Source: Nymphaea colorata
Lineage: Eukaryota > Streptophyta > Magnoliopsida > Nymphaeales > Nymphaeaceae
Length of the DNA stretch: 64,000 bases
Direction of reading: 5' to 3'
NCBI RefSeq assembly: GCF_008831285.2
Contig: NC_045143.1
Location: forward strand, 8,751,503 to 8,815,502
The position numbers and the translations under genes were made by a program. Under the pieces are notes generated by a model that saw only the letters and a list, made by a program, of their open reading frames with translations, had not been told where the DNA came from and ran no database searches. Shown piece after piece: positions 1 through 64,000 of this stretch (positions within the stretch are counted from its first letter, which is position 1; every line of letters starts with the position of its first letter).

Positions 1-420
1 TAACTGGTCAGGCTGATAGGTCGGCAAAAGTTTGACCGTCAGTCCGATTATGGTGGGTGCTACTCCTCTAAACTGCAGACTGCGCTCCAATTAACAGGTG
101 TCTTACTTCTTACCAAAGTCTCGAAGTAGCTTTGGAGCCGCAAATGGGCAGGGTTGGAGGGGCTGACTTTGGCCTCTTTAAGGTACCTCCATACCTCGAG
201 TGAAATAAAACTTGGATCATGTGATTATCCCAGGTCTCGAAACAGCGGGAAAAGGGCGAGGTTCTACCTCTCAATGCAATCAAATCTATTGAATCCCTAT
301 TCATATAGAAGCACCTTTCTTCATCATGTGGGATCCAATTGGATTCTACCTGCAGGGGCGGAGCCAAGATTTTGTTCAGGGGCGGGTCAAGAGGAGCGAC
401 GGGTAGGACCAAACTAAAAA
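1..420. repeat. transposon-terminus-like GC-rich segment
   Basis: No gene is recognised here. Around 353-390 the string 'ggggcggagcca' followed by 'agattttgttcaggggcggg' resembles segments near 37555, 54707 (as 'gtagcgtagccag') and 63897. This suggests a dispersed plant transposon family whose ends carry a 'gcggagcca' core. The short ORFs in this stretch have no recognisable domains and sit on both strands. The family name is not determined. Confidence 0.3.
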
Positions 421-1589
421 AATTGACTTTTTCGATATAAAAAAAAAATTCCTACGCTCACTCGGACCATGGCCCAGGCGCCACTATTTTAGCTGTTTGG
501 GATTCTGAATGATTTTGCAAACATACTTGTGGTTTATACATAATTATGTGTCGTTTGTTCACATTTCATATCTACTAGACCATTCTATTTGACTTGATGA
601 AGCATCGAATTCACTGATTTTATATTATCAACGTCCATTTATGGCCAATGTTCGACAATAAGGGTATTCTATTATTGTTTTGTATATTTGCCCCCAAAGA
701 TTGGGATAGATTCATAATACTGTATAGTGCCAAATGACCCAAGATGTATGTTTTATATGATGCACTGTACAAGTTCAACTGAAATAGACCCCAATCATGT
801 TGATTCATTTCTTGGCCCGGTCCATCAATGGGGAAATATTGATCACAAGAAGCCATCAATCGTAATTTGATCCACACTCCAAATTCACATCCCTATTTCA
901 TGAGGTGAATGTATTGATCCAAAAGTTGTTTTGAATTATAGTCACAAATATTGTTTTTCAGGTTTTAAATCCTGAGTATTTGGGCACGTATAAAATGGCA
1001 AAGTTGTTTTTTTAAGAGAAAAAAAAGAGACAAATTTCAGCAAATTTTAAAGCAATTAACCGTTTAGTGAGAAATCTTAAAAGTAAAATGCAAAAAATGT
1101 AAATGTAAAAATCTGGTACCTAAAAACCGCAGAAAACTAGAAAAAAACATGAAAAATGAAAACTAAAGGAGGTTTATACCAAATCTAATTCCAATACAAA
1201 TTTGACTTTTAAGTTCACAACCGCATTCCAATCTGATTTGTAAATACACAACAGAATTTGATCTACATGATTATATATCAAAAACGGGCTTTTCGAAACC
1301 TATAGGTATTAAATATAGGATATTTATTTAAAACTAGATCCGAGTTCAAGTCAGAATTCAACAAGATATTTATTAAATTTGAATCCTACCCGATTTCTTA
1401 ATTAGATATTTTTTTTTCCAATGTACAGACTTTTTAAATCAATTCCATCTTTGATATGAGTCAATTTAGAGCTCGTATGTGTAAATATGCTTGAATATAA
1501 CAACAAAATGATATTTAAAAAAATTAGTGTTATTTACCCTTTTTTTTCTTTGACCGACTTAATAAGCATGGGCTTACGGTGCATTAGAT
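421..1589. other. AT-rich intergenic DNA with two repeat fragments
   Basis: No coding region is supported. At about 938-1020 there is a degenerate copy of repeat family A ('tagtcacaaata' and 'ggttttaaat', then 'gggcacgtataaaatggc'). At about 1300-1430 there is a segment related to the interior of the MITE at 63167-63590, with shared 'ggatattt', 'atccga' and 'cgatttcttaat.agatatt' strings. Both are recognised by eye only, and their ends are approximate. Confidence 0.4.
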
Positions 1590-1870
1590 GCGCCTCCGCC
1601 TCTAAAAGGTGGAATTCCGGAATAATTAATCTGGTCCTAACAAACACGGAATAAGTGTCAGGGGTGCCCAGCAGACTTCAGAGCGCGGGAAATTTAATTT
1701 GCCGGTTGCCTCGACGCGTGCCTCCTCTCTGTCAGGGTCATTTCAGGTCTCTCTCGCTCCTTCTCACTGTCTCCGGCCATTTCACGTCCGTCCCCTCAAC
1801 CGCCGTGGCCGTGTCTCCTCTCTCTCTCTATCTCTCTCTGCTTCTCTTCTTGAACACGTTTGATACGGTA
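1590..1870 (+). promoter_or_regulatory. promoter/5' leader-like GC- and CT-rich island with an E2F-type motif
   Basis: This is a sharp GC-rich island in AT-rich surroundings, followed by a long pyrimidine (CT) stretch at about 1815-1850, the usual look of a plant core promoter and 5' UTR on the plus strand. It ends in a plausible 5' splice site (ACG/gtatgg, about 1868). The string GCGGGAAA at 1685-1692 is the reverse complement of the E2F consensus TTTCCCGC. No downstream coding exon can be joined to it with confidence. Candidates are the unidentified exon-like ORFs at 7.1-9.8 kb, or the gene may be dead. The promoter reading is inference. Confidence 0.4.
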
Positions 1871-2231
1871 TGGTTCTCTCCTTTTGCTTTGATCTTGCTT
1901 CCTCGGCTCTTCCCTGTGGTCGTTCATGGCTTTAATATGTATACATGCGGCGAGGAATGAGGGTTTAATTCACTTGTCTTTTGGGCGTTTTCTCTATGAA
2001 CATCTGGCTTTGTAACACTAGCTTTGATTGTAGGATGATTGACATGAAAGGAATGATTTGGAATGACTCTATGACTCTGCATGTCGTCTGATTTGGATGT
2101 CTATTTTGATCCGTTTTTTATTGTGTTTTCTGTTTTTTTTTTTTTTCTTGGGGAGATGGGTGTTACTGCATTGGGTGACTTGAGGGTGTGCTTGTAAAAG
2201 GAAACACTCTACCGCCTAAAGATAGCGTAAC

Positions 2232-2571
2232 GCTGAAGCTTCTCCCTTTGATTACTTTTTAAATCGGTTGTTGCTATGTAACCATCGGATCGTGTACATT
2301 AAAATGTAACAGCAATGACAACAGAATAGGGTTCGCTGCGCTGCCCAGAGACAGAGCACCTTGTAGAGGGTGCGGTTCTCTATCAATCTTTTGTTCACAT
2401 TAAGCTGAAGCTTCTCCCTTTGATTACTTATTTAAATCGGTTGTTGCTATGTAACCATCGGATCGTGGACATTAAAATGCAACAGCAATGACAACAGAAT
2501 AGGATTCGCTGCTCAGCGACAGAGCACCTTGTACAGGGTACGGTTCTCTATCAATCTTTTGTTCACATTAA
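2232..2571. repeat. 172-bp tandem direct duplication (two copies)
   Basis: Two adjacent copies begin with 'gctgaagcttctccc' at 2232 and 2404, a period of 172 bases. Each runs through 'atcggttgttgctatgtaacc' and 'acagcaatgacaacagaata' to 'caatcttttgttcacatta'. They differ by scattered substitutions and small indels, so the duplication is not brand new. It lies in the putative first intron or intergenic DNA downstream of the promoter-like island and has no coding content. Confidence 0.9.
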
Positions 2572-3588
2572 CAAATCTTTGGCTGTTTATTTTGTCATGG
2601 AAGAATGTAGGCGCGATATTATTTTTGGTTTGTTGTGATGTGATTAATCTGTTAGGTTGACTTGTTGATCTGTTAGGTTGACAATGAACGTGTCCATGTT
2701 CAAAGTGGTTAGATGTTTGTCCTGTCAGTGCATCACTAACAGGTAGATTCATCCGTGGGATGACCAGAGGATTCGAGAGCCATTGCTCTGCTATTCATTG
2801 ATGCCATTCAAGGAATTCCTTGTCGCCTTTGGTTTTCACATTTTTTTTTTCCACTGCGTGAGGATTTTGGCGTATGATGACACCTAAGGCTTTCTATGGG
2901 TGACCAATGCAAGACGTAACGAGTGCTGCAAACGTGCCATATATTAACACTATGAACACTATCAGGCTTGCAAATATTCCATGTTATTGTTCCTGTGACA
3001 CTTATTATGGGAACATTTATGTCACAAGGATTTTTACGGAGAAGAGAAGGAAGAAGTGACACAAGGATTTTTACGTGGTTTGGAGACAAGGTTCTTCTAA
3101 ACACAATATTACATGAATGCCTTTACAAAAATCTGTTGAAATTAGGGAAGCCTATTAAATATAGATCAGGCTCCACACTCCAACACAGCTGTCACATAAT
3201 TCAAAAAATATCTTCATAGCAAAGCATGAAAAAAAAAAAAGTGTGAAACTCTTCATGACTAAGGAAAAAACACATATAGTGTGTCATTTTACTCTCATCT
3301 CAATTTGTTTTTCTTGATGCCTTCTGTTCAGCATCACATTAGAGAACATAACCTCTAGTACCATAGCTTTCTCATTCACCTACCAACCTGATGGTTGGAT
3401 AACTGTGAACACCTAAAAAGTTTGATTTAGAGCTTATTAGATGTACATGTTATTAACAATGAAATTCAAGGCTTAAGATACTAAACATGTGGATGGATTT
3501 TAGTATGCAACAGTTTTGTGACTGCAAGTCAATGGTGAAACAGATAGTTCCACCATCATTTGTAAAATTCTGCAGAAAAGTAGCTTAC
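2572..3588. other. non-coding stretch, nothing recognised
   Basis: The stretch holds only short overlapping ORFs on both strands. A short near-repeat, 'gtcacaaggatttttacg' (3020-3037) and 'gacacaaggatttttacg' (3058-3075), occurs here. No domain, RNA gene or transposon end was identified. Confidence 0.5.
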
Positions 3589-3664
3589 CGAAGATGATAA
3601 AAGACACACTTGCCATTAGCCATGTCCATTGACTCAACAGAGTCTTGTGACTCATCTACCATAT
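3589..3664 (-). other. orphan exon-like segment, minus strand
   Basis: Read on the minus strand, a 76-nt segment is bounded by a good acceptor (TGTGCAG at its 5' side) and a consensus donor (CG/gtaagc). It is open in one frame, giving residues such as MVDESQDSVESMDMANGK followed by CVFYHL and a split codon. No neighbouring exon on this strand could be joined to it and the product is not recognised. It could be the remnant of a decayed gene, a transposon-captured exon, or chance. Confidence 0.3.
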
Positions 3665-4518
3665 CTGCACAGAAAAACCTGGATGTAATTAACATATTGA
3701 CAGCAAATTCTATAACTTTCAAGTGAAACTGTTGCCTGAAAGACTTTTAGTTATGGTGATGACTAATGTAAAAAATCATTGACAATACTTGATATCAGAA
3801 ACCCCTTGAAGCAGCCTTTTCTAAATCTAATTAAGCTCCATCAGTACATTTAAGATGGTCACCCATCTGCGCACTAGTTATCTCTGATATATGGGTTTCT
3901 TGATCTGGACATGAACCATTTTTCACACATTGATAATACGAAGCCATTATCTTCATAGAGAATTATGCTTTTTCATTGAAGTGATTTTTATCCTTAGAAA
4001 CGTCACTGCCTTTTGGAACTTTATCCTATGATGACAAGTTGACAACATATGATAGATCACTATCATCTTACTTTATATGCTTGTGCTTTAAGGTCAGAAA
4101 TGCGTAATTGATTGACTATGAAGAGGAGCTTTGTTCTCAGATCCATGTTTCATCTCCTTACTCCATTTCTTGAGGCAGCCTGTATATATGGTCTTAATAA
4201 AAAATATATATGTCTCTAGTGTCAACGTTTATATGTGTTTCCTGTTAATTTTTATATGAGTTTCCTTGAATACTAAAATTTTTGAGTTATGTCTAGATCA
4301 GCAATTGATGCTGTCAGGATTCCTTTTGTTTAGAACGTGTGATACTTAACTATAGCTACTAAATTACTAATTTCGATAGTGTCTTTCCATGCTCACTAGT
4401 TCACCTGTCTCTGGAGTTACAAAGTTAATTTTTATCGTTTAATTTTGATAGATTTTGCCATAGTTTTCTCTTGCAGTTGGTAGTAGCCTATACGTAAATG
4501 TTATGAGTAGTTGAGTAC

Positions 4519-4550
<32 letters not shown>

Positions 4551-4638
4551 GTGTGTGAATTATGCGAACTATTATTTATGCTCATATGTGTGCATGTATG
4601 TCTAGTATGTATTTACTTATGCTCTTGGAATACATAGA
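3665..4638. other. non-coding stretch with a (CT)n/(GT)n microsatellite
   Basis: No gene is supported. A pyrimidine dinucleotide tract (CT)n followed by (GT)n lies at about 4521-4556, just upstream of the Myb/SANT-like pseudogene. Confidence 0.5.
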
Positions 4639-5937
4639 TATGGAAGATTCCAGGATACCAAGGGGCGAGTATCTGCTTTGGAGTGAAAGAGAAGTTGACT
4701 ATTTAATTCAACTTTTATTGGAGCTACATACACCTGGTATGAAATCAGAAAGTGGGATGAAGAGAAAGGTGTATACAGTGATTGGAAGGTATGGGCCAGC
4801 TGGCCCAGTTTTTACAAGGGAGAAAATTAAAAATTAAATTCAAGACTGCAAAATCAAGTTTGACGATCTGCAAAGAGATTTTGAATATGAGCAAGTTTGG
4901 TTGGATCCTGATAAAAGGTATATTGATGTTTCTCCTAATGTTTGGGCTGAGTACATCCAGGTAGTTGTGTGCAAAATTTCAAGTACAATTGTATGGTGAA
5001 TTAATCTTTGCCTGAGTAATGTGGTATGCAACATATTGCAGAAATACCCAAACAAAAGAAAATAGAAGTATGCCCAAAGATGGAGATACTGCGAAGAATT
5101 CCTTGAGATCAGTGTTGTACGTATTGTACAATACGGGGCCGTATCGTATGATACGTATTGTCGCGTTTCAAAAATGTGATACGATACACCACCTTTATCA
5201 TACAGTTACGATACAGGCATCGTATTGTACGATACGATTATGATACGTAATGGTACAGTTACGATACATTAAAATACAGTTACGATACGTTAATTTTTAC
5301 TGATTTTTTATGATTTTTTCTATGTTTTCTGATTAATTAAAAAAAAATACGATACAGTTATGATACGTTACGATATTTTACGATACAACGTAAAGCCAGG
5401 CCGATACGGCTTACGATACACTTTTTACAATAATGCTTAAGATATTTGGAAACTCTCTGCTGGTAATAATAGAGATGCATGCAGGAGCATGTTCATGAAT
5501 GAAGATAAGAAAAGTATCCGTAATGCCCCCAAGGATCAATCCAAACACCATCTGATGCAATATAATGAATGCCAATCATTTAGAAAATTGCTGAAGAGTG
5601 AAAGTCCCCTTCAGCCCTCACGACCTCATACCCAAATGTTTCAAGAGCATTTTGTATCAAATGAAATAATCGAGGTACTGGCAAATCTAGAAAAGGGGAA
5701 CTGTTAGATGATAGTTTTCTTACATTGCTGAAAAGCCGTTGCCAACTGTACTCAGAATGTTCTAGGAATTATCAATTTGATCGTTCTGTAAAAATACTGC
5801 AAGGTATGCAGACTGCAGGAGAAATAGATGCTAATAGGTATGCGAGTGCTTTTGGCAATCATGGGCTTCTAGCATTCATCAACCATGAACCTGAGCTGAG
5901 GGTGTCTTGGTTGCTTTTCAAACTATCAGGAAATTAG
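4639..5937 (+). pseudogene. Myb/SANT-like (Harbinger-associated) ORF, broken
   Basis: Joined by eye, the plus strand carries the plant Myb/SANT-like domain family (Myb_DNA-bind_3, as in L10-interacting MYB-like proteins and ORF1 of PIF/Harbinger elements). An N-terminal helix region (WSEREVDYLIQLL) is followed by a middle helix (KIKFDDLQRDF), the conserved VWAEYIQ, an intron ending in ttgcag at 5041, then KYPNKRK. After the insertion, C-terminal pieces follow at 5489-5704 and about 5705-5937. It is dead: there is an in-frame TAA at 4835-4837, an in-frame TAG at 5063-5065, a single-base frameshift in the G run near 5697, and a repeat inserted at about 5108-5425. The domain family is seen in the sequence; the link to the adjacent transposase relic is inference. 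Confidence 0.75.
5108..5425. repeat. 'gatacgatac' simple-motif repeat inserted in the pseudogene
   Basis: This is a roughly 320-base block dominated by variants of 'acgatac', 'gtatcgta' and 'cagttacgata' on both strands, with an AT-rich centre (about 5290-5345). It interrupts the Myb/SANT-like pseudogene between its domain and C-terminal part. The many inverted and direct 7-10-base motifs could fold into hairpins. It resembles a short non-autonomous element rather than a microsatellite, because the motif is imperfect and has two arms. No target-site duplication could be fixed. Confidence 0.6.
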
Positions 5938-6179
5938 GTATGACACATTCATCCACTTTCATAGTTAGTTGTTTTGTATGGCAGTTTTCATTCATGTCAA
6001 TTCTTGATTGTTATAGGTGAAACTCAAATGCTTATTCATGTATGAACATGTTGTTACTTGTGAAAAGTTAATGTTGTGGCAACCATGTATGGATGTTTTG
6101 GCAATCATGTACGTGCATGTATATTTGAAATTATTATGTGCGTTTTATCATGTTATGTCATCAAATTGTTAATTGTGGG

Positions 6180-7065
6180 TCATGTTGTTTCATAGACATG
6201 CTGCTATACGAGCAGAGAGAACAACTCATCATTCAACTCATGTTATCATTGCTTATCTTCTTCTTTAGACATTTACGAGTTGTCAATGGACACTAATTTT
6301 TTCATTCATATACAGACGTTGGTTCCTCATTCATTCAAAATATCATTCATTACTCATCTGAAGAATTGTTTCAACTTACTACACATATCGCATTTATGTA
6401 ATACACTAAAAGAAATCTATTAGAAGATGCTCATGAGGTTAGCATAGAAGAACAAGTAGTTGTTTTTCTTCAAAGCTTTTGATATAATGGGTGCAATCAT
6501 GTGTGTGAAAGTATATTTCAACATGTGGGATAAAAAACTAGTAAATATAACAATTGTTGTTGTATGTATGGTCTATCGATTGGCATAAGAACACCTTATG
6601 GGAAAACAATGGTGCCAAAAAATTGAGGCAACTATCAATTTCATCCATATCTTTGGACTCGTACATGAATGTTTAAGTTCTTACAATACCAATCGTATAA
6701 CTGTCGTCCTTAAATGCACATAGGATCATGTAAGAGCTATTGATGGCACTCATTACCTGTTTGGGTGCCATCATTTGAACAAGGTAAATTTTGCAATGGA
6801 AAATGAGGTTGTTCGCAAAACATGATAGCTGTAGTTTGATTCAACATACAATTCCACTGTCATGGTAGGAGGAAAAGGAAGTACAGTAGATCAAAAAGCA
6901 CTATGTAGTTCGCTTAATGATCTAAACAACATTTTTTTGGTAACTAAAGGTGGACATGACTGTACTACACAATAACATAGTTCCAAAAGATACTTTTTGA
7001 TGGCATAAGAAAATATTATTTTACTGATGAGGCTTATACAAACATTGTGCAACTCTTAATTGTAT
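6180..7065 (+). pseudogene. PIF/Harbinger-type transposase relic
   Basis: Two diagnostic blocks of the PIF/Harbinger DDE transposase survive. At 6724-6756 the frame reads DHVRAIDGTHY, matching the family's second-block 'GAIDGTH' carrying a catalytic Asp. At 7011-7055 it reads KYYFTDEAYTN, matching 'KYYLVDAGY', which carries another catalytic Asp. The two blocks lie in different frames with stops between them, so the gene is decayed. With the Myb/SANT-like ORF directly upstream, this reproduces the two-gene layout of PIF/Harbinger elements. Terminal inverted repeats were not located. Confidence 0.65.
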
Positions 7066-7796
7066 ATGAAGCCATCATGTTCATATGTCTGAATTTAACA
7101 TAAAAAGTGCACGATCTGTTGAGACTACAGAATCTGTTTAATCATTGATATTCTTCTCTACAAACAACCATGAAGAGCATATGGATTATTGAAAGGACAG
7201 ATTCCTGTACTGAACTTGCAAGTGGAATTTTTCTTTCAAAAACAAGCTCAAACTGTGGTACCTACAAGTCTATTGATAATTTCATTATAGAATGCAAACC
7301 AAATGCAAGGCAAGTTAATATTGAGGTGGATCCATTGTGTGATACTGCATCAAGTGCAACCTTCTCAAGTGAATGTGAAGTTGCAATACAATCATCTCAA
7401 CATGAAGGCAATAATTCTTGGCACGTAGCCATAACAGATCAATTTTCCAAGATTTTGAAATTAGTGTGTCATTTTTCATGATACATGCATGCTTATGTAG
7501 GATATCATGATATGGTAATTGAATCATTTGTCAAGTTTTGTTATTATGATTATACACTGTGATCAATTCATCGTTCATAGGACTTTGAAGAAGCTTGTTA
7601 GAAGCAATTTTTTGTGTTTGAAGGCAGAGTACGAGACATCTATGACAAATGGAAGCATTATCATCCTCTAGTCCACAGATATGCAGGTGCAATCTACAGG
7701 CCATTCACCATTTTGAAGTGGCAAACACGTATGAAGGAGTGCCTGAAAAAAACAAGAGACAAATAATAGTCAAAACGTGTCTGGTCATGTGACTCT
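7066..7796 (+). other. unidentified exon-like ORFs after the transposase relic
   Basis: An ORF at 7170-7481 (103 codons) and a second open stretch at about 7618-7770 (containing FEGRVRDIYDKWKHYHPLV and ending in TAA) are open on the plus strand. Neither carries a motif I recognise. They may be the C-terminal part of the Harbinger-like element or of the dead gene that starts near 1.6 kb. Codon use is ordinary and no splice structure could be fixed. Confidence 0.25.
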
Positions 7797-7994
7797 GGCT
7801 GTTGATTGTTATGTTTGTATTGTGGGTTACTAACGTTTCTAGAATTGCAAATTGACATGTATTGTGGGTTACTCTTGAGATATTGAAAATTACAGCTCCC
7901 TGCTACACTTTATCATGTATAGCATCTTATCCAGAGCTGCTTGTCGGGCCATTTGCTTTTTTAGTTGCTTGCTTTCATAGTTAATGACATTGTA

Positions 7995-8300
7995 ACAAAA
8001 AACATGAACAGGTATTATACGGTGAGAAATTTCTTGGGTTTAATACGGCAAATCTGTATATCTTAGGAATATCTCGGGGAAATCTCAGCGAATTTTTAAA
8101 AAATTTAAAACATTTAATAAATTCTGAAAATTATAAAAAAATAAAAATTAATAAAAATACAAAAAAAATGCATATTATATGTGTATTATACACGTTTTTT
8201 GGCATTTAAAAAAAACGTGTTTTTTTTCACTTTTTATATGGCTGACTTGTTTTTCACGTTTTATACGTCTTTTTTTCACATTTTGAGATAGAAGTTAGTC
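7995..8300 (+). repeat. repeat family A copy
   Basis: 'tatacggtgag', 'cttgggtttaatacggc' and a long AT-rich body ending in several 'cacgtttttt'/'acgtgtttttttt' strings match the copy at about 28950-29340 in order and orientation. More diverged relatives lie at about 24757-25135, 938-1020 and, inverted, 60100-60235. No ORF is present. The class is not determined; it may be non-autonomous. Confidence 0.55.
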
Positions 8301-8493
8301 TTGTATATTTACATTGTTCGTTTACATACATACTCCACATCTTCGTATCTCTATTACTCTTTGTGAAGCCTGACATTATGGGTGATTTGTATAATGTCTT
8401 TTGAAGTTACTACGCCCTTTAATGGTCTCCGCATAAAGGAAACTTTTCTGTAGAGTTCTGTTTCTTTTTCTTTTTTTTTTATAATTTGGTCTC

Positions 8494-8936
8494 ATGAATA
8501 TGATTTCAATCAAGGGTGGCAGAAGAGGAGTGGTTGGTCTCTGTAGAGACGCCTCTGGCAGGTTCCGTTTTGGTCTGGCCTGCTGTATTGAGAATAACAT
8601 TGGATTTGAGAATAACATTGGATGGTGGGAGACAGAGGTTCTAGTGGAATGCATTGGGCACTTGGTGAACATCTAGTGGAATGCATTGGGCACTTGGTGA
8701 ACATTGAGGATAACTTCGGACGCATTTACCTTCTGGCTAATGATGGAGACTGGAAGCAGCATTTACGCAGCAACATTGAATGTGGCACAGAAATAGTGAA
8801 CAATTTTTTGATGAGCAATTACTTTCTTAATAGGCTTACCATTTGCAATGGATGGCCTTTTACCTTTTGTCGAGTATTCCAGCAGATGGATTGTATAGGA
8901 AATAGATTCACCATGACAACATGTGGAAAACATTAA
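8494..8936 (+). other. unidentified ORFs with a 32-bp internal tandem repeat
   Basis: Two overlapping plus-strand ORFs occur here (8494-8676 and 8622-8936, about 104 codons). The second contains DNFGRIYLLANDGDWKQHL. A perfect or near-perfect 32-bp direct duplication at 8641-8672 and 8673-8704 shifts the frame between the two ORFs (32 is not a multiple of 3), so an original single frame may have been broken by the duplication. 'aataaaagg' at about 9008 could be a polyadenylation signal. No protein family is recognised. Confidence 0.3.
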
Positions 8937-9636
8937 AAGTAATACTATGAGTTGAGGTCCTGTGCGGACCCATTTTTGTTGTACATATTACTTCATTGTG
9001 TTTGTTGAAATAAAAGGATGGGGGCCTAACCCCCAGGCAGTCATTGTCCGGAATCAAGCTGACACATATGTTAACCTATCATGATGCCATATAGAATAAC
9101 TTCTCTCCTTGACCTTCTTGTGAGACTCTTGCTATGGTGTACTGATTGGCATTTTGTGTAATCAGCTCATTAATCTTGACTAATGCATCTCTTTAATCTG
9201 CATAATCGTGACTCCATGGTACCGTGAATATTTCATATTTCCCAATCATAATTCTGCCGGTTGAAATGCTGCTGCCAGTGGAGAACTTTTGCTTGTGTGC
9301 CATGTTGCCTGCTCCAACCCCTTTTTTTTACTACGTTGGTATACCTTCTACTCTTTGGCCATATCATGATCTTTGGATATGGCAATCGTTTGACAGTGAA
9401 GAGTTTTAATTGCTCACCAAATTCAATTTTTTTTGTAATTGAGCTTCAAAAACATTTGTGGTATGCTGATACTTGGATGATAATTCTTACTTTACATACA
9501 TAAAAAAGCTTAGCGAAGGATGATGATGTATCATGCATGACTCTTTCTCTCCCTCCCTTTTCATGTGACTGGCAGTTTCATGACGTGAGCAAGTTTTGGT
9601 CGCTCATATTAATTCATATAATTGGTGCGTATACAG

Positions 9637-9760
9637 GGGATTTATGAAGACTAAAGCTGTCCACGGTGAAGTGTATTTGAAGGAAAAGTATGTTGGAGAA
9701 ATTGCATACTTTGGGCAGCTTACTGGGATTTGTAGAACACCTCTGGCAAATACTGTGTGA
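9637..9760 (+). other. unidentified terminal-exon-like ORF
   Basis: After an acceptor-like 'atacag' (9631-9636) one frame stays open to a TGA at 9758-9760. It includes the residues HGEVYLKEKYVGEIAYFGQL and then TGICRTPLANTV before the stop. It looks like a last coding exon, but no family is recognised and no preceding exon can be joined. It may belong to the same decayed transcription unit as the ORFs at 7.1-8.9 kb. Confidence 0.25.
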
Positions 9761-12059
9761 AAAGTACTGTATTCTTCTCAAGTTGAACCTCCAACTGCTC
9801 TCTCTCTCCCCCCTTTGGCATCACGATAGGTGTTTGTTGCATTCTGTAACAAGAACCCCAATGTGGTTACTGGCTCCCTATTGTTGTTTGATCTCAGGAG
9901 GGTGAGTTTCCTTGGCTTCTCCCAAACAGAAAAAAGACGCCTTCAAGGCCACCAAGTATTCTAAGTTTCTTAGTATCTTTCCAACCATGGTCACTGTTGT
10001 ATACTGACTTTCCATTTTTAAAGGATTTGGACTTCTAGAAAATAAAATACTTGAAATACAACCAATGGTGACATTTCCTCAGGCATAAATATTTTATTGT
10101 TTCATTAAACACCAAAGAGATCTTCTGGAACTACTAGTCTAAGCCATCAAACTATGAAAAAAATTGCGCCTCAAAAGTGTTCCTTCTCCACTCTCAGCTG
10201 GAATGGTTTTTCTGCAACGACCTTCTATAAAAATCTATTCAAGGGCCATCAAACGCTTTCTTAGTGATTTCGGTATGAAGTGGAATCCAATATTGATAAC
10301 ATTGAAGTTTCTGTGTCTCGGTCCTGAGATTTACATCCGTTGCTTTGAATTGCATAATTAACTACTCTGTTAGTTTTAAAAGTGAGTTAACCAAACGTAA
10401 ATCCAACCTATGGTAGCACCAGTGTGCTGTTGAAGTTGGGCATGTGGATAAATCGAATTTGAATTAATTATCGCTATACCATATGGGTTGTCCGGGTGTT
10501 GCTTAATTTTATCTTGAATTCTAATTGCAAGAATTACAAAACTATATGTGGACTTTTACATGTTATTGGATTCAAACGTCTATAAAAACCGGATATCAAT
10601 TGAATTTGCAAGAGAAAGCGTTGTACTATTTTCTTATTATATTATTCAAAGAATGTGAATTTTGATTTTTTTTTCAGATAAATTCAACCACTTGAACTGA
10701 CACTTAGATCGCATAGGCATCCGTACATGAAGTATTCCTTGAAGATGAACTTTCTCTCTCCTCTCTTTTTGCTTTCTCTCTATCCAAACACCTTTTTTTA
10801 ATCTTTCTCTCACTTAAAATCAGCTATATCCAAATAAAAAAAAAACTGTGTCCACTCCTGTCCTTTCTCTTTGTTTCTTTCCATCTAAACAAGGTGTAAA
10901 GGTGTTTTTGGTGGAAATTGAATCCTAGATCCAAGGTGATCTGTGATATGAGGAACTTAGATCGAAGGCTTAATCTCAAAACCAGCATTTGAGAATCTCT
11001 TGCATGTTTAGGCTTATGCAGACGAGAATTTTGTCAGGGTTCTCTCACAAGTAAAGTTTTTTTTTTCTTTTTTTGCAAGTTAACCTTATCATATTATGGA
11101 TATGATCTTAAGAATAGGTTGATGCAAAACATATATTAAGTTGATCATTTTTTAGAATTTAATAATGTTTTTATAATAAGAAAAAAATGAATATCTCACA
11201 TAACATCAACATTTTCATACTAGAAAAATCAACATTTTTTACAAAAACAACTTGAATCAAAAGCATCTTTTATATCAAATTAGTTTTTATAAATATATTA
11301 GGATGTTTATATTCTATTTTCTTTCTTCCAGATTTCCCCTTGATGGTAACCACCCGATAGACCTATCCTAAAAACAATAAAATACTAGAATTGTTTCTGT
11401 CACCAAACGTCCCTTTAATCTCAAAATCTTGACAACTAAATCTGGCACAACGAATGACCCGTCTTACCACTCAAACACACCTATACAGGAATGGGCTGCA
11501 TTATCTCCTCATATTTGACATTAAAAGTATAATTGCAGTTATTCTCATTAACTTTCACATTCAAACCCTTCGCTTCTAATATAAAAACCAAACACAATGC
11601 AAATATGGAACACTGAGAACGCGACCCTCAAAAAATAGCCATTTTGTAAAAATTAAAATATTGTTATAACTTGATTTTTTAATCACTTTTTGAAACGTGA
11701 TTTGTTTATTTGGGTGATATACAAAGTGGCTTTCTTATAAAAAAAATCTAGACGGGGTTCAAACTGTTTACTTTTTTTTTTTTGAAAAAAATAAACATGA
11801 CATATTGTTAAGGAATGAAAAATCAACCATATGGTAAGTCAATAAAACTTTGCACCTTCATTATTAAGACGAGATGTGAGAAAATTTCCAAATAAGAAGG
11901 TGTAGACATTTTATTTTAAAATAAAACGTAATCAAGATTCAAGAAGAAACTGCATTCTAAAGACCAAAAAAAAAAGGAAAAACTTTTTAAAACCCTTTTT
12001 TGCAAGTCTTAGAAACTATTTGGCAAAAGCTCGAAGCTTGGACCTCCTCGTAAGAGTGA
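9761..12059. other. intergenic, AT-rich
   Basis: No coding region is supported. The stretch contains repeat family B (about 11098-11325), listed separately, and many A or T runs. Confidence 0.5.
11098..11325 (+). repeat. repeat family B, copy 1
   Basis: It starts near 'ggatatgatcttaagaat' and runs through 'catatattaagttgatca', 'aataatgtttttataat', 'aacttgaatcaaa', 'ttagtttttataaa' to 'tttatattctattttct'. The same ordered strings occur at about 21768-21995 and 61030-61250. All three copies have the same orientation and about the same length (near 220-230 bases), so this is one dispersed family. No ORF is present. Confidence 0.65.
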
Positions 12060-12610
12060 GGAGCTACAAGTCTGCTGCTTTCTTTGCATAAACCCCTTTT
12101 CTAAACCCTCGTCCTACAGAGAGGCTTCTCTCCATTGACAAGCACCACCAGCCAGAGGGGAGAGCACCACCGGTGGTGGGGAAAGCACGAGCAGGTCCGG
12201 AGGGCTCAGCATCCAAACCGCAGGCTGTAGAGGAAAGGTAGGCCGGAGAACGAACATAAGAAGACGAAGCACAGGTCTCGAACGTTATGGTAGGCGGACG
12301 GATACAGAAGGGAGGTCTCACGGGGCCGTTAACGGACACAGGATAACATGAAAAATACTTGTTTGGACTTCTAAGTGACTCGAAGAGAAAATGCAGAAGC
12401 GGGAAAAGCAAAAGAAGGTTGGCGCAAGAGCCGTGCTGTTTGATTTTGGGCTGCTTGAAGGATCGTAAATCACGATGAATTCCTCGGTGACTGCCACAGG
12501 TGGCGGAGAGGTTCAGCGATTAAAGAGTGCCCAGTGATCGCAACGGTACCTTAACCCAATTGGGTTCTCAATATACAAGGCGTTCTGGTGTTGAAGGTAT
12601 GCTGATGTTG
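12060..12610 (+). promoter_or_regulatory. GC-rich 5' region, probably the start of the PPR gene
   Basis: A GC-rich island follows AT-rich DNA and ends in a plausible donor (GTTGAAG/gtatgc, about 12596). No ATG-initiated frame reaches the PPR exon, but an open stretch just before the donor reads NGTLTQLGSQYTRRSGVE, Arg/Ser-rich like an organelle transit peptide. A stop lies upstream in that frame, so either this is 5' UTR or the exon structure is not what I can see. A minus-strand ORF of 115 codons over the same island is judged a shadow. Confidence 0.35.
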
Positions 12611-13270
12611 TTGCCCAAAAGCTGTTTGGTAAATTGTCTGGAAGAATTCTTTTGAGTATGCTTCTTTTTCTTTAGACATAGAGACTGAAATCTCTGACTT
12701 CAGAACAGAAGCAACCAAAGGTGGGTTCTGTAGATTGTGGCATGCATGCTGTTAATCGATAATCAATAAGAGAAGTTTCAGAATTTTAGAATGTAAGTGA
12801 ACTCTATATCGTAGCCTGATGTGACCTCCTTAGGAATGTGATTTTAACGATTTTGTTCTAGGTCTTATTCACGGATACAGTATAAAAGTTTGAGGTAAAA
12901 AAGAGGCCTAGCATGTACTAAAATCCAAATTCTAGAGTTCCCTGATTTTACGGTTTTACTCCAATTCAATACTAGCTAGTAGCGTCTTCCACATGATGTT
13001 TTACAATTTTTACAGTTTTTACTCCAATTCAATACGTTAATCTCAGGTCACCTATGGACTGACACGAATGTTTATAAGCTGCCTTCATCTCTAGCTGTTG
13101 CCCTATCTGAACGATCATTTAGAACTCTTTCTATCCATTAGGAAACCTCATGTCATACTGAACCTGTGTGTGAATGTCCTACTTTTCTTTTTCAATCATG
13201 TACAATCGTTTTCTCATGATGCATTTCTTGTTTCTGGCGTTGCGATAATTTGGACTTTTTTTCTGAGACA

Positions 13271-13329
13271 GGTATCCATCATTGGTGATGGAAAATTAGG
13301 GGTGCTTCCTGCTCAGCTATGCGTTTTTG
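13271..13329 (+). other. orphan exon-like segment with a GDGKLG Rossmann-type motif
   Basis: Between 'tgagacag' and the consensus donor 'gtaagt' lies a short open stretch reading VSIIGDGKLGVLPAQLCVF. This resembles the coenzyme-binding strand-turn-helix of zinc-type (MDR) dehydrogenases, where 'GDGKLG' marks the nucleotide-binding loop. No other part of such an enzyme is visible nearby, so it could be a leftover of a lost gene, an alternative 5' exon of the PPR transcript, or chance. A second exon-like stretch follows at about 13438-13530. Confidence 0.25.
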
Positions 13330-14111
13330 TAAGTTTTCCTTTTGGCCATATAAATAAATGCACTCAGAGTCACTCATAAAACTAAAGTGTACTTTTTACT
13401 TGGTACTAAACTTTATTTCTGTATACTTCTTTACAGGGCCGACCTTATTTAAGGGCAAAACATGCTTTAAGGACGTCATTTGTGGAACATACTCTCTTAA
13501 AAAGTTGTTGGGTCTCTCAACGGTTAGACTGGTTACTATCTATTCCTTCTCTTACTTCTTCCTTATGACGTGATGACACTGCTGTTTAGTGTTTTGCACT
13601 TCCATTCTCAGATAGCTGAGGGGCTTTTTATGCTCCTTTGTTGCGATAGTAGCTTGGAGCTTGATATTTTAGTTCCCTTATGAGCGCCCTAGGATCTGGG
13701 ACTTTTGTCTGCCAACAGTTAGCTTTACCCTGTAGATTATAGTTAAAATCCACCGCCTGTTGTGAGGTGGTTGCTGCTTTGTTTTTCATTTTCATGTACA
13801 CCTTTTAGTTGGTTTAAGATAATGCTACTCATAGTATTTTCCATGTTGAAATTATTCCCATTTGTTTATAATTTGATCATGCTAACGTCTTTGCACTGAG
13901 ATATAATTTGATATTTTTACATGTTGATGGTTTAACGTTTGAAATCAGAGTATCTACATCAGTGATCAATGTCTCTTTGCCATATCTGAATCATGAGATC
14001 TGGCTTTTAAGAATTTTATTTGTTACACTTATGATTTGGGTCCTTTGGCTTAAAATGCTTTCAAGTAACTAGTAATATTGAAAATTGAATCTTCATGTTT
14101 AACTATTGCAG

Positions 14112-15170
14112 AACTCAATTCCACATGTGAGGTTTGAGTTTCGTCAAGTTTTCTTTTTGACCGCTGTTTTATACAACTCAGTGCCTGATGGTGAGCATGG
14201 ATCAGTATCACCAAAAGCTTCTGCCTGTCAACAAGACTCACAAGAGAAGGTGACTGTACAAATACCCTCAGCAAATGAAGGAGATCCAGTTTCTATACAG
14301 AGTCAGTGCATGCTTCATATTAAGGAGCTCTTGAAGGCAGGCAGGTTGTTAGATGCTATTGAGTTTTGCAGAAATCTCTGTCGTAAACAAATTAGTATAA
14401 GCTTGACCACATACAATCTCCTGTTAATGGCAGCTGCACGAGCAAATGATTTTGTTCTTTCATCTCTCATCTTCAGAGAATTGTTAAATTGCCACTATCC
14501 TGATTCAACATCATACTCTGCCCTTGCAAAATCTTTTTTGCATGTAAAAGATGCAGAAACAATTCGCAGTTTTGGTAGAGATTTTTGTGAACTGACATTC
14601 TCTGGAGGTGCCACTGTCATGAACAGAATCATACTTGGATTTGCTGAAACAGGGCAGGCTGAGAAAGCACTGCAGATTTTCGAGGACATGAAATATCCAG
14701 ATTCAAAATGCAGTCCTGATAAAATTACATACAACACCATCCTAGCAATATTGGGAAAATCTGGTCGGATGCAGAAAATGCAAGATGAGTTTGATTCAAT
14801 GAAGGAATGTGGCCTTGTTCCTGATATCATTACTTATAATACCTTGGTCAATAGCTTTCGTAAACAGGGAAGATTAGATTCGTGCCATGTCCTTGTGAGA
14901 GAAATGATTGAAAGAGGAATAGAGCCTGATCTGCTTACATTCACTGCACTAATTGATGGTTTTGGTCGGCTTGGACATGTGGAGAAGGCACTGGAGCTTT
15001 TTTATGAGATGAAACGCCGGGGTATCCGCCTCTCCATTTATGTGTATAGGTCACTGATAAGTGTGCTAAAAAAGTCTGGGAATTTGCAGATGGCAGAGAA
15101 AATATTGGAAGAAATGAACGCAGCCGGACCAAATCTTGTAACCTCAAAAGACTTCAAGCGAAACAACTAG
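14112..15170 (+). CDS. P-class pentatricopeptide repeat protein, last coding exon (5' part unresolved)
   Basis: A long open exon starts after the acceptor 'attgcag' and ends at TAG 15168-15170, giving about 352 codons. From roughly residue 65 of this exon it is made of degenerate 35-residue helix-turn-helix PPR units. Typical unit starts include TYNLLLMAAARANDF, TYNTILAILGKSGRM, TYNTLVNSFRKQGRL, TFTALIDGFGRLGHV and VYRSLISVLKKSGNL, with proline or aspartate at the usual linker sites (CSPDKI, LVPDII, IEPDLL). There are no E, DYW or SMR tails, so it is a P-class protein. Such proteins bind single RNAs in mitochondria or plastids. The first in-frame Met in the exon is at 14310, inside the repeats, so the real start and transit peptide must lie in upstream exons, probably within 12.0-13.6 kb. 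The specific orthologue is not claimed. Confidence 0.85.
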   Translation, partial: NSIPHVRFEFRQVFFLTAVLYNSVPDGEHGSVSPKASACQQDSQEKVTVQIPSANEGDPVSIQSQCMLHIKELLKAGRLLDAIEFCRNLCRKQISISLTTYNLLLMAAARANDFVLSSLIFRELLNCHYPDSTSYSALAKSFLHVKDAETIRSFGRDFCELTFSGGATVMNRIILGFAETGQAEKALQIFEDMKYPDSKCSPDKITYNTILAILGKSGRMQKMQDEFDSMKECGLVPDIITYNTLVNSFRKQGRLDSCHVLVREMIERGIEPDLLTFTALIDGFGRLGHVEKALELFYEMKRRGIRLSIYVYRSLISVLKKSGNLQMAEKILEEMNAAGPNLVTSKDFKRNN

Positions 15171-18130
15171 GTGGTCTTGGAGGTGATTCTTGTGGCGTAA
15201 TAACTTGCGGGTGCAAATATCAATTTTTTGTCTATGATTTTTTGGTGGATCACATGCAAAATGTCTTGATGCTGGAATCCTAAAGTGCTAGTTACCAGAT
15301 GCAGATTTATGTGATGCGTAGATGGCAGCTTTTCAGTTTAATGAATCAGCCTTCTTATCAGAGGGATCAAGATAAATTCAGAATGGGCTCAACTGTTCAT
15401 ATATGTTGAGATTTATCTTTTATGCTCTTTGATCAACTTTTGTGGTGGAAAAGCCATTGCCTCACAATTTATGAAGATGGGAGATAATTTGGAAACTGTC
15501 TAGGAGAATGCACGGGACACTCGATTTTAGCATTTGATCTAATCAATTTTAGCCTGGTTTTAGCACTTGGTTATTTTAAGATGCAGGCAGAGGCTGATTC
15601 GGTATAGATGACTCTGCATCTTCATGGTAAGGGATTCGTTGTTGGTTTTGATATTTACCCTTACTGCTGTTTTGGGGCCAAGTGTACCAATAACATCTTT
15701 TTTAGCCAAGTAAAATGGGGCAATTGAGCTCCTGCAGTCGCCATTTTATAAGCACTTGTCCAGTGTTCAAACTTCAAAGAGAGAACGAAATGTAAGCAGG
15801 AAAGAACATCACCTTCCGGTGAAAGGGAAGAACATTATCTTGCTGTCATGAAGGTAAAGAGAACAGAGGCTTCAACTATTTCGTGGTAGCATTAGCTAGG
15901 GCGCGGGGCCTCCGATAGCGTTGGCACCAGAGGTCCAGATTCCCTGTGTTGTATGCTTTTTTTTATATCTGTGTAAGAACAAACACGTAATCAGGAAAAG
16001 TTTTGACCATCGTTTCGTGCAGGATACGAAGTGAAAAGTTATTCTTGTGGTGCCTTGTTATCAAAACTTAACTTACACTTGGAATTTCCTTAAACAAAAT
16101 TCAACTCTTAAATCAACTCCATAACAACTAATAAGCCTGTTAAATCTTTGCAAGATCCTGTATGCATGTAATAATTTCTGGAGTCAAAAAAATTTATGAT
16201 CTTATAGTTTACCCATGAAATTAAAAAAACTGAAAGGTCAGTTCGTCGTAGAAAAATAGACAACTGCAAATAAAGCTGCTAACCAATCAAACAAACCTGA
16301 CAGGAATTCCACATTTGAGTCTTTTTTTAATACAGCCTACTTGAACTTCAACTCTGTAAACCAATCCATCATATATTTGGCAGCTAGGCTGCAGCAATTG
16401 ATTACTGACTGAATGGAGGCAACAATTTTAACTCCATATACATTAGTTACAAGTAAATTTCATACTGACATTCGGTTATGTAAAATGAAAAAAAAAGTTA
16501 CGATGGAGCTGATGGAAGTAACAAATTGATAATGCTTCTCTAATATCAACCTTCTATTTTCAAATTCAACCTCCAAATCAATCCACAATTTTGCCAATCA
16601 AAATGAATCATCCCATGGCAGGATATTAGCTATGCTGCTGTCCACCTGTGAAACTTGGTTTGGCCCAAGTACAACTTTACTGGAGCATGGCAAGCATTAA
16701 GAAGACTTCAATTCTGACGTGCTCAATCAGAAACAATATGGTTCCTAGAGGATAATATCCATAAACGATGCTACCCATCAGCAACAAACAGTATTAAGAG
16801 GACATGGTAAACCCCCGAAGAAAAACTTTGACATCTAGCAGGCTGTCTGTCTAAAGGTCTACAAAATGATACTTTCTCTGGCCATTCTGCTAGAAAAAAA
16901 ATTTCCATTTTCATTTTTCCAGGTGAAATTTAAGGAAGAAGTAAGAAAAAACGTACTTCTGTAATTATCAGCGCATACGTCCACTAGTATAAGGACATTG
17001 CAACTATCCTTTCATATATATTCTTTAGTGCAGACTTCAAGTTGAAATTTTATCATGTACTCTACTGTGTTTCCCTTGAGCATGTGTGACAGTTTATATA
17101 CTTCTGCGCTTAAATGGTCTAGAAACTTCAACAAGATGTGTTAGGAGACGCATAGAAATTGTTCAGCCATGTCGAACCATAAGAACTTCATACAATATTA
17201 TTACAAATACTCCCAAAAACTCAGAAGGCACTCCTTTGAAAGATTAAATATGTACAACGATTTGTGGATAACAGCACATAATTATAAAATATTTACTCTG
17301 TAAGTATAAAGAAAAAGATAGAAGCTACTTCTTACATCAGTAACAACTCTAGTATAGTGCATGACCACCTCCTCATTATGAGCTCCACCATATTCTATGG
17401 TTCCCAAGTCTCTAACCTTAGAGCTGGGAGTATATGAGATGAAATTAGATATCTGAAACTATATACTAGTTAAAGAGATCTCTTGATTATTACTCTTTCC
17501 GGTTTTTCTCTCTTTACATGTTCAGGGTTTTGTTAATATATCCTGCAGCCATGTTTTTCTTTTTCTTAAGGATATTTTCAAACTAACATATCTAGTAGAG
17601 GAGTTTTGTACCTTATGTTATAATTAACATAATAGTGCTTTTTATGCCTTAGATTGTCATTAACTCTGGAATTGTTAACGTCGTGTTTTCAGTCATGCTT
17701 GTTTATTAGGCTGACTTTCTAATAGGGTGATTTTGTTTCAACTATACTTGTTTTGTTACTTTTCTATGCCTTTGGATGATTTGAGATTATGTACATTACT
17801 GATTGCTGTTTGATGGTTAATTTTTTATCGTAATTCGAAGGTTGCTTTTTAGCTTTCATTAATTTTTTAAATAATTTTAAACTTTTCATTATTTTAGTTT
17901 TTCTGACCTTTCTTAATTCTTATACATTTAAAATGCATTTTTAACAGAATTGATTCAATAATAAGGGGAAAAAAGCATAAATTATATTTATATTACTGTA
18001 TGCTACCAGTTTAGATATATAAATGTTCAGAAGTTTCCCTGTTTTTATCTCATTAGGATTTGAAATGAAAAACCCTTTTATTTTATTTTTTACCGAAATA
18101 AAATATAGAAATATGCTAGACAAGTTTTCC
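15171..18130. other. intergenic
   Basis: This holds the 3' UTR of the PPR gene (first few hundred bases) and then AT-rich DNA. I see no supported gene, RNA gene or intact transposon. The last part (about 18130-18358) turns GC-rich and is the promoter and 5' leader of the TIM-family gene. Confidence 0.5.
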
Positions 18131-18358
18131 GTTTTCGGATCCGGTCGGGCCTCAGGCGCTCCCATTCGCGCGCTACCCGTCCGCTACCTTCACGGCCGCC
18201 TCCTCTTCGACTAGTTTTCCGGCGTCCTCCGATGCCCATCGACGATCAGCGATTCTGAACGTTGGCAGACGTTGCCGGAAGGCTATATTTTATGATCGTG
18301 GGTTTGCCGAGCGTGGGAAGTGGTTATTCAGTCCTGAAGAGGGTTGGTTTCTTTTAAA

Positions 18359-21300
18359 ATGGAGAAGAAGGCCGACGACGGTGGTTCTCCTCAGAACGAG
18401 AAAGAGGAGAGCTCCAGCGGCGTCCTTCCAGAATCCTTTGTTCACCCACGGGTACGCTCCAATGGACTTGCTTGACTACTATTTCTGGGATTGATCTGTT
18501 TGTGTTCGTGGGAAAACGAATCCCTGTTTGGTTTAATTGCCTTTACTTGGGAAAATTAGATGAATAGCCAAATAGGTTGGGTTTTTATCATCTAAAGTTG
18601 AAATTTCGATATTTTTGGGTTTACTTAATGGAAGAATATTCAGCATTCATTGATTCATTCTGAGAAAAAAAAATTTCTTGCATGTAATTGTACATAAATG
18701 CGGCAGAAATGACGTTAAATGTACTAACTGGTCCGAATTCAAGACGAAAGTGGTTTGCTCCATCTGAACTGTAAATGTGCCCAAGAGATGTAGTTAAAGT
18801 GAATTCGACTTTCATGGAACATGTTTTTTGTTTCTTTCGGGTCAAATAACAGCTTTCTTGCCTTCATCTCTTTGGTGAGTGTGGTTCTGGATATCAGGTG
18901 GTTCGTTTGTGTTCATATAGTGGGTTGTTTCTTTTCGTTTCGTTTTTTTTATCTTTATTTTTAACAAGTTCCTCTTATCTTTCTGGTTCAGTTGCTGCCC
19001 TTATTTTCCTGTAAGAGATTCATCTAACTTTGCTTGAAATCATACTCAGGGAACAGTAGGAATGGTGAATTGGGGTACAGCTACCGTAGTTGGAGTGTTT
19101 GCTGGATTGCTATATGGAGGTAGCAGGGAAGCAGTTGCATCTGTTGTGAGTATACTCTGAAATCATGTTTAAGAATTTTGTTTATGAAGGCATATATATG
19201 CCTAGATTTTTCTTTCAGTAACGATGAATTCTTTTAGTGCTAGTCTTCAACTGGCTGTTTGCATGCTTTATCTTCTGATGGCTGATTGCTGGAATCAGCT
19301 TGGAGACGCATGTTATCAGGATGGCTGTTATGTTGCACACTGGTGGCCTCTGCATAGTGTATCTATAGAAAGGACCATACACCATCGATAGCAAATCCAC
19401 CCTTGGCATTTAGTTGCATGCTTTAGTATAACTAGAATGGTAAAACTTAGCAAATTATGTCAGATCAACCAGAAATCATCTGGATGTATCGTCAAAACAG
19501 TGGAAAAGGGTGTAAATATGAACATCTTGTTAACTGTTTCTTGTAGTATCTACTAACCATCCCCGATATTTTCTGGCATTATATTATTTGTTGTCATTGT
19601 CCTGGTTGTCCTTTTGCATATAGTGGACAAATTTGAAACTGGAAATATCAGGGCAGTATGATGATGCATGCACCAAATACCACATAATTCTTTTCTGTGC
19701 ATGTTCAACCAATGTAAATTATTGCATGTTCAACCAATGTAAATTATTCCATCGCTTGATTATATTATTGATTGTTATAACCTGAACTTCATTTTATTTT
19801 TCTGAACCAGTCAGCCTTTTTATTTCATTGTGGCTTATGCATGGCTGTGGAATTCCTATTTCAGAGTAAAGATGCGGAAGTGACACTGAAACTTGGGAGC
19901 ACATCAGATAAGCGAGAGCAATACAGACTCATGAGGGATGCAATGGAGAAAAGGTTTATTCGAGTGACACGTGGCTCCATTGTTGGTGGTGTTCGTCTTG
20001 GGATGTTCACAGCTAGCTTTTACGGCTTGCAGAATCTCCTTGCAGAACAACGAGGAGTGCATGATGTTCTAAATGTAGTTGGAGCTGGTTCTGCCACGGC
20101 TGCAGCCTTTGGCCTTATATGTACACAATCTGAACTTTTTCTCTAGAAACATACCTAGTTTGCTTTTGAAGCATTCTGTTAAACTGGTGGTATTATCCTG
20201 CTGAAGGATTTTGAATCTTTTAATGAGTCTGCTGCTTAATCCATCAGTGGTAAAACTGTGGGGCCTGGAGAAGAATGGTTGGGTTGTTAATCAAGTGCGG
20301 CATGTCTTTTATTTGGTCAAATATCTATTTGGTCCAGTAGCTTTAGCATTGCCAATGGTTGATGTCTTCGTTTTTGGTTCAAGCTACTGGATTTTTTATA
20401 TGCAACGTAAATTTCTAGCAGTGTAAAGTTGGTATTTGTCATGTTGAATATGTTGCTAATCATTTTCATCTATTTGCAGTGCCTGGTTCCCTTGCATGGC
20501 GTGCTAGGAATGTTTTACTTGGTTCAGTGCTGGGGGCGGTTTTTGGCTTTCCACTTGGTAATCTGTTTCAAAATAATCTTAATCTGCCTAAATACCATTT
20601 TTTTTAGAAGTTGTTTATATAATACCTCAAAGTGGGCTAGGTGGTTTTAATTAGATGATCATGTGATTTCTCTACAAGTTATATTTTCTTGACCAAATGC
20701 TAACTGCATGTTAGAAATGTGACATAAAATTTCAAATGCCATACTGTTAGAACAGATAAAGTAATGCATGTTCCCTTGAACTGGTGCTACTTTTGCTAAT
20801 TTTCAACTCTACAACTGTAGCCTAGATTCTTCCCTTTTACTTAGTATTGAAGCAGTTTGCCTACCTTTCAGCTTGGAATTCATAACTTAATGGAAGTTTA
20901 GTACTAGTAATGAGTCTTAACTTGCATAGTTGCATATGTGGGAGTGAACTAACTTGGCTATGGATGCAGGTTCTGCGTTACAATAAACCAGCTTTTCAAA
21001 GTGGAAGTTTCTCTTTAAATAGAATAAATTCATTGGGTTTAAACATTGAGATCATTAAGGACGACAACCCACAAGCCTATTCCTGATACGTATTTTCACT
21101 GGGATTATTCAAAAAAGCCTAAAAACATAGTACAAGTCAATTGTCATTCATGCCTATAGACAAGCCGGTCAATTTGAGGTGAATGTATGCCACTCCTCCA
21201 TAGAATTATGGTGTAGGACAACTGACCAAATGTTCTTCTATATGAAATTCATTTTCAAGTCGGTTGGCAGAAATGTTTTTATGAAGCCTTGGGACCAAAT

Positions 21301-21434
21301 TTTGGACAGGTTGGGCTCATTTGAAGTTGGTTGAGAAGGCAAACGAGGAGATCGTAGCTGCAGCTGAACAGGGCAAGACGAAGGGTGGAATTACTGCAGC
21401 CATCGAGAGACTTGAAAGTAACTTGAACAAATGA
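18359..21434 (+). CDS. Tim17/Tim22/Tim23-family protein, TIMMDC1-like
   Basis: Five coding exons: 18359-18451, 19050-19145, 19865-20120, 20480-20557 and 21310-21434. All introns are GT-AG, the phases close exactly, and the product is 215 aa. The short acidic N-terminus (MEKKADDGG) precedes a glycine-rich first membrane segment (WGTATVVGVFAGLLYGG). A charged linker ending in RFIRVTRGSIVGGVRLGMF follows, as in the Tim17/22/23 fold. Two more membrane segments (about residues 120-150 and 160-180, the latter GSVLGAVFGFPLGW) and an amphipathic C-terminal tail complete it. The order and spacing match animal TIMMDC1, an assembly factor for the membrane arm of mitochondrial complex I; plant members are poorly characterised. 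The inner-membrane location and assembly role are inferred from the family. The gene converges on the GBP gene downstream. Confidence 0.88.
19699..19748. repeat. 25-bp tandem duplication in intron 2 of the TIM-family gene
   Basis: Two adjacent copies of 'gcatgttcaaccaatg' plus 'taaattatt' occur, at 19699-19723 and 19724-19748. They are identical and so recent. They are intronic and about 115 bases upstream of the exon 3 acceptor. Confidence 0.9.
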
Positions 21435-21718
21435 CTGCCAGGACAGATGACTGCCTTCTTCTATAAGAAAAAAAAGAGCTTTCTTTTCTTTCTTCCGTTA
21501 ATCGTGCTGCAGTTCTCTATTTGGTGTAACTTCGAATTCATGGATGCAGTGTATGGTTTCACATTTTGAGGCTTTCCAATTGGTTAATAATCTACTGCAC
21601 TGCAAGTTTTTTAGACTGCTCTCAATCTTATATATACTTGATGATCCAGACTCTAACATGGCCCATGTCCAGTTGTTGCAGCCAAATATCAACTCCCCCA
21701 ACGAGTAATGACCACTTG

Positions 21719-21995
21719 TTTATATATATATATATATATATATAGGTGTGTGAGTGTGTGTGTGTGTGATCTTATGAATGTTATGATAAGGAACACATAT
21801 TAAGTTAATCATTTTTTAATCTAATAATGTTTTTATAGCAATAGAAAAATGAACAGCTCTTGTAATATTAAAATTTTACAAGTAGAAAAACTAATATTTT
21901 TTGTAAAAAACAACTTGAACCAAGACTTTTTTTATGTTAATTCAGTGTTTATAAACAATCTACAATGTTCATATTTTGTTTAAAATATACTTTTA
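21719..21995. repeat. (TA)n/(GT)n microsatellite followed by repeat family B copy 2
   Basis: A (TA)n tract at about 21720-21744 runs into (GT)n at about 21745-21768. Immediately after, family B starts ('gatcttatgaatg', 'acatattaagttaatc', 'aataatgtttttatag', 'aacttgaacca', 'agtgtttataaa', 'ttcatattttgtttaaaa'). It lies in the 3' flank of the TIM-family gene. Confidence 0.6.
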
Positions 21996-22276
21996 CAAGA
22001 ATTTATGAGGTCTGATATAGGTGAATGTGATGTGTGTGTGTGTCTTATTTGTGTGTGTGTGTGTAGGAAAAGTCCATGGTGCCAGATGTAGATAGTTGCC
22101 AAATAATTAAAACTTAAAAATTTGTTGCTAAATGTACCATAAACCGTCCCTAAAGCCACCACATATCATCACCACATCATAAACTATTGTGAATACTAAA
22201 ATTGTCTTTTTTTGTGTGACAATTTTTAACTTGTAGTCATCCCACAACATCAGACATTTGGCAGCAACATTGAACT

Positions 22277-22279
22277 ATC

Positions 22280-22369
<90 letters not shown>
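22277..22369. repeat. compound (TC)n-(TA)n microsatellite
   Basis: A (TC)n tract of about 58 bases with one interruption runs directly into a (TA)n tract of about 33 bases. It lies in the intergenic space between the convergent TIM-family and GBP genes; the rest of 21996-23700 holds no recognised feature apart from the GBP 3' UTR. Confidence 0.9.
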
Positions 22370-22375
<6 letters not shown>

Positions 22376-23725
22376 TAAAGTAATTGGTAGGTACGAGATC
22401 CTTAGGCGTGAAACCCACAAGATAAATGCCTGAGAAAAAATCAATGAGAAAATTTAGAAATTATCTACATATAAACTGAAGGCTCACCAATGGCTCAGAG
22501 TCTCAGACCCAACAGTTATCTACACAAGTTAAAAAGCGGGAAAGCGACTTCTAAACTTAAAACCCTTTTCTTTTTGCTTTACTTTTGCTTTGTTTTGCGT
22601 GTCATATGTATCAGCAATAAGAGAAGACACGCAATCGAAAAATAAAGACAATGTCCACTTTATAATTTATATCTTTTGATTATTTCTCATCTTTTGGCAA
22701 TATATGTCCGGGTACCCATCATCAGCAGGTTTGCATTTGAATCCCAACTTATTCGAGTTTGAGTCAGATAATTTGGGAGCCACTAACATCCACAGGATGT
22801 GTTTGCAGTTGCCCAACATAAAATTATCCCCCTTCCCCTTTGAGGCCGGATGTGGGCACGGGGTCATTCAAACCCATGCCACCGCTTCTTAAATCATATC
22901 AACTCGAATTTATTCCTTATTTAGAATCTCCTTAAGAAACTTGTCGAGTCCCAAGTGCCACCAATTTGTCTCTAAATTGCAGAGAAACTAAGGATTAGTG
23001 ATTAGATCCTTGGCTTGTCACATCCATTTTGAGAACTCCTACTTAGTAGTCGGGGCAACTCTACTTTCGTTCGCCAAGAACTAATAGAAGACTGACCTTT
23101 CGCTTTGGAGATCACCACCAAAAAGCTGAAACACATAGGGTGTGATCTGAGGTGAAAATAATTTGTCTGTGGTGGCCCTCTTACCGCAAACCGTCCAACT
23201 TGTTATCCGCACTCTTGCGCCTTGTAGAAAACGAGAGACGGGTGCACTGCTGCGAACACATTGACACATTCTTTACAATGACCTTCTCCAAAACACACAT
23301 TTTCTATCTTATTAAATTCCTTCTCACCATTAAGAGCCACATTTCTTAGCAATGAAGGGGAAAAAAAATGGAGATCCAAAACAACTGAACAAATGAACCT
23401 GTTGCTTTCTCTTCTTTTCACGTATGGCAATAAATCATCTAAATGTAAAAACATAACATACAGTTGAGCAAGCAATCTCATAGAATAACTGAAGTGCCAG
23501 GGTTGGACATTGCAGAAAAGAACCAGCCTCGCAGAGGGCCACCTTTCAGAAGCCTCAGCATGCCGACTCCTTTTTTTCTTTTATGGTCTTTATCAATCAA
23601 TTGACATGTACATATGAAAGCCAAATGGCCCAAGGAAAGATTTGCCCGATGGGTTGTCTGCTGATAAAAGGGGCGGTTGAAGAACAAGAGATTGCCTGCT
23701 CAATGCCAATAGATTGATACATTTC

Positions 23726-26700
23726 TCAGTCGGTTCTCCGGTGGTTTGCCCCACCCCTATGACTATCATAAAGAGGCAACAGGGATCGGCCGCCATGTTT
23801 CCTCCTGCCATAGCACTTCCAGTATAGCAATAACAAAAGCAGCATTGCACAGACAGGGATGGACCATCTGATAACCAAAATGACCAGCAAACAAATAAGG
23901 ATGTGTCATAATTTGAGCATATATATGAACTTGTTTAACATAAACCACATGAACTATGTGTTCTTCATGCCAGGACCAGTGAATGAGTGCATATAATCAT
24001 GACATGGTAGGTGGCAAGCTTCAAGTAATTTAAGTAGCATGAAGACTAACAAGCCTCACTCACCCAGTTCAAGCATTCAAGTTTCGCATAGTCATTGAGA
24101 TATCAGATGGTTATTTCTTTTCAAAATTCTAGAAACATGCTCATGAGAAAAAACTATCACACTGCACCAGATGCTAAAAGTTAAGCAACCACACATAAAA
24201 ATGCATCCTTGCGATGTGTAAATGCTAGGTTATGCCATATCATTTATAAGCATAGCCTGGTAAAAAGTGCATGTACTGAACAAGATATGCAAACACATGT
24301 TCATGTGATCGGACATTGGCAGCACAAATGGACAGCCTACAATAAGATGATGCATGATGAACTAGATTAGATTATTTATCCAGCCCACGTCCAAATTATT
24401 GCCATCTTTGTACCTTGTGTAAAGTGTATTAACTTTTTGTACCAAGGGATATTTTTTACCTCTGAAATATTGTAAATTCTTCATACATAATGAAAAGATG
24501 AGGTCACACCTGTTTCATTTGGAATAAACATGATTAGTTTCATTTCCAATTCCCAAGTTCTTTCGTCTTCTCTGCTAGTAAGCTTTGGTTTTCCTCTTAA
24601 ATCTGACATAGTCAAGATTATGATGAAACCTTTAGCTATATATATTAGCAGTTGAACAGGGTCGGGTATCGACTCAACCCGATGTCAAGAATGCACTCTT
24701 ACATGGGCGTTTGAACAAAGAAGCTTGTTTCATTGACACAAATATCATTCTCAGATTTTTAGGGTGAGGTTTTCCTTGGTTGGGTAATGTTTTTTTTTGG
24801 GGGGGGAAATCATAGCAAACTTTAAAAAATGAAAGAATTTCTCAAAATTAGGTAAAATAAAATAAATGATAAATTCATAAGAAGGCATAAATAAAACTAG
24901 GGAAAGTGATAAAAAATGTTTTTACAATGAATAAATGATGAAAATAATTTAGTTTAAGTTTATAATTGAATCCATGTTGATATTAACATTAAAAAAGATA
25001 AAATTGAAAAAATTACTAAAGAAGCAATAAATTTATTTTTCCCTTTTTTTCACATCGTGACTTTTCACATTTTTCACTTTTCTTATTGTTTCATTAATAT
25101 CACAACGTTTTCGAAAATATAGCAATATCTATCACTGGTTTGTACAGAACAGCTACTTGGATGTGCAAAAGGAGAATCTGGGACATGTATGCATATTAAA
25201 GAATGTCATTTATGGTCTAAACATGTTTTGACGTTCCTGGTATGAAATTTTTCTTTGGAAACAAAAACAAAGCTTGGCAACCGGCATTTGTGGTTCATCT
25301 TCGAAGGTAAGAGAATAGTATTCTTCCCACTGATACATGCGGATGATGTCATTGTCAATAGAAATTCAAGGAGTCACATGAAGAAGTAAAGCAACTCCTA
25401 AGTGAGATATAAAATGAAGGATCTTGGCAATTTCCTGATATTTTTTATGGAGTTAAGGTGGATAGAAGGGATAATATCATAATTGTTTGGTTTTAACTCA
25501 ACATAAGTCACACTGGATTCGTTGAAAAAGGCTGGTACTGGAGACTGTAAAGTGTAAACCATGGGCCTCACCAAGTTCTTCAACAGAAGCTTAATGCACA
25601 AGAAGGAGACCTATATAGTGATCTCACAAGATATTGGAGTAAGTATGCTTCAATTTCTTACCTTTACTCGACCCAACACTGTCTATTCAGTTACTCAAAT
25701 TTCACAGTTTATGCATGAGCCATGAATTAGACATATGGATGCAGTTAAAAGCAATGCCATTAATAACGCTCTATATCAGAGTATAACAGCTTGTTGCCAA
25801 CACAATACAGGATACTATGAGATTTTTTTTTTCATTTTTAAATCAATTTTAAATCTTTCAAATTATTTTTAATTCAAAAATTAAAAAAAAAATGATGATA
25901 CAGGCTGATATATAATGATGTATCGGCTGATACAACACTGATACAAGTATTCACAACATTGACACGAAGAGCATTAAGCACAAAGATACTATTTCAAAAC
26001 CGTGAGATGAACAAGGGTAGGGATTCACATTGGGAAAACAAGTACTCCCTAACATAACTAGATTTTGATGGATGATGAACATTTTCAGAAGAACCAAAAG
26101 GTCAATAACAATGCACCAGTCATTTCTTCGCAGTTTCACTTCGGTTCGAATTCCAGGAAATGAAATTTCTCCTACTTATACTCACTGTTGGCAAATGGCA
26201 ATGTCACAACTAAATGTGTGATTAGTCGATGTTGACTTGGGTAACTTGCTCAAATCAAGTGGATTATCCAGTTTAGTCTTATGTATCTAAAGTAAATGAC
26301 AATTATACGGATTTAACGTGAAAAATCATCAACCTATATATGTGCTTTATTACATATAATAGTAATGAAATTAAAGAAAGAGGGTTAACTTCAACCTTTT
26401 CCCTCCATCAATCTCCCTTTGCACGAACTAGCCTTCTTAGTTGAAGTTGTCTTTATGCTAGCGGCAGCCAGCTGCAAGCCTGAAACTCATCAGCTAGAAG
26501 CCAAGCAACTCATAGCTTCATTAATGCTCTCTCTCTCTCTGAGAAATACAGACCTCCATGCTACTAGGTCTGCAATCCCTGTTTTTTTCTTTATGTGCAT
26601 TCTCTCTTTTCTTGCCCTGCATTCTTTGTTTTCTGCAATTTTCTGCAGCATTTAGTCTGCAAACTGCAATATGGATTGCAGCCTGCATTATTTTCTTTCC

Positions 26701-29700
26701 CAGTTGCACACTGTATAGGTCAATAATGTATTCATTTTATGTATTTTGGCTATACAGCTATACTGTTGTGACTGTGTCTTACTGTATTCTGACTCTGTAT
26801 AGTGATTCTGTGGCTACTGAATTATGCATTTGTGTTATCATAATAGGTTTATAGATAGAACGCATACGCGTATCATTTTGTTTATCTATCAGTCTGCATA
26901 AAAGACTATTATTGATGTATTTGTGTTATCATAATAGGTTTATAGATAGGACGCATACGTGTATCATTTTGTTTATCTATCAGTCTGCATAAAAGACTAT
27001 TATTGATCTGCTATAGTACACATATATATGGGACTAGGTTCAACTATTCCCATCCTGGGGCTGGTTATTCCAACCCCTTTTCTGACCAGCTTTTTCTCTT
27101 TTTCCCTTCTTGTCAGGTTTCCTTTTTAAACATCCCCTCCACCCTAGGATTATTAAACTCTAGGGAGAAAAAGGGACTAGAACTGGTAAACCCTAAGCAG
27201 GAAAAGGGACTCGTTAACCATCTGTGTGTATACGTATACACACACAAATATCACTGCTCCTAAACCTTCTTAAAATTTATTCACGGCCACATCTGCACCC
27301 ACACCTGTGCTGGGATCCATTTAACATGACTTTTGTTACACTATGGATATAACAAATCATAAATAAACAATAGTCTTATTATTTATTAATTAATATAATT
27401 CAGTTAACTGGCTTGAGTCAATAATAAACTCAGTTGACACAGCCCAAGGCAAAAATGCTGACTTCACCCAGTCAAGTAATAGATTCATAACCTAGTGAAC
27501 CACATTTTCAATCAGTTGGTACCTAAACTGAGTCGACTCGAACGAGCCAACTTGTGACTTACCCAAGTTTGGCAACAATAGTAGTACTTGTTTAGAACAA
27601 AGTTCACAAACATGCTCAGAGTATCCAGATTTTCAGGCAAAAGTCACAAGGAATGATGCTATTTGGCTGAAATCCTTGAACAGTCATTCTTTCCACATCT
27701 TTAATTCTTTATACTCATGCAAGGAAAATAGTTTTTTTCCATGTTCAAATGAAACAGGCAATAACATAAGATGCACAAATGTTCGAGCTTTCATCAAATT
27801 AAGAAGGTGATCATACAACTAGTAGCTCAAATTTAAATATCAAAACTAACTTCAAGTTGGCTAAAATGAAATTGTAAAGATAATCACCATACCTATCCAA
27901 GTCCAGAAAGGGACTGTAAACAATAGCTTCCCAAGTTGCTACGATAAGATGCCAGGCAGGATTATAGTACAGTGACTCTGCTGACCAAAACATTCTTGTG
28001 TATGTCTCTAAGAAGATAAACATTATCCATGCAGCAATCTCCACCAAAATAAACTTAATAACAAATCGACCAACCACGACCATAACAAGGGAGAATGCCA
28101 CCAACCAGTTGAAAAGCCTGTGGTTATACTCTTTGATAAACAAGGACCTGGATTTCATGAGCATCTGCAGAAATTTTCCCAACATTAGTTGGTATCACAC
28201 TCATTTGTCTAAATAGAATTACATTTCCAGGTCCAGCCATACAGTAGGCATGAACATGTCCAGACAATTTTTGAACTGTCATGTGCCAGAATAACTCAGA
28301 CTCTCATGGAGCAAAGTGTCCACCTCACTTTTGTGTGCATGTGTGTGAAATATGAGCAAGTCAGTCACTGACTGACTGAAACAGAGAATGAGAAAGAGAG
28401 AAAGAGCATAGAATTTAGTCATCAACCAACATAATAATATGGACTGTGTTCCTAGAATAATATGTTCTTGGACAACCACACATGAACTCTACAATAACAT
28501 GTTGGACCTCAACCCACTAGGGAAGGGTTGAAATTAGGCCTTAGAAACAAGAGGTATGTTGCACCACATCACAAGTACATGTCCTGGACAAAGTAAAAAA
28601 ATTAGCTGAAAAAAATATGATCAGAATGGAAATAAGGGAAAAATTAAAAACCAAAACAACAGAAATTGTGCTCAAATTCTAAAGTCGCCAAAAGTCTAAA
28701 ATATCTGGACTACCAGTCTACCACAAATCAAATGATAACTGACCAAAGAAAAAAATTGAATAACCAAAATTTTGCAGGAACAAACGACCTAAGAAAAACA
28801 CTCACAATCATACTCTCAGAAATTTATCCATGAGATTGGTTTAGGGATTCTTTCATTTAGTTTTCTTAAGGAAAATCTCCAGAGTTCAAAACGTTAAAAA
28901 AATTTACTTTATGGAATAGTGGAAAACTTATGAAGTTTAGGGGTCTTAAATTCATACTCACAAATAACGTTTCGGAGTTTTAAACGGTGAGGTTTATCTC
29001 GGGTACAATACGGCGAGCTTGAAAAAAATGGAAAAATATGGTAAACTTTTAAAAATTAAAAAAAAAACTAAAAATGGAGGAAAAATAAAATAAGTGAAAA
29101 ACTAATAACACAATCATCAAAAGATAAGTAAATTTGCAACAAATAAAAATAGAATATGAAAAGAAAACTGTTTGGCACTAAAAATATGAAAAAAATGAAA
29201 TAAGTAAAAAAAACACGTTAAAAACGTATTTTTTAGCTTTTAACATTTTTTTATGTTTTAAACATCAATTTAATTTATCACGTTTTTTCGCTTTTTTTAA
29301 AAAAAACACGTTTTTTGTGACACTACTTTCATTCTTAATATTTCATAAAGAGAAAATGGAAAATATATATTTAAATTACATATGAAACAGAATTCTTTGT
29401 TATTGTTACTGACATTCTGAAATAGCGAGATATTTTAACAATTAAAACGTTTTTTTTCTTTCATGATAAGACTGTGATATTCTCAAAATGTAGCCAAGAT
29501 TTGTGGTGATATTTTTTACAGAAGGTGAATATAGTACACAATCACAAGGCTTTATCATAGCATATCATTGTTGATTGAAGCATATCTTACAACTTGTAAT
29601 ATTGTTCCTATATTTGTAGAAGAATGAAATTCAGACACCAACATTTGAAGTTCATACACAAAAGTCAAGATCCAACTACAATCCCTCAAACCTCTCAAGT

Positions 29701-32700
29701 TGCACAACAAGATCAACAGGACTAAATTTCTATTAATAACTTAATCCTGCTTCTTTGGTCAATTTGCTTATGGCATTGCATTCTCCTAACACATAATATC
29801 CAAGCTCAAAAGCTCTTCTACATGAAAATTCAGAAGCATGTTCCAAAGGCAACAGAAAAAGACAATAAACAGGGCATGTGTGTTGACAATCAAAAGAATA
29901 CTTAACTCATGAAACACACCAACGGAGAACTGGCAGCAAATGAATTCTAACCATTACAAATTCTATAACTTTATGGTCCAGAAAATGAATCCCAACAAAT
30001 GCCGTACATTCATGACTAGCACTACAACCCTTACCTTAGCCATGCGCTGCTCATAGTTTGCCTTGGAAGGCCCAACACATTCATCTTGAAAACTTCTGTT
30101 GCACTGGAGAAAACCAGCATTAAATTTAGCCATTGAAGGGAGCCTCAAGACTTGAAGCTGGTCCATTTTGTCTTCACAACTAATATAAAGCGCTTCACAC
30201 AGCTTGGATGACTGATATTCATTTGCAAGAATGGCATTTTTAAAAGCCTGCAATATATATAAAAAGTAATGCCTTTAATTTTATGAATTGCCATGGTGGT
30301 TTTGACCCCTAACACTGTTAGTTATCCTGGAGAAGTCCAGAATTACTAAGGAAGAACTCTGATAAGAAACAGCCAATGTTTAAGAAAATAAAATGAAAGC
30401 ATAGCACTACAACATAATCCACATTGCACACCTTGTTAATTTCATCTTCCAATTGCATCACAGATTGTTTTGCGTGATGTCTCCCAAAATGCTGTTGCTC
30501 AAAGGCTTTCAGTGCACCAGCTTTTGCTTCCTCATGTGCATGCTGCAACACGTCCTGTGGAAGTGGCAACTGTATATTGGAGATCCCCTCACTGTACAGC
30601 TTTAAACAGCGCTCAAGAATAGCTTTGTTGAAAACCTCCACTAGTGACCCCGTAGATGGAATTTCACCTTTGTTTAGTGCTTCAACAATCTAGGATGCAA
30701 ATGCAAAGTAATTAAATGAAAATTTCTATAGAATTACAAAACAAGATGAAACTGTTTGCTTGACAGGGATGCATGAACCTGCTCCAAGAAAGAAACAAAC
30801 TCCTTCCCGTTCAAGGCTCTCCCCTGGACAATTTTTGGATGAACTATTGAAGCAACAAGCTTTTTCAATCGCTCTCGCTTTTCTACATATGAAGGATCGA
30901 GATCACTATCCTTTAAGTCACAAAGCCTTGTACGCTGAAGATGAGGCTGTCATGCATTTAAAGCGGCATTAGAACTGAATCCTGTTGTTGTATAAAATAT
31001 ACAAGAAAACAATATATATTTCACAAATTTGCATATCTAGTGAAAACAAAGGTACAAGAAGATGCATAAAAAAGAATAAAAGCTCAAATTCTGGCAAGCC
31101 ACAAAGAAGGTAACACTCTGAAAAGCAAAAAAAAAAAAATCATATAGGAGCAGCATCAGTTACATCGTTTGACAACTGTTGTTGCCATCAAAATCATGTG
31201 AGGGCAAATGAGGTACCAATTCAATTGAAAGAACAACAAGAAAAACCTCCTATATATACTAATTTGGTTGTACTTTGTTGGCATGATACTGATTTTTTAA
31301 ACAAAATTATCTATGAATAGTTTACAACGGACACACAAAGCCTGGAATAATCAGGTTGCAAAAACACTGAAGAGATGAAGGGAAAAAACAACGAGCAGCA
31401 GGAGCCAAGAGAAAGTTTCTGTAGAGAACTGAAGGGCACCTGTGGTAAGCTAAACGCGGTGCTGTTATCACCCATAATCGCCAAAGATTTACGGATCTGA
31501 TTCACCTGAATAATCATAAAGTAACTACTTCAGATGTACATAGTGTAGACTATCCTGAATTGCTGCATGGATAAAAACCAATTGAATGCTACCTGATCAA
31601 TATTATGGTCACCTGCAATCACAAGCACAAACATAAATCAGTTCAATATTTTGTGTATACACAACACACAAATTTTATGGTACAAACTGTTGATCAATTT
31701 ACAAACTGACCATTGGAATTGGGAACTTGCTGAAGTGCTTCATTAACCATCTCCTGCACAGACTTCCCTTCTGCACAATGTTACAAGCTAATAAGACACT
31801 TTGACAGGCAAATATACCATCATGCACTTTCAGAAAGACTGAGAAAGGAACCTAAACCAGCCCAGAGCACAAGGAAAATTACTACCAGTCCTCCTTCTAC
31901 ATCCATTGAAGAGTAACTGAAGATCCAATTCCAGGAGACACGGTAGAAACGAGTGAAGTGGGTCACTTAACATTACTTAAAGTCTCAAAACAATCAAACA
32001 CGGATAAAATAATAGTCTAAGACTCTAAACACTAACCTTTTTCAATCCTATGATTACTTTGTGCTCATAATATATACCAGACCACATATCTGAGTTATAT
32101 TCTATATTTAATTCTTGAAATTAAGAAGGCAAATCTAACAGGGTACATCATTAACTTTCTTAAATGAACCATTTCAAACTTACGAAGGAAATCTCGCTGA
32201 ATTAGCCACAATAACTTAGCTGGCTCAAATGCAACATCTTGTCCCTACAAAATGAAATCATTGAAAATTGTTCAGAATTTTGTTCACCTTATCTGCTTCA
32301 ACGGAGTTAATGTCAAATATAGGAATAAAAAATCACCTTAACTCTGATAGCCCAGAAATCATGTTGAAGAAAAAAAACAAAAACTTGTTAGTAATAGTGA
32401 TAGGAACATAAACCTGAATAGCATGTCCATGCACATAATCCTATTGATGTGTTTGTGAAGATGGATGAATATTTTCATGTCTGTTTATACAAGAAATGCT
32501 TGAGATATCAAACCTTCCATAGAACTCTTCTGCAAGCTCCACAGCAAACGACAAACGAGATATGTCGGCCTCGCGTATCTAAATTTTATCAAAAAGAGAC
32601 ATCCGCAAACAAACAGTCAAATTTCAACTTCAATAGACATATGGGCTATAAAATAATGGGGGATTATGGACTATGGCAAACCAAGTTTCAGAAAAAATAA

Positions 32701-34360
32701 TCACAGGTAGAGGGATGAACCGTTTCTGGTAGATTGTATATTAGAACAGAACTTAGAACAGTAGCAAGAGCAAAGATCCTGCAAACCAATATACAAGCAT
32801 CAAGAAACACATAATTAAGGAAATGTGTAGGAAAGAGTTGATGCTGCAAGACAGTAGTTTTACGTAATACCCGAATCAAGAACCTACCGGTCATCATAAA
32901 CATTTGATTTACCAACACTTTCAAATCCTTCTGTGTCAAGGTACAGTACTGATATTTTCTTCCCATCAATAACCATTTCCAAAGGAGTGCCCCACACCCA
33001 TATGCCTGCAATAGCACAAAGAGTTCCACCATCAAACATCATGTAGACATCAAAGAGTTCTGGACCTCTGGTGAACCAACGAGAGGAGAAAACATGTAAT
33101 TTATTGAAGCTTAGTCAATTTGGAGATACAATAAAATAATGATGTTTTTTTCTCCCCGACCTTTTGTTTTTGTGTCACGCATATGACCAACACCAAAACC
33201 TGTAATTTCCAGAAAATTTTAATAATCAAAGGACTAGAAAAGACAAAATTGAAAAGTACAAATTTTAGTCCCCAGTATGAGATTTTGAAGTAAATAAAAA
33301 AGCAAACCTTCATAACAGGAAAGAGAAAGAAGCTGGTTTAGTAGAAAGGATTTCCCTGAGCGGTAAGGACCAATAACCTGAAATAATAATAATAATAATA
33401 ATAATAAGTCTTTATGCCAAAAGCCAGGATTATAAAAAGGAGAAACGTTCTAAGCTTACCGCAACAGCTGCAATGGGGGTTGTTATTCTTTCTATTGCTT
33501 CCAACCCCTCTTTTGCAAGACGAAGCTTTGTATGACCAGGATCAGGCTCCACAATCGGGAATCTGCAAGTGAAGTGCCAATCATAAGCATAACCCTGACT
33601 GACTGAGAGGAGGACACGACTTAAAACAACAAGGAAGACCAACAGAAAAGGTGAAAGACAACACGATATTAGGACCCATCCAAGGGCTGGCGTGACATCA
33701 AAAAGGAAGACCTGAACATGTATAGACAAAATCCCTACCTCAAGACCTACATTGCAAGTAGGAGGTGACAGCTGAACACCTACCGACGTACATTTGACAG
33801 GCCAAACATCGAAAACAAACGAAGCCCATAAGAACAATCACATCACTAGCATCCAACTGCCGAGAAATGCACGTGAAACATACTTAACGCATTTTGAAAA
33901 TGGGTTGGCGCTTACTTTCAAACCATGCATGGGTAATAAACTTATTTTACTCAAATCGCGTTCAGCGAAGGGGATTCGTCTGTCTGCCGCAGGTTACCTC
34001 CCCTACAGAAAGTTTAGTTTTTTTTTTTTTCACCTATTACGTTCCTTTAGGAAGCTTAAGCATCAAAGGACAATATCTGGTTTTCAAAATGAAACGGACA
34101 ATTTCAAGAAGATTCAGCACAGAAGTCACAGAAGCCCTAATTGTCACGTTATGAGCTCGTGGATGCATCAATTCTTCTACATTCGGACAAGAAACTACAG
34201 ATCTTCAGGAAATTCCTTGAAAAGAGAAATAACATGAAGGCGAAACAACTCACGCTCGATGTAAATCATCCGGTAAGGATACCACAGCCACCGGAGAAGC
34301 GACGAAAACGATGACGGTGGAGAAGAGGAGGACGATTGACAACCTGACGGAGACCTCCAT
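23726..34360 (-). CDS. guanylate-binding protein family GTPase, membrane-anchored, 17 coding exons
   Basis: Minus-strand exons in transcript order: 34254-34360, 33460-33562, 33308-33377, 33161-33199, 32888-33005, 32721-32778, 32514-32578, 32337-32343 (7 nt), 32184-32244, 31711-31770, 31593-31612, 31440-31505, 30779-30946, 30432-30689, 30035-30247, 27893-28164 and 23726-23867. Together they total 1827 nt, giving 608 aa. Features: an N-terminal hydrophobic signal/anchor (about 6-29), P-loop GPYRSGKS (73-80), switch MRDTKTKG (100-107), DTEG (130-133), the GBP-type LIQRD (203-207), a helical domain, paired membrane segments (about 490-530) and a last membrane segment WSIPVCAMLLLLLLYW (563-578) with a basic tail. 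This matches plant GBP/atlastin-like GTPases (Arabidopsis At2g38840 type, from memory). Membrane-remodelling or ER location is inferred from family and topology. Several donors are weak (GTTTGC, GTCGGG, GTTCAT twice). Confidence 0.9.
24757..25135 (+). repeat. diverged repeat family A copy in the GBP last intron
   Basis: 'tttttagggtgaggttttccttggttgggtaatg', read as two adjacent strings of matching order, corresponds to the 'acggtgaggtttatctcgggtacaatacggcg' start at 28986, followed by the same kind of AT-rich body and a 'cacatcgtga...cacttttc' end. Divergence is high, so the assignment is tentative. Confidence 0.35.
25190..25790 (+). mobile_element. Ty1/copia retrotransposon pol fragment (reverse transcriptase), decayed
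   Basis: Plus-strand reading gives LKNVIYGL followed by WYEIF (the copia 'LKKSLYGLKQAPRAWYEK' block) at about 25195-25245. It then gives HADDVIVN at 25336-25359 (the catalytic 'YVDDM' block), MKDLG at 25414-25428, and TRPNTVYSVTQISQFMHEP at 25666-25722 (the 'TRPDIAYSVSVVSQFMHxP' block). The order is right for copia pol. Stops and at least one frameshift interrupt it. No LTRs, integrase or gag were found, so it is a fragment. It lies antisense to the GBP gene, inside its last intron. Confidence 0.8.
26826..27007. repeat. 91-bp tandem duplication in the GBP last intron
   Basis: Two copies with period 91 ('ttgtgttatcataatagg' at 26830 and 26921, each ending 'aaaagactattattgat'). They differ at only a few positions ('agaacgcatacgcg' versus 'aggacgcatacgtg'), so the duplication is recent. 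Confidence 0.9.
28950..29340 (+). repeat. repeat family A copy in GBP intron 15
   Basis: It begins 'tcacaaataacgtttcgg' and 'agttttaaacggtgagg', then 'cgggtacaatacggcgag', with an AT-rich body and an end with repeated 'acacgttttttt'. This is the clearest member of the family and shares its left part with the inverted copy at 60100-60235. It lies in the intron between the exons at 30035-30247 and 27893-28164. Confidence 0.6.
32337..32343 (-). other. 7-nt microexon of the GBP gene
   Basis: On the minus strand the sequence reads CTATCAG/AGTTAAG/GTGATT. The seven bases complete the split codon left by exon 7 (AG + A, Arg) and add Val-Lys, giving YGR-V-K-GQDVAF. Without them exon 7 (ending in phase 2) cannot join the next exon (starting in phase 0), and the frame breaks inside the GTPase domain. 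The GRVKGQDVAF string is what I recall from Arabidopsis relatives. Confidence 0.85.
33381..33407. repeat. (AAT)n microsatellite abutting the GBP exon 3 acceptor
   Basis: Eight to nine AAT units lie immediately upstream (in transcript sense) of the exon 3 acceptor, so a (ATT)n tract takes the place of the polypyrimidine tract before the CAG at 33378-33380. Confidence 0.9.
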
Positions 34361-37300
34361 TTCCCAGCCAAATCAATCCCTCCCTACCGAAACAGTCCAG
34401 ACGATCCTGACAAGAAATGCATCGATCTGCCAATCCAGCAGCTCGGGGAAGCACATGTCATCGAGCGCATTGATCCACCGAGCAAGGGAAAAGAATCCGG
34501 TAACGTGCGTTCCGCACCAGCAACGGATGCTTTCTTCTCCAACAATCCTCCCTTCCTTCCTTCCTAGTTTCCCATTTCTTTCCCTTTCCTCGCAGGTTTA
34601 CCTCCTTCTCTGGTTTTCAAACGCGTCGGGTACCGCCACACGTGATCCCGAGAAACCGCTGTGACACTCGCCGGAGAAAGAGAGAGAAAGCGAGGTGGCC
34701 CCCGGTTTCAAAGGAGGGACAATGAGAGAGATGTATTTATTGTGCATCCGGTCTTCACGGATTGAGTGTCTTGAGACAAGGGAGGTCTCCGCCTCGGCCG
34801 GACGTCACCAGAAGAACTCGGCCTCCGTCGTCCAGATGTGACTTGTGAGTTGCGAACTTTGGATATGGATCAGAGAATTATGAATTCGATGTCATTCAAA
34901 TCTGGATCTGACGAAATCCAAGCACTGCTCCAGCAGATAAGTGCATGTTTACTTTCTCTTGGATCTCGAATCTGAAATCCATATTGCATGAAATTCTCTC
35001 TAGATTTAAGCTCATCGTGGATCTCGGATCCATACCACTTGTAAGGAAAAAGGATCTGCGAGAGACGAAACCTTTCGTGACCTGATCCTTTATTAATGAA
35101 AATGCCTTAAAAGGAAGGTGTTTGATTGTCCATGATTTAAAATCCTTATGATTTGAAAGTCATGGATTTAAAATCCGACTCTTTCCTTCTGATTTTAAAT
35201 GAGACCTTTTCTCAATGCAAAAAGGCAGGACAAGGATTTCAAGTACAGTTTGATAAATCATGTATGGAATTTTTTGTCGCATCAGTAAAAGCATGACACA
35301 TTAAATACATGGATTTAAAATATAAAGTAATAAATGAGTTAGAATCCTATTTGGATACGGATCTGGCATGCCAAGTGAATCCAAATCTGGAAACTAAGTC
35401 ACCCAATTTATGTCTGTAACGTACTCAATCTCTAAAAAGATCTTTCTTTCAGTCATCAGATTTATACTTCAGATCCATGTACGAGTAATTCAGGTTCTAT
35501 AGTAGCAGCATGGATAAGGCATGCGCGTTTGAACGGTGGAGGAGAAAGTTTATAACAAGACTTTTTGTCACATTAGCTGACTATTTACAAAAATACAAAG
35601 AAATCGTGCGGGTTACTCGAATGTTTTGTCTTATACCGTGTAAACGCCTTTCTCCTATCAAACACGAGTGAAGAGTGAACCTTTAATTAAAACACAAATA
35701 AATTGCTGACCATTCTGAATAAGTGGGGTGCATTTTCTAAGGGTGTTTGTTTTGCCCCCTACTTAAAATCCTCAAGAACCATAGATTTAACATCAGATCA
35801 TCTCCTCTCGATCTTAAATATGAAATTTTTATCAACACAAACTGACAAAATAATGTCATTAGTTTGGTAAACCATGGATTTTGTTGTAGATCTTTTAGTC
35901 ACATTAGTAAAAGCATGCCACATAAAATTCTTGGATTTTAAATCAGAAGTAATCTTCTTAACAAAAATGAGGAAAATTAATCTAACATAAGTTTATTGTT
36001 TACCAATCATAATAGTTTAAAATCATAAAAAAGGAAAAAAATTAAGATTTACCATTGGAATAATTGAAATCGTGTGGACCTGATTCCAATTCTAATATCT
36101 TGATTTGGTTAATCATGCAAAGAGTTTTACTAAATAAACCATGAATAATCACATTTTGTATGTAAATAACATCTGGGTAGCTTGAGTTTAAGACAAGTAA
36201 CCTAAGGGCATGTGATCCAAATCCCAAAGCCGCCAAGAGATGTGCACATTGGGAACGGAAAGAAGAAAGCTGTGTGTGAAAGGTTCAAAAATAAATGTGT
36301 TTGAATCATCTGACAAAATGTCATTAGACAGCCCATCCCAAACACCCTGTCATAAGGAATAGTAACTTGGAGACATTTTCTCTCCAACATTTTCAAAATA
36401 GTTGTGCCCAATATTTTGGGGCCGTTTGGCAACAGTGACAAATTGTGAGTCTTTTCCTAAAAAATAAATCCCAAAAAATAAAGCAGATTCTTAGAACACT
36501 GGGAAAGATTAATAAGATAGTAACAAAATGTTATTGTGGCAAACAGCCCCTTTTACCCCTTTTAGTTCTATTTTTTTGAGCAAAAATTTGATCTTTTTTC
36601 TTCACTTTAAATTTAGAAATTATAGAAAAAAAAAAAGATGATATCCTATAACGAGTTTGCTCTAGTTTAATCAAGTAAATCTCATGTAACTCAAATTCAA
36701 TTCTGTTATAAGTTCAAGTTTTCAGTTAATCTCGAGCTCGACTCGTTTACAAACAAGCTTGAGCTGCAATGAACTTAACCCAAATGAGTTTAAGCTAAGG
36801 TCAAGCTGCTTTCCTCTTATGAATACATGGGGTTGTTTGGCAATAGTATTGTATTTGTTCAACAAATTGAGGTAGATAAAGATTGGCTGGTAAAAGCTAA
36901 AAATGTGAAGCATGTGTTTGGGTTTATCACTAAAAGGTGATCCCTTAGATAAAAAATTGTTCGCTTAGATCGTTTTCCCATAGTCAATGGGAAAGTTGTA
37001 GCACTTTTTTGGCAGTTAGCCGGCCGCGTCGGTGCTGGTTGTGAATTCCTCCACCACTGGATCCCAATGTAAAATAAGAGGTTTTTAATGTCACGGATAG
37101 CTTGGTTGCGCAAATGTAGGCACAAATCCAATAATCTGAATTCAAGAGACTTAATTGCTTCATAGGTAAGGTTAGGCGTCGGGCCGGATACTTGATCGGC
37201 ATCGGCTTCGGCTTGACTCGAGCAAGGGCATGGTTTAAAAAATTGGGCACCAAGCCAACCTGAAAAGTTGCCGGGCTGGGCTGACCCGACCTAGCGTGAC

Positions 37301-39259
37301 TTCGCTTGATAACTTACTTTTAATATTATTTTCTTGATTATATATATAATTATATATTTTTTATTATAGTTAATTATATTTGAATATTATTTTAAAATTT
37401 TTTAACCACCCAATGCCCAGCCTAATTCAGGGGCTTGGGAGACGCCCAACCTTATTCGGGGGCCTTATCCCATTTTGGGCAACGTTGGGGAGCCTTATCT
37501 CATATGAAAATAACTAAAATTTGTAAAACTGGTGTAGGCAATGGTTCTTACCAGCAGCGGAGCCCAGGGGCCTGGCCCTACCTTAATTTTTTTTTTTAAA
37601 AATATATGTAAATTTTAAAAAATTTCACTTGTATTATATAAAAATTTTGAAAAATGATATTTCGGCTCAGGTCAAAATTTAAAAACTTAATTCAGCCCGC
37701 TCATGAAAAATGTCTACCTTCGCCCCCAATTCGTACCAGCCCATGTAACTCCACTACTAGAACAAAAAAGTGTTCCTATCTTGTACATTCCAATATGAGA
37801 ATATGTGACCAGGAGCCCATTACTGTAGTGGAGTGCTCAATCCTCTGTTGTGCAGGTACTTGTGGACTTGTTTGGGTAATTTCTCACACAGTTCATATAA
37901 ATTGTTTGTTTACATATTAGTGTTCATAGTTATTTGCTCAGCAATTTGTTCATTTCCATATGGGTGCCTTTCAACTATTAAACTTTTGAAGGGTCTGCCC
38001 TCAGCTAGAAACTTCTGGCTCCACAATTGCATTTTACATCCTTACGTTCAAGTCAGAAAAGTATCAGACACCTAATGTGTACGTGAATTTCTAAAAAGCA
38101 TAAGGGCATCTTGGTAAAATATTTTGCAGCAAAATTCAGCAACTTCAGTAATTTTAATTACCGCTGCATGCCAGTGTTTGCTAATCTATTTCTTTCTCTC
38201 AAGTTAATATACCATTATATATATATCCATCTTTTTATATTTAAAAATCTTTTAATATAGATATGTAGATATGTATTTAGTTGCATACACCACGTACATG
38301 TGAATGTTTCAATATTGGGGAGCTTAGTTAAGGGTTAATTATTGCTTATTAATTTCAAAGAAACGTCACAATTCACACTTATTTTGTTATAACTTGAAAT
38401 AGTTAAATTTAAGTTGTTTCACATTTTATAACATGGCATAAATAATAATGTTATTTCACTCCCCTATATTGGGAGTGAGTTTTTAAAATATTATGTTATT
38501 TCACTAATTACGATTGAAGAAGAACATGCCATTCAAGATGTTTAGATACAGATTTATTAAAGAATTTATAAAATGCTAAATGTATATCTCTACCGTTCTC
38601 TAAAGCCCAGGTGTGTGGATGGGCCACCTCTTTAGTTGCAAGTGATACTACAAACACTTCTTTAAATATAAAGAATAGAGATCTCCTAATTTGTCTACCA
38701 GTTTTGAGCGGTCCGGCCATTTTAGCTAGTTTCTTTTAATACTGCACTATACAAATAAGGCTATAGCATTTAAAAATATATGGATTAAAAAGTAACTAAA
38801 AAACCAATATCCACGCTAAATTTTATGACTTGAGAAGCTTAGATTATTCAATTTTGAGTTCTTATGAAATCGAGATGCACACTGGGTTTTAGTGGTTTTT
38901 TTAGACATAGTTTTTGCACATACCAGTTACATCCTTACTTTCGACGACAAAAAGGACAGCTCGTCGTTTCCTGCCATTAGCAAACTGCATTTGCAGCAGA
39001 TGGTTTAAAGGACAAACAGTGTTAAACTTTGCTGTACTTGAATTAGATCAATGGCAACAGAACTTCCATTGACCATTGAGTGTTACAACATCATGAGAAT
39101 GAGAGCCCAAGCCAAAAGGGAAGAGAAGAGGCCACCTCTTCAACATCTTCCGCTATTTCCATTAGCTGGACCATATTTTTACACTGTACAAAAGGGTAGC
39201 CCTTGTACTAAATACCAACTATTTTTTTTTCCTTCAGGAGACTGAATAACCTCACAGGA
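34361..39259. other. intergenic: GBP promoter side, then repeats
   Basis: 34361-34850 is the GC-rich leader/promoter side of the GBP gene. The rest is AT-rich. At 37160-37290 a segment rich in 'gggcc', 'cggcttcgg' and 'gggctgggctgacccg' looks like a dispersed repeat. At 37555 a 'gcggagccca' terminus-like string occurs. Several segments with 'ttaaaatccttgg' and 'catggattt' (35120-35330, 35760-35960) resemble each other and may be one repeat family. No supported gene was found. Confidence 0.45.
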
Positions 39260-42200
39260 TTATCCATTATGCTCGTGTTTCAGGCGGCCTTTAAGAATTC
39301 CTGGAACTGGAGGTGAAGAAGAAAGCCGGCCTGCAGCAGCACCTGGTCTCGAAGGAAGAGGCAATGAATGCTGGTAAGTGACAAGCATGTTGGAGCTTTC
39401 CCCACCATTTGCAGCTGGAGTTTCATGTTCTCCATTGTTTCTATTTGTCCCACAAAGATTCATAGCCTTCATCACATATGCATCATCATGCAATTCAAAT
39501 GGGGTGCTGCAAGCATGACCAAAGTGCTTAGATATACATAGGCATGAGAGTGAAACAAGAATGTAGCTATCAACCAGATGAAACCGCAAGTTACTCATAT
39601 ATATCACACAATGAAATGTGACTTGCCTGTTGAAGTCAAAATGCACCAGCTGCATATCTTCAGATATTTCCACCTCAACAGTCGCATGCGGACGTGTCTT
39701 TGGAAGGTCATGAAGCAAACAAAAAGAGGCATTCAAAATGAATGTAATCCATAATGATCTTATATTCAAGCACCTCGTTCAACAGTGTTATATTTCATTT
39801 TATGTATCATTCAGGGTTTAAATTTGTACTGTTGAACTTCAAGGAAATAAAGAAAAATAAGGCAAGTTTTTCAGATAAAGAACAATAAGTTTCCTCAACT
39901 GCCAAATAAATGATATTGTGCAAGAGAAAATTTTTCATAAATTACATTATAAGAAAGAATTATGTTTTCCCTAAAAAGTTAAACCATGAAGGATAACAAA
40001 ATATAGTACCATAAATAATGAGAGGACAAGTGCAAAGGCATACACACCTGAACTAAGATGAATGGTAAATGCAAATATGAAGTATTATTGTCCGGATCAT
40101 GCGATTGTTCATTCCTCTGTACAAGATTTTGAAGACCAACTATCTACAAGAAATACCATCTTCAACCAGTCAGAACCTACGTTTAAAGGTGCAAAAAAGA
40201 CAGTGGCCCAATGAAGCAACATACAATTGACTAACAAACAACAAGGATTGGGAACCATCCATATCAAGTATGAAACGGCTTCAACTGAAAGTAGGAAAGG
40301 AAGCATGAATGATATGCCATACTTGTTCTTCAAGCTCTTGCAAGTAAGCAGTTTTCTTTTCAATCCTGCTTCTCAAAGCAATGCGTTCTGCCTGTCATAA
40401 TTCAAATAAACAGTGAACCAAATGGTATCTTACCCATAAGAAGTGGTTTCACAGTAATGGAGCTGCCCAAAGTAGCATAAAAAAACATTCAGAAAACAAT
40501 GAACCTTGAGCTCCTCAATATCATTCAAGCTAGTGCGAGGCAATCCTTTCCATTGTATTTCCTTCTTATCTTTTGATATAATATCCATTGCCATGAGAAC
40601 GTTTAATGCATCATAGACCCTTCGACGTATATTTTTCTCATCAAATTGTTGCTGCAACTCACAAAGCTACAAGTGTCAATAAAACTTCACAATTGCAGCA
40701 GGTGAAGGGAACCATGTTTTAGTTGAAATTGACAAACACACCTGGTCAGGAGATGCAATGCTACTAGGATTTGCAAATTCTGCTACAAGTTCATCGGCAA
40801 CCTGAAAATATTCAGATTACTAGACCAGGTTATTGTGAATGGATGAAACAAAAAAACTTATCTGTGGAACATTTTCAAAACCAATATATTTATATTTATA
40901 ACACTTCTCATTTCTTTCTGTCTTTTTTCTCAAGCAAGCCAAGCAAAGTAGTCAGATAAACATATTACCAGCAAAAAGAAGAGAAGATGGGTGACTTTTG
41001 CAATCATTACAATCTTTCAGAAAAGGAAAGTAGTAAAAATATAGCATTGATGTAATTACTGAAGAAAGTGACCACAGAAAAAGGACAAACAAAGAAATAG
41101 TTAACTAGAATACAATAAGCTAAATGCCAATTATGATAACTTGGGTCAATTGCTGGACAAGGTGAGTATGAGTGGTATAGGCACAATAATGACAATCTCT
41201 TTGCTCAGCAGTCTGCTTTTGGTGGGTTCAAGCAGCAGACAAAGATCAATTTGCTCAAATGTTTGTGTTACAACAACAAGGACTTCAACCATCTTATTAG
41301 TCACATAAAAGAAAAGGACCCCACAGGGATAGTGCAATGTGGTCCTTCAAAAGGATGAACAGAATTCTCGAAAGCATTTGATAATAAACTTATCTACGAG
41401 TAAATCATTCTAACACAACTAACAAGCCAATAAACATCAACTGATCATTCTTTCTATAGATTTTTCAATTGCTCCAAGATCAAGCACTTGCCAGCCATTG
41501 TCTGGAGGTGTGTTGGAGAGGGGAAGTTATATTTATAGAAGCTGTATTTTATATGAGGCTTGCAGAAAAGGATTCAAACAATTGCTTAACTGTATGGTGA
41601 AGCATTAGCTTTTATAGGCTGAAGCCTTTGGGGTGGATGGCAAGATGAACATAAGGACGAAACTGGAGATTCTAGATAGATGAGTTCATCAATCCATAAA
41701 GACAGTTACAAATTTCTTTTATTAATAATTCTGTTGTTGCAGGCTCAATGAGTTATCACCTGGTGCAATTGTTGGCATAAGTTTCTGAACTAATAAGAGA
41801 GCTTGTTGACAATTACTCAACAGTTATTTGGCAGCTATCAGTTCCAGAAAATTTTGCACTCCCAGAAGTAGGCCCCTAGCCTTATTCAGCTGTTCATAAT
41901 TCAAAATGAGGAAAACACGCTTGATTCTACTCTTTGCTGACTCCCCAATCCAAACAGGTATGCATCTTTTGGGACCATCCAACCACCCCCCGCCCCCTGT
42001 TCTTATAAACCACAATCCCAAGAGGTGCCTTCTTACGCCCTCATGTATATGTGTAGAATTGCTGGAGCATGGTTATGCACATAGCGAGAAAGAAATCAGA
42101 ATGTCCTTAGGAATACCTTAGGTCTAAATAACACGGACTCTTCAAAAAGGTTGCTGCACCCAGTCGTGTCCAGTGCAGCTTGGGTGTGGCTCAGGTGCGA

Positions 42201-43412
42201 CAACAAATAAATTGCTCTCTTTTCCATTGAACCATTGATAAAATCATAAATTTGTTAATCATTAATTGCTATTTTTATTACTTGTGAACAATTTTATTGC
42301 TATATTGTTTGTAGATGATTTTATATATTCCCTTGCCACACCTGCAACCGTATGAGCAACCCCACCAGCACTCACACCCCACACCTGTGCGACATACCTT
42401 CAGTATTTATGTTATTATGCATCGAATAATCAATATACATCCAGCATAGAATGTCAAAATTCCAACTGATCCACATATAAATAATACCATAAAGACTAAG
42501 TAAAATATCAAAAGAAGAAATTGTACCTCATTGTATGTGGTTCTACCCTTGCTCTCCACCTTTTCACATACTGAGAATTAACACAAACATGTTACCTGAT
42601 AAATTTATGCAGAATTACAAAAAGGGCAAGAAAGGACAACCATAAACAGTTCAAGCACATTACAACATTTTCATGATTTTTTCCTATTAATTGGTCCCAT
42701 TCATACTCCAACATTACTATAATTATGCCTACTTAAAAATATGCCAATTATGCACAATGCAGAAATCCTAGCATGCTTCCACAGCTTTAGTAGTTAACAT
42801 GAATGAGTCAGCAGTTTCAAATACCAAAAAATGGAGGGAAAATCATGCCAAAGAAAAAAAAAAAATCGAACGTCCAATATCTTAAATTCACCTCTCATGC
42901 TGAATTGCCGAAGCCCCCTCCCGCTCTTATCTCCCGTCACAGCCCTGGTCCCCCTCTTTTTCTTCTTCCCACTGCCATCACAAGAACGACGGGAAGTCAC
43001 AAAACCAATACAGCAATTACAGTTATCAATCACGGAGGCAAGCAATTCAAGCCTCGCAAACCCAACTACTCCCCCCTCTGGCACTCTAACCCCCCAAAAC
43101 TCCACAAATTACACATCAAGGGAGACCGCCGCAGAGACTGTCCGCATACCCGACATTGGATGGGAACGCCTCGTCATCGCCATGGATATCAAGATGGTTC
43201 AACCGAGCGAAGGCTCCTTCGTCGGCAGCAGGTGTCATGGCGACGGCCGGCTCGCTACGGCTAGTCGGCGACCCGCCGGCGCTGCCACTGGTGGAGAGGG
43301 ACACGGACTGACCCTGCCCGGTCCACGACCGCGCCACCCTTTGGAAATTGGCGTTGCTCTCGCCGCCATCGCCCTCGTTCAGGGACTGATCCCCGTTCCC
43401 GCCGTTCGCCAT
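39260..43412 (-). CDS. transcription factor DP (E2F dimerisation partner), DPB-like
   Basis: Nine minus-strand coding exons: 43150-43412, 42892-42971, 42527-42570, 40742-40801, 40505-40651, 40323-40391, 40048-40143, 39627-39697 and 39260-39506. They sum to 1077 nt, giving 358 aa, with all phases closing. A Gly/Ser-rich N-terminus (to about 85) leads into basic GKKKKRGTR (89-97) and the winged-helix DNA-binding domain with [28 protein letters not shown] and the diagnostic NIRRRVYD (156-163). The DEF-box [16 protein letters not shown] follows, then a coiled coil ([17 protein letters not shown]) and the marked-box region with [18 protein letters not shown] and [10 protein letters not shown] proteins pair with E2F to control G1/S genes in the nucleus. 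The fourth exon is separated by a 1.7-kb intron. The intron between the last two exons uses a GC donor (CAG/gcaagt). Start chosen at MANGGNGD, the first ATG of the exon. Confidence 0.93.
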
Positions 43413-43456
43413 GACTGCAAAGCTCAAAAGGATCCAAATCCCAACCCTAGCCCTAA

Positions 43457-43465
43457 TTAGGGTTT
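43457..43465 (-). promoter_or_regulatory. telo-box in the DP leader/core promoter
   Basis: AAACCCTAA on the minus strand, about 45-53 bases upstream of the DP start codon, next to a second, imperfect 'CTAGGGTT' copy. Telo-boxes are common in plant genes tied to proliferation and translation. A near-consensus E2F-like palindrome 'tttccgcgccaag' lies at 43477-43489 (one mismatch from TTTGGCGC on the minus strand). Confidence 0.5.
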
Positions 43466-43883
43466 CGAAGATCGAATTTCCGCGCCAAGATGAACGTGAA
43501 AAGAAGCACAGAGAGAGAAAAGAGGTATAAGAAGAGAGATGATAGGAAAAAAGGAAGTGAGAGAAGAAAGGAGGAGATTTGCAGCGAAGAGAAAGAGCAC
43601 GCTCTGTCTTCGTCTTCTCCCCTTTTCCTCCTCTCTCACTCTCTCTCCTTTGAACGGTGAAAGCAGGCGAGGAATTCGCGTGGGAGGATGGTGGGATCAT
43701 GCTGAATTACAGAACTGGCCTTCGAAAATTTCATACTTCTCTCATCACCACTAAACGACGCAACGTTCTCAACGGCTCGTCCCGGTTGGTTGGGGAAGAC
43801 CGAAAAGAGAGCGACTGCAGCGACCTGGCTTAGTCAGGTGAGCTTCGTGTATGCACGTCTAAGCGGATGGCTGTAAGTGTTTG

Positions 43884-44034
43884 ATTATAAAAATGCATGA
43901 ATCAATAACTTAAAAGCATAATGTGATTATAAAAATTGTTTTAAAATCTAACAATTATTTATTATAAAAATGCATGAATCAATAACTTAAAAGCATAATG
44001 TGATTATAAAAGTTGTTTTAAAATCTAACAATTA
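43884..44034. repeat. 77-bp tandem duplication upstream of DP
   Basis: Two nearly identical units begin 'attataaaaatgcatgaatc' at 43884 and 43961 and end 'ttttaaaatctaacaatta'. They differ by about one base plus the ends. They lie about 470 bases upstream of the DP start codon. Confidence 0.9.
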
Positions 44035-47000
44035 AACGCTGTAATTTTTTTCATTCTTGAAACACATGTTATAAGTGTTTTAAGAACGTAATGTTCTTTT
44101 TATTAAATATCACTTTAAATTCATGAGAGAGATATCACGAATGAGCAGAAGTCCCTCTCCTTTCTTCTGTTCCTGAATGTAGGATTTTTGAATTCCACTG
44201 CAACCCTATGGGGGGATCACCCTGATATCTTATTAACAAAGTGATATGAGATGAGAGAATTGAATTGATGACGAGGTTTTTACTGGCGGCAAGGCAACTC
44301 ACATTCAAGGGGCTCAAGGTTAATATCTCACAGTCGTTGTCTTGATTCAGTATAGTTTCACCTATGCTTCAAAACAAACTAGTATCTTGAAATCATAAGG
44401 GTATGGCCTGGAGATTTTAAGGCTAAAGTGGTTTTTCTTAAGTAAACATTAAGATAAAAAATTAGAGTCCAATAAAACTTGATGGTATCAATGCGTAAGA
44501 TCATTATATCTCTCACATAATATCACAAAACTCGACCACTCAAATTTCCACCAAAAGTTAACCGATGGTGAGTTCTTCAACCGAACAAATGGGAGATAGT
44601 GAGAGATAGCACTACGAGGAAAATGGAACTGAGGATGTCAAAAAGTAATTGGTTGCTGCCTTGATGGCAGCAGCTCTAGATGAAGACAATGAATTGCTAA
44701 TCTTGAATTTCTCCTTTGCCTCACTTATAATGAATCACCAGTGTGTTTTTGATATAGCATCATTTTCTAGGGTATGTTTTTGCAGTATTTTCACTCGCTT
44801 CCAAAATTTGGTGTACTTTTTTCATCTAAAATGAGAGAGAACGGTGAAATTCTGTGGTGCCATCTGGGCTCACTTAAACAGTATTATACAGGAAAGGACA
44901 ATCTTCATCGTACTTAACCGAGTTGAAGAATGTCCCATCCATCAAAAGACACCCAAAGGAAAGATGTTCATATTCAACATGGATCTCTTGATATAAACTG
45001 GTAAAGATCGATTTAGCCTCATTCTTGCTACTAAATTTAAAAGAAAAAAAAAGGGCAACATCACTTGTATGCACGGATTCCTACGCATCTATTTTGCTCC
45101 TTGTCAATCTCCATATAGTAGGAAAGACCTGTATACACATATTCTTATGTGTATATGTACATACATATGCAAAACATATTCTAAGAAACTCGTCAACAGA
45201 CAGAAACAAGCCTAATTTTTCCTTCACGGATTATCCCAAGAATTTTACAAATCAATGAGAAAAAAAGAGATTACAAGTTAAACAATTAATGCATACATAT
45301 TGTTACAAGGAAAGGCCTCCAATAGAACTGAATAGCTCTATAATCTGCAACATTTTTTATTACTCTACGAACATAGTTACATATGAAAATCGCCTAATCT
45401 CTACATGCATATGTTTGTTTTTATGCTCCTGCTATTTGTTATGATGCTAAGCAGACAACAGATAATATATGTCTACGACAGATAACACATGTTGTTGCTG
45501 TTAGAAAGCACTGGACTTGCGCCCATGGCTCTACGGCAGGAAGGATCTGCACCACTGCTTAAGAGTGCCTCTCCACTACTTGAGATGACAACATATTGAG
45601 GAGACTATTAACCGGCCAATGTAGGCAATGGTAGCTAACTGCAAGTTCAAAAAGGGAATGAAAATTTCAGTTGGGTGATAAGTGGTATAGAAGAGGCAAA
45701 CCAGATGGTGCACACAACAGGGCTAGGTCACATTGATGCCCACTAGTCCTTTTATACATGCATTTTGTTGCTCTGTGTGTGTGTGTATATATATATATAT
45801 GATTCATGTGCTTGCATTTATAACAAATATAACACATACATATGTATGTCCTACTGTTGTGAGCTTGTTGCTACTGCATAGCAAGACCGGAAGAAAGAAA
45901 ATAGGCAAACTCAAATCTTCGACCACCATTTCCACAAAAATGGTTTTAGGAGGAAGGCAACTAATGTAGATTTATATACTTGAAAATATGGTAATACCGT
46001 ATTTTTCCATGAGACCCAACACCATCTGTGACTTGCAATCATAGACGTTTGTCATTCTAAAAAATGAGTGTTACTGTACCTTAGAATTCTTATAGTATAT
46101 GTCTTTGGGCATGATAGCAACATTCATACATTTTCTGAAGAAATAAATTATAGATTTTCTTGAGAAATTTTCACAAACATTTGATATGCAACATATTACG
46201 TACTTAGCAAATAAAAAGAACGAAAGAACGAAAGAACTCAAATCGATTGAAATTACACTCATTCCCACCGTTCATAACCATTTAGCTGAACCCGCTGAAT
46301 AAGTGTCTTGTTGCATTACTCCCATTCTTCCCTACCTTGTCCTCGTTGTTGCCCGCGAGCCTCTTGTTTCATTCATTCTCCATCGTCTGTCAAAATCTGA
46401 GAAACGGAATAGAAACAGAAATATGGTCCAGGCACAACGCACAAAGAGAGAGAGAGAGCGAGCGAGTGAGTGAGATTTACATGTTTGTAAGTAAGTTAAT
46501 CAGAAATGATAACGACGTTGTCTTCTTTTGTTCTTCACTCGAGCTTCAAGGAAAGACGGTTGTTACCTGTAAATACATGTTGAAAGATCAGAGAAATTTG
46601 CTCTAATTTTGCAGAAACCGACATAGCTCTGACGGAGGGGCTTTCGAGTAAGTTATGGTTCACAGATTCACATAGTTGTTATTCAGAATATTTTTCTGAC
46701 TACCAATTAACTCTGCCGTTTGAACATCATGATGTCCACAGGCAACAACTTTTTCTCATCATAAACGGGTCAGATTGGTTAAATGTAGAGTGTTTAATGG
46801 CCGGGTCTTGATGGAATAAAATAGGGTTGCAAACGGGTCGGGATTTCGAACAGCTATTTATAAATGCATTAGAAGTAGATCCCAAAATGGATTCAGTACC
46901 ATGTATATGAAGTGATAAATTTTCATACGACAACTAAGCTCATAATTTGGGGACCGTAGATGAAAGATGGTGATCGAGGCTTTTTTAACAATCTTGATCT

Positions 47001-47974
47001 TGATTCGGTTCGGTCCGGGTCGTGTTCCAAAAGCAGGCCAGCGGTAGACCTAAAGAGGTGGGTCGCTGGGTCCAGTGCCGAAATAACAGGCCGGGCGGAA
47101 GGGGGAAGCCAGCTGAGAAAGGAAGCCAAGTGGAAGGAAGAGGTCCACCTGCATTTCCAGCTGAAAAAGCAAGCAAACAGGAAGAAAGGGAACTTCTTTC
47201 TTTGTCGTTTCTTTTTTTTATTTTGTTTCTTCATCTTCATCTTTTCGGCTTTATTTATTTATAATTTTTCTTTTACCTTTTTTAGTTTATATTTCGCCTA
47301 CTTTCCTTGCCTCTTTGTCTGTTCTTTTTCTTTCTTAGTTTTTCTTGTTATGACTTCCAACACCCGCGCGCTCAGAGTTGATTTTATTTTTATGTTATTT
47401 GGCCATGCTCATGTTTGAGCATGTAATTGTTCTTAACATGCACTTGTACTCTTCGGTTACGGTTCTAAGTTTTTTAGACGTTCAGACTAATTCACCACAA
47501 TCAATACTTGAAATGAATTACATTGTACGTTTGGGCGATTTTTTAAGTTTGGTGTTTGGTATTAATTCATAAAATATGCACCTACGTGTTTCTATTAAGT
47601 TTGTTAGATTATTTATTGTGGAATTAATTTATGTCTAAAAGACTTTTTTATGCCACTTCGGATCAGAAGGCTGAAAATGACATTATGATGAAGAGATATT
47701 TCACATGTTATAGGGAAGTACCACATGCAGCAGAATTTATATTGCTATATACCTAAAAATATTTCTGATTTCCTAAACAAGCCCATGATGATCACGATCG
47801 AGAAGAACATAAAAGGATTGATCTCCGGGGCCCACACCAGTTCCTCTTCAAACTCCAGTCCCTTGTCTCGATCTCTAGCACCGGGAAAAACGAGAGGGGC
47901 AAACAAGGGAACCACAACCTATCGATCGGTCACAATATTAAAGAGCCAATGCTGTATTCAGGGGAAAAAGAATA
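44035..47974. other. intergenic
   Basis: AT-rich DNA with a (GT)n-(TA)n tract near 45775-45800 and (GA)-rich sequence near 46446-46470. Small ORFs on both strands, including 46960-47418, show no domain and much low-complexity Phe/Lys, so none is reported as a gene. The last part is the 3' flank of the CCCH gene. Confidence 0.5.
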
Positions 47975-50150
47975 TCACTGAAGACGGGTAGCAGAGACCC
48001 TCTCCTCGTCCGTGAGAGCATGACGAAAGTGGCAGCGATGGCCGTATGGACAGGTCTCTCCGGCAACCACCATCTTGCAGAGCTCTGTTTTGTAGCGAGG
48101 GTGGCGGATGACAGGTCGAAGTTCCTCGATGCCGTGAGCGAACTGGCAGTGGTCGTTGTAGGGGCATTCCCCGCTCTGCTGCCACTTGTTGCATAACTCG
48201 GTCTTGAATGTCCCCTGCTTGAATGCCTCCACCTCCACTTCAGACGCCTCCTCCTTCCCGCTCGAAACGCGAACCCTCTGCTTCATTATTGACGCCAAGC
48301 GCACACAGCCAAACACAAATCTTACATGTTAATAGCCAAGTCAAATTGAGGTGCACCATTAAATGAAACTAAAAGCCAGCTTAACCAAATATTTGTATGC
48401 GTGCAGATGTCTTCAGTTACTGAATACGCGGAAATTCCTAGTGCGATCAGGAACTTACTAACACTGTGAGCCTGCCACCCACGGCAGGACCTAAAGACCA
48501 AACTGCCATATTCAGCCATGAGGGATCAAAGGGAGAAGAGAAGTGTTGACAGTACACCCATCTGAGCTATGGGAACAGTTGTTCATGGTCTAGAGCACCC
48601 AATATAAGGATGATCTTCAATCATTTTCAGTTTTACGACGATTCTCTTGAGTTAAAATTTTCCATGCCATCCGCCATTTCACATGATCGATGGTCGATGG
48701 TGCTAGCGATTTGACCATATATGCCTCCCCGATCTTGCTTGATAAAGGTGTTATGTTAAAGAGACCGGGAACATGTCAAGAACCAAATCAAGTGCATTGT
48801 GGGACTCACGGTTTGAGTGACAGGTGCTTTACTGTAGGAGGGCAATGTCGCATACTTAGTGCAACGTGATCGCACCTAATCCGCCCCCACATTAGGTGAA
48901 GGCTCACCCGCTATATCATCCTCATTTCCCCCTTCATTCTCAAACTCATGATTGACCGCTGATGTGGATCAATATAGACCTGACGGAGGCCATCACTCAG
49001 TTTAATAAGCATAATATCAAAACATTCAAAAGAAAACATGCACATATGACCCCTCAACATCCAACAAATGGATGGCGGTAGTAACCGTTTGCATTGAAAA
49101 TTTTATTTTTTTGGTCAAAAAATACGTTTCAGGTTTTGATTCAGGTAATGGGGACCCCGTTTAAGAAAATATGATACGAAGTTTCATACAGAAAGACCCG
49201 TTCCAAACCTACATGTGTGGTCTGCTCCCATTATTATGTAGACATGCCATTCTTTTGTCTGACATAACGAGCCAGATCAGATACGAAGGGTCCGGGGTTT
49301 AATTAGGTAACGAGGTTGGCGCTTGGATGCTCATCCGGTGGCAGCTAAAGGGGCATTAGTATAAAGTTTTCAACCTAAGGAAGCCATCACCCTTCCCTCC
49401 CCTCGCAGTAAAGCTCACCAAATAACCAACCGGTCCAAATCAATCGCCATCATCATGATTCTGGATGGTAGAAGATGATCGCCACAGCAAACACAACAAA
49501 ACAAAACGTGAGGGGAAAGTAAAGCTTACCATCCCAGAAACCGGACTGGAGAGTCGGACTCGGCTCGGGTGATTTGAGATTCTCCCGCTCCTGCCTGGCT
49601 GGCTCATTTTCAGGAACCCTGCCGATCGAATAGCTATGCTTTTCGGAAGTGCGATACGACCGGTGCCGCTCGTCCCCGTCGACTCCGCCGCCGCTACCAT
49701 GCGCGCATTATCGATGGGGGGAGGTTCCTCGAAGCTCAGCACGCTCGTTGGACTGCTGTCCGTCAATCCAGCAGGAAGCCCTCCTCCCAGGGTGTCATCT
49801 TCAATGTTGAGCCGCTGGAATTCAGCGAGAAAAGGAACAGAAGAGGAGGCAGGATAAGCGAGGTATCCTTGACTCCAGAACGAGCTGTTGAACATGCTGA
49901 GCTTCCGCGTGAGATCCGCGTTTGCCTCCCGAAGCATTTCGTTTTCTTCTCGTAGAGCAGCAACCTCCATGGCTGCCTCCCGCAGGCGCCAATGGTACCT
50001 CTCAGCCATCTCCTTATAGTTGAAAGTTAAGCAAGTCAAGGTGCTGATATCCTCTTGCCGTGGAGAAGTAGGCTCCGGGGCGATGGTAATGGCGGTGCTG
50101 TACCCTGAGGTACGGGCGGCACCGCTGCTTGAGCTGTTTGTTGGCTCCAT
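47975..50150 (-). CDS. tandem CCCH zinc-finger protein (C3H14/15, TTP-like)
   Basis: Two minus-strand coding exons: 49530-50150 (621 nt) and 47975-48280 (or 48277). The product is 307-308 aa, close to Arabidopsis C3H14/C3H15. The N-terminus has a Ser-rich stretch, then [20 protein letters not shown] and a coiled-coil [15 protein letters not shown]. The conserved LPKSIAIRS sits before the junction. The last exon carries two C-X8-C-X5-C-X3-H fingers, each led by KTELC ([12 protein letters not shown]... and [12 protein letters not shown]...), separated by the invariant [13 protein letters not shown] linker. Such tandem fingers bind AU-rich mRNA elements and DNA, and family members act in stress and secondary-wall control. 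The acceptor is a NAGNAG (AAG/CAG), so one Gln may be optional. A leader intron precedes the start (acceptor at 50175-50177, donor near 50836), and the leader exon lies at about 50837-51110. Confidence 0.9.
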
Positions 50151-50836
50151 CCGTTGTCGTTTCCTCAACAAAACCTGCAATGCATTGGCCGGTCATATAT
50201 GTTCGTCGTTCGAATATTATATTCATTAGAGAAGATCAGGCGTATTAACTCATCTGAATCCAAAAACGAACGAGAAAGGTTGAGATGTAAGTAAACAAGA
50301 GAAACCTCAAGGAAGGAAGCATATGTAACAAGAAAACAACGAATAACTAACGAGAAATTTCAGCCAAAGGGGGAAAAGTAAAACTCAGAATAGGAACGAA
50401 CAAAGGACCGACAATTTCCTCAAGAAACGGAGGTCGAATCGCATGAACAAAGGGAAATGCGCTAGAAAGTCGATACCTGAACCAGAAATCCTTCAAATAC
50501 CCAGGCTCAGAGCGTCGATTAAAACCCAAAACATGATTCGTTGTCACCCTTCTCGAAAGAAAGCCATAAGTAAGAGGAAAAACCACAGACGAAAAGGAAG
50601 ATTTCAGCGCTTCAACAACGACGCTCGTAGAAGAATCCAAAAACTTCAACGAATTTTAGAATTAAAATACCGAACACAAAAAACCTTCCAAACTTCGCCC
50701 CTCTTCCCGTTCAGTAACAGCAGTTCTTAAAACACACAGCAAGCAATCGAATAAAAGCAGCAGCTCACGGAGCAAAGTAAAACAACGAGAGAGAGAGAGA
50801 AAGAGAGAAATGAGAAAAAGAGATAACGATTCGCAC

Positions 50837-51110
50837 CTCAGAGCTCCAATTAATGGCTTCCCTTGGAGTTAAAGAAGCCTGGAACAACTCAATCGTCACA
50901 GACAGAGAGAGAGAGACAGAGAATTGAGATACGAATGCCTAGGGCGTCTCGACTCTATAGGATCGAAGAGAGTGAAATCGACAAAGCTCCGAAATCATAC
51001 AGCACTCCCGCTCCTTCTCCTGCTTCCGATCTTCTTCTCCACTTCTTCTTGGCTCTGCTCAGCAAGAGACAAGGGGACAGAGAGAGAGAGAGAGAGAGAG
51101 CGCTACTGTA
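50837..51110 (-). other. 5' UTR exon of the CCCH gene, with a 19-codon uORF
   Basis: On the minus strand a CT-rich leader (long (TC)n at about 51079-51100) ends at a plausible donor (CTGAG/gtgcga, 50831-50836). The next exon starts at 50174 (GTTTTGTTG) and the main ATG is at 50148-50150. An upstream ORF runs from ATG 50996-50998 to TAG 50939-50941 (19 codons, starting MISELCRFHS). Whether transcripts include it depends on the start site, which I cannot see. Confidence 0.5.
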
Positions 51111-51820
51111 AGAAGAAGCAGGTGCGCGCCAAACAATATATATGAAATGATGACACGGGACGTGCTGCAGCGACAGGGAGCTCGGGTCAGTTACACTTTC
51201 AACAGAATGAGGGTGGGGCCCTCCATATCAAATCCAGACTCGAATCGGGTCCGATGGTTGATCAGTTTGACAAGTCCAAACAAGAACAGGGAATGATGTT
51301 TAAGTTTGGATCCACTGTTTAATGGATCCGTGGCATAATTGAGTCGGCTTTAGCAGACCCAGACTTCGACTCAGCTTTTCGGAAATGAACATTTGAAATC
51401 GAACCCAGATCCAATTGGGATAAGATCTGAATCTTACCACAAGGCCGGTCGGATCCTTATAGAATCTCGGATTTGGTTTCATCCCTTCACCTCCCTTCAA
51501 GTATTTTTTGAAAGAGTCAATTTCTATGAAATAATTAGTTTCAATGTGCGATCTTCGCTTAGCAACTAAGAGATGCATGATAAGAAATGACTTCAAGCTC
51601 AATCTTTTCAACTACTTGAGGGCAGATATGTTTGTTCTTTTATACATGTCATTTTGTTCATGAAAAAATCACATAATTCAAAATAAATGTTTGGCTGCAC
51701 AAGTTTTTTTTAACGTCCCAATTGTGTTCCAGTTTTACAATTAAAAAAAAAAATCCACTTTAGTACTTCTAGCTTGGAGAGGTCTGTGTCCAAATAATTT
51801 CCACCTTTGCTCGAGGAGAA
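51111..51820. other. intergenic/promoter side of the CCCH gene
   Basis: Nothing beyond the promoter flank is recognised. Short ORFs have no domain. Confidence 0.4.
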
Positions 51821-52172
51821 AGTAAGGATATCAACAGATCGAATTCGGATTGTATATATCTTTAATCATATCTGCTTTTTTAGATATTTTCGGATTCGAA
51901 TTTGAATAAAGAAAAGTCATATCCGAATCTGAAGTCCGATTTTACAATTCGAATCTGATTTTTATATTTATATCCGAATTTTGAGTTGGATTTAGCCAAT
52001 TTTCAAAATTTGATAGTATTAGATATAAGATATTTGTCTAAAAATGAATTCAATCCGAATCCATATTCGAATGTGATCGGATATCTGATGTTAAATTTTG
52101 TTTCTATATCTGATTTTTTTGGATTGGTTCGTTAGATATCCAATTCAAATAGGATATATTGACATTCCTACC
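51821..52172. mobile_element. MITE, TIR family 'AGTAGGGATGTCAA', diverged copy
   Basis: The left end is 'agtaaggatatcaac' and the right end is 'ttgacattcctacc' (reverse complement GGTAGGAATGTCAA), an imperfect 14-base terminal inverted repeat. The interior is made of repeated 'atccgaat', 'tcggat' and 'gatatc' motifs in the same order as in the 63167-63590 copy ('gaataaagaaaagtcatatcc', 'caaaatttgatagtattagat'). No ORF is present. Confidence 0.7.
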
Positions 52173-52752
52173 AGGAATCAGCACAGTGGTTGCAATTAAC
52201 CTTGGTTTTGGTTGTTGGAAAGTTTTCCCTGTTATTTCTTTTCATTTGTTACGTTTCCCAGCTCTCTCTCTCTCTCCTCCCCCCCTTCCCAGGAAGGGGC
52301 ACAGTGGCTGCACTTGTTTTTTTTATGTATACAGTAAGTTGTTCGAGTTGTCACCCTTAGCTCAGTAGTAACATGCAGTAAGTTTCTGCAAAGCTGAAAT
52401 ACATAAAACAAGTGCAGCATTAGCAACAAAGCAAATAAAATAATGACTTCAATAACACATGCTGATACCAATATCTTACAAGCATTCAATAGCATTAGAC
52501 TTTACGGCATTTAATCTAAAGTTGTAAAATCTCTCCCGTATCAGAAAGAAGCAGCGCTATGGACAGCTTTTTTTTTTTTAAAAAAAAAAAAAAACAATGA
52601 ATATTCGCAACAAGGAAAGGTGGTAGGCCTCTACAACTAATCTCTTCTCTCCAACTTTCAGGCTCAAGGACACACCCTAATTCCCATTTATTTACATTCC
52701 ACAGGGTCAGAAAATAATCTAAGTCCTCTCCTTTCGGAGCTCAAAACTCCCT

Positions 52753-55700
52753 TCAAAGAAGAGGCATTGGCTTACTATTGCAGTTAAGTTGTGCGATGAC
52801 TCCATCTACTTTTTGCCTAACGTATGCATTTTTGAGTCTCCCAGTCAGATCAACAAGAAGAACTCTAGCCTGAATACCATATGCATCCACCATTCGGTTG
52901 TCCATAAAAATCTTCTCCAACAGATTCAGGGCCGCCTCCTTGATTGCTGCATTCTCCCTCCCTACAAGGTCTAAGATTGGGTAGATGGCACCAGCATCAG
53001 ACAGAACTCTCACTGCCTCAAAGACCATTGTTCCATCAACCAATGTAGCCAATGCCTGCAGTGCAGCAAGTGCAGCTTTATCACCATCTTGCAAAACATT
53101 TACTAGTTCTGACAGAGCATTAGCCTTCAGCAGACAAAAAGTCGTGGCTGTATCACAAACACCCCCATGAACTTCACACACAGAAAACCACAATGGCCAA
53201 AGGCACCAAAATCCAGTGTTCACTGGTGTTATGCTAAGTTTAGGTGTACTTGTGGATAAGTTGGTCATAATTGCAGCTGCTCTTGCCTTGGCTGTCTCAG
53301 TTCCAGATTTTAGGAAGTTTACAAGCAAGGGATAAGTACCCATTCGGACCACTGCTCTCTGCATCTCCAAATCCAATTGATTTGTGAACAGAAGGATTAC
53401 CCCAAGTGCATTTTCCTTCAATTCCGAGTTTTGAGAAGAAAGGAGTCTAAAGATCTCGCGTAAAGCATCTAATCTGAACAAAGCATGAGCTACAGCTGGT
53501 GCAGAACTTCGAAGGGATGATAAAATTCCTAGTACTGCTACCTGTAGTTCTGTCCTGCTGTCATCTTTGAGTAAGCTTAAAAAATTCACCAATCTATCCC
53601 CAAAGAGCAGATAATCTGCTAACTTTGTTGTTTCTTCACCACAGAAGCAGAACACCAAGTTAATGGCCATTTCTTGGATTTCATAGTTTGAGTCTTCTAG
53701 GAGAGGCAGAATAATAGAAATGCCATTAGCATCAGAGAAAGCTTTGTTGACAGGTTCTTCCCTTGATCTGCATATACCAACTAATGCCCCTAAAGCCAGC
53801 CTCCTAATCACATGGTTTGAAATTGGATTTTGCTGAAGGCATAGCAAGTTGGTGACTATAGGTTGCAGGTCTAAAGCAACAGCACATGCATCAACAAGAA
53901 ATTGAATGCAACTGCTTGCCACAAGCCGCTCAAGGATCACGGCACAACTTTCCCTAATGAGGGTAGAGATGTGGGCTGAAAACAATAAATCAAGAATGTA
54001 AGGGACAGCACCTGCACTTGCTATGTACTTTTTGTTCTCTTGGCAGGCGGATAACTTGGCTAGAACTCCCAAAGACACAGCTTTTGATTCAAGATTTCCA
54101 GATATCATGGCTACCAGCGGAGGGACTACCCCTTCCTCACCAAGAACCTTTAAGTTCTCATTGACCAATTCCATTTCCAGAAGGGCTTTAGCCAGCAACA
54201 ATCTTGATGATTCTGGCCCTACAGTGTGCAATAACAGAATCACAAATTATTCATATGCAGCACAGCATAACGAATGTGAATTTATTTGCAGGTGGCATCT
54301 TCAAAGTTCCAGGATGCTATCATGCAAAACACCAAATGAGAAACACATAAAAATGATTTTTTTAATTGCAAACTCATACTAAAATTACAATGATGCCTGA
54401 TGATTCTGTTTGGATTCCTACATTAAGTGATTTAGGGAAAATATAATTTGACCCAGTGGGCCTGGTCATGCATAAACCTTCAGCTTAACTTGTTAAAAAA
54501 ACAACCAAAAATATTTTCCCTAATGCTGAAGCGTGCATAGGCTGGATAAACTACAAGTCTACAAGTAGGACCAGCATTAAAGCATAATACAAATAGACAG
54601 ACAACCATATGACTAAAAGGAGTCGTTGACCGTTTGACAGATAAAATATAAAAAAAACATGCCATAAGTGGCCCGTTACCATTCTGCTTTAAGAATTATT
54701 TAATGACTAGCAGTAGCGTAGCCAGAAAACTAAAACAAGAGGTGCACAATATTTACTAAAACAAAAACATAATTACTATTAAATAAGAAATGTTTGCTTA
54801 TGCCCCATTCACTGTACTACAAAAAGAGCGGAGAGAGAGGAAGGAAAGGGATCAACCCACTTAAAATTTCTGCAAAAAGTAAACACTCATGCTTTTCTGA
54901 GAGAGAGAGGGAGGGGATCCACTCACTTCAATTTATTGGAAAAAGGAAATCTGGTTTTTCTAGAGAAGGGGGCATTCTAAGGAAATAGATGGGCCAAGAG
55001 GCCCAAACCCAGTTTTACTTGACTAGGCTCATCAAATGCTGAAACAAACGGATAACAGCACCAAGCGAGTAACCTACAAAGCCCATGGCCATAAACTTTT
55101 TATTTCCATGTGAAAAGGGTGGACTTACCTTGCTCAAGACGATTGCTAAGTGGCTTATACCAATTTGCTGCTGCAACTCGAACAATATTATCATCTTCAC
55201 CACAAATACACCACAAAATTGCTTCTGCCTTTTCAGCCGATCCTCGTACAGAACCTTTTAAAAGGGTAACAAGTAAATGAATTGCAGTGCTCTGTTGGCT
55301 TATGGTGTCATATACTGGTCTGTTCAATTTAGGTCCATCATACAGAAGCTCAAACAACAATTCAACTGCAGGCTTTGATATACTGGGGTTCTGATCCAGG
55401 CATTTCACAACTTGATCAATACCTCCAGAATCAACAAATCTCTCCTGTATGTATTGTTTACACATCAAATTTCCAGAGAGAGTATTAAAAAAGGTAAACA
55501 TACAACTCTTGCTTGTCAACTAAGAATTTGGTGCAACCAGAAGTTAACAAGAAAATGCACAACAGCAACACAAGTTAGTGAATTCCGTATATTCATCTCA
55601 GAATCTCTATCGAACATAAAACGGCAATCCAATGCTTCAAATTCATTCAAAGCAACAAGATATCTCACAAAATCAACTTAAAGCAATAAAATTGCTGGTT

Positions 55701-58700
55701 TAAGATGGATCATTGAACCATCAACTCCATGGTCTAAAAGTAACTTTATTGCCAGGAAAGCCTTTCTCCTATCAGACTCTTGAAGCTCAATTGTCTATGA
55801 CAAGATAAAACAAATATAACAACTAAATTTTGTGGTATACATTATTTGTTAATGAAAGTTGATTAAGATGAAAAGAAATGCTAAAACTGCAACGCCATAA
55901 AGAGTATTCTTAAGTATTTAGAGATGGCAGGTGTCGTTAGATAGCAACACTTCATGCTTCTTAGGAACAAAAAGTTCAACATGAATCTTCAGAATTGTTG
56001 TATTGAATATAGATTTCATGATTCAACACAGCAATTGCTGTCGTATGAACAAGCAGACTTGTCTAAATAAAAGTCAAATAAGCAACATGATAAACAGAAG
56101 GATGGCCGTAACTGAATTAATTGTGCCATTAGCAGCTAACAACAGAACACTTCGAAAAAATGGTTTTTGTAAAAACCTGGTTTTCTGAAAACATTTTTTT
56201 TAATGAGTTTTCAAAATCTGGTTTGTGTGTTTGGATGACACCTTGAAAACTAGGTTTTCAAAACCTGGTTTCTGTTTGGATGACAAAAAAATGAGTTTTG
56301 GAAAGTGCCCTTAATGATTAATTTCAGCTGAATGGCAGTTAATAGTCCATTAATTTAAACTGAAAGGTAGATTTAGAGAGCGAGAGAGAGAGAGAGAGAG
56401 AGAAATTATGGATTTCAAAGGAACTAAATTGTACAAGTAGGCAAGGAAAAAGAGAAAAAAATTGAAGAAATATTCATCTGAAAAATATGTCGGTATATCT
56501 CATTAAATATGACATAAATTAAACATGGGATTTGGGGAGGTTAAAAAATAATAATTTATTTTGTAAGTTAAAAGTGAACTAATAGTGGCTTGTGTATCTC
56601 ATTAAATGTATAACTATCTTCTCTCACTAACAAAAAAGAAAGAAAGTAAGATTGGCTTCTTATAAATAGAACACAATCTAAAATGGCCCTTAGAAATAAT
56701 AAAGATTTGAAGCTGATGTCGATTTTGAGCACAGTAATTACAAAAACAACAGAACGCTTGCATGCAACTCGGTTATAATAGGCAATGCAGCTGCATGTAT
56801 AATAATGCAATTACTCATGCAGGCATAATTGCATACGTAATAATGAAGTTGCGTGTTATTTTATTTTAAGGCAACGAAAAGGTAGACAAAATGCATTATT
56901 TTATTTCAGAGCAACACTGTTTTTCACTCAATATTATCAAATTAAAATACATGTTTAGCAGTGCTCTCTTGGCCTTATGATGTCATATACTGGACTATTC
57001 AATTTATGTCCATCGTACAGAAGCTCAAATCAACAGCAGGCTTTGATGTACTGGGGTTCCAATCTAGGCATCTCACGACTTGATCAATACCTTTAAAATC
57101 AAAAGCTCAAAATGCAAAACATGCATTTTAATATGATAATATTGAGTTAAAAACAGTGTTGCTCTCTTGTTTTATCATATGGATCGGAACCCCAGTATTG
57201 TTTCACTCTGTTTTATTATCATCATCTTCACACACACCAGAAAATGCATTGAGGGAGACAAAATAGTGTTTTTGAGTGAAAAACCTGCGCCCCCCAGGTT
57301 TTTCATTCAAAGCATGTAAACGTCATTTGCTGTAAATGAAGTTTTCTGAAAACGTTGTTTTGATTGCAACCAAACACACCCAAAATGGTGTTTTGGAGGC
57401 AAAACACCATTTACATCCAAAACACTATTTTTGGGCATGCAACCAAACACACCCTTAGATATTCAGATCAGAGAAGAAGCATGCATAGAGTCCTAGATAT
57501 GTCCGATGCTGATCAGCATTCATGTCTCACCAGTCAAAGTTTCTTCTTTCTTCAAAAACAAAAACACAATGTGTTTGTTTCTAACAAAGTAAGTCTACTC
57601 TTTGCCCCAATTTTAAGGTTCCAATGAATCTCTATATCAAATCGTAAAACTAAAGGAAAAAAAATCTCATCATTGCTTTGCATCCACATCTAGTTTGCAA
57701 TGCCTCTACTGAAGTCTTCCAAAACAGAGATTAACCATTTAAAGAAAGCCAGCAAATATTAAACAACTACAATTTTTTTTAGCAACTATTCTAATGGTGC
57801 TGGTGGTTAATGAAACCAATATATCATAGATACAAATGCACATAATGAACAGCAAAAGGTCAACTGCAGCTTATTTCTCACCTTATTCCTCGGGTGGTCC
57901 TTAACAAGCCCCATTAATGTAATCAGACCTGTTTCTTCTACAGATTTTTGTGAACTTCCTACAACTGACAGAACTATACTAATCAACCCTTCAGTTGCAA
58001 TCCAATCTTTGTTGATTGGATTCTGTTCAGTTAGCTCCTGTATTTGGTTTAAGGCATCCAAGATACGTGATTCCGTGCCAGAAAGCAGCCTGGATTTGGC
58101 ATTCCTGATCTTCAGACAGTAATTCAGTTCTTGCCACTCTTCAATTGATTCTTTCAAGCGAATATTAGGCCGTAAACTAACATCATCAAGGACTTCACCT
58201 GTTTCAGGGTCACTTGTCTGACCACCATCAATCCAGGCTTTGATGCATGCTCTTTCACATGTGGTACCAGTGCAAAGACTTACTGGGTCAATCATCACGT
58301 TTCCACCTATGGGGCAGATAAATGACCTAAAAGGGGGTATGTGGTCATCTTCAGTCGTGAACTTCTTAATGGTTTGAACCCTTCTAAAGTACAGCATTTC
58401 TACTTCTTCCTGATTATTCACTGCGTCAGCCCTGGAAAGGAGAGCTATAACCTGCTCCAAGAAACACTCTTCTGCTCTTTCTTTGCGGGCTGCTGCTTCT
58501 TCTTTCTCATGCTTAAAGCTAGCAATTTCCTTGTTTATCTCCAATGGCTCAACCGGCACACCTACTGCTCTTGCTATCTCTTCTAACAGATCATTTGCAA
58601 AGCCTTGGTCAGTCTTATGCTCCTTGAGGCCCTGCTGTAGTTTCTCAAGTATCCTAACCTGTGACAGTGAGGCCTCAAATTCTGCCTTCTGCATCTCATG

Positions 58701-59114
58701 ATGCAATTGATGGACCCTCTCACTCATGTCGGACAACACCTCAGAGCTTGCAAGGGATAAACTAGCCAAAGACCTACCAATGTTCCTTGTGACATCTTGT
58801 ACTTCCTTAACAATGTGCCTACACTTAATGAGTAAGTAGAATCGAGACCGGTTCTTATACTTGTCTACCAACTCCTTCGCCTTATTGATATCACTCTTCA
58901 GACTCTCAAGTGCATGCCTAACAGCCTGTGAGTCCTTGAGCTCCCTCAACTGTAATTCTTTCAAAACAGGCTCAATGTCGCACAAGTATTTTGATAGAAC
59001 CTTGAAGCTTTCCTTCTCAATAACAACATCCTTGGCAGCTAATGCAGTCCTTAGTACTTGCTCAGCTAATAAAGCCAAAAAGGTACCTACGGGAACAATT
59101 TCCAGCCCTAACAT
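52753..59114 (-). CDS. U-box and ARM-repeat E3 ubiquitin ligase (PUB42/43/44 type)
   Basis: Three minus-strand coding exons: 57882-59114 (411 codons), 55129-55444 and 52753-54218. They total 3015 nt, giving 1004 aa, with phases 0 and 1 closing. The N-terminal helical region (about 1-250) contains KDVVIEKESFKVLSK, SRFYLLIKCRHIV and DLLEEIARAVGVPVEP, the UND-type region of this PUB group. The U-box (about 264-335) has FICPIGGNVMIDPVSL, the expected hydrophobic/Pro residues and RPNIRLKESIEEW. It binds E2-ubiquitin. The rest is armadillo-like helical repeats to the end, including the characteristic GFWCLWPLWF and VCEVHGGVC/TTFCLLKA blocks. The length is that of the long PUB42-like members rather than the roughly 811-aa PUB43/44 (recalled). 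The Arabidopsis SAUL1/PUB44 group restrains senescence and cell death at membranes; that role here is inference. The start at 59112-59114 is the first ATG of the exon; a CT-rich leader lies at about 59670-59710. Confidence 0.92.
54700..54975. repeat. repeat in U-box gene intron 2 ('gtagcgtagccag' terminus)
   Basis: It begins 'gcagtagcgtagccagaaa' and 'gaggtgcacaata', similar in kind to the 'gcggagcca' termini at 353, 37555 and 63897. It is followed by two or three (GA)n-led subrepeats ('gagagagaggaaggaaaggg', 'gagagagagggagggga') each ending in 'gcttttct' or 'gtttttct'. No ORF. Confidence 0.4.
56155..56300. repeat. palindromic 'gttttcaaaacctgg' repeat in U-box intron 1
   Basis: Repeated and inverted 'aaaacctggtttt', 'ttttcaaaatctgg' and 'tttggatgacac' strings make this a hairpin-prone block. 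A relative lies at about 63040-63125 ('aaaaccagttttcacaaaac', 'ggtgtcatccaaacac'), in the opposite sense. Probably a short non-autonomous element. Confidence 0.5.
56907..57166. mobile_element. inverted-repeat element carrying a fragment of U-box exon 2
   Basis: The left arm 56907-56956 ('cagagcaacactgttttt' ... 'acatgttt') and right arm 57116-57166 ('aaaacatgcattttaa' ... 'cagtgttgctctc') are inverted repeats of about 50 bases with only a few mismatches. Between them, 56958-57104 is a copy of the U-box gene's exon 2 (55284-55434) in the same orientation, roughly 85-90% alike by eye. It has a one-base insertion and a 6-base deletion, so it cannot encode. This is the arrangement of a gene-fragment-capturing (Pack-type) element. 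Confidence 0.7.
57259..57454. repeat. palindrome-rich MITE-like block in U-box intron 1
   Basis: A perfect 12-base inverted repeat (AAATGGTGTTTT at 57383-57394, AAAACACCATTT at 57401-57412, 6-base loop) is bracketed by a perfect 16-base direct repeat 'gcaaccaaacacaccc' (57366-57381 and 57439-57454). Outside it lies an inverted pair 'aaaatagtgttttt' (57260) and 'aaaacactattttt' (57419). Confidence 0.7.
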
Positions 59115-60099
59115 CGCAAATTTTTCAGTAAGCCCTCCAACAAACAGTAAACATGATCAAACCAAACTCTCATACGAAAGTACAACCAGTTAATTTAAAT
59201 TGGCAAAAGCTACCATTACAGTATTCGATCACGATGACTAGAAAACATGAAAAGTATGCTTGTCCTCATTGGAAACCATAAAATCGAAGGCCACAGATTA
59301 CAGAATTCACTTCACCTAATGAGTACCCAAATGAATTCCTTCCCCCCTCCTCTATAATTAGACACTAGTCGAAAGATAATCTCACCTACCAGCTCTTTAG
59401 TACAACGGAACAGAAATCCACTACCAACAATTGATAGCATAGAAATCGGCACCTTCTATATAACTGAAGCCTTTCACTTCTCGCCCACCTGGAAATCTTG
59501 ATGCCAGACTAAACTTCCCATCACCACCACGAGAAAAGCAAAAGAAAAAATCAAACTTCATCCTACCTTTTTAATCTCAAAGACAAACAAAACGAAAATA
59601 TGTAATCGCTACATGCCAAATTAGTAGACAGACAACAAGACGAGCGAGCCAAAAAATTCATCAAATTAGCAGCGAGAGAGGGAGAGAGAGAGAGAGAGAG
59701 AAACAGAGAAGACACTGCCAAGTTGCCCTGTGTTGACTAAGATGATGGAGTCTATCTTGGAAAGGACGCAGTTGCTTCTGGCAAAGAGCCGAAGACGGAT
59801 CGTCCAGGAGTAATGCGTGAGAACGACCCCGACTCCTGAGGACGAAACGACGAAGTAATACCCACGCGTTGGGCGCCACGGCGATGAAATTGAAACTGTA
59901 AGCAGGTTCGAATTCATTTAACACGAAATCCGAATCCATTTGGCATGGGAAATCCAAATTTGAACCTAAAATATCCGGATAACAGGTCCAACTCCAACTA
60001 GATTGAAAATGAATTTGACCTTGGAGGAATTTGACCGTCTTAAAATTCGAAGTGAATTTTAAAAATGGGACTCCAAAAATGTATTTGTGATATTAGTTA
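59115..60099 (-). promoter_or_regulatory. leader and promoter side of the U-box gene
   Basis: On the minus strand a (TC)n tract at about 59682-59702 marks a probable 5' leader, with a GC-richer stretch up to about 59900. No ATG upstream of 59114 continues into the main frame without a stop that I could find. A leader intron is possible but its ends are not fixed. Beyond 59950 the sequence is AT-rich intergenic DNA. Confidence 0.4.
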
Positions 60100-60235
60100 C
60101 TTATTTTTTTTCCTAATTTTTAGTTTTTTAAAGTTTCCAAAAATTCACTTTTTTTGTTTTGTCAAGTCATATTATACCCAAAAAAACATGGATGTTTAAA
60201 ACTCCGAAACCTTATTTGTGACTATGTTTCTAACG
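60100..60235 (-). repeat. repeat family A, inverted partial copy
   Basis: 'gtttaaaactccgaaacc' followed by 'ttatttgtgac' is the reverse complement of the left end of the copy at 28958-28990. Before it lies the expected 'tattatacccaaaaa' equivalent of the next block. Confidence 0.55.
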
Positions 60236-61029
60236 AGTAGGCTTAGGGGTGCATTTATAAGGTCATGGGTCCCTACATGCATGCTGAAGTACACGGCAGC
60301 ACATCACAGTTATGAACCTTGAGGGTAAGAGAAATGAGGAGATGCTTCAGCTTTGGCTCAGGCAGTTGAATAATTCTTTTATTCACGCGAAAATAACTAT
60401 TCTTATGTCTTTTATTTTTTCTCACATAAACATGCCAAAGGCCATCTCGAAGGGGATTGGTCCTACAAGATTAAATAAGAGTTGGCAGGAGACCAGTCTT
60501 TGTCAACTCTCTGTTTGTGAACGAGGGGTCACTGACATGAAAGATGAAATATAATAAGGGCAACATCTCGAAGCACCGATGTAATGGGGTTGGGTGGGGG
60601 CTTCGGACTTTTTCTAGAGGTGGGTCAAACCTCACTCATCCGAAAATGCGCCGAAAGAGGTCGTGAAGTTTCCATTCCTTGCATGTCAATCAATCAGTTG
60701 TCATCTCCCATCTTTATTTTCTCTCTTTGGTCCCAACTAAAGCTTGAATTGTTTAATTGATTTGGTCATCTTGGTCGTCATCCTTCTAAGTTCTTTTTAT
60801 TTAATTCAGGTTTTGTTGACTGACCTAGGCGACCTTGAGGTTTTTTTCATGCCATTTTTTTTTTGAATCGTTTTTATGTGTTTCTTACGCGATTACTCTT
60901 CTAAGACTAATTAATGTTGGTTGTACGTGGAATAAAATTTGTGATTGCACTTGGCTAGGGACAAAAGCCAACCTAATAAAATTAATTAATGAAAGTATTT
61001 TTGGTTTTTTTCAATAACCTAACTTTTTG
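60236..61029. other. intergenic, nothing recognised
   Basis: Small ORFs only (for example 60312-60554, 80 codons, no domain). No RNA gene or repeat identified. Confidence 0.45.
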
Positions 61030-61250
61030 GACATGATCTTAAGAGGATAAATATATATTAATTGGTCAATTTTTTTATTTAATAATGTTTTTTTGGTAAT
61101 TGGCTTCTATAACATCAAAGGTTTGATAATGGAAAAGATCTATTAATTTTTGACAAAAATAACTTGAACTAAAGTATGATTTACATAAAATTAGTATTTA
61201 GAAACACATTAACAGATTTATATTTTGTTTATAATATTTTCTAAAAGGTT
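61030..61250 (+). repeat. repeat family B, copy 3
   Basis: 'gacatgatcttaagagg', 'atatattaattggtca', 'aataatgttttttt', 'aacttgaactaaag', 'aattagtatttagaaac' and 'tttatattttgtttataa' match copies 1 and 2 in order and orientation. A further short piece ('catatattaagttagttgc', 'aataatatttttta') follows at about 61408-61475. Confidence 0.6.
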
Positions 61251-61740
61251 TGGTTGTTGTCTATGACTCTCTTACCCAAGTGGTATGGTATATATTTAAG
61301 AAAACCAGACCACTTGGGTAGGAGAAAAACTAGAGTCATTAAACTTAACAATTAAAATATCTTTTTTGCAATCTGACCTTATACACTAAGAACTTAAGGG
61401 TCATTTGGTGAGAAACATATATTAAGTTAGTTGCTTTCTTACTTAAATAATATTTTTTAATAATAAAAAAATAACCACCACTTATAACGTTTAACACTTA
61501 GTATGTCCTTAATTAGTTAGAATGACAGACATTCATACATTAGAGAGAACACATATTATCAACAAGGATAAAATCTGGTAAGTTCCATTGAAGCAGATTA
61601 TGGGATTAACTTCAGACATCATAATTCATAACAACGCAGTTACGGAGACGCCATAAGAGAAGAGGGGATATTTTGATAATTTTTTAAAAAGAATGTCCTT
61701 TCTAGTCTTCGATTTTCATTTTTATCCTCACAGAAAGTTT

Positions 61741-62752
<1,012 letters not shown>

Positions 62753-63166
62753 CGTGTAGGCAAATAACATGTCACCACTCAACTTTTGAGAGAAACAATC
62801 GCTTAGTTGCTAAAGGGAAGCATTGGTTTTTTATATAAAAATTTAAAATGGTAAAAAATACCTATTACAAAAACTACTCTTCCCATGGTTGGAAAAGATA
62901 TTTTACAAGAAATCATGGGTTGTTTGCGTTGTTTTATACCAACCGGCCCGATTTGGGATATTGCAAAATGTTGTTTTTTCTCCGAAATGGCGTTTTTGGA
63001 ATGTCTAATAACATGCCCCTTCTCCTGTGTTATTCACAAAAGCCGGTTTTAGAAAATGTTTGAAAGTCATTTTTTCATAAAACCAGTTTTCACAAAACAT
63101 TTGTTTTCTCGGTGTCATCCAAACACAGCCTGTATTTTCATGTAATTTAGTAGATGGCTCCTTGGG
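62753..63166. other. intergenic with a hairpin-prone 'aaaaccagttttcac' repeat
   Basis: At about 63040-63125 the block resembles the 56155-56300 repeat in inverted orientation. The adjacent 62930-63010 part ('aaatggcgtttttgg') resembles the 57259-57454 block. No gene. Confidence 0.45.
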
Positions 63167-63590
63167 AGTAGGGATGTCAACGGATACGGATCATATTCGG
63201 ATCTGATATATCTTTTAATTATATCAACTTTTTTTGGATATTCACATACTTGGATTCGAATTTGAATAAAGAAAAGTCATATCCAGATCCAAAATCTGAT
63301 TTTACAATTCAAATCTGATTTTTATATTTATATATGAATCCAAATTTGAACCGGATTTTGCCACATTTTCAAAATTTAATAGCATTAGATACATGATATC
63401 TGTTTAAAAATGAATCTGATCCGAATCTGATCGGATATTTATGTATATCCGAATTTGATTGGATGCCATTTATTAATTCTGAATCCGATCCAATTTCTTA
63501 ATCGGATATTAAAATTTTTTTCATATCCAATTTTTTCAGATCAGTTCGATCAGATATCCAATTCGAATAGAATATATTGGCATCCCTACT
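63167..63590. mobile_element. MITE with 14-bp terminal inverted repeats, about 424 bp
   Basis: The left end is AGTAGGGATGTCAA (63167-63180). The right end, 'ttggcatccctact' at 63577-63590, is the reverse complement of AGTAGGGATGCCAA, so the TIRs match at 13 of 14 positions. The interior is a dense set of 'ggatatccgaatctgat'-like motifs with no ORF beyond 60 codons. No clear target-site duplication is seen. A shorter, more diverged member is at 51821-52172 and an internal fragment at about 1300-1430. Confidence 0.8.
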
Positions 63591-64000
63591 TGAAAGAGTT
63601 TCTTTTAAAAATTGAGTTTTTATTCATTAGCTTCTAAAAATCGAGTCATGATTTATTATTTGCCCAGACCTTGGGCGTTTTATTGTAATTTTCTTGGACC
63701 TCCTACATATAGTTATCTAGATATAGCCACCCACAGACTTCATTTGTTCTTCATTCTCTCCTTCCCGAAAGTTGCCTCATAGCCTTTAATGTGTATGTGC
63801 CTTCTTCAATAAAAGTCGAACTAAATAGTTGTCTTCTTTTATCATTTGAAAGCAATTAATTCTCATCTCCTGATATCGACACATTAGACGTAGAACTAGG
63901 GGCGGAAGCAAGTGGGGTTTCTGTGGGGGCGTATGCCCACCCTTGAAACTTGGGCGAACTTCGATCTCATTATATTGCTTAGCCCCACGATCTAGGTGGT
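63591..64000. other. intergenic; 'ggggcgga' terminus-like sequence at the edge
   Basis: From about 63897 'taggggcggaagcaagtgggg' and 'gggggcgtatgcccaccc' resemble the segment near base 353 and probably belong to a transposon continuing past the window. No gene. Confidence 0.35.

Follow-up and report, generated by a model that had tools for sequence, protein, structure and literature searches.

The window, that is, the whole 64,000-nucleotide stretch of DNA analysed here (G000:C6:8751503-8815502, from a searched genome of 407.8 Mb in 783 contigs), holds a gene of the plant PUB type in whose first intron a partial copy of its own second exon is embedded between two 53-nt inverted arms (Table 1). 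Joined together, the three exons of this U-box/ARM gene give an open frame with a single terminal stop, and both introns run from GT to AG. Pfam searches recognised a U-box in exon 1 (1.2e-14) and Arm repeats in exon 3 (2.3e-17), and exon 2 searched alone found no Pfam match. Elsewhere in the window, 14103-15167 is an open frame with pentatricopeptide repeats (Pfam PPR_2, 3.4e-48), and 62267-62809, which can be read as an Ile-Tyr repeat frame, is made up of long (TA)n tracts and two near-identical interspersed units and looks like a repeat rather than a gene.

Table 1 Features of the U-box/ARM locus, in window coordinates
Feature	Position	Strand	Remarks
U-box/ARM-repeat gene (plant PUB type)	52753..59114	-	Exons 57882-59114, 55129-55444 and 52753-54218; 1004 aa
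Donor segment, part of exon 2	55284..55434	-	Inside the exon, reaching neither splice site
Degenerate dispersed transposon copy in intron 1	56146..57457		Genomic relatives compared
Left arm	56908..56960	+	Taken to be native to the transposon interior, with good support in the outer half and weak support in the inner
Filler piece 1, 144-nt exon-2 copy	56959..57102	-	Oriented like the gene
Filler piece 2 (right arm)	57106..57165		Transposon sequence from the left side of the exon copy, duplicated in inverted orientation
Filler piece 3, 19-nt inverted exon-2 piece	57180..57198	+	Matches 55380-55398, 18/19
Transposon resumes, to its right end	57205..57457		L021, L026, L023 and L022 match from 57205, 57227, 57253 and 57270

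A preliminary description of this DNA had proposed that a fragment of exon 2 sits between inverted repeats in intron 1, and this was confirmed: 55271-55434 aligns locally with 56945-57102 (E = 1.6e-38 within the window), and the arms are complementary at 49/53 positions. In the core of the alignment (55284-55434 against 56959-57102) 16 of 143 aligned bases differ (11.2%), with a 7-nt gap and a 1-nt insertion. The copy lies 1675 bp (~1.7 kb) from the parent exon. It does lie between the arms, but not exactly so as had been stated: on the left, exon homology begins within the final 2 bases of the arm, and on the right about 10 nt (57103-57112) separate the two. The copy is without either splice junction of exon 2, its 7-nt deletion is a frameshift, and all three sense frames contain stops. 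The differences fall at codon positions 1, 2 and 3 in the numbers 3, 7 and 6 (5 synonymous, 11 nonsynonymous, hence no synonymous excess). With no codon-position bias, the copy behaves like a neutral copy and not like a long-constrained divergent paralogue, in keeping with the proposal of a host-exon fragment inside transposon-derived DNA. Exon 2 was matched at two places in the genome, both in the U-box/ARM gene, namely itself and the intron copy; the genome DNA searches score best candidates only, and absence elsewhere holds at that sensitivity.

The DNA around the copy belongs to a larger unit that the preliminary description had missed. One search of the genome with 56560-56910 returned eight places, that is, the query itself and seven other copies, and all seven were taken with their flanks and compared with 55450-57899 at E <= 0.01. 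From the joint comparison, 56146-57457 emerges as a single dispersed element, probably a non-autonomous DNA transposon. Its right end, near 57457, is common to L022, L023 and L026 and reads GGGCATGCAACCAAACAC.CCCTTA, which we take to resemble hAT-type ends, the class being only suggested and the TIR class resting on end motifs. Neither a transposase nor a target duplication was shown for 56146-57457, and inspection by eye revealed no convincing target-site duplication beside the arms or the outer element ends, where the flanks are AT-rich. The right part of the transposon also holds two short imperfect palindromes (57271-57311, 83%; 57379-57434, 75%).

Three of the relatives cross the site of the patch. 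Their left parts run to 56876 (L021) or 56916 (L022 and L023), and 0 to 30 bases, in their own coordinates, lie between the left and right matched parts. In L026 the left part is cut short at 56677 and the right part is present; L024 and L025 stop before the site (56742 and 56805). At E <= 0.01, the exon copy was matched in 0 of the 7 other copies, and two separate arms were likewise found in none of the 7. The pre-break state of the sequence between ~56945 and 57220 is matched by no single relative.

The arms themselves (56908-56960 and 57113-57165; sequence pattern CAATATTATCANATTAAAATNCATGTTTNGCA) pair without gaps at 92% of positions, leaving 4/53 mismatched (7.5%), and none of 1000 Markov shuffles of the left-arm stretch reached the arm score. 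For the right arm, a decomposition script chose the reverse strand of the left flank as the best template; its inner edge is uncertain, lying at 57106 by eye, at 57113 in the arm alignment and at 57117 in the template decomposition. Outside the right arm we found a feature absent from the preliminary description, a second, inverted piece of exon 2 at 57180-57198. With exon 2 and its copy excluded, no other 19-mer on either strand of the 64 kb matches exon 2 as well (the next best separate place reaches 17/19), and this piece is the only antisense part of exon 2 that was recognised. When the right flank (57166-57260) was aligned locally to exon 2 with gaps allowed, 15 of 2000 Markov shuffles and 3 of 548 real windows scored at least as high; the inverted piece rests on the ungapped 18/19 match. 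A likeness of 57214-57245 to exon 2 (79%) was not used because the L021 transposon is the better template there, and a direct repeat (56856-56875 / 56896-56915) was rejected as part of the event because L022 and L023 also hold both units.

The octamer AAAATGCA occurs three times around the patch (56888, 57109 and 57241), and its reverse complement once (57122). It was not used as a target-site duplication because the occurrences at 56888 and 57241 have counterparts in the relatives. Within the right arm there is a small hairpin (AAAATGCA..TGCATTTT), which may be a former fragile site.

As to which arm is original, L021 reads AGAGCAACGCTGTTTTTCACTCAAT in element orientation, agreeing with the left arm at 24/25 positions and with the reversed right arm at 23/25, and departs from the inner half of the left arm. 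L022 and L023 are without most of the outer-arm stretch, and where the inner left arm would stand they have (A/T)AAAATA..., which resembles it loosely. Since the outer left arm matches L021 directly, the right arm would be the inverted newcomer, and we take the left arm to be native, a reading that is firm in the outer half and weak in the inner.

Other copies of the arms had been anticipated, and they exist, in that the outer half is native to L021 and a search of the genome with the arms, in which best candidates were scored, led to one other place, C1:4782007-4782052, although the latter is a single arm. There the segment is inverted; it is identical to the inner right arm at 35/35 positions and agrees with it at 42/46 over the whole match and with the left arm at 37/43, so that both window arms are matched by one and the same segment. 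The remainder of this C1 copy, one of the seven compared, is 77-87% identical to the window, with one 36-nt piece at 92%, and it is composed of the left part followed by the inverted arm segment, with nested inserts and no right end. Two histories would account for this: a stretch rich in palindromes was inverted on two separate occasions, or an inverted arm was present before the exon was patched in. A comparison over 18 kb at E <= 1e-3 led us to reject C1 as a homeolog (gene duplicate) of the U-box gene, as within the gene region only 56148-56891 and one arm match, and no exon. The C1 transposon relative (L007, G000:C1:4782007-4783438) is interrupted by two further inserts, the first with CACCTG/CAGGTG-like ends and the second beginning TAGGGCTGGGCATCGGCCC beside AAATG repeats and similar in part to window 37279-37407 (66%). 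A further dispersed repeat of the window, 28977-29333, is 69.5% identical over 364 columns to C1:4783495-4783838, which adjoins the C1 transposon copy.

Given this anatomy, the unpatched transposon copies, and a search that at its sensitivity found no other piece of the exon, we consider it probable that the patch is a local-template filling of a break in a resident transposon, and thus a fossil of sloppy repair rather than a mobile gene-capturing element. Across 56940-57260, the decomposition script returned exon 2 in direct orientation (56945-57102), the reverse of the left flank (57117-57165), exon 2 in reverse (57180-57198) and the transposon in direct orientation (57205-57260); the intervening stretches, of up to 14 nt, are too short for the script, and the edge of the direct exon-2 piece overlaps the arm by weak extension. 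The insert is therefore built of pieces that match nearby DNA, reverse complement included, and such serial copying from local templates in both orientations, at a break inside a transposon, is the signature of templated-insertion repair. In particular, serial template switching would be expected to leave an inverted 19-nt exon piece outside the arms, and capture between termini would not. At the left junction, arm and exon have GCA in common, or TTGCA if TTTTGCA, as read in the right arm and in C1, is the original state; this putative microhomology is of only 3-5 nt and of a kind that AT-rich DNA makes cheap.

We infer that a non-autonomous DNA transposon was already resident in intron 1 when it came open at ~56958, through a double-strand break or at a stalled fork, beside a short hairpin-prone stretch. 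Repair would have been error-prone and guided by microhomology, whether as polymerase-theta-type end joining or as a template-switching gap fill, and would have copied first ~150 nt of the same gene's exon 2, which lies 1.7 kb away with matching orientation. Snap-back copying of the transposon flank left of the break would then have produced the inverted right arm; a few further bases and 19 nt copied off the opposite strand of exon 2 would have come next, before the transposon was rejoined near 57205. The outcome would be a single-copy, immobile and neutrally decaying patch. A ~150-nt template ~1.7 kb away is closer to SDSA/MMBIR-like template switching by models.

That all of this happened in a single event is compatible with the divergences of the arms (4/53) and of the exon copy (16/143), which are not distinguishable (Fisher p 0.60). 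Against a single event stands the C1 inverted arm, whose perfect agreement with the inner right arm could mean that the arm was inverted before the exon was patched in. The same C1 segment speaks for a history in two steps, in which a subfamily of the transposon gained an internal inverted repeat (fold-back) and a piece of exon 2 later filled the loop after a hairpin break at this locus. A hairpin loop is a plausible break site, and the exon copy is nominally, though not significantly, more diverged than the arms. We nonetheless regard the two-step history as unlikely, given that none of the seven other copies has two separate arms at E <= 0.01, that C1 is itself rearranged and its inversion may be independent, and that the inverted exon piece beyond the right arm ties exon copying to the right-hand junction too.

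The preliminary description had read the arms as the ends of a mobile Pack-type element that captured exon 2, moved, and landed back in its donor gene. An exon copy between inverted arms does have that look, and Pack-MULEs are known in plants according to Tan et al. 2021 (PMC8277862). The arms are, however, interior to 56146-57457, relatives cross the site with no second arm, and the other arm copy from the direct search, in C1, is unpaired. Nor does capture elsewhere followed by return fit a fragment that is in 0/7 other copies examined (E <= 0.01) and an exon found, among the best candidates scored, only in this gene; beside the arms, inspection by eye offered no convincing target-site duplication. 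Mobile capture is thus largely refuted, and we rejected it as very improbable.

It is very improbable that the copy is simply an old duplication of part of the exon into which repeats later inserted: it is in the same gene and orientation, 1675 bp from its parent, but it has no intron flanks or splice junctions, directly abuts transposon sequence and has an inverted 19-nt exon-2 piece nearby. Equally little credence can be given to a stem-loop kept as a small-RNA source or regulatory exon of its own gene, although the predicted fold is strong (-100.2 kcal/mol, z -10.3, with 0 of 200 shuffles as good), because the inverted repeat by itself accounts for this stability. The stem consists of transposon DNA with 4/53 arm positions mismatched, and the exon copy lies in the loop in sense orientation, so that small RNAs against the gene's own mRNA, as had been suggested, would not be expected from it. 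A decoy exon, also proposed, appears similarly ill-suited to a neutrally decaying segment with a frameshift, stops in every sense frame and neither splice junction. Judged from the sequence, a neutral scar is the most economical reading, probably with no effect on the U-box/ARM gene.

As a probable break filled from local templates, the locus preserves inside a plant intron a legible record of repair with several templates, and it illustrates how the scar of a repair can pass for a transposon that captures genes. Among the matches listed in the open-access literature (titles and abstract openings), no plant gene with the same arrangement was found. The locus is like plant Pack-MULEs and other Pack-type elements (PMC8277862) in carrying a host exon fragment within transposon DNA. 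It is unlike Pack-MULEs in that the element's terminal inverted repeats do not form the borders of the fragment and that no moved copy was found among the best candidates scored.

Closer parallels come from break repair. In Arabidopsis, PMC5217109 describes break-repair inserts of complex composition, including reverse-complement stretches, many of which match sequence within 100 bp. The patch is like the templated insertions of polymerase-theta-type end joining in plants in its composite of direct and reverse-complement nearby pieces and its putative short microhomology; unlike the inserts described there, many of them templated <100 bp from the break, it has one template of ~150 nt lying ~1.7 kb away.

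Animal single-copy Pack-TIRs, according to PMC8277862, are mostly gap fillings independent of transposition: 160 of 281 (56.9%) lie <=15 kb from the parent, and 190 of 281 have microhomology at at least one breakpoint (1-36 bp, median 2 bp). Our locus is like gap-filled Pack-TIRs in having a host fragment in a dispersed DNA element, as a single copy with its parent 1.7 kb away, and in its putative short microhomology and a breakpoint inside the element, not at its ends. It differs from those animal cases in a filler that also holds an inverted transposon flank and an inverted exon piece, and in an element whose TIR class is only suggested, by its end motifs. We think there is an even chance that the locus is a plant case of transposition-independent 'Pack' formation, in which a break at a hairpin inside the resident transposon was filled with the gene's own exon and then, by snap-back, with the flank, a single step thereby giving a Pack-type look. 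The authors of PMC8277862 regard gap filling as worth exploring for plant Pack-MULEs, and this locus is a candidate plant case for that question. If Pack formation by repair were true of plants and general, some catalogued low-copy plant Pack-type elements would be repair scars, and such scars could found new elements.
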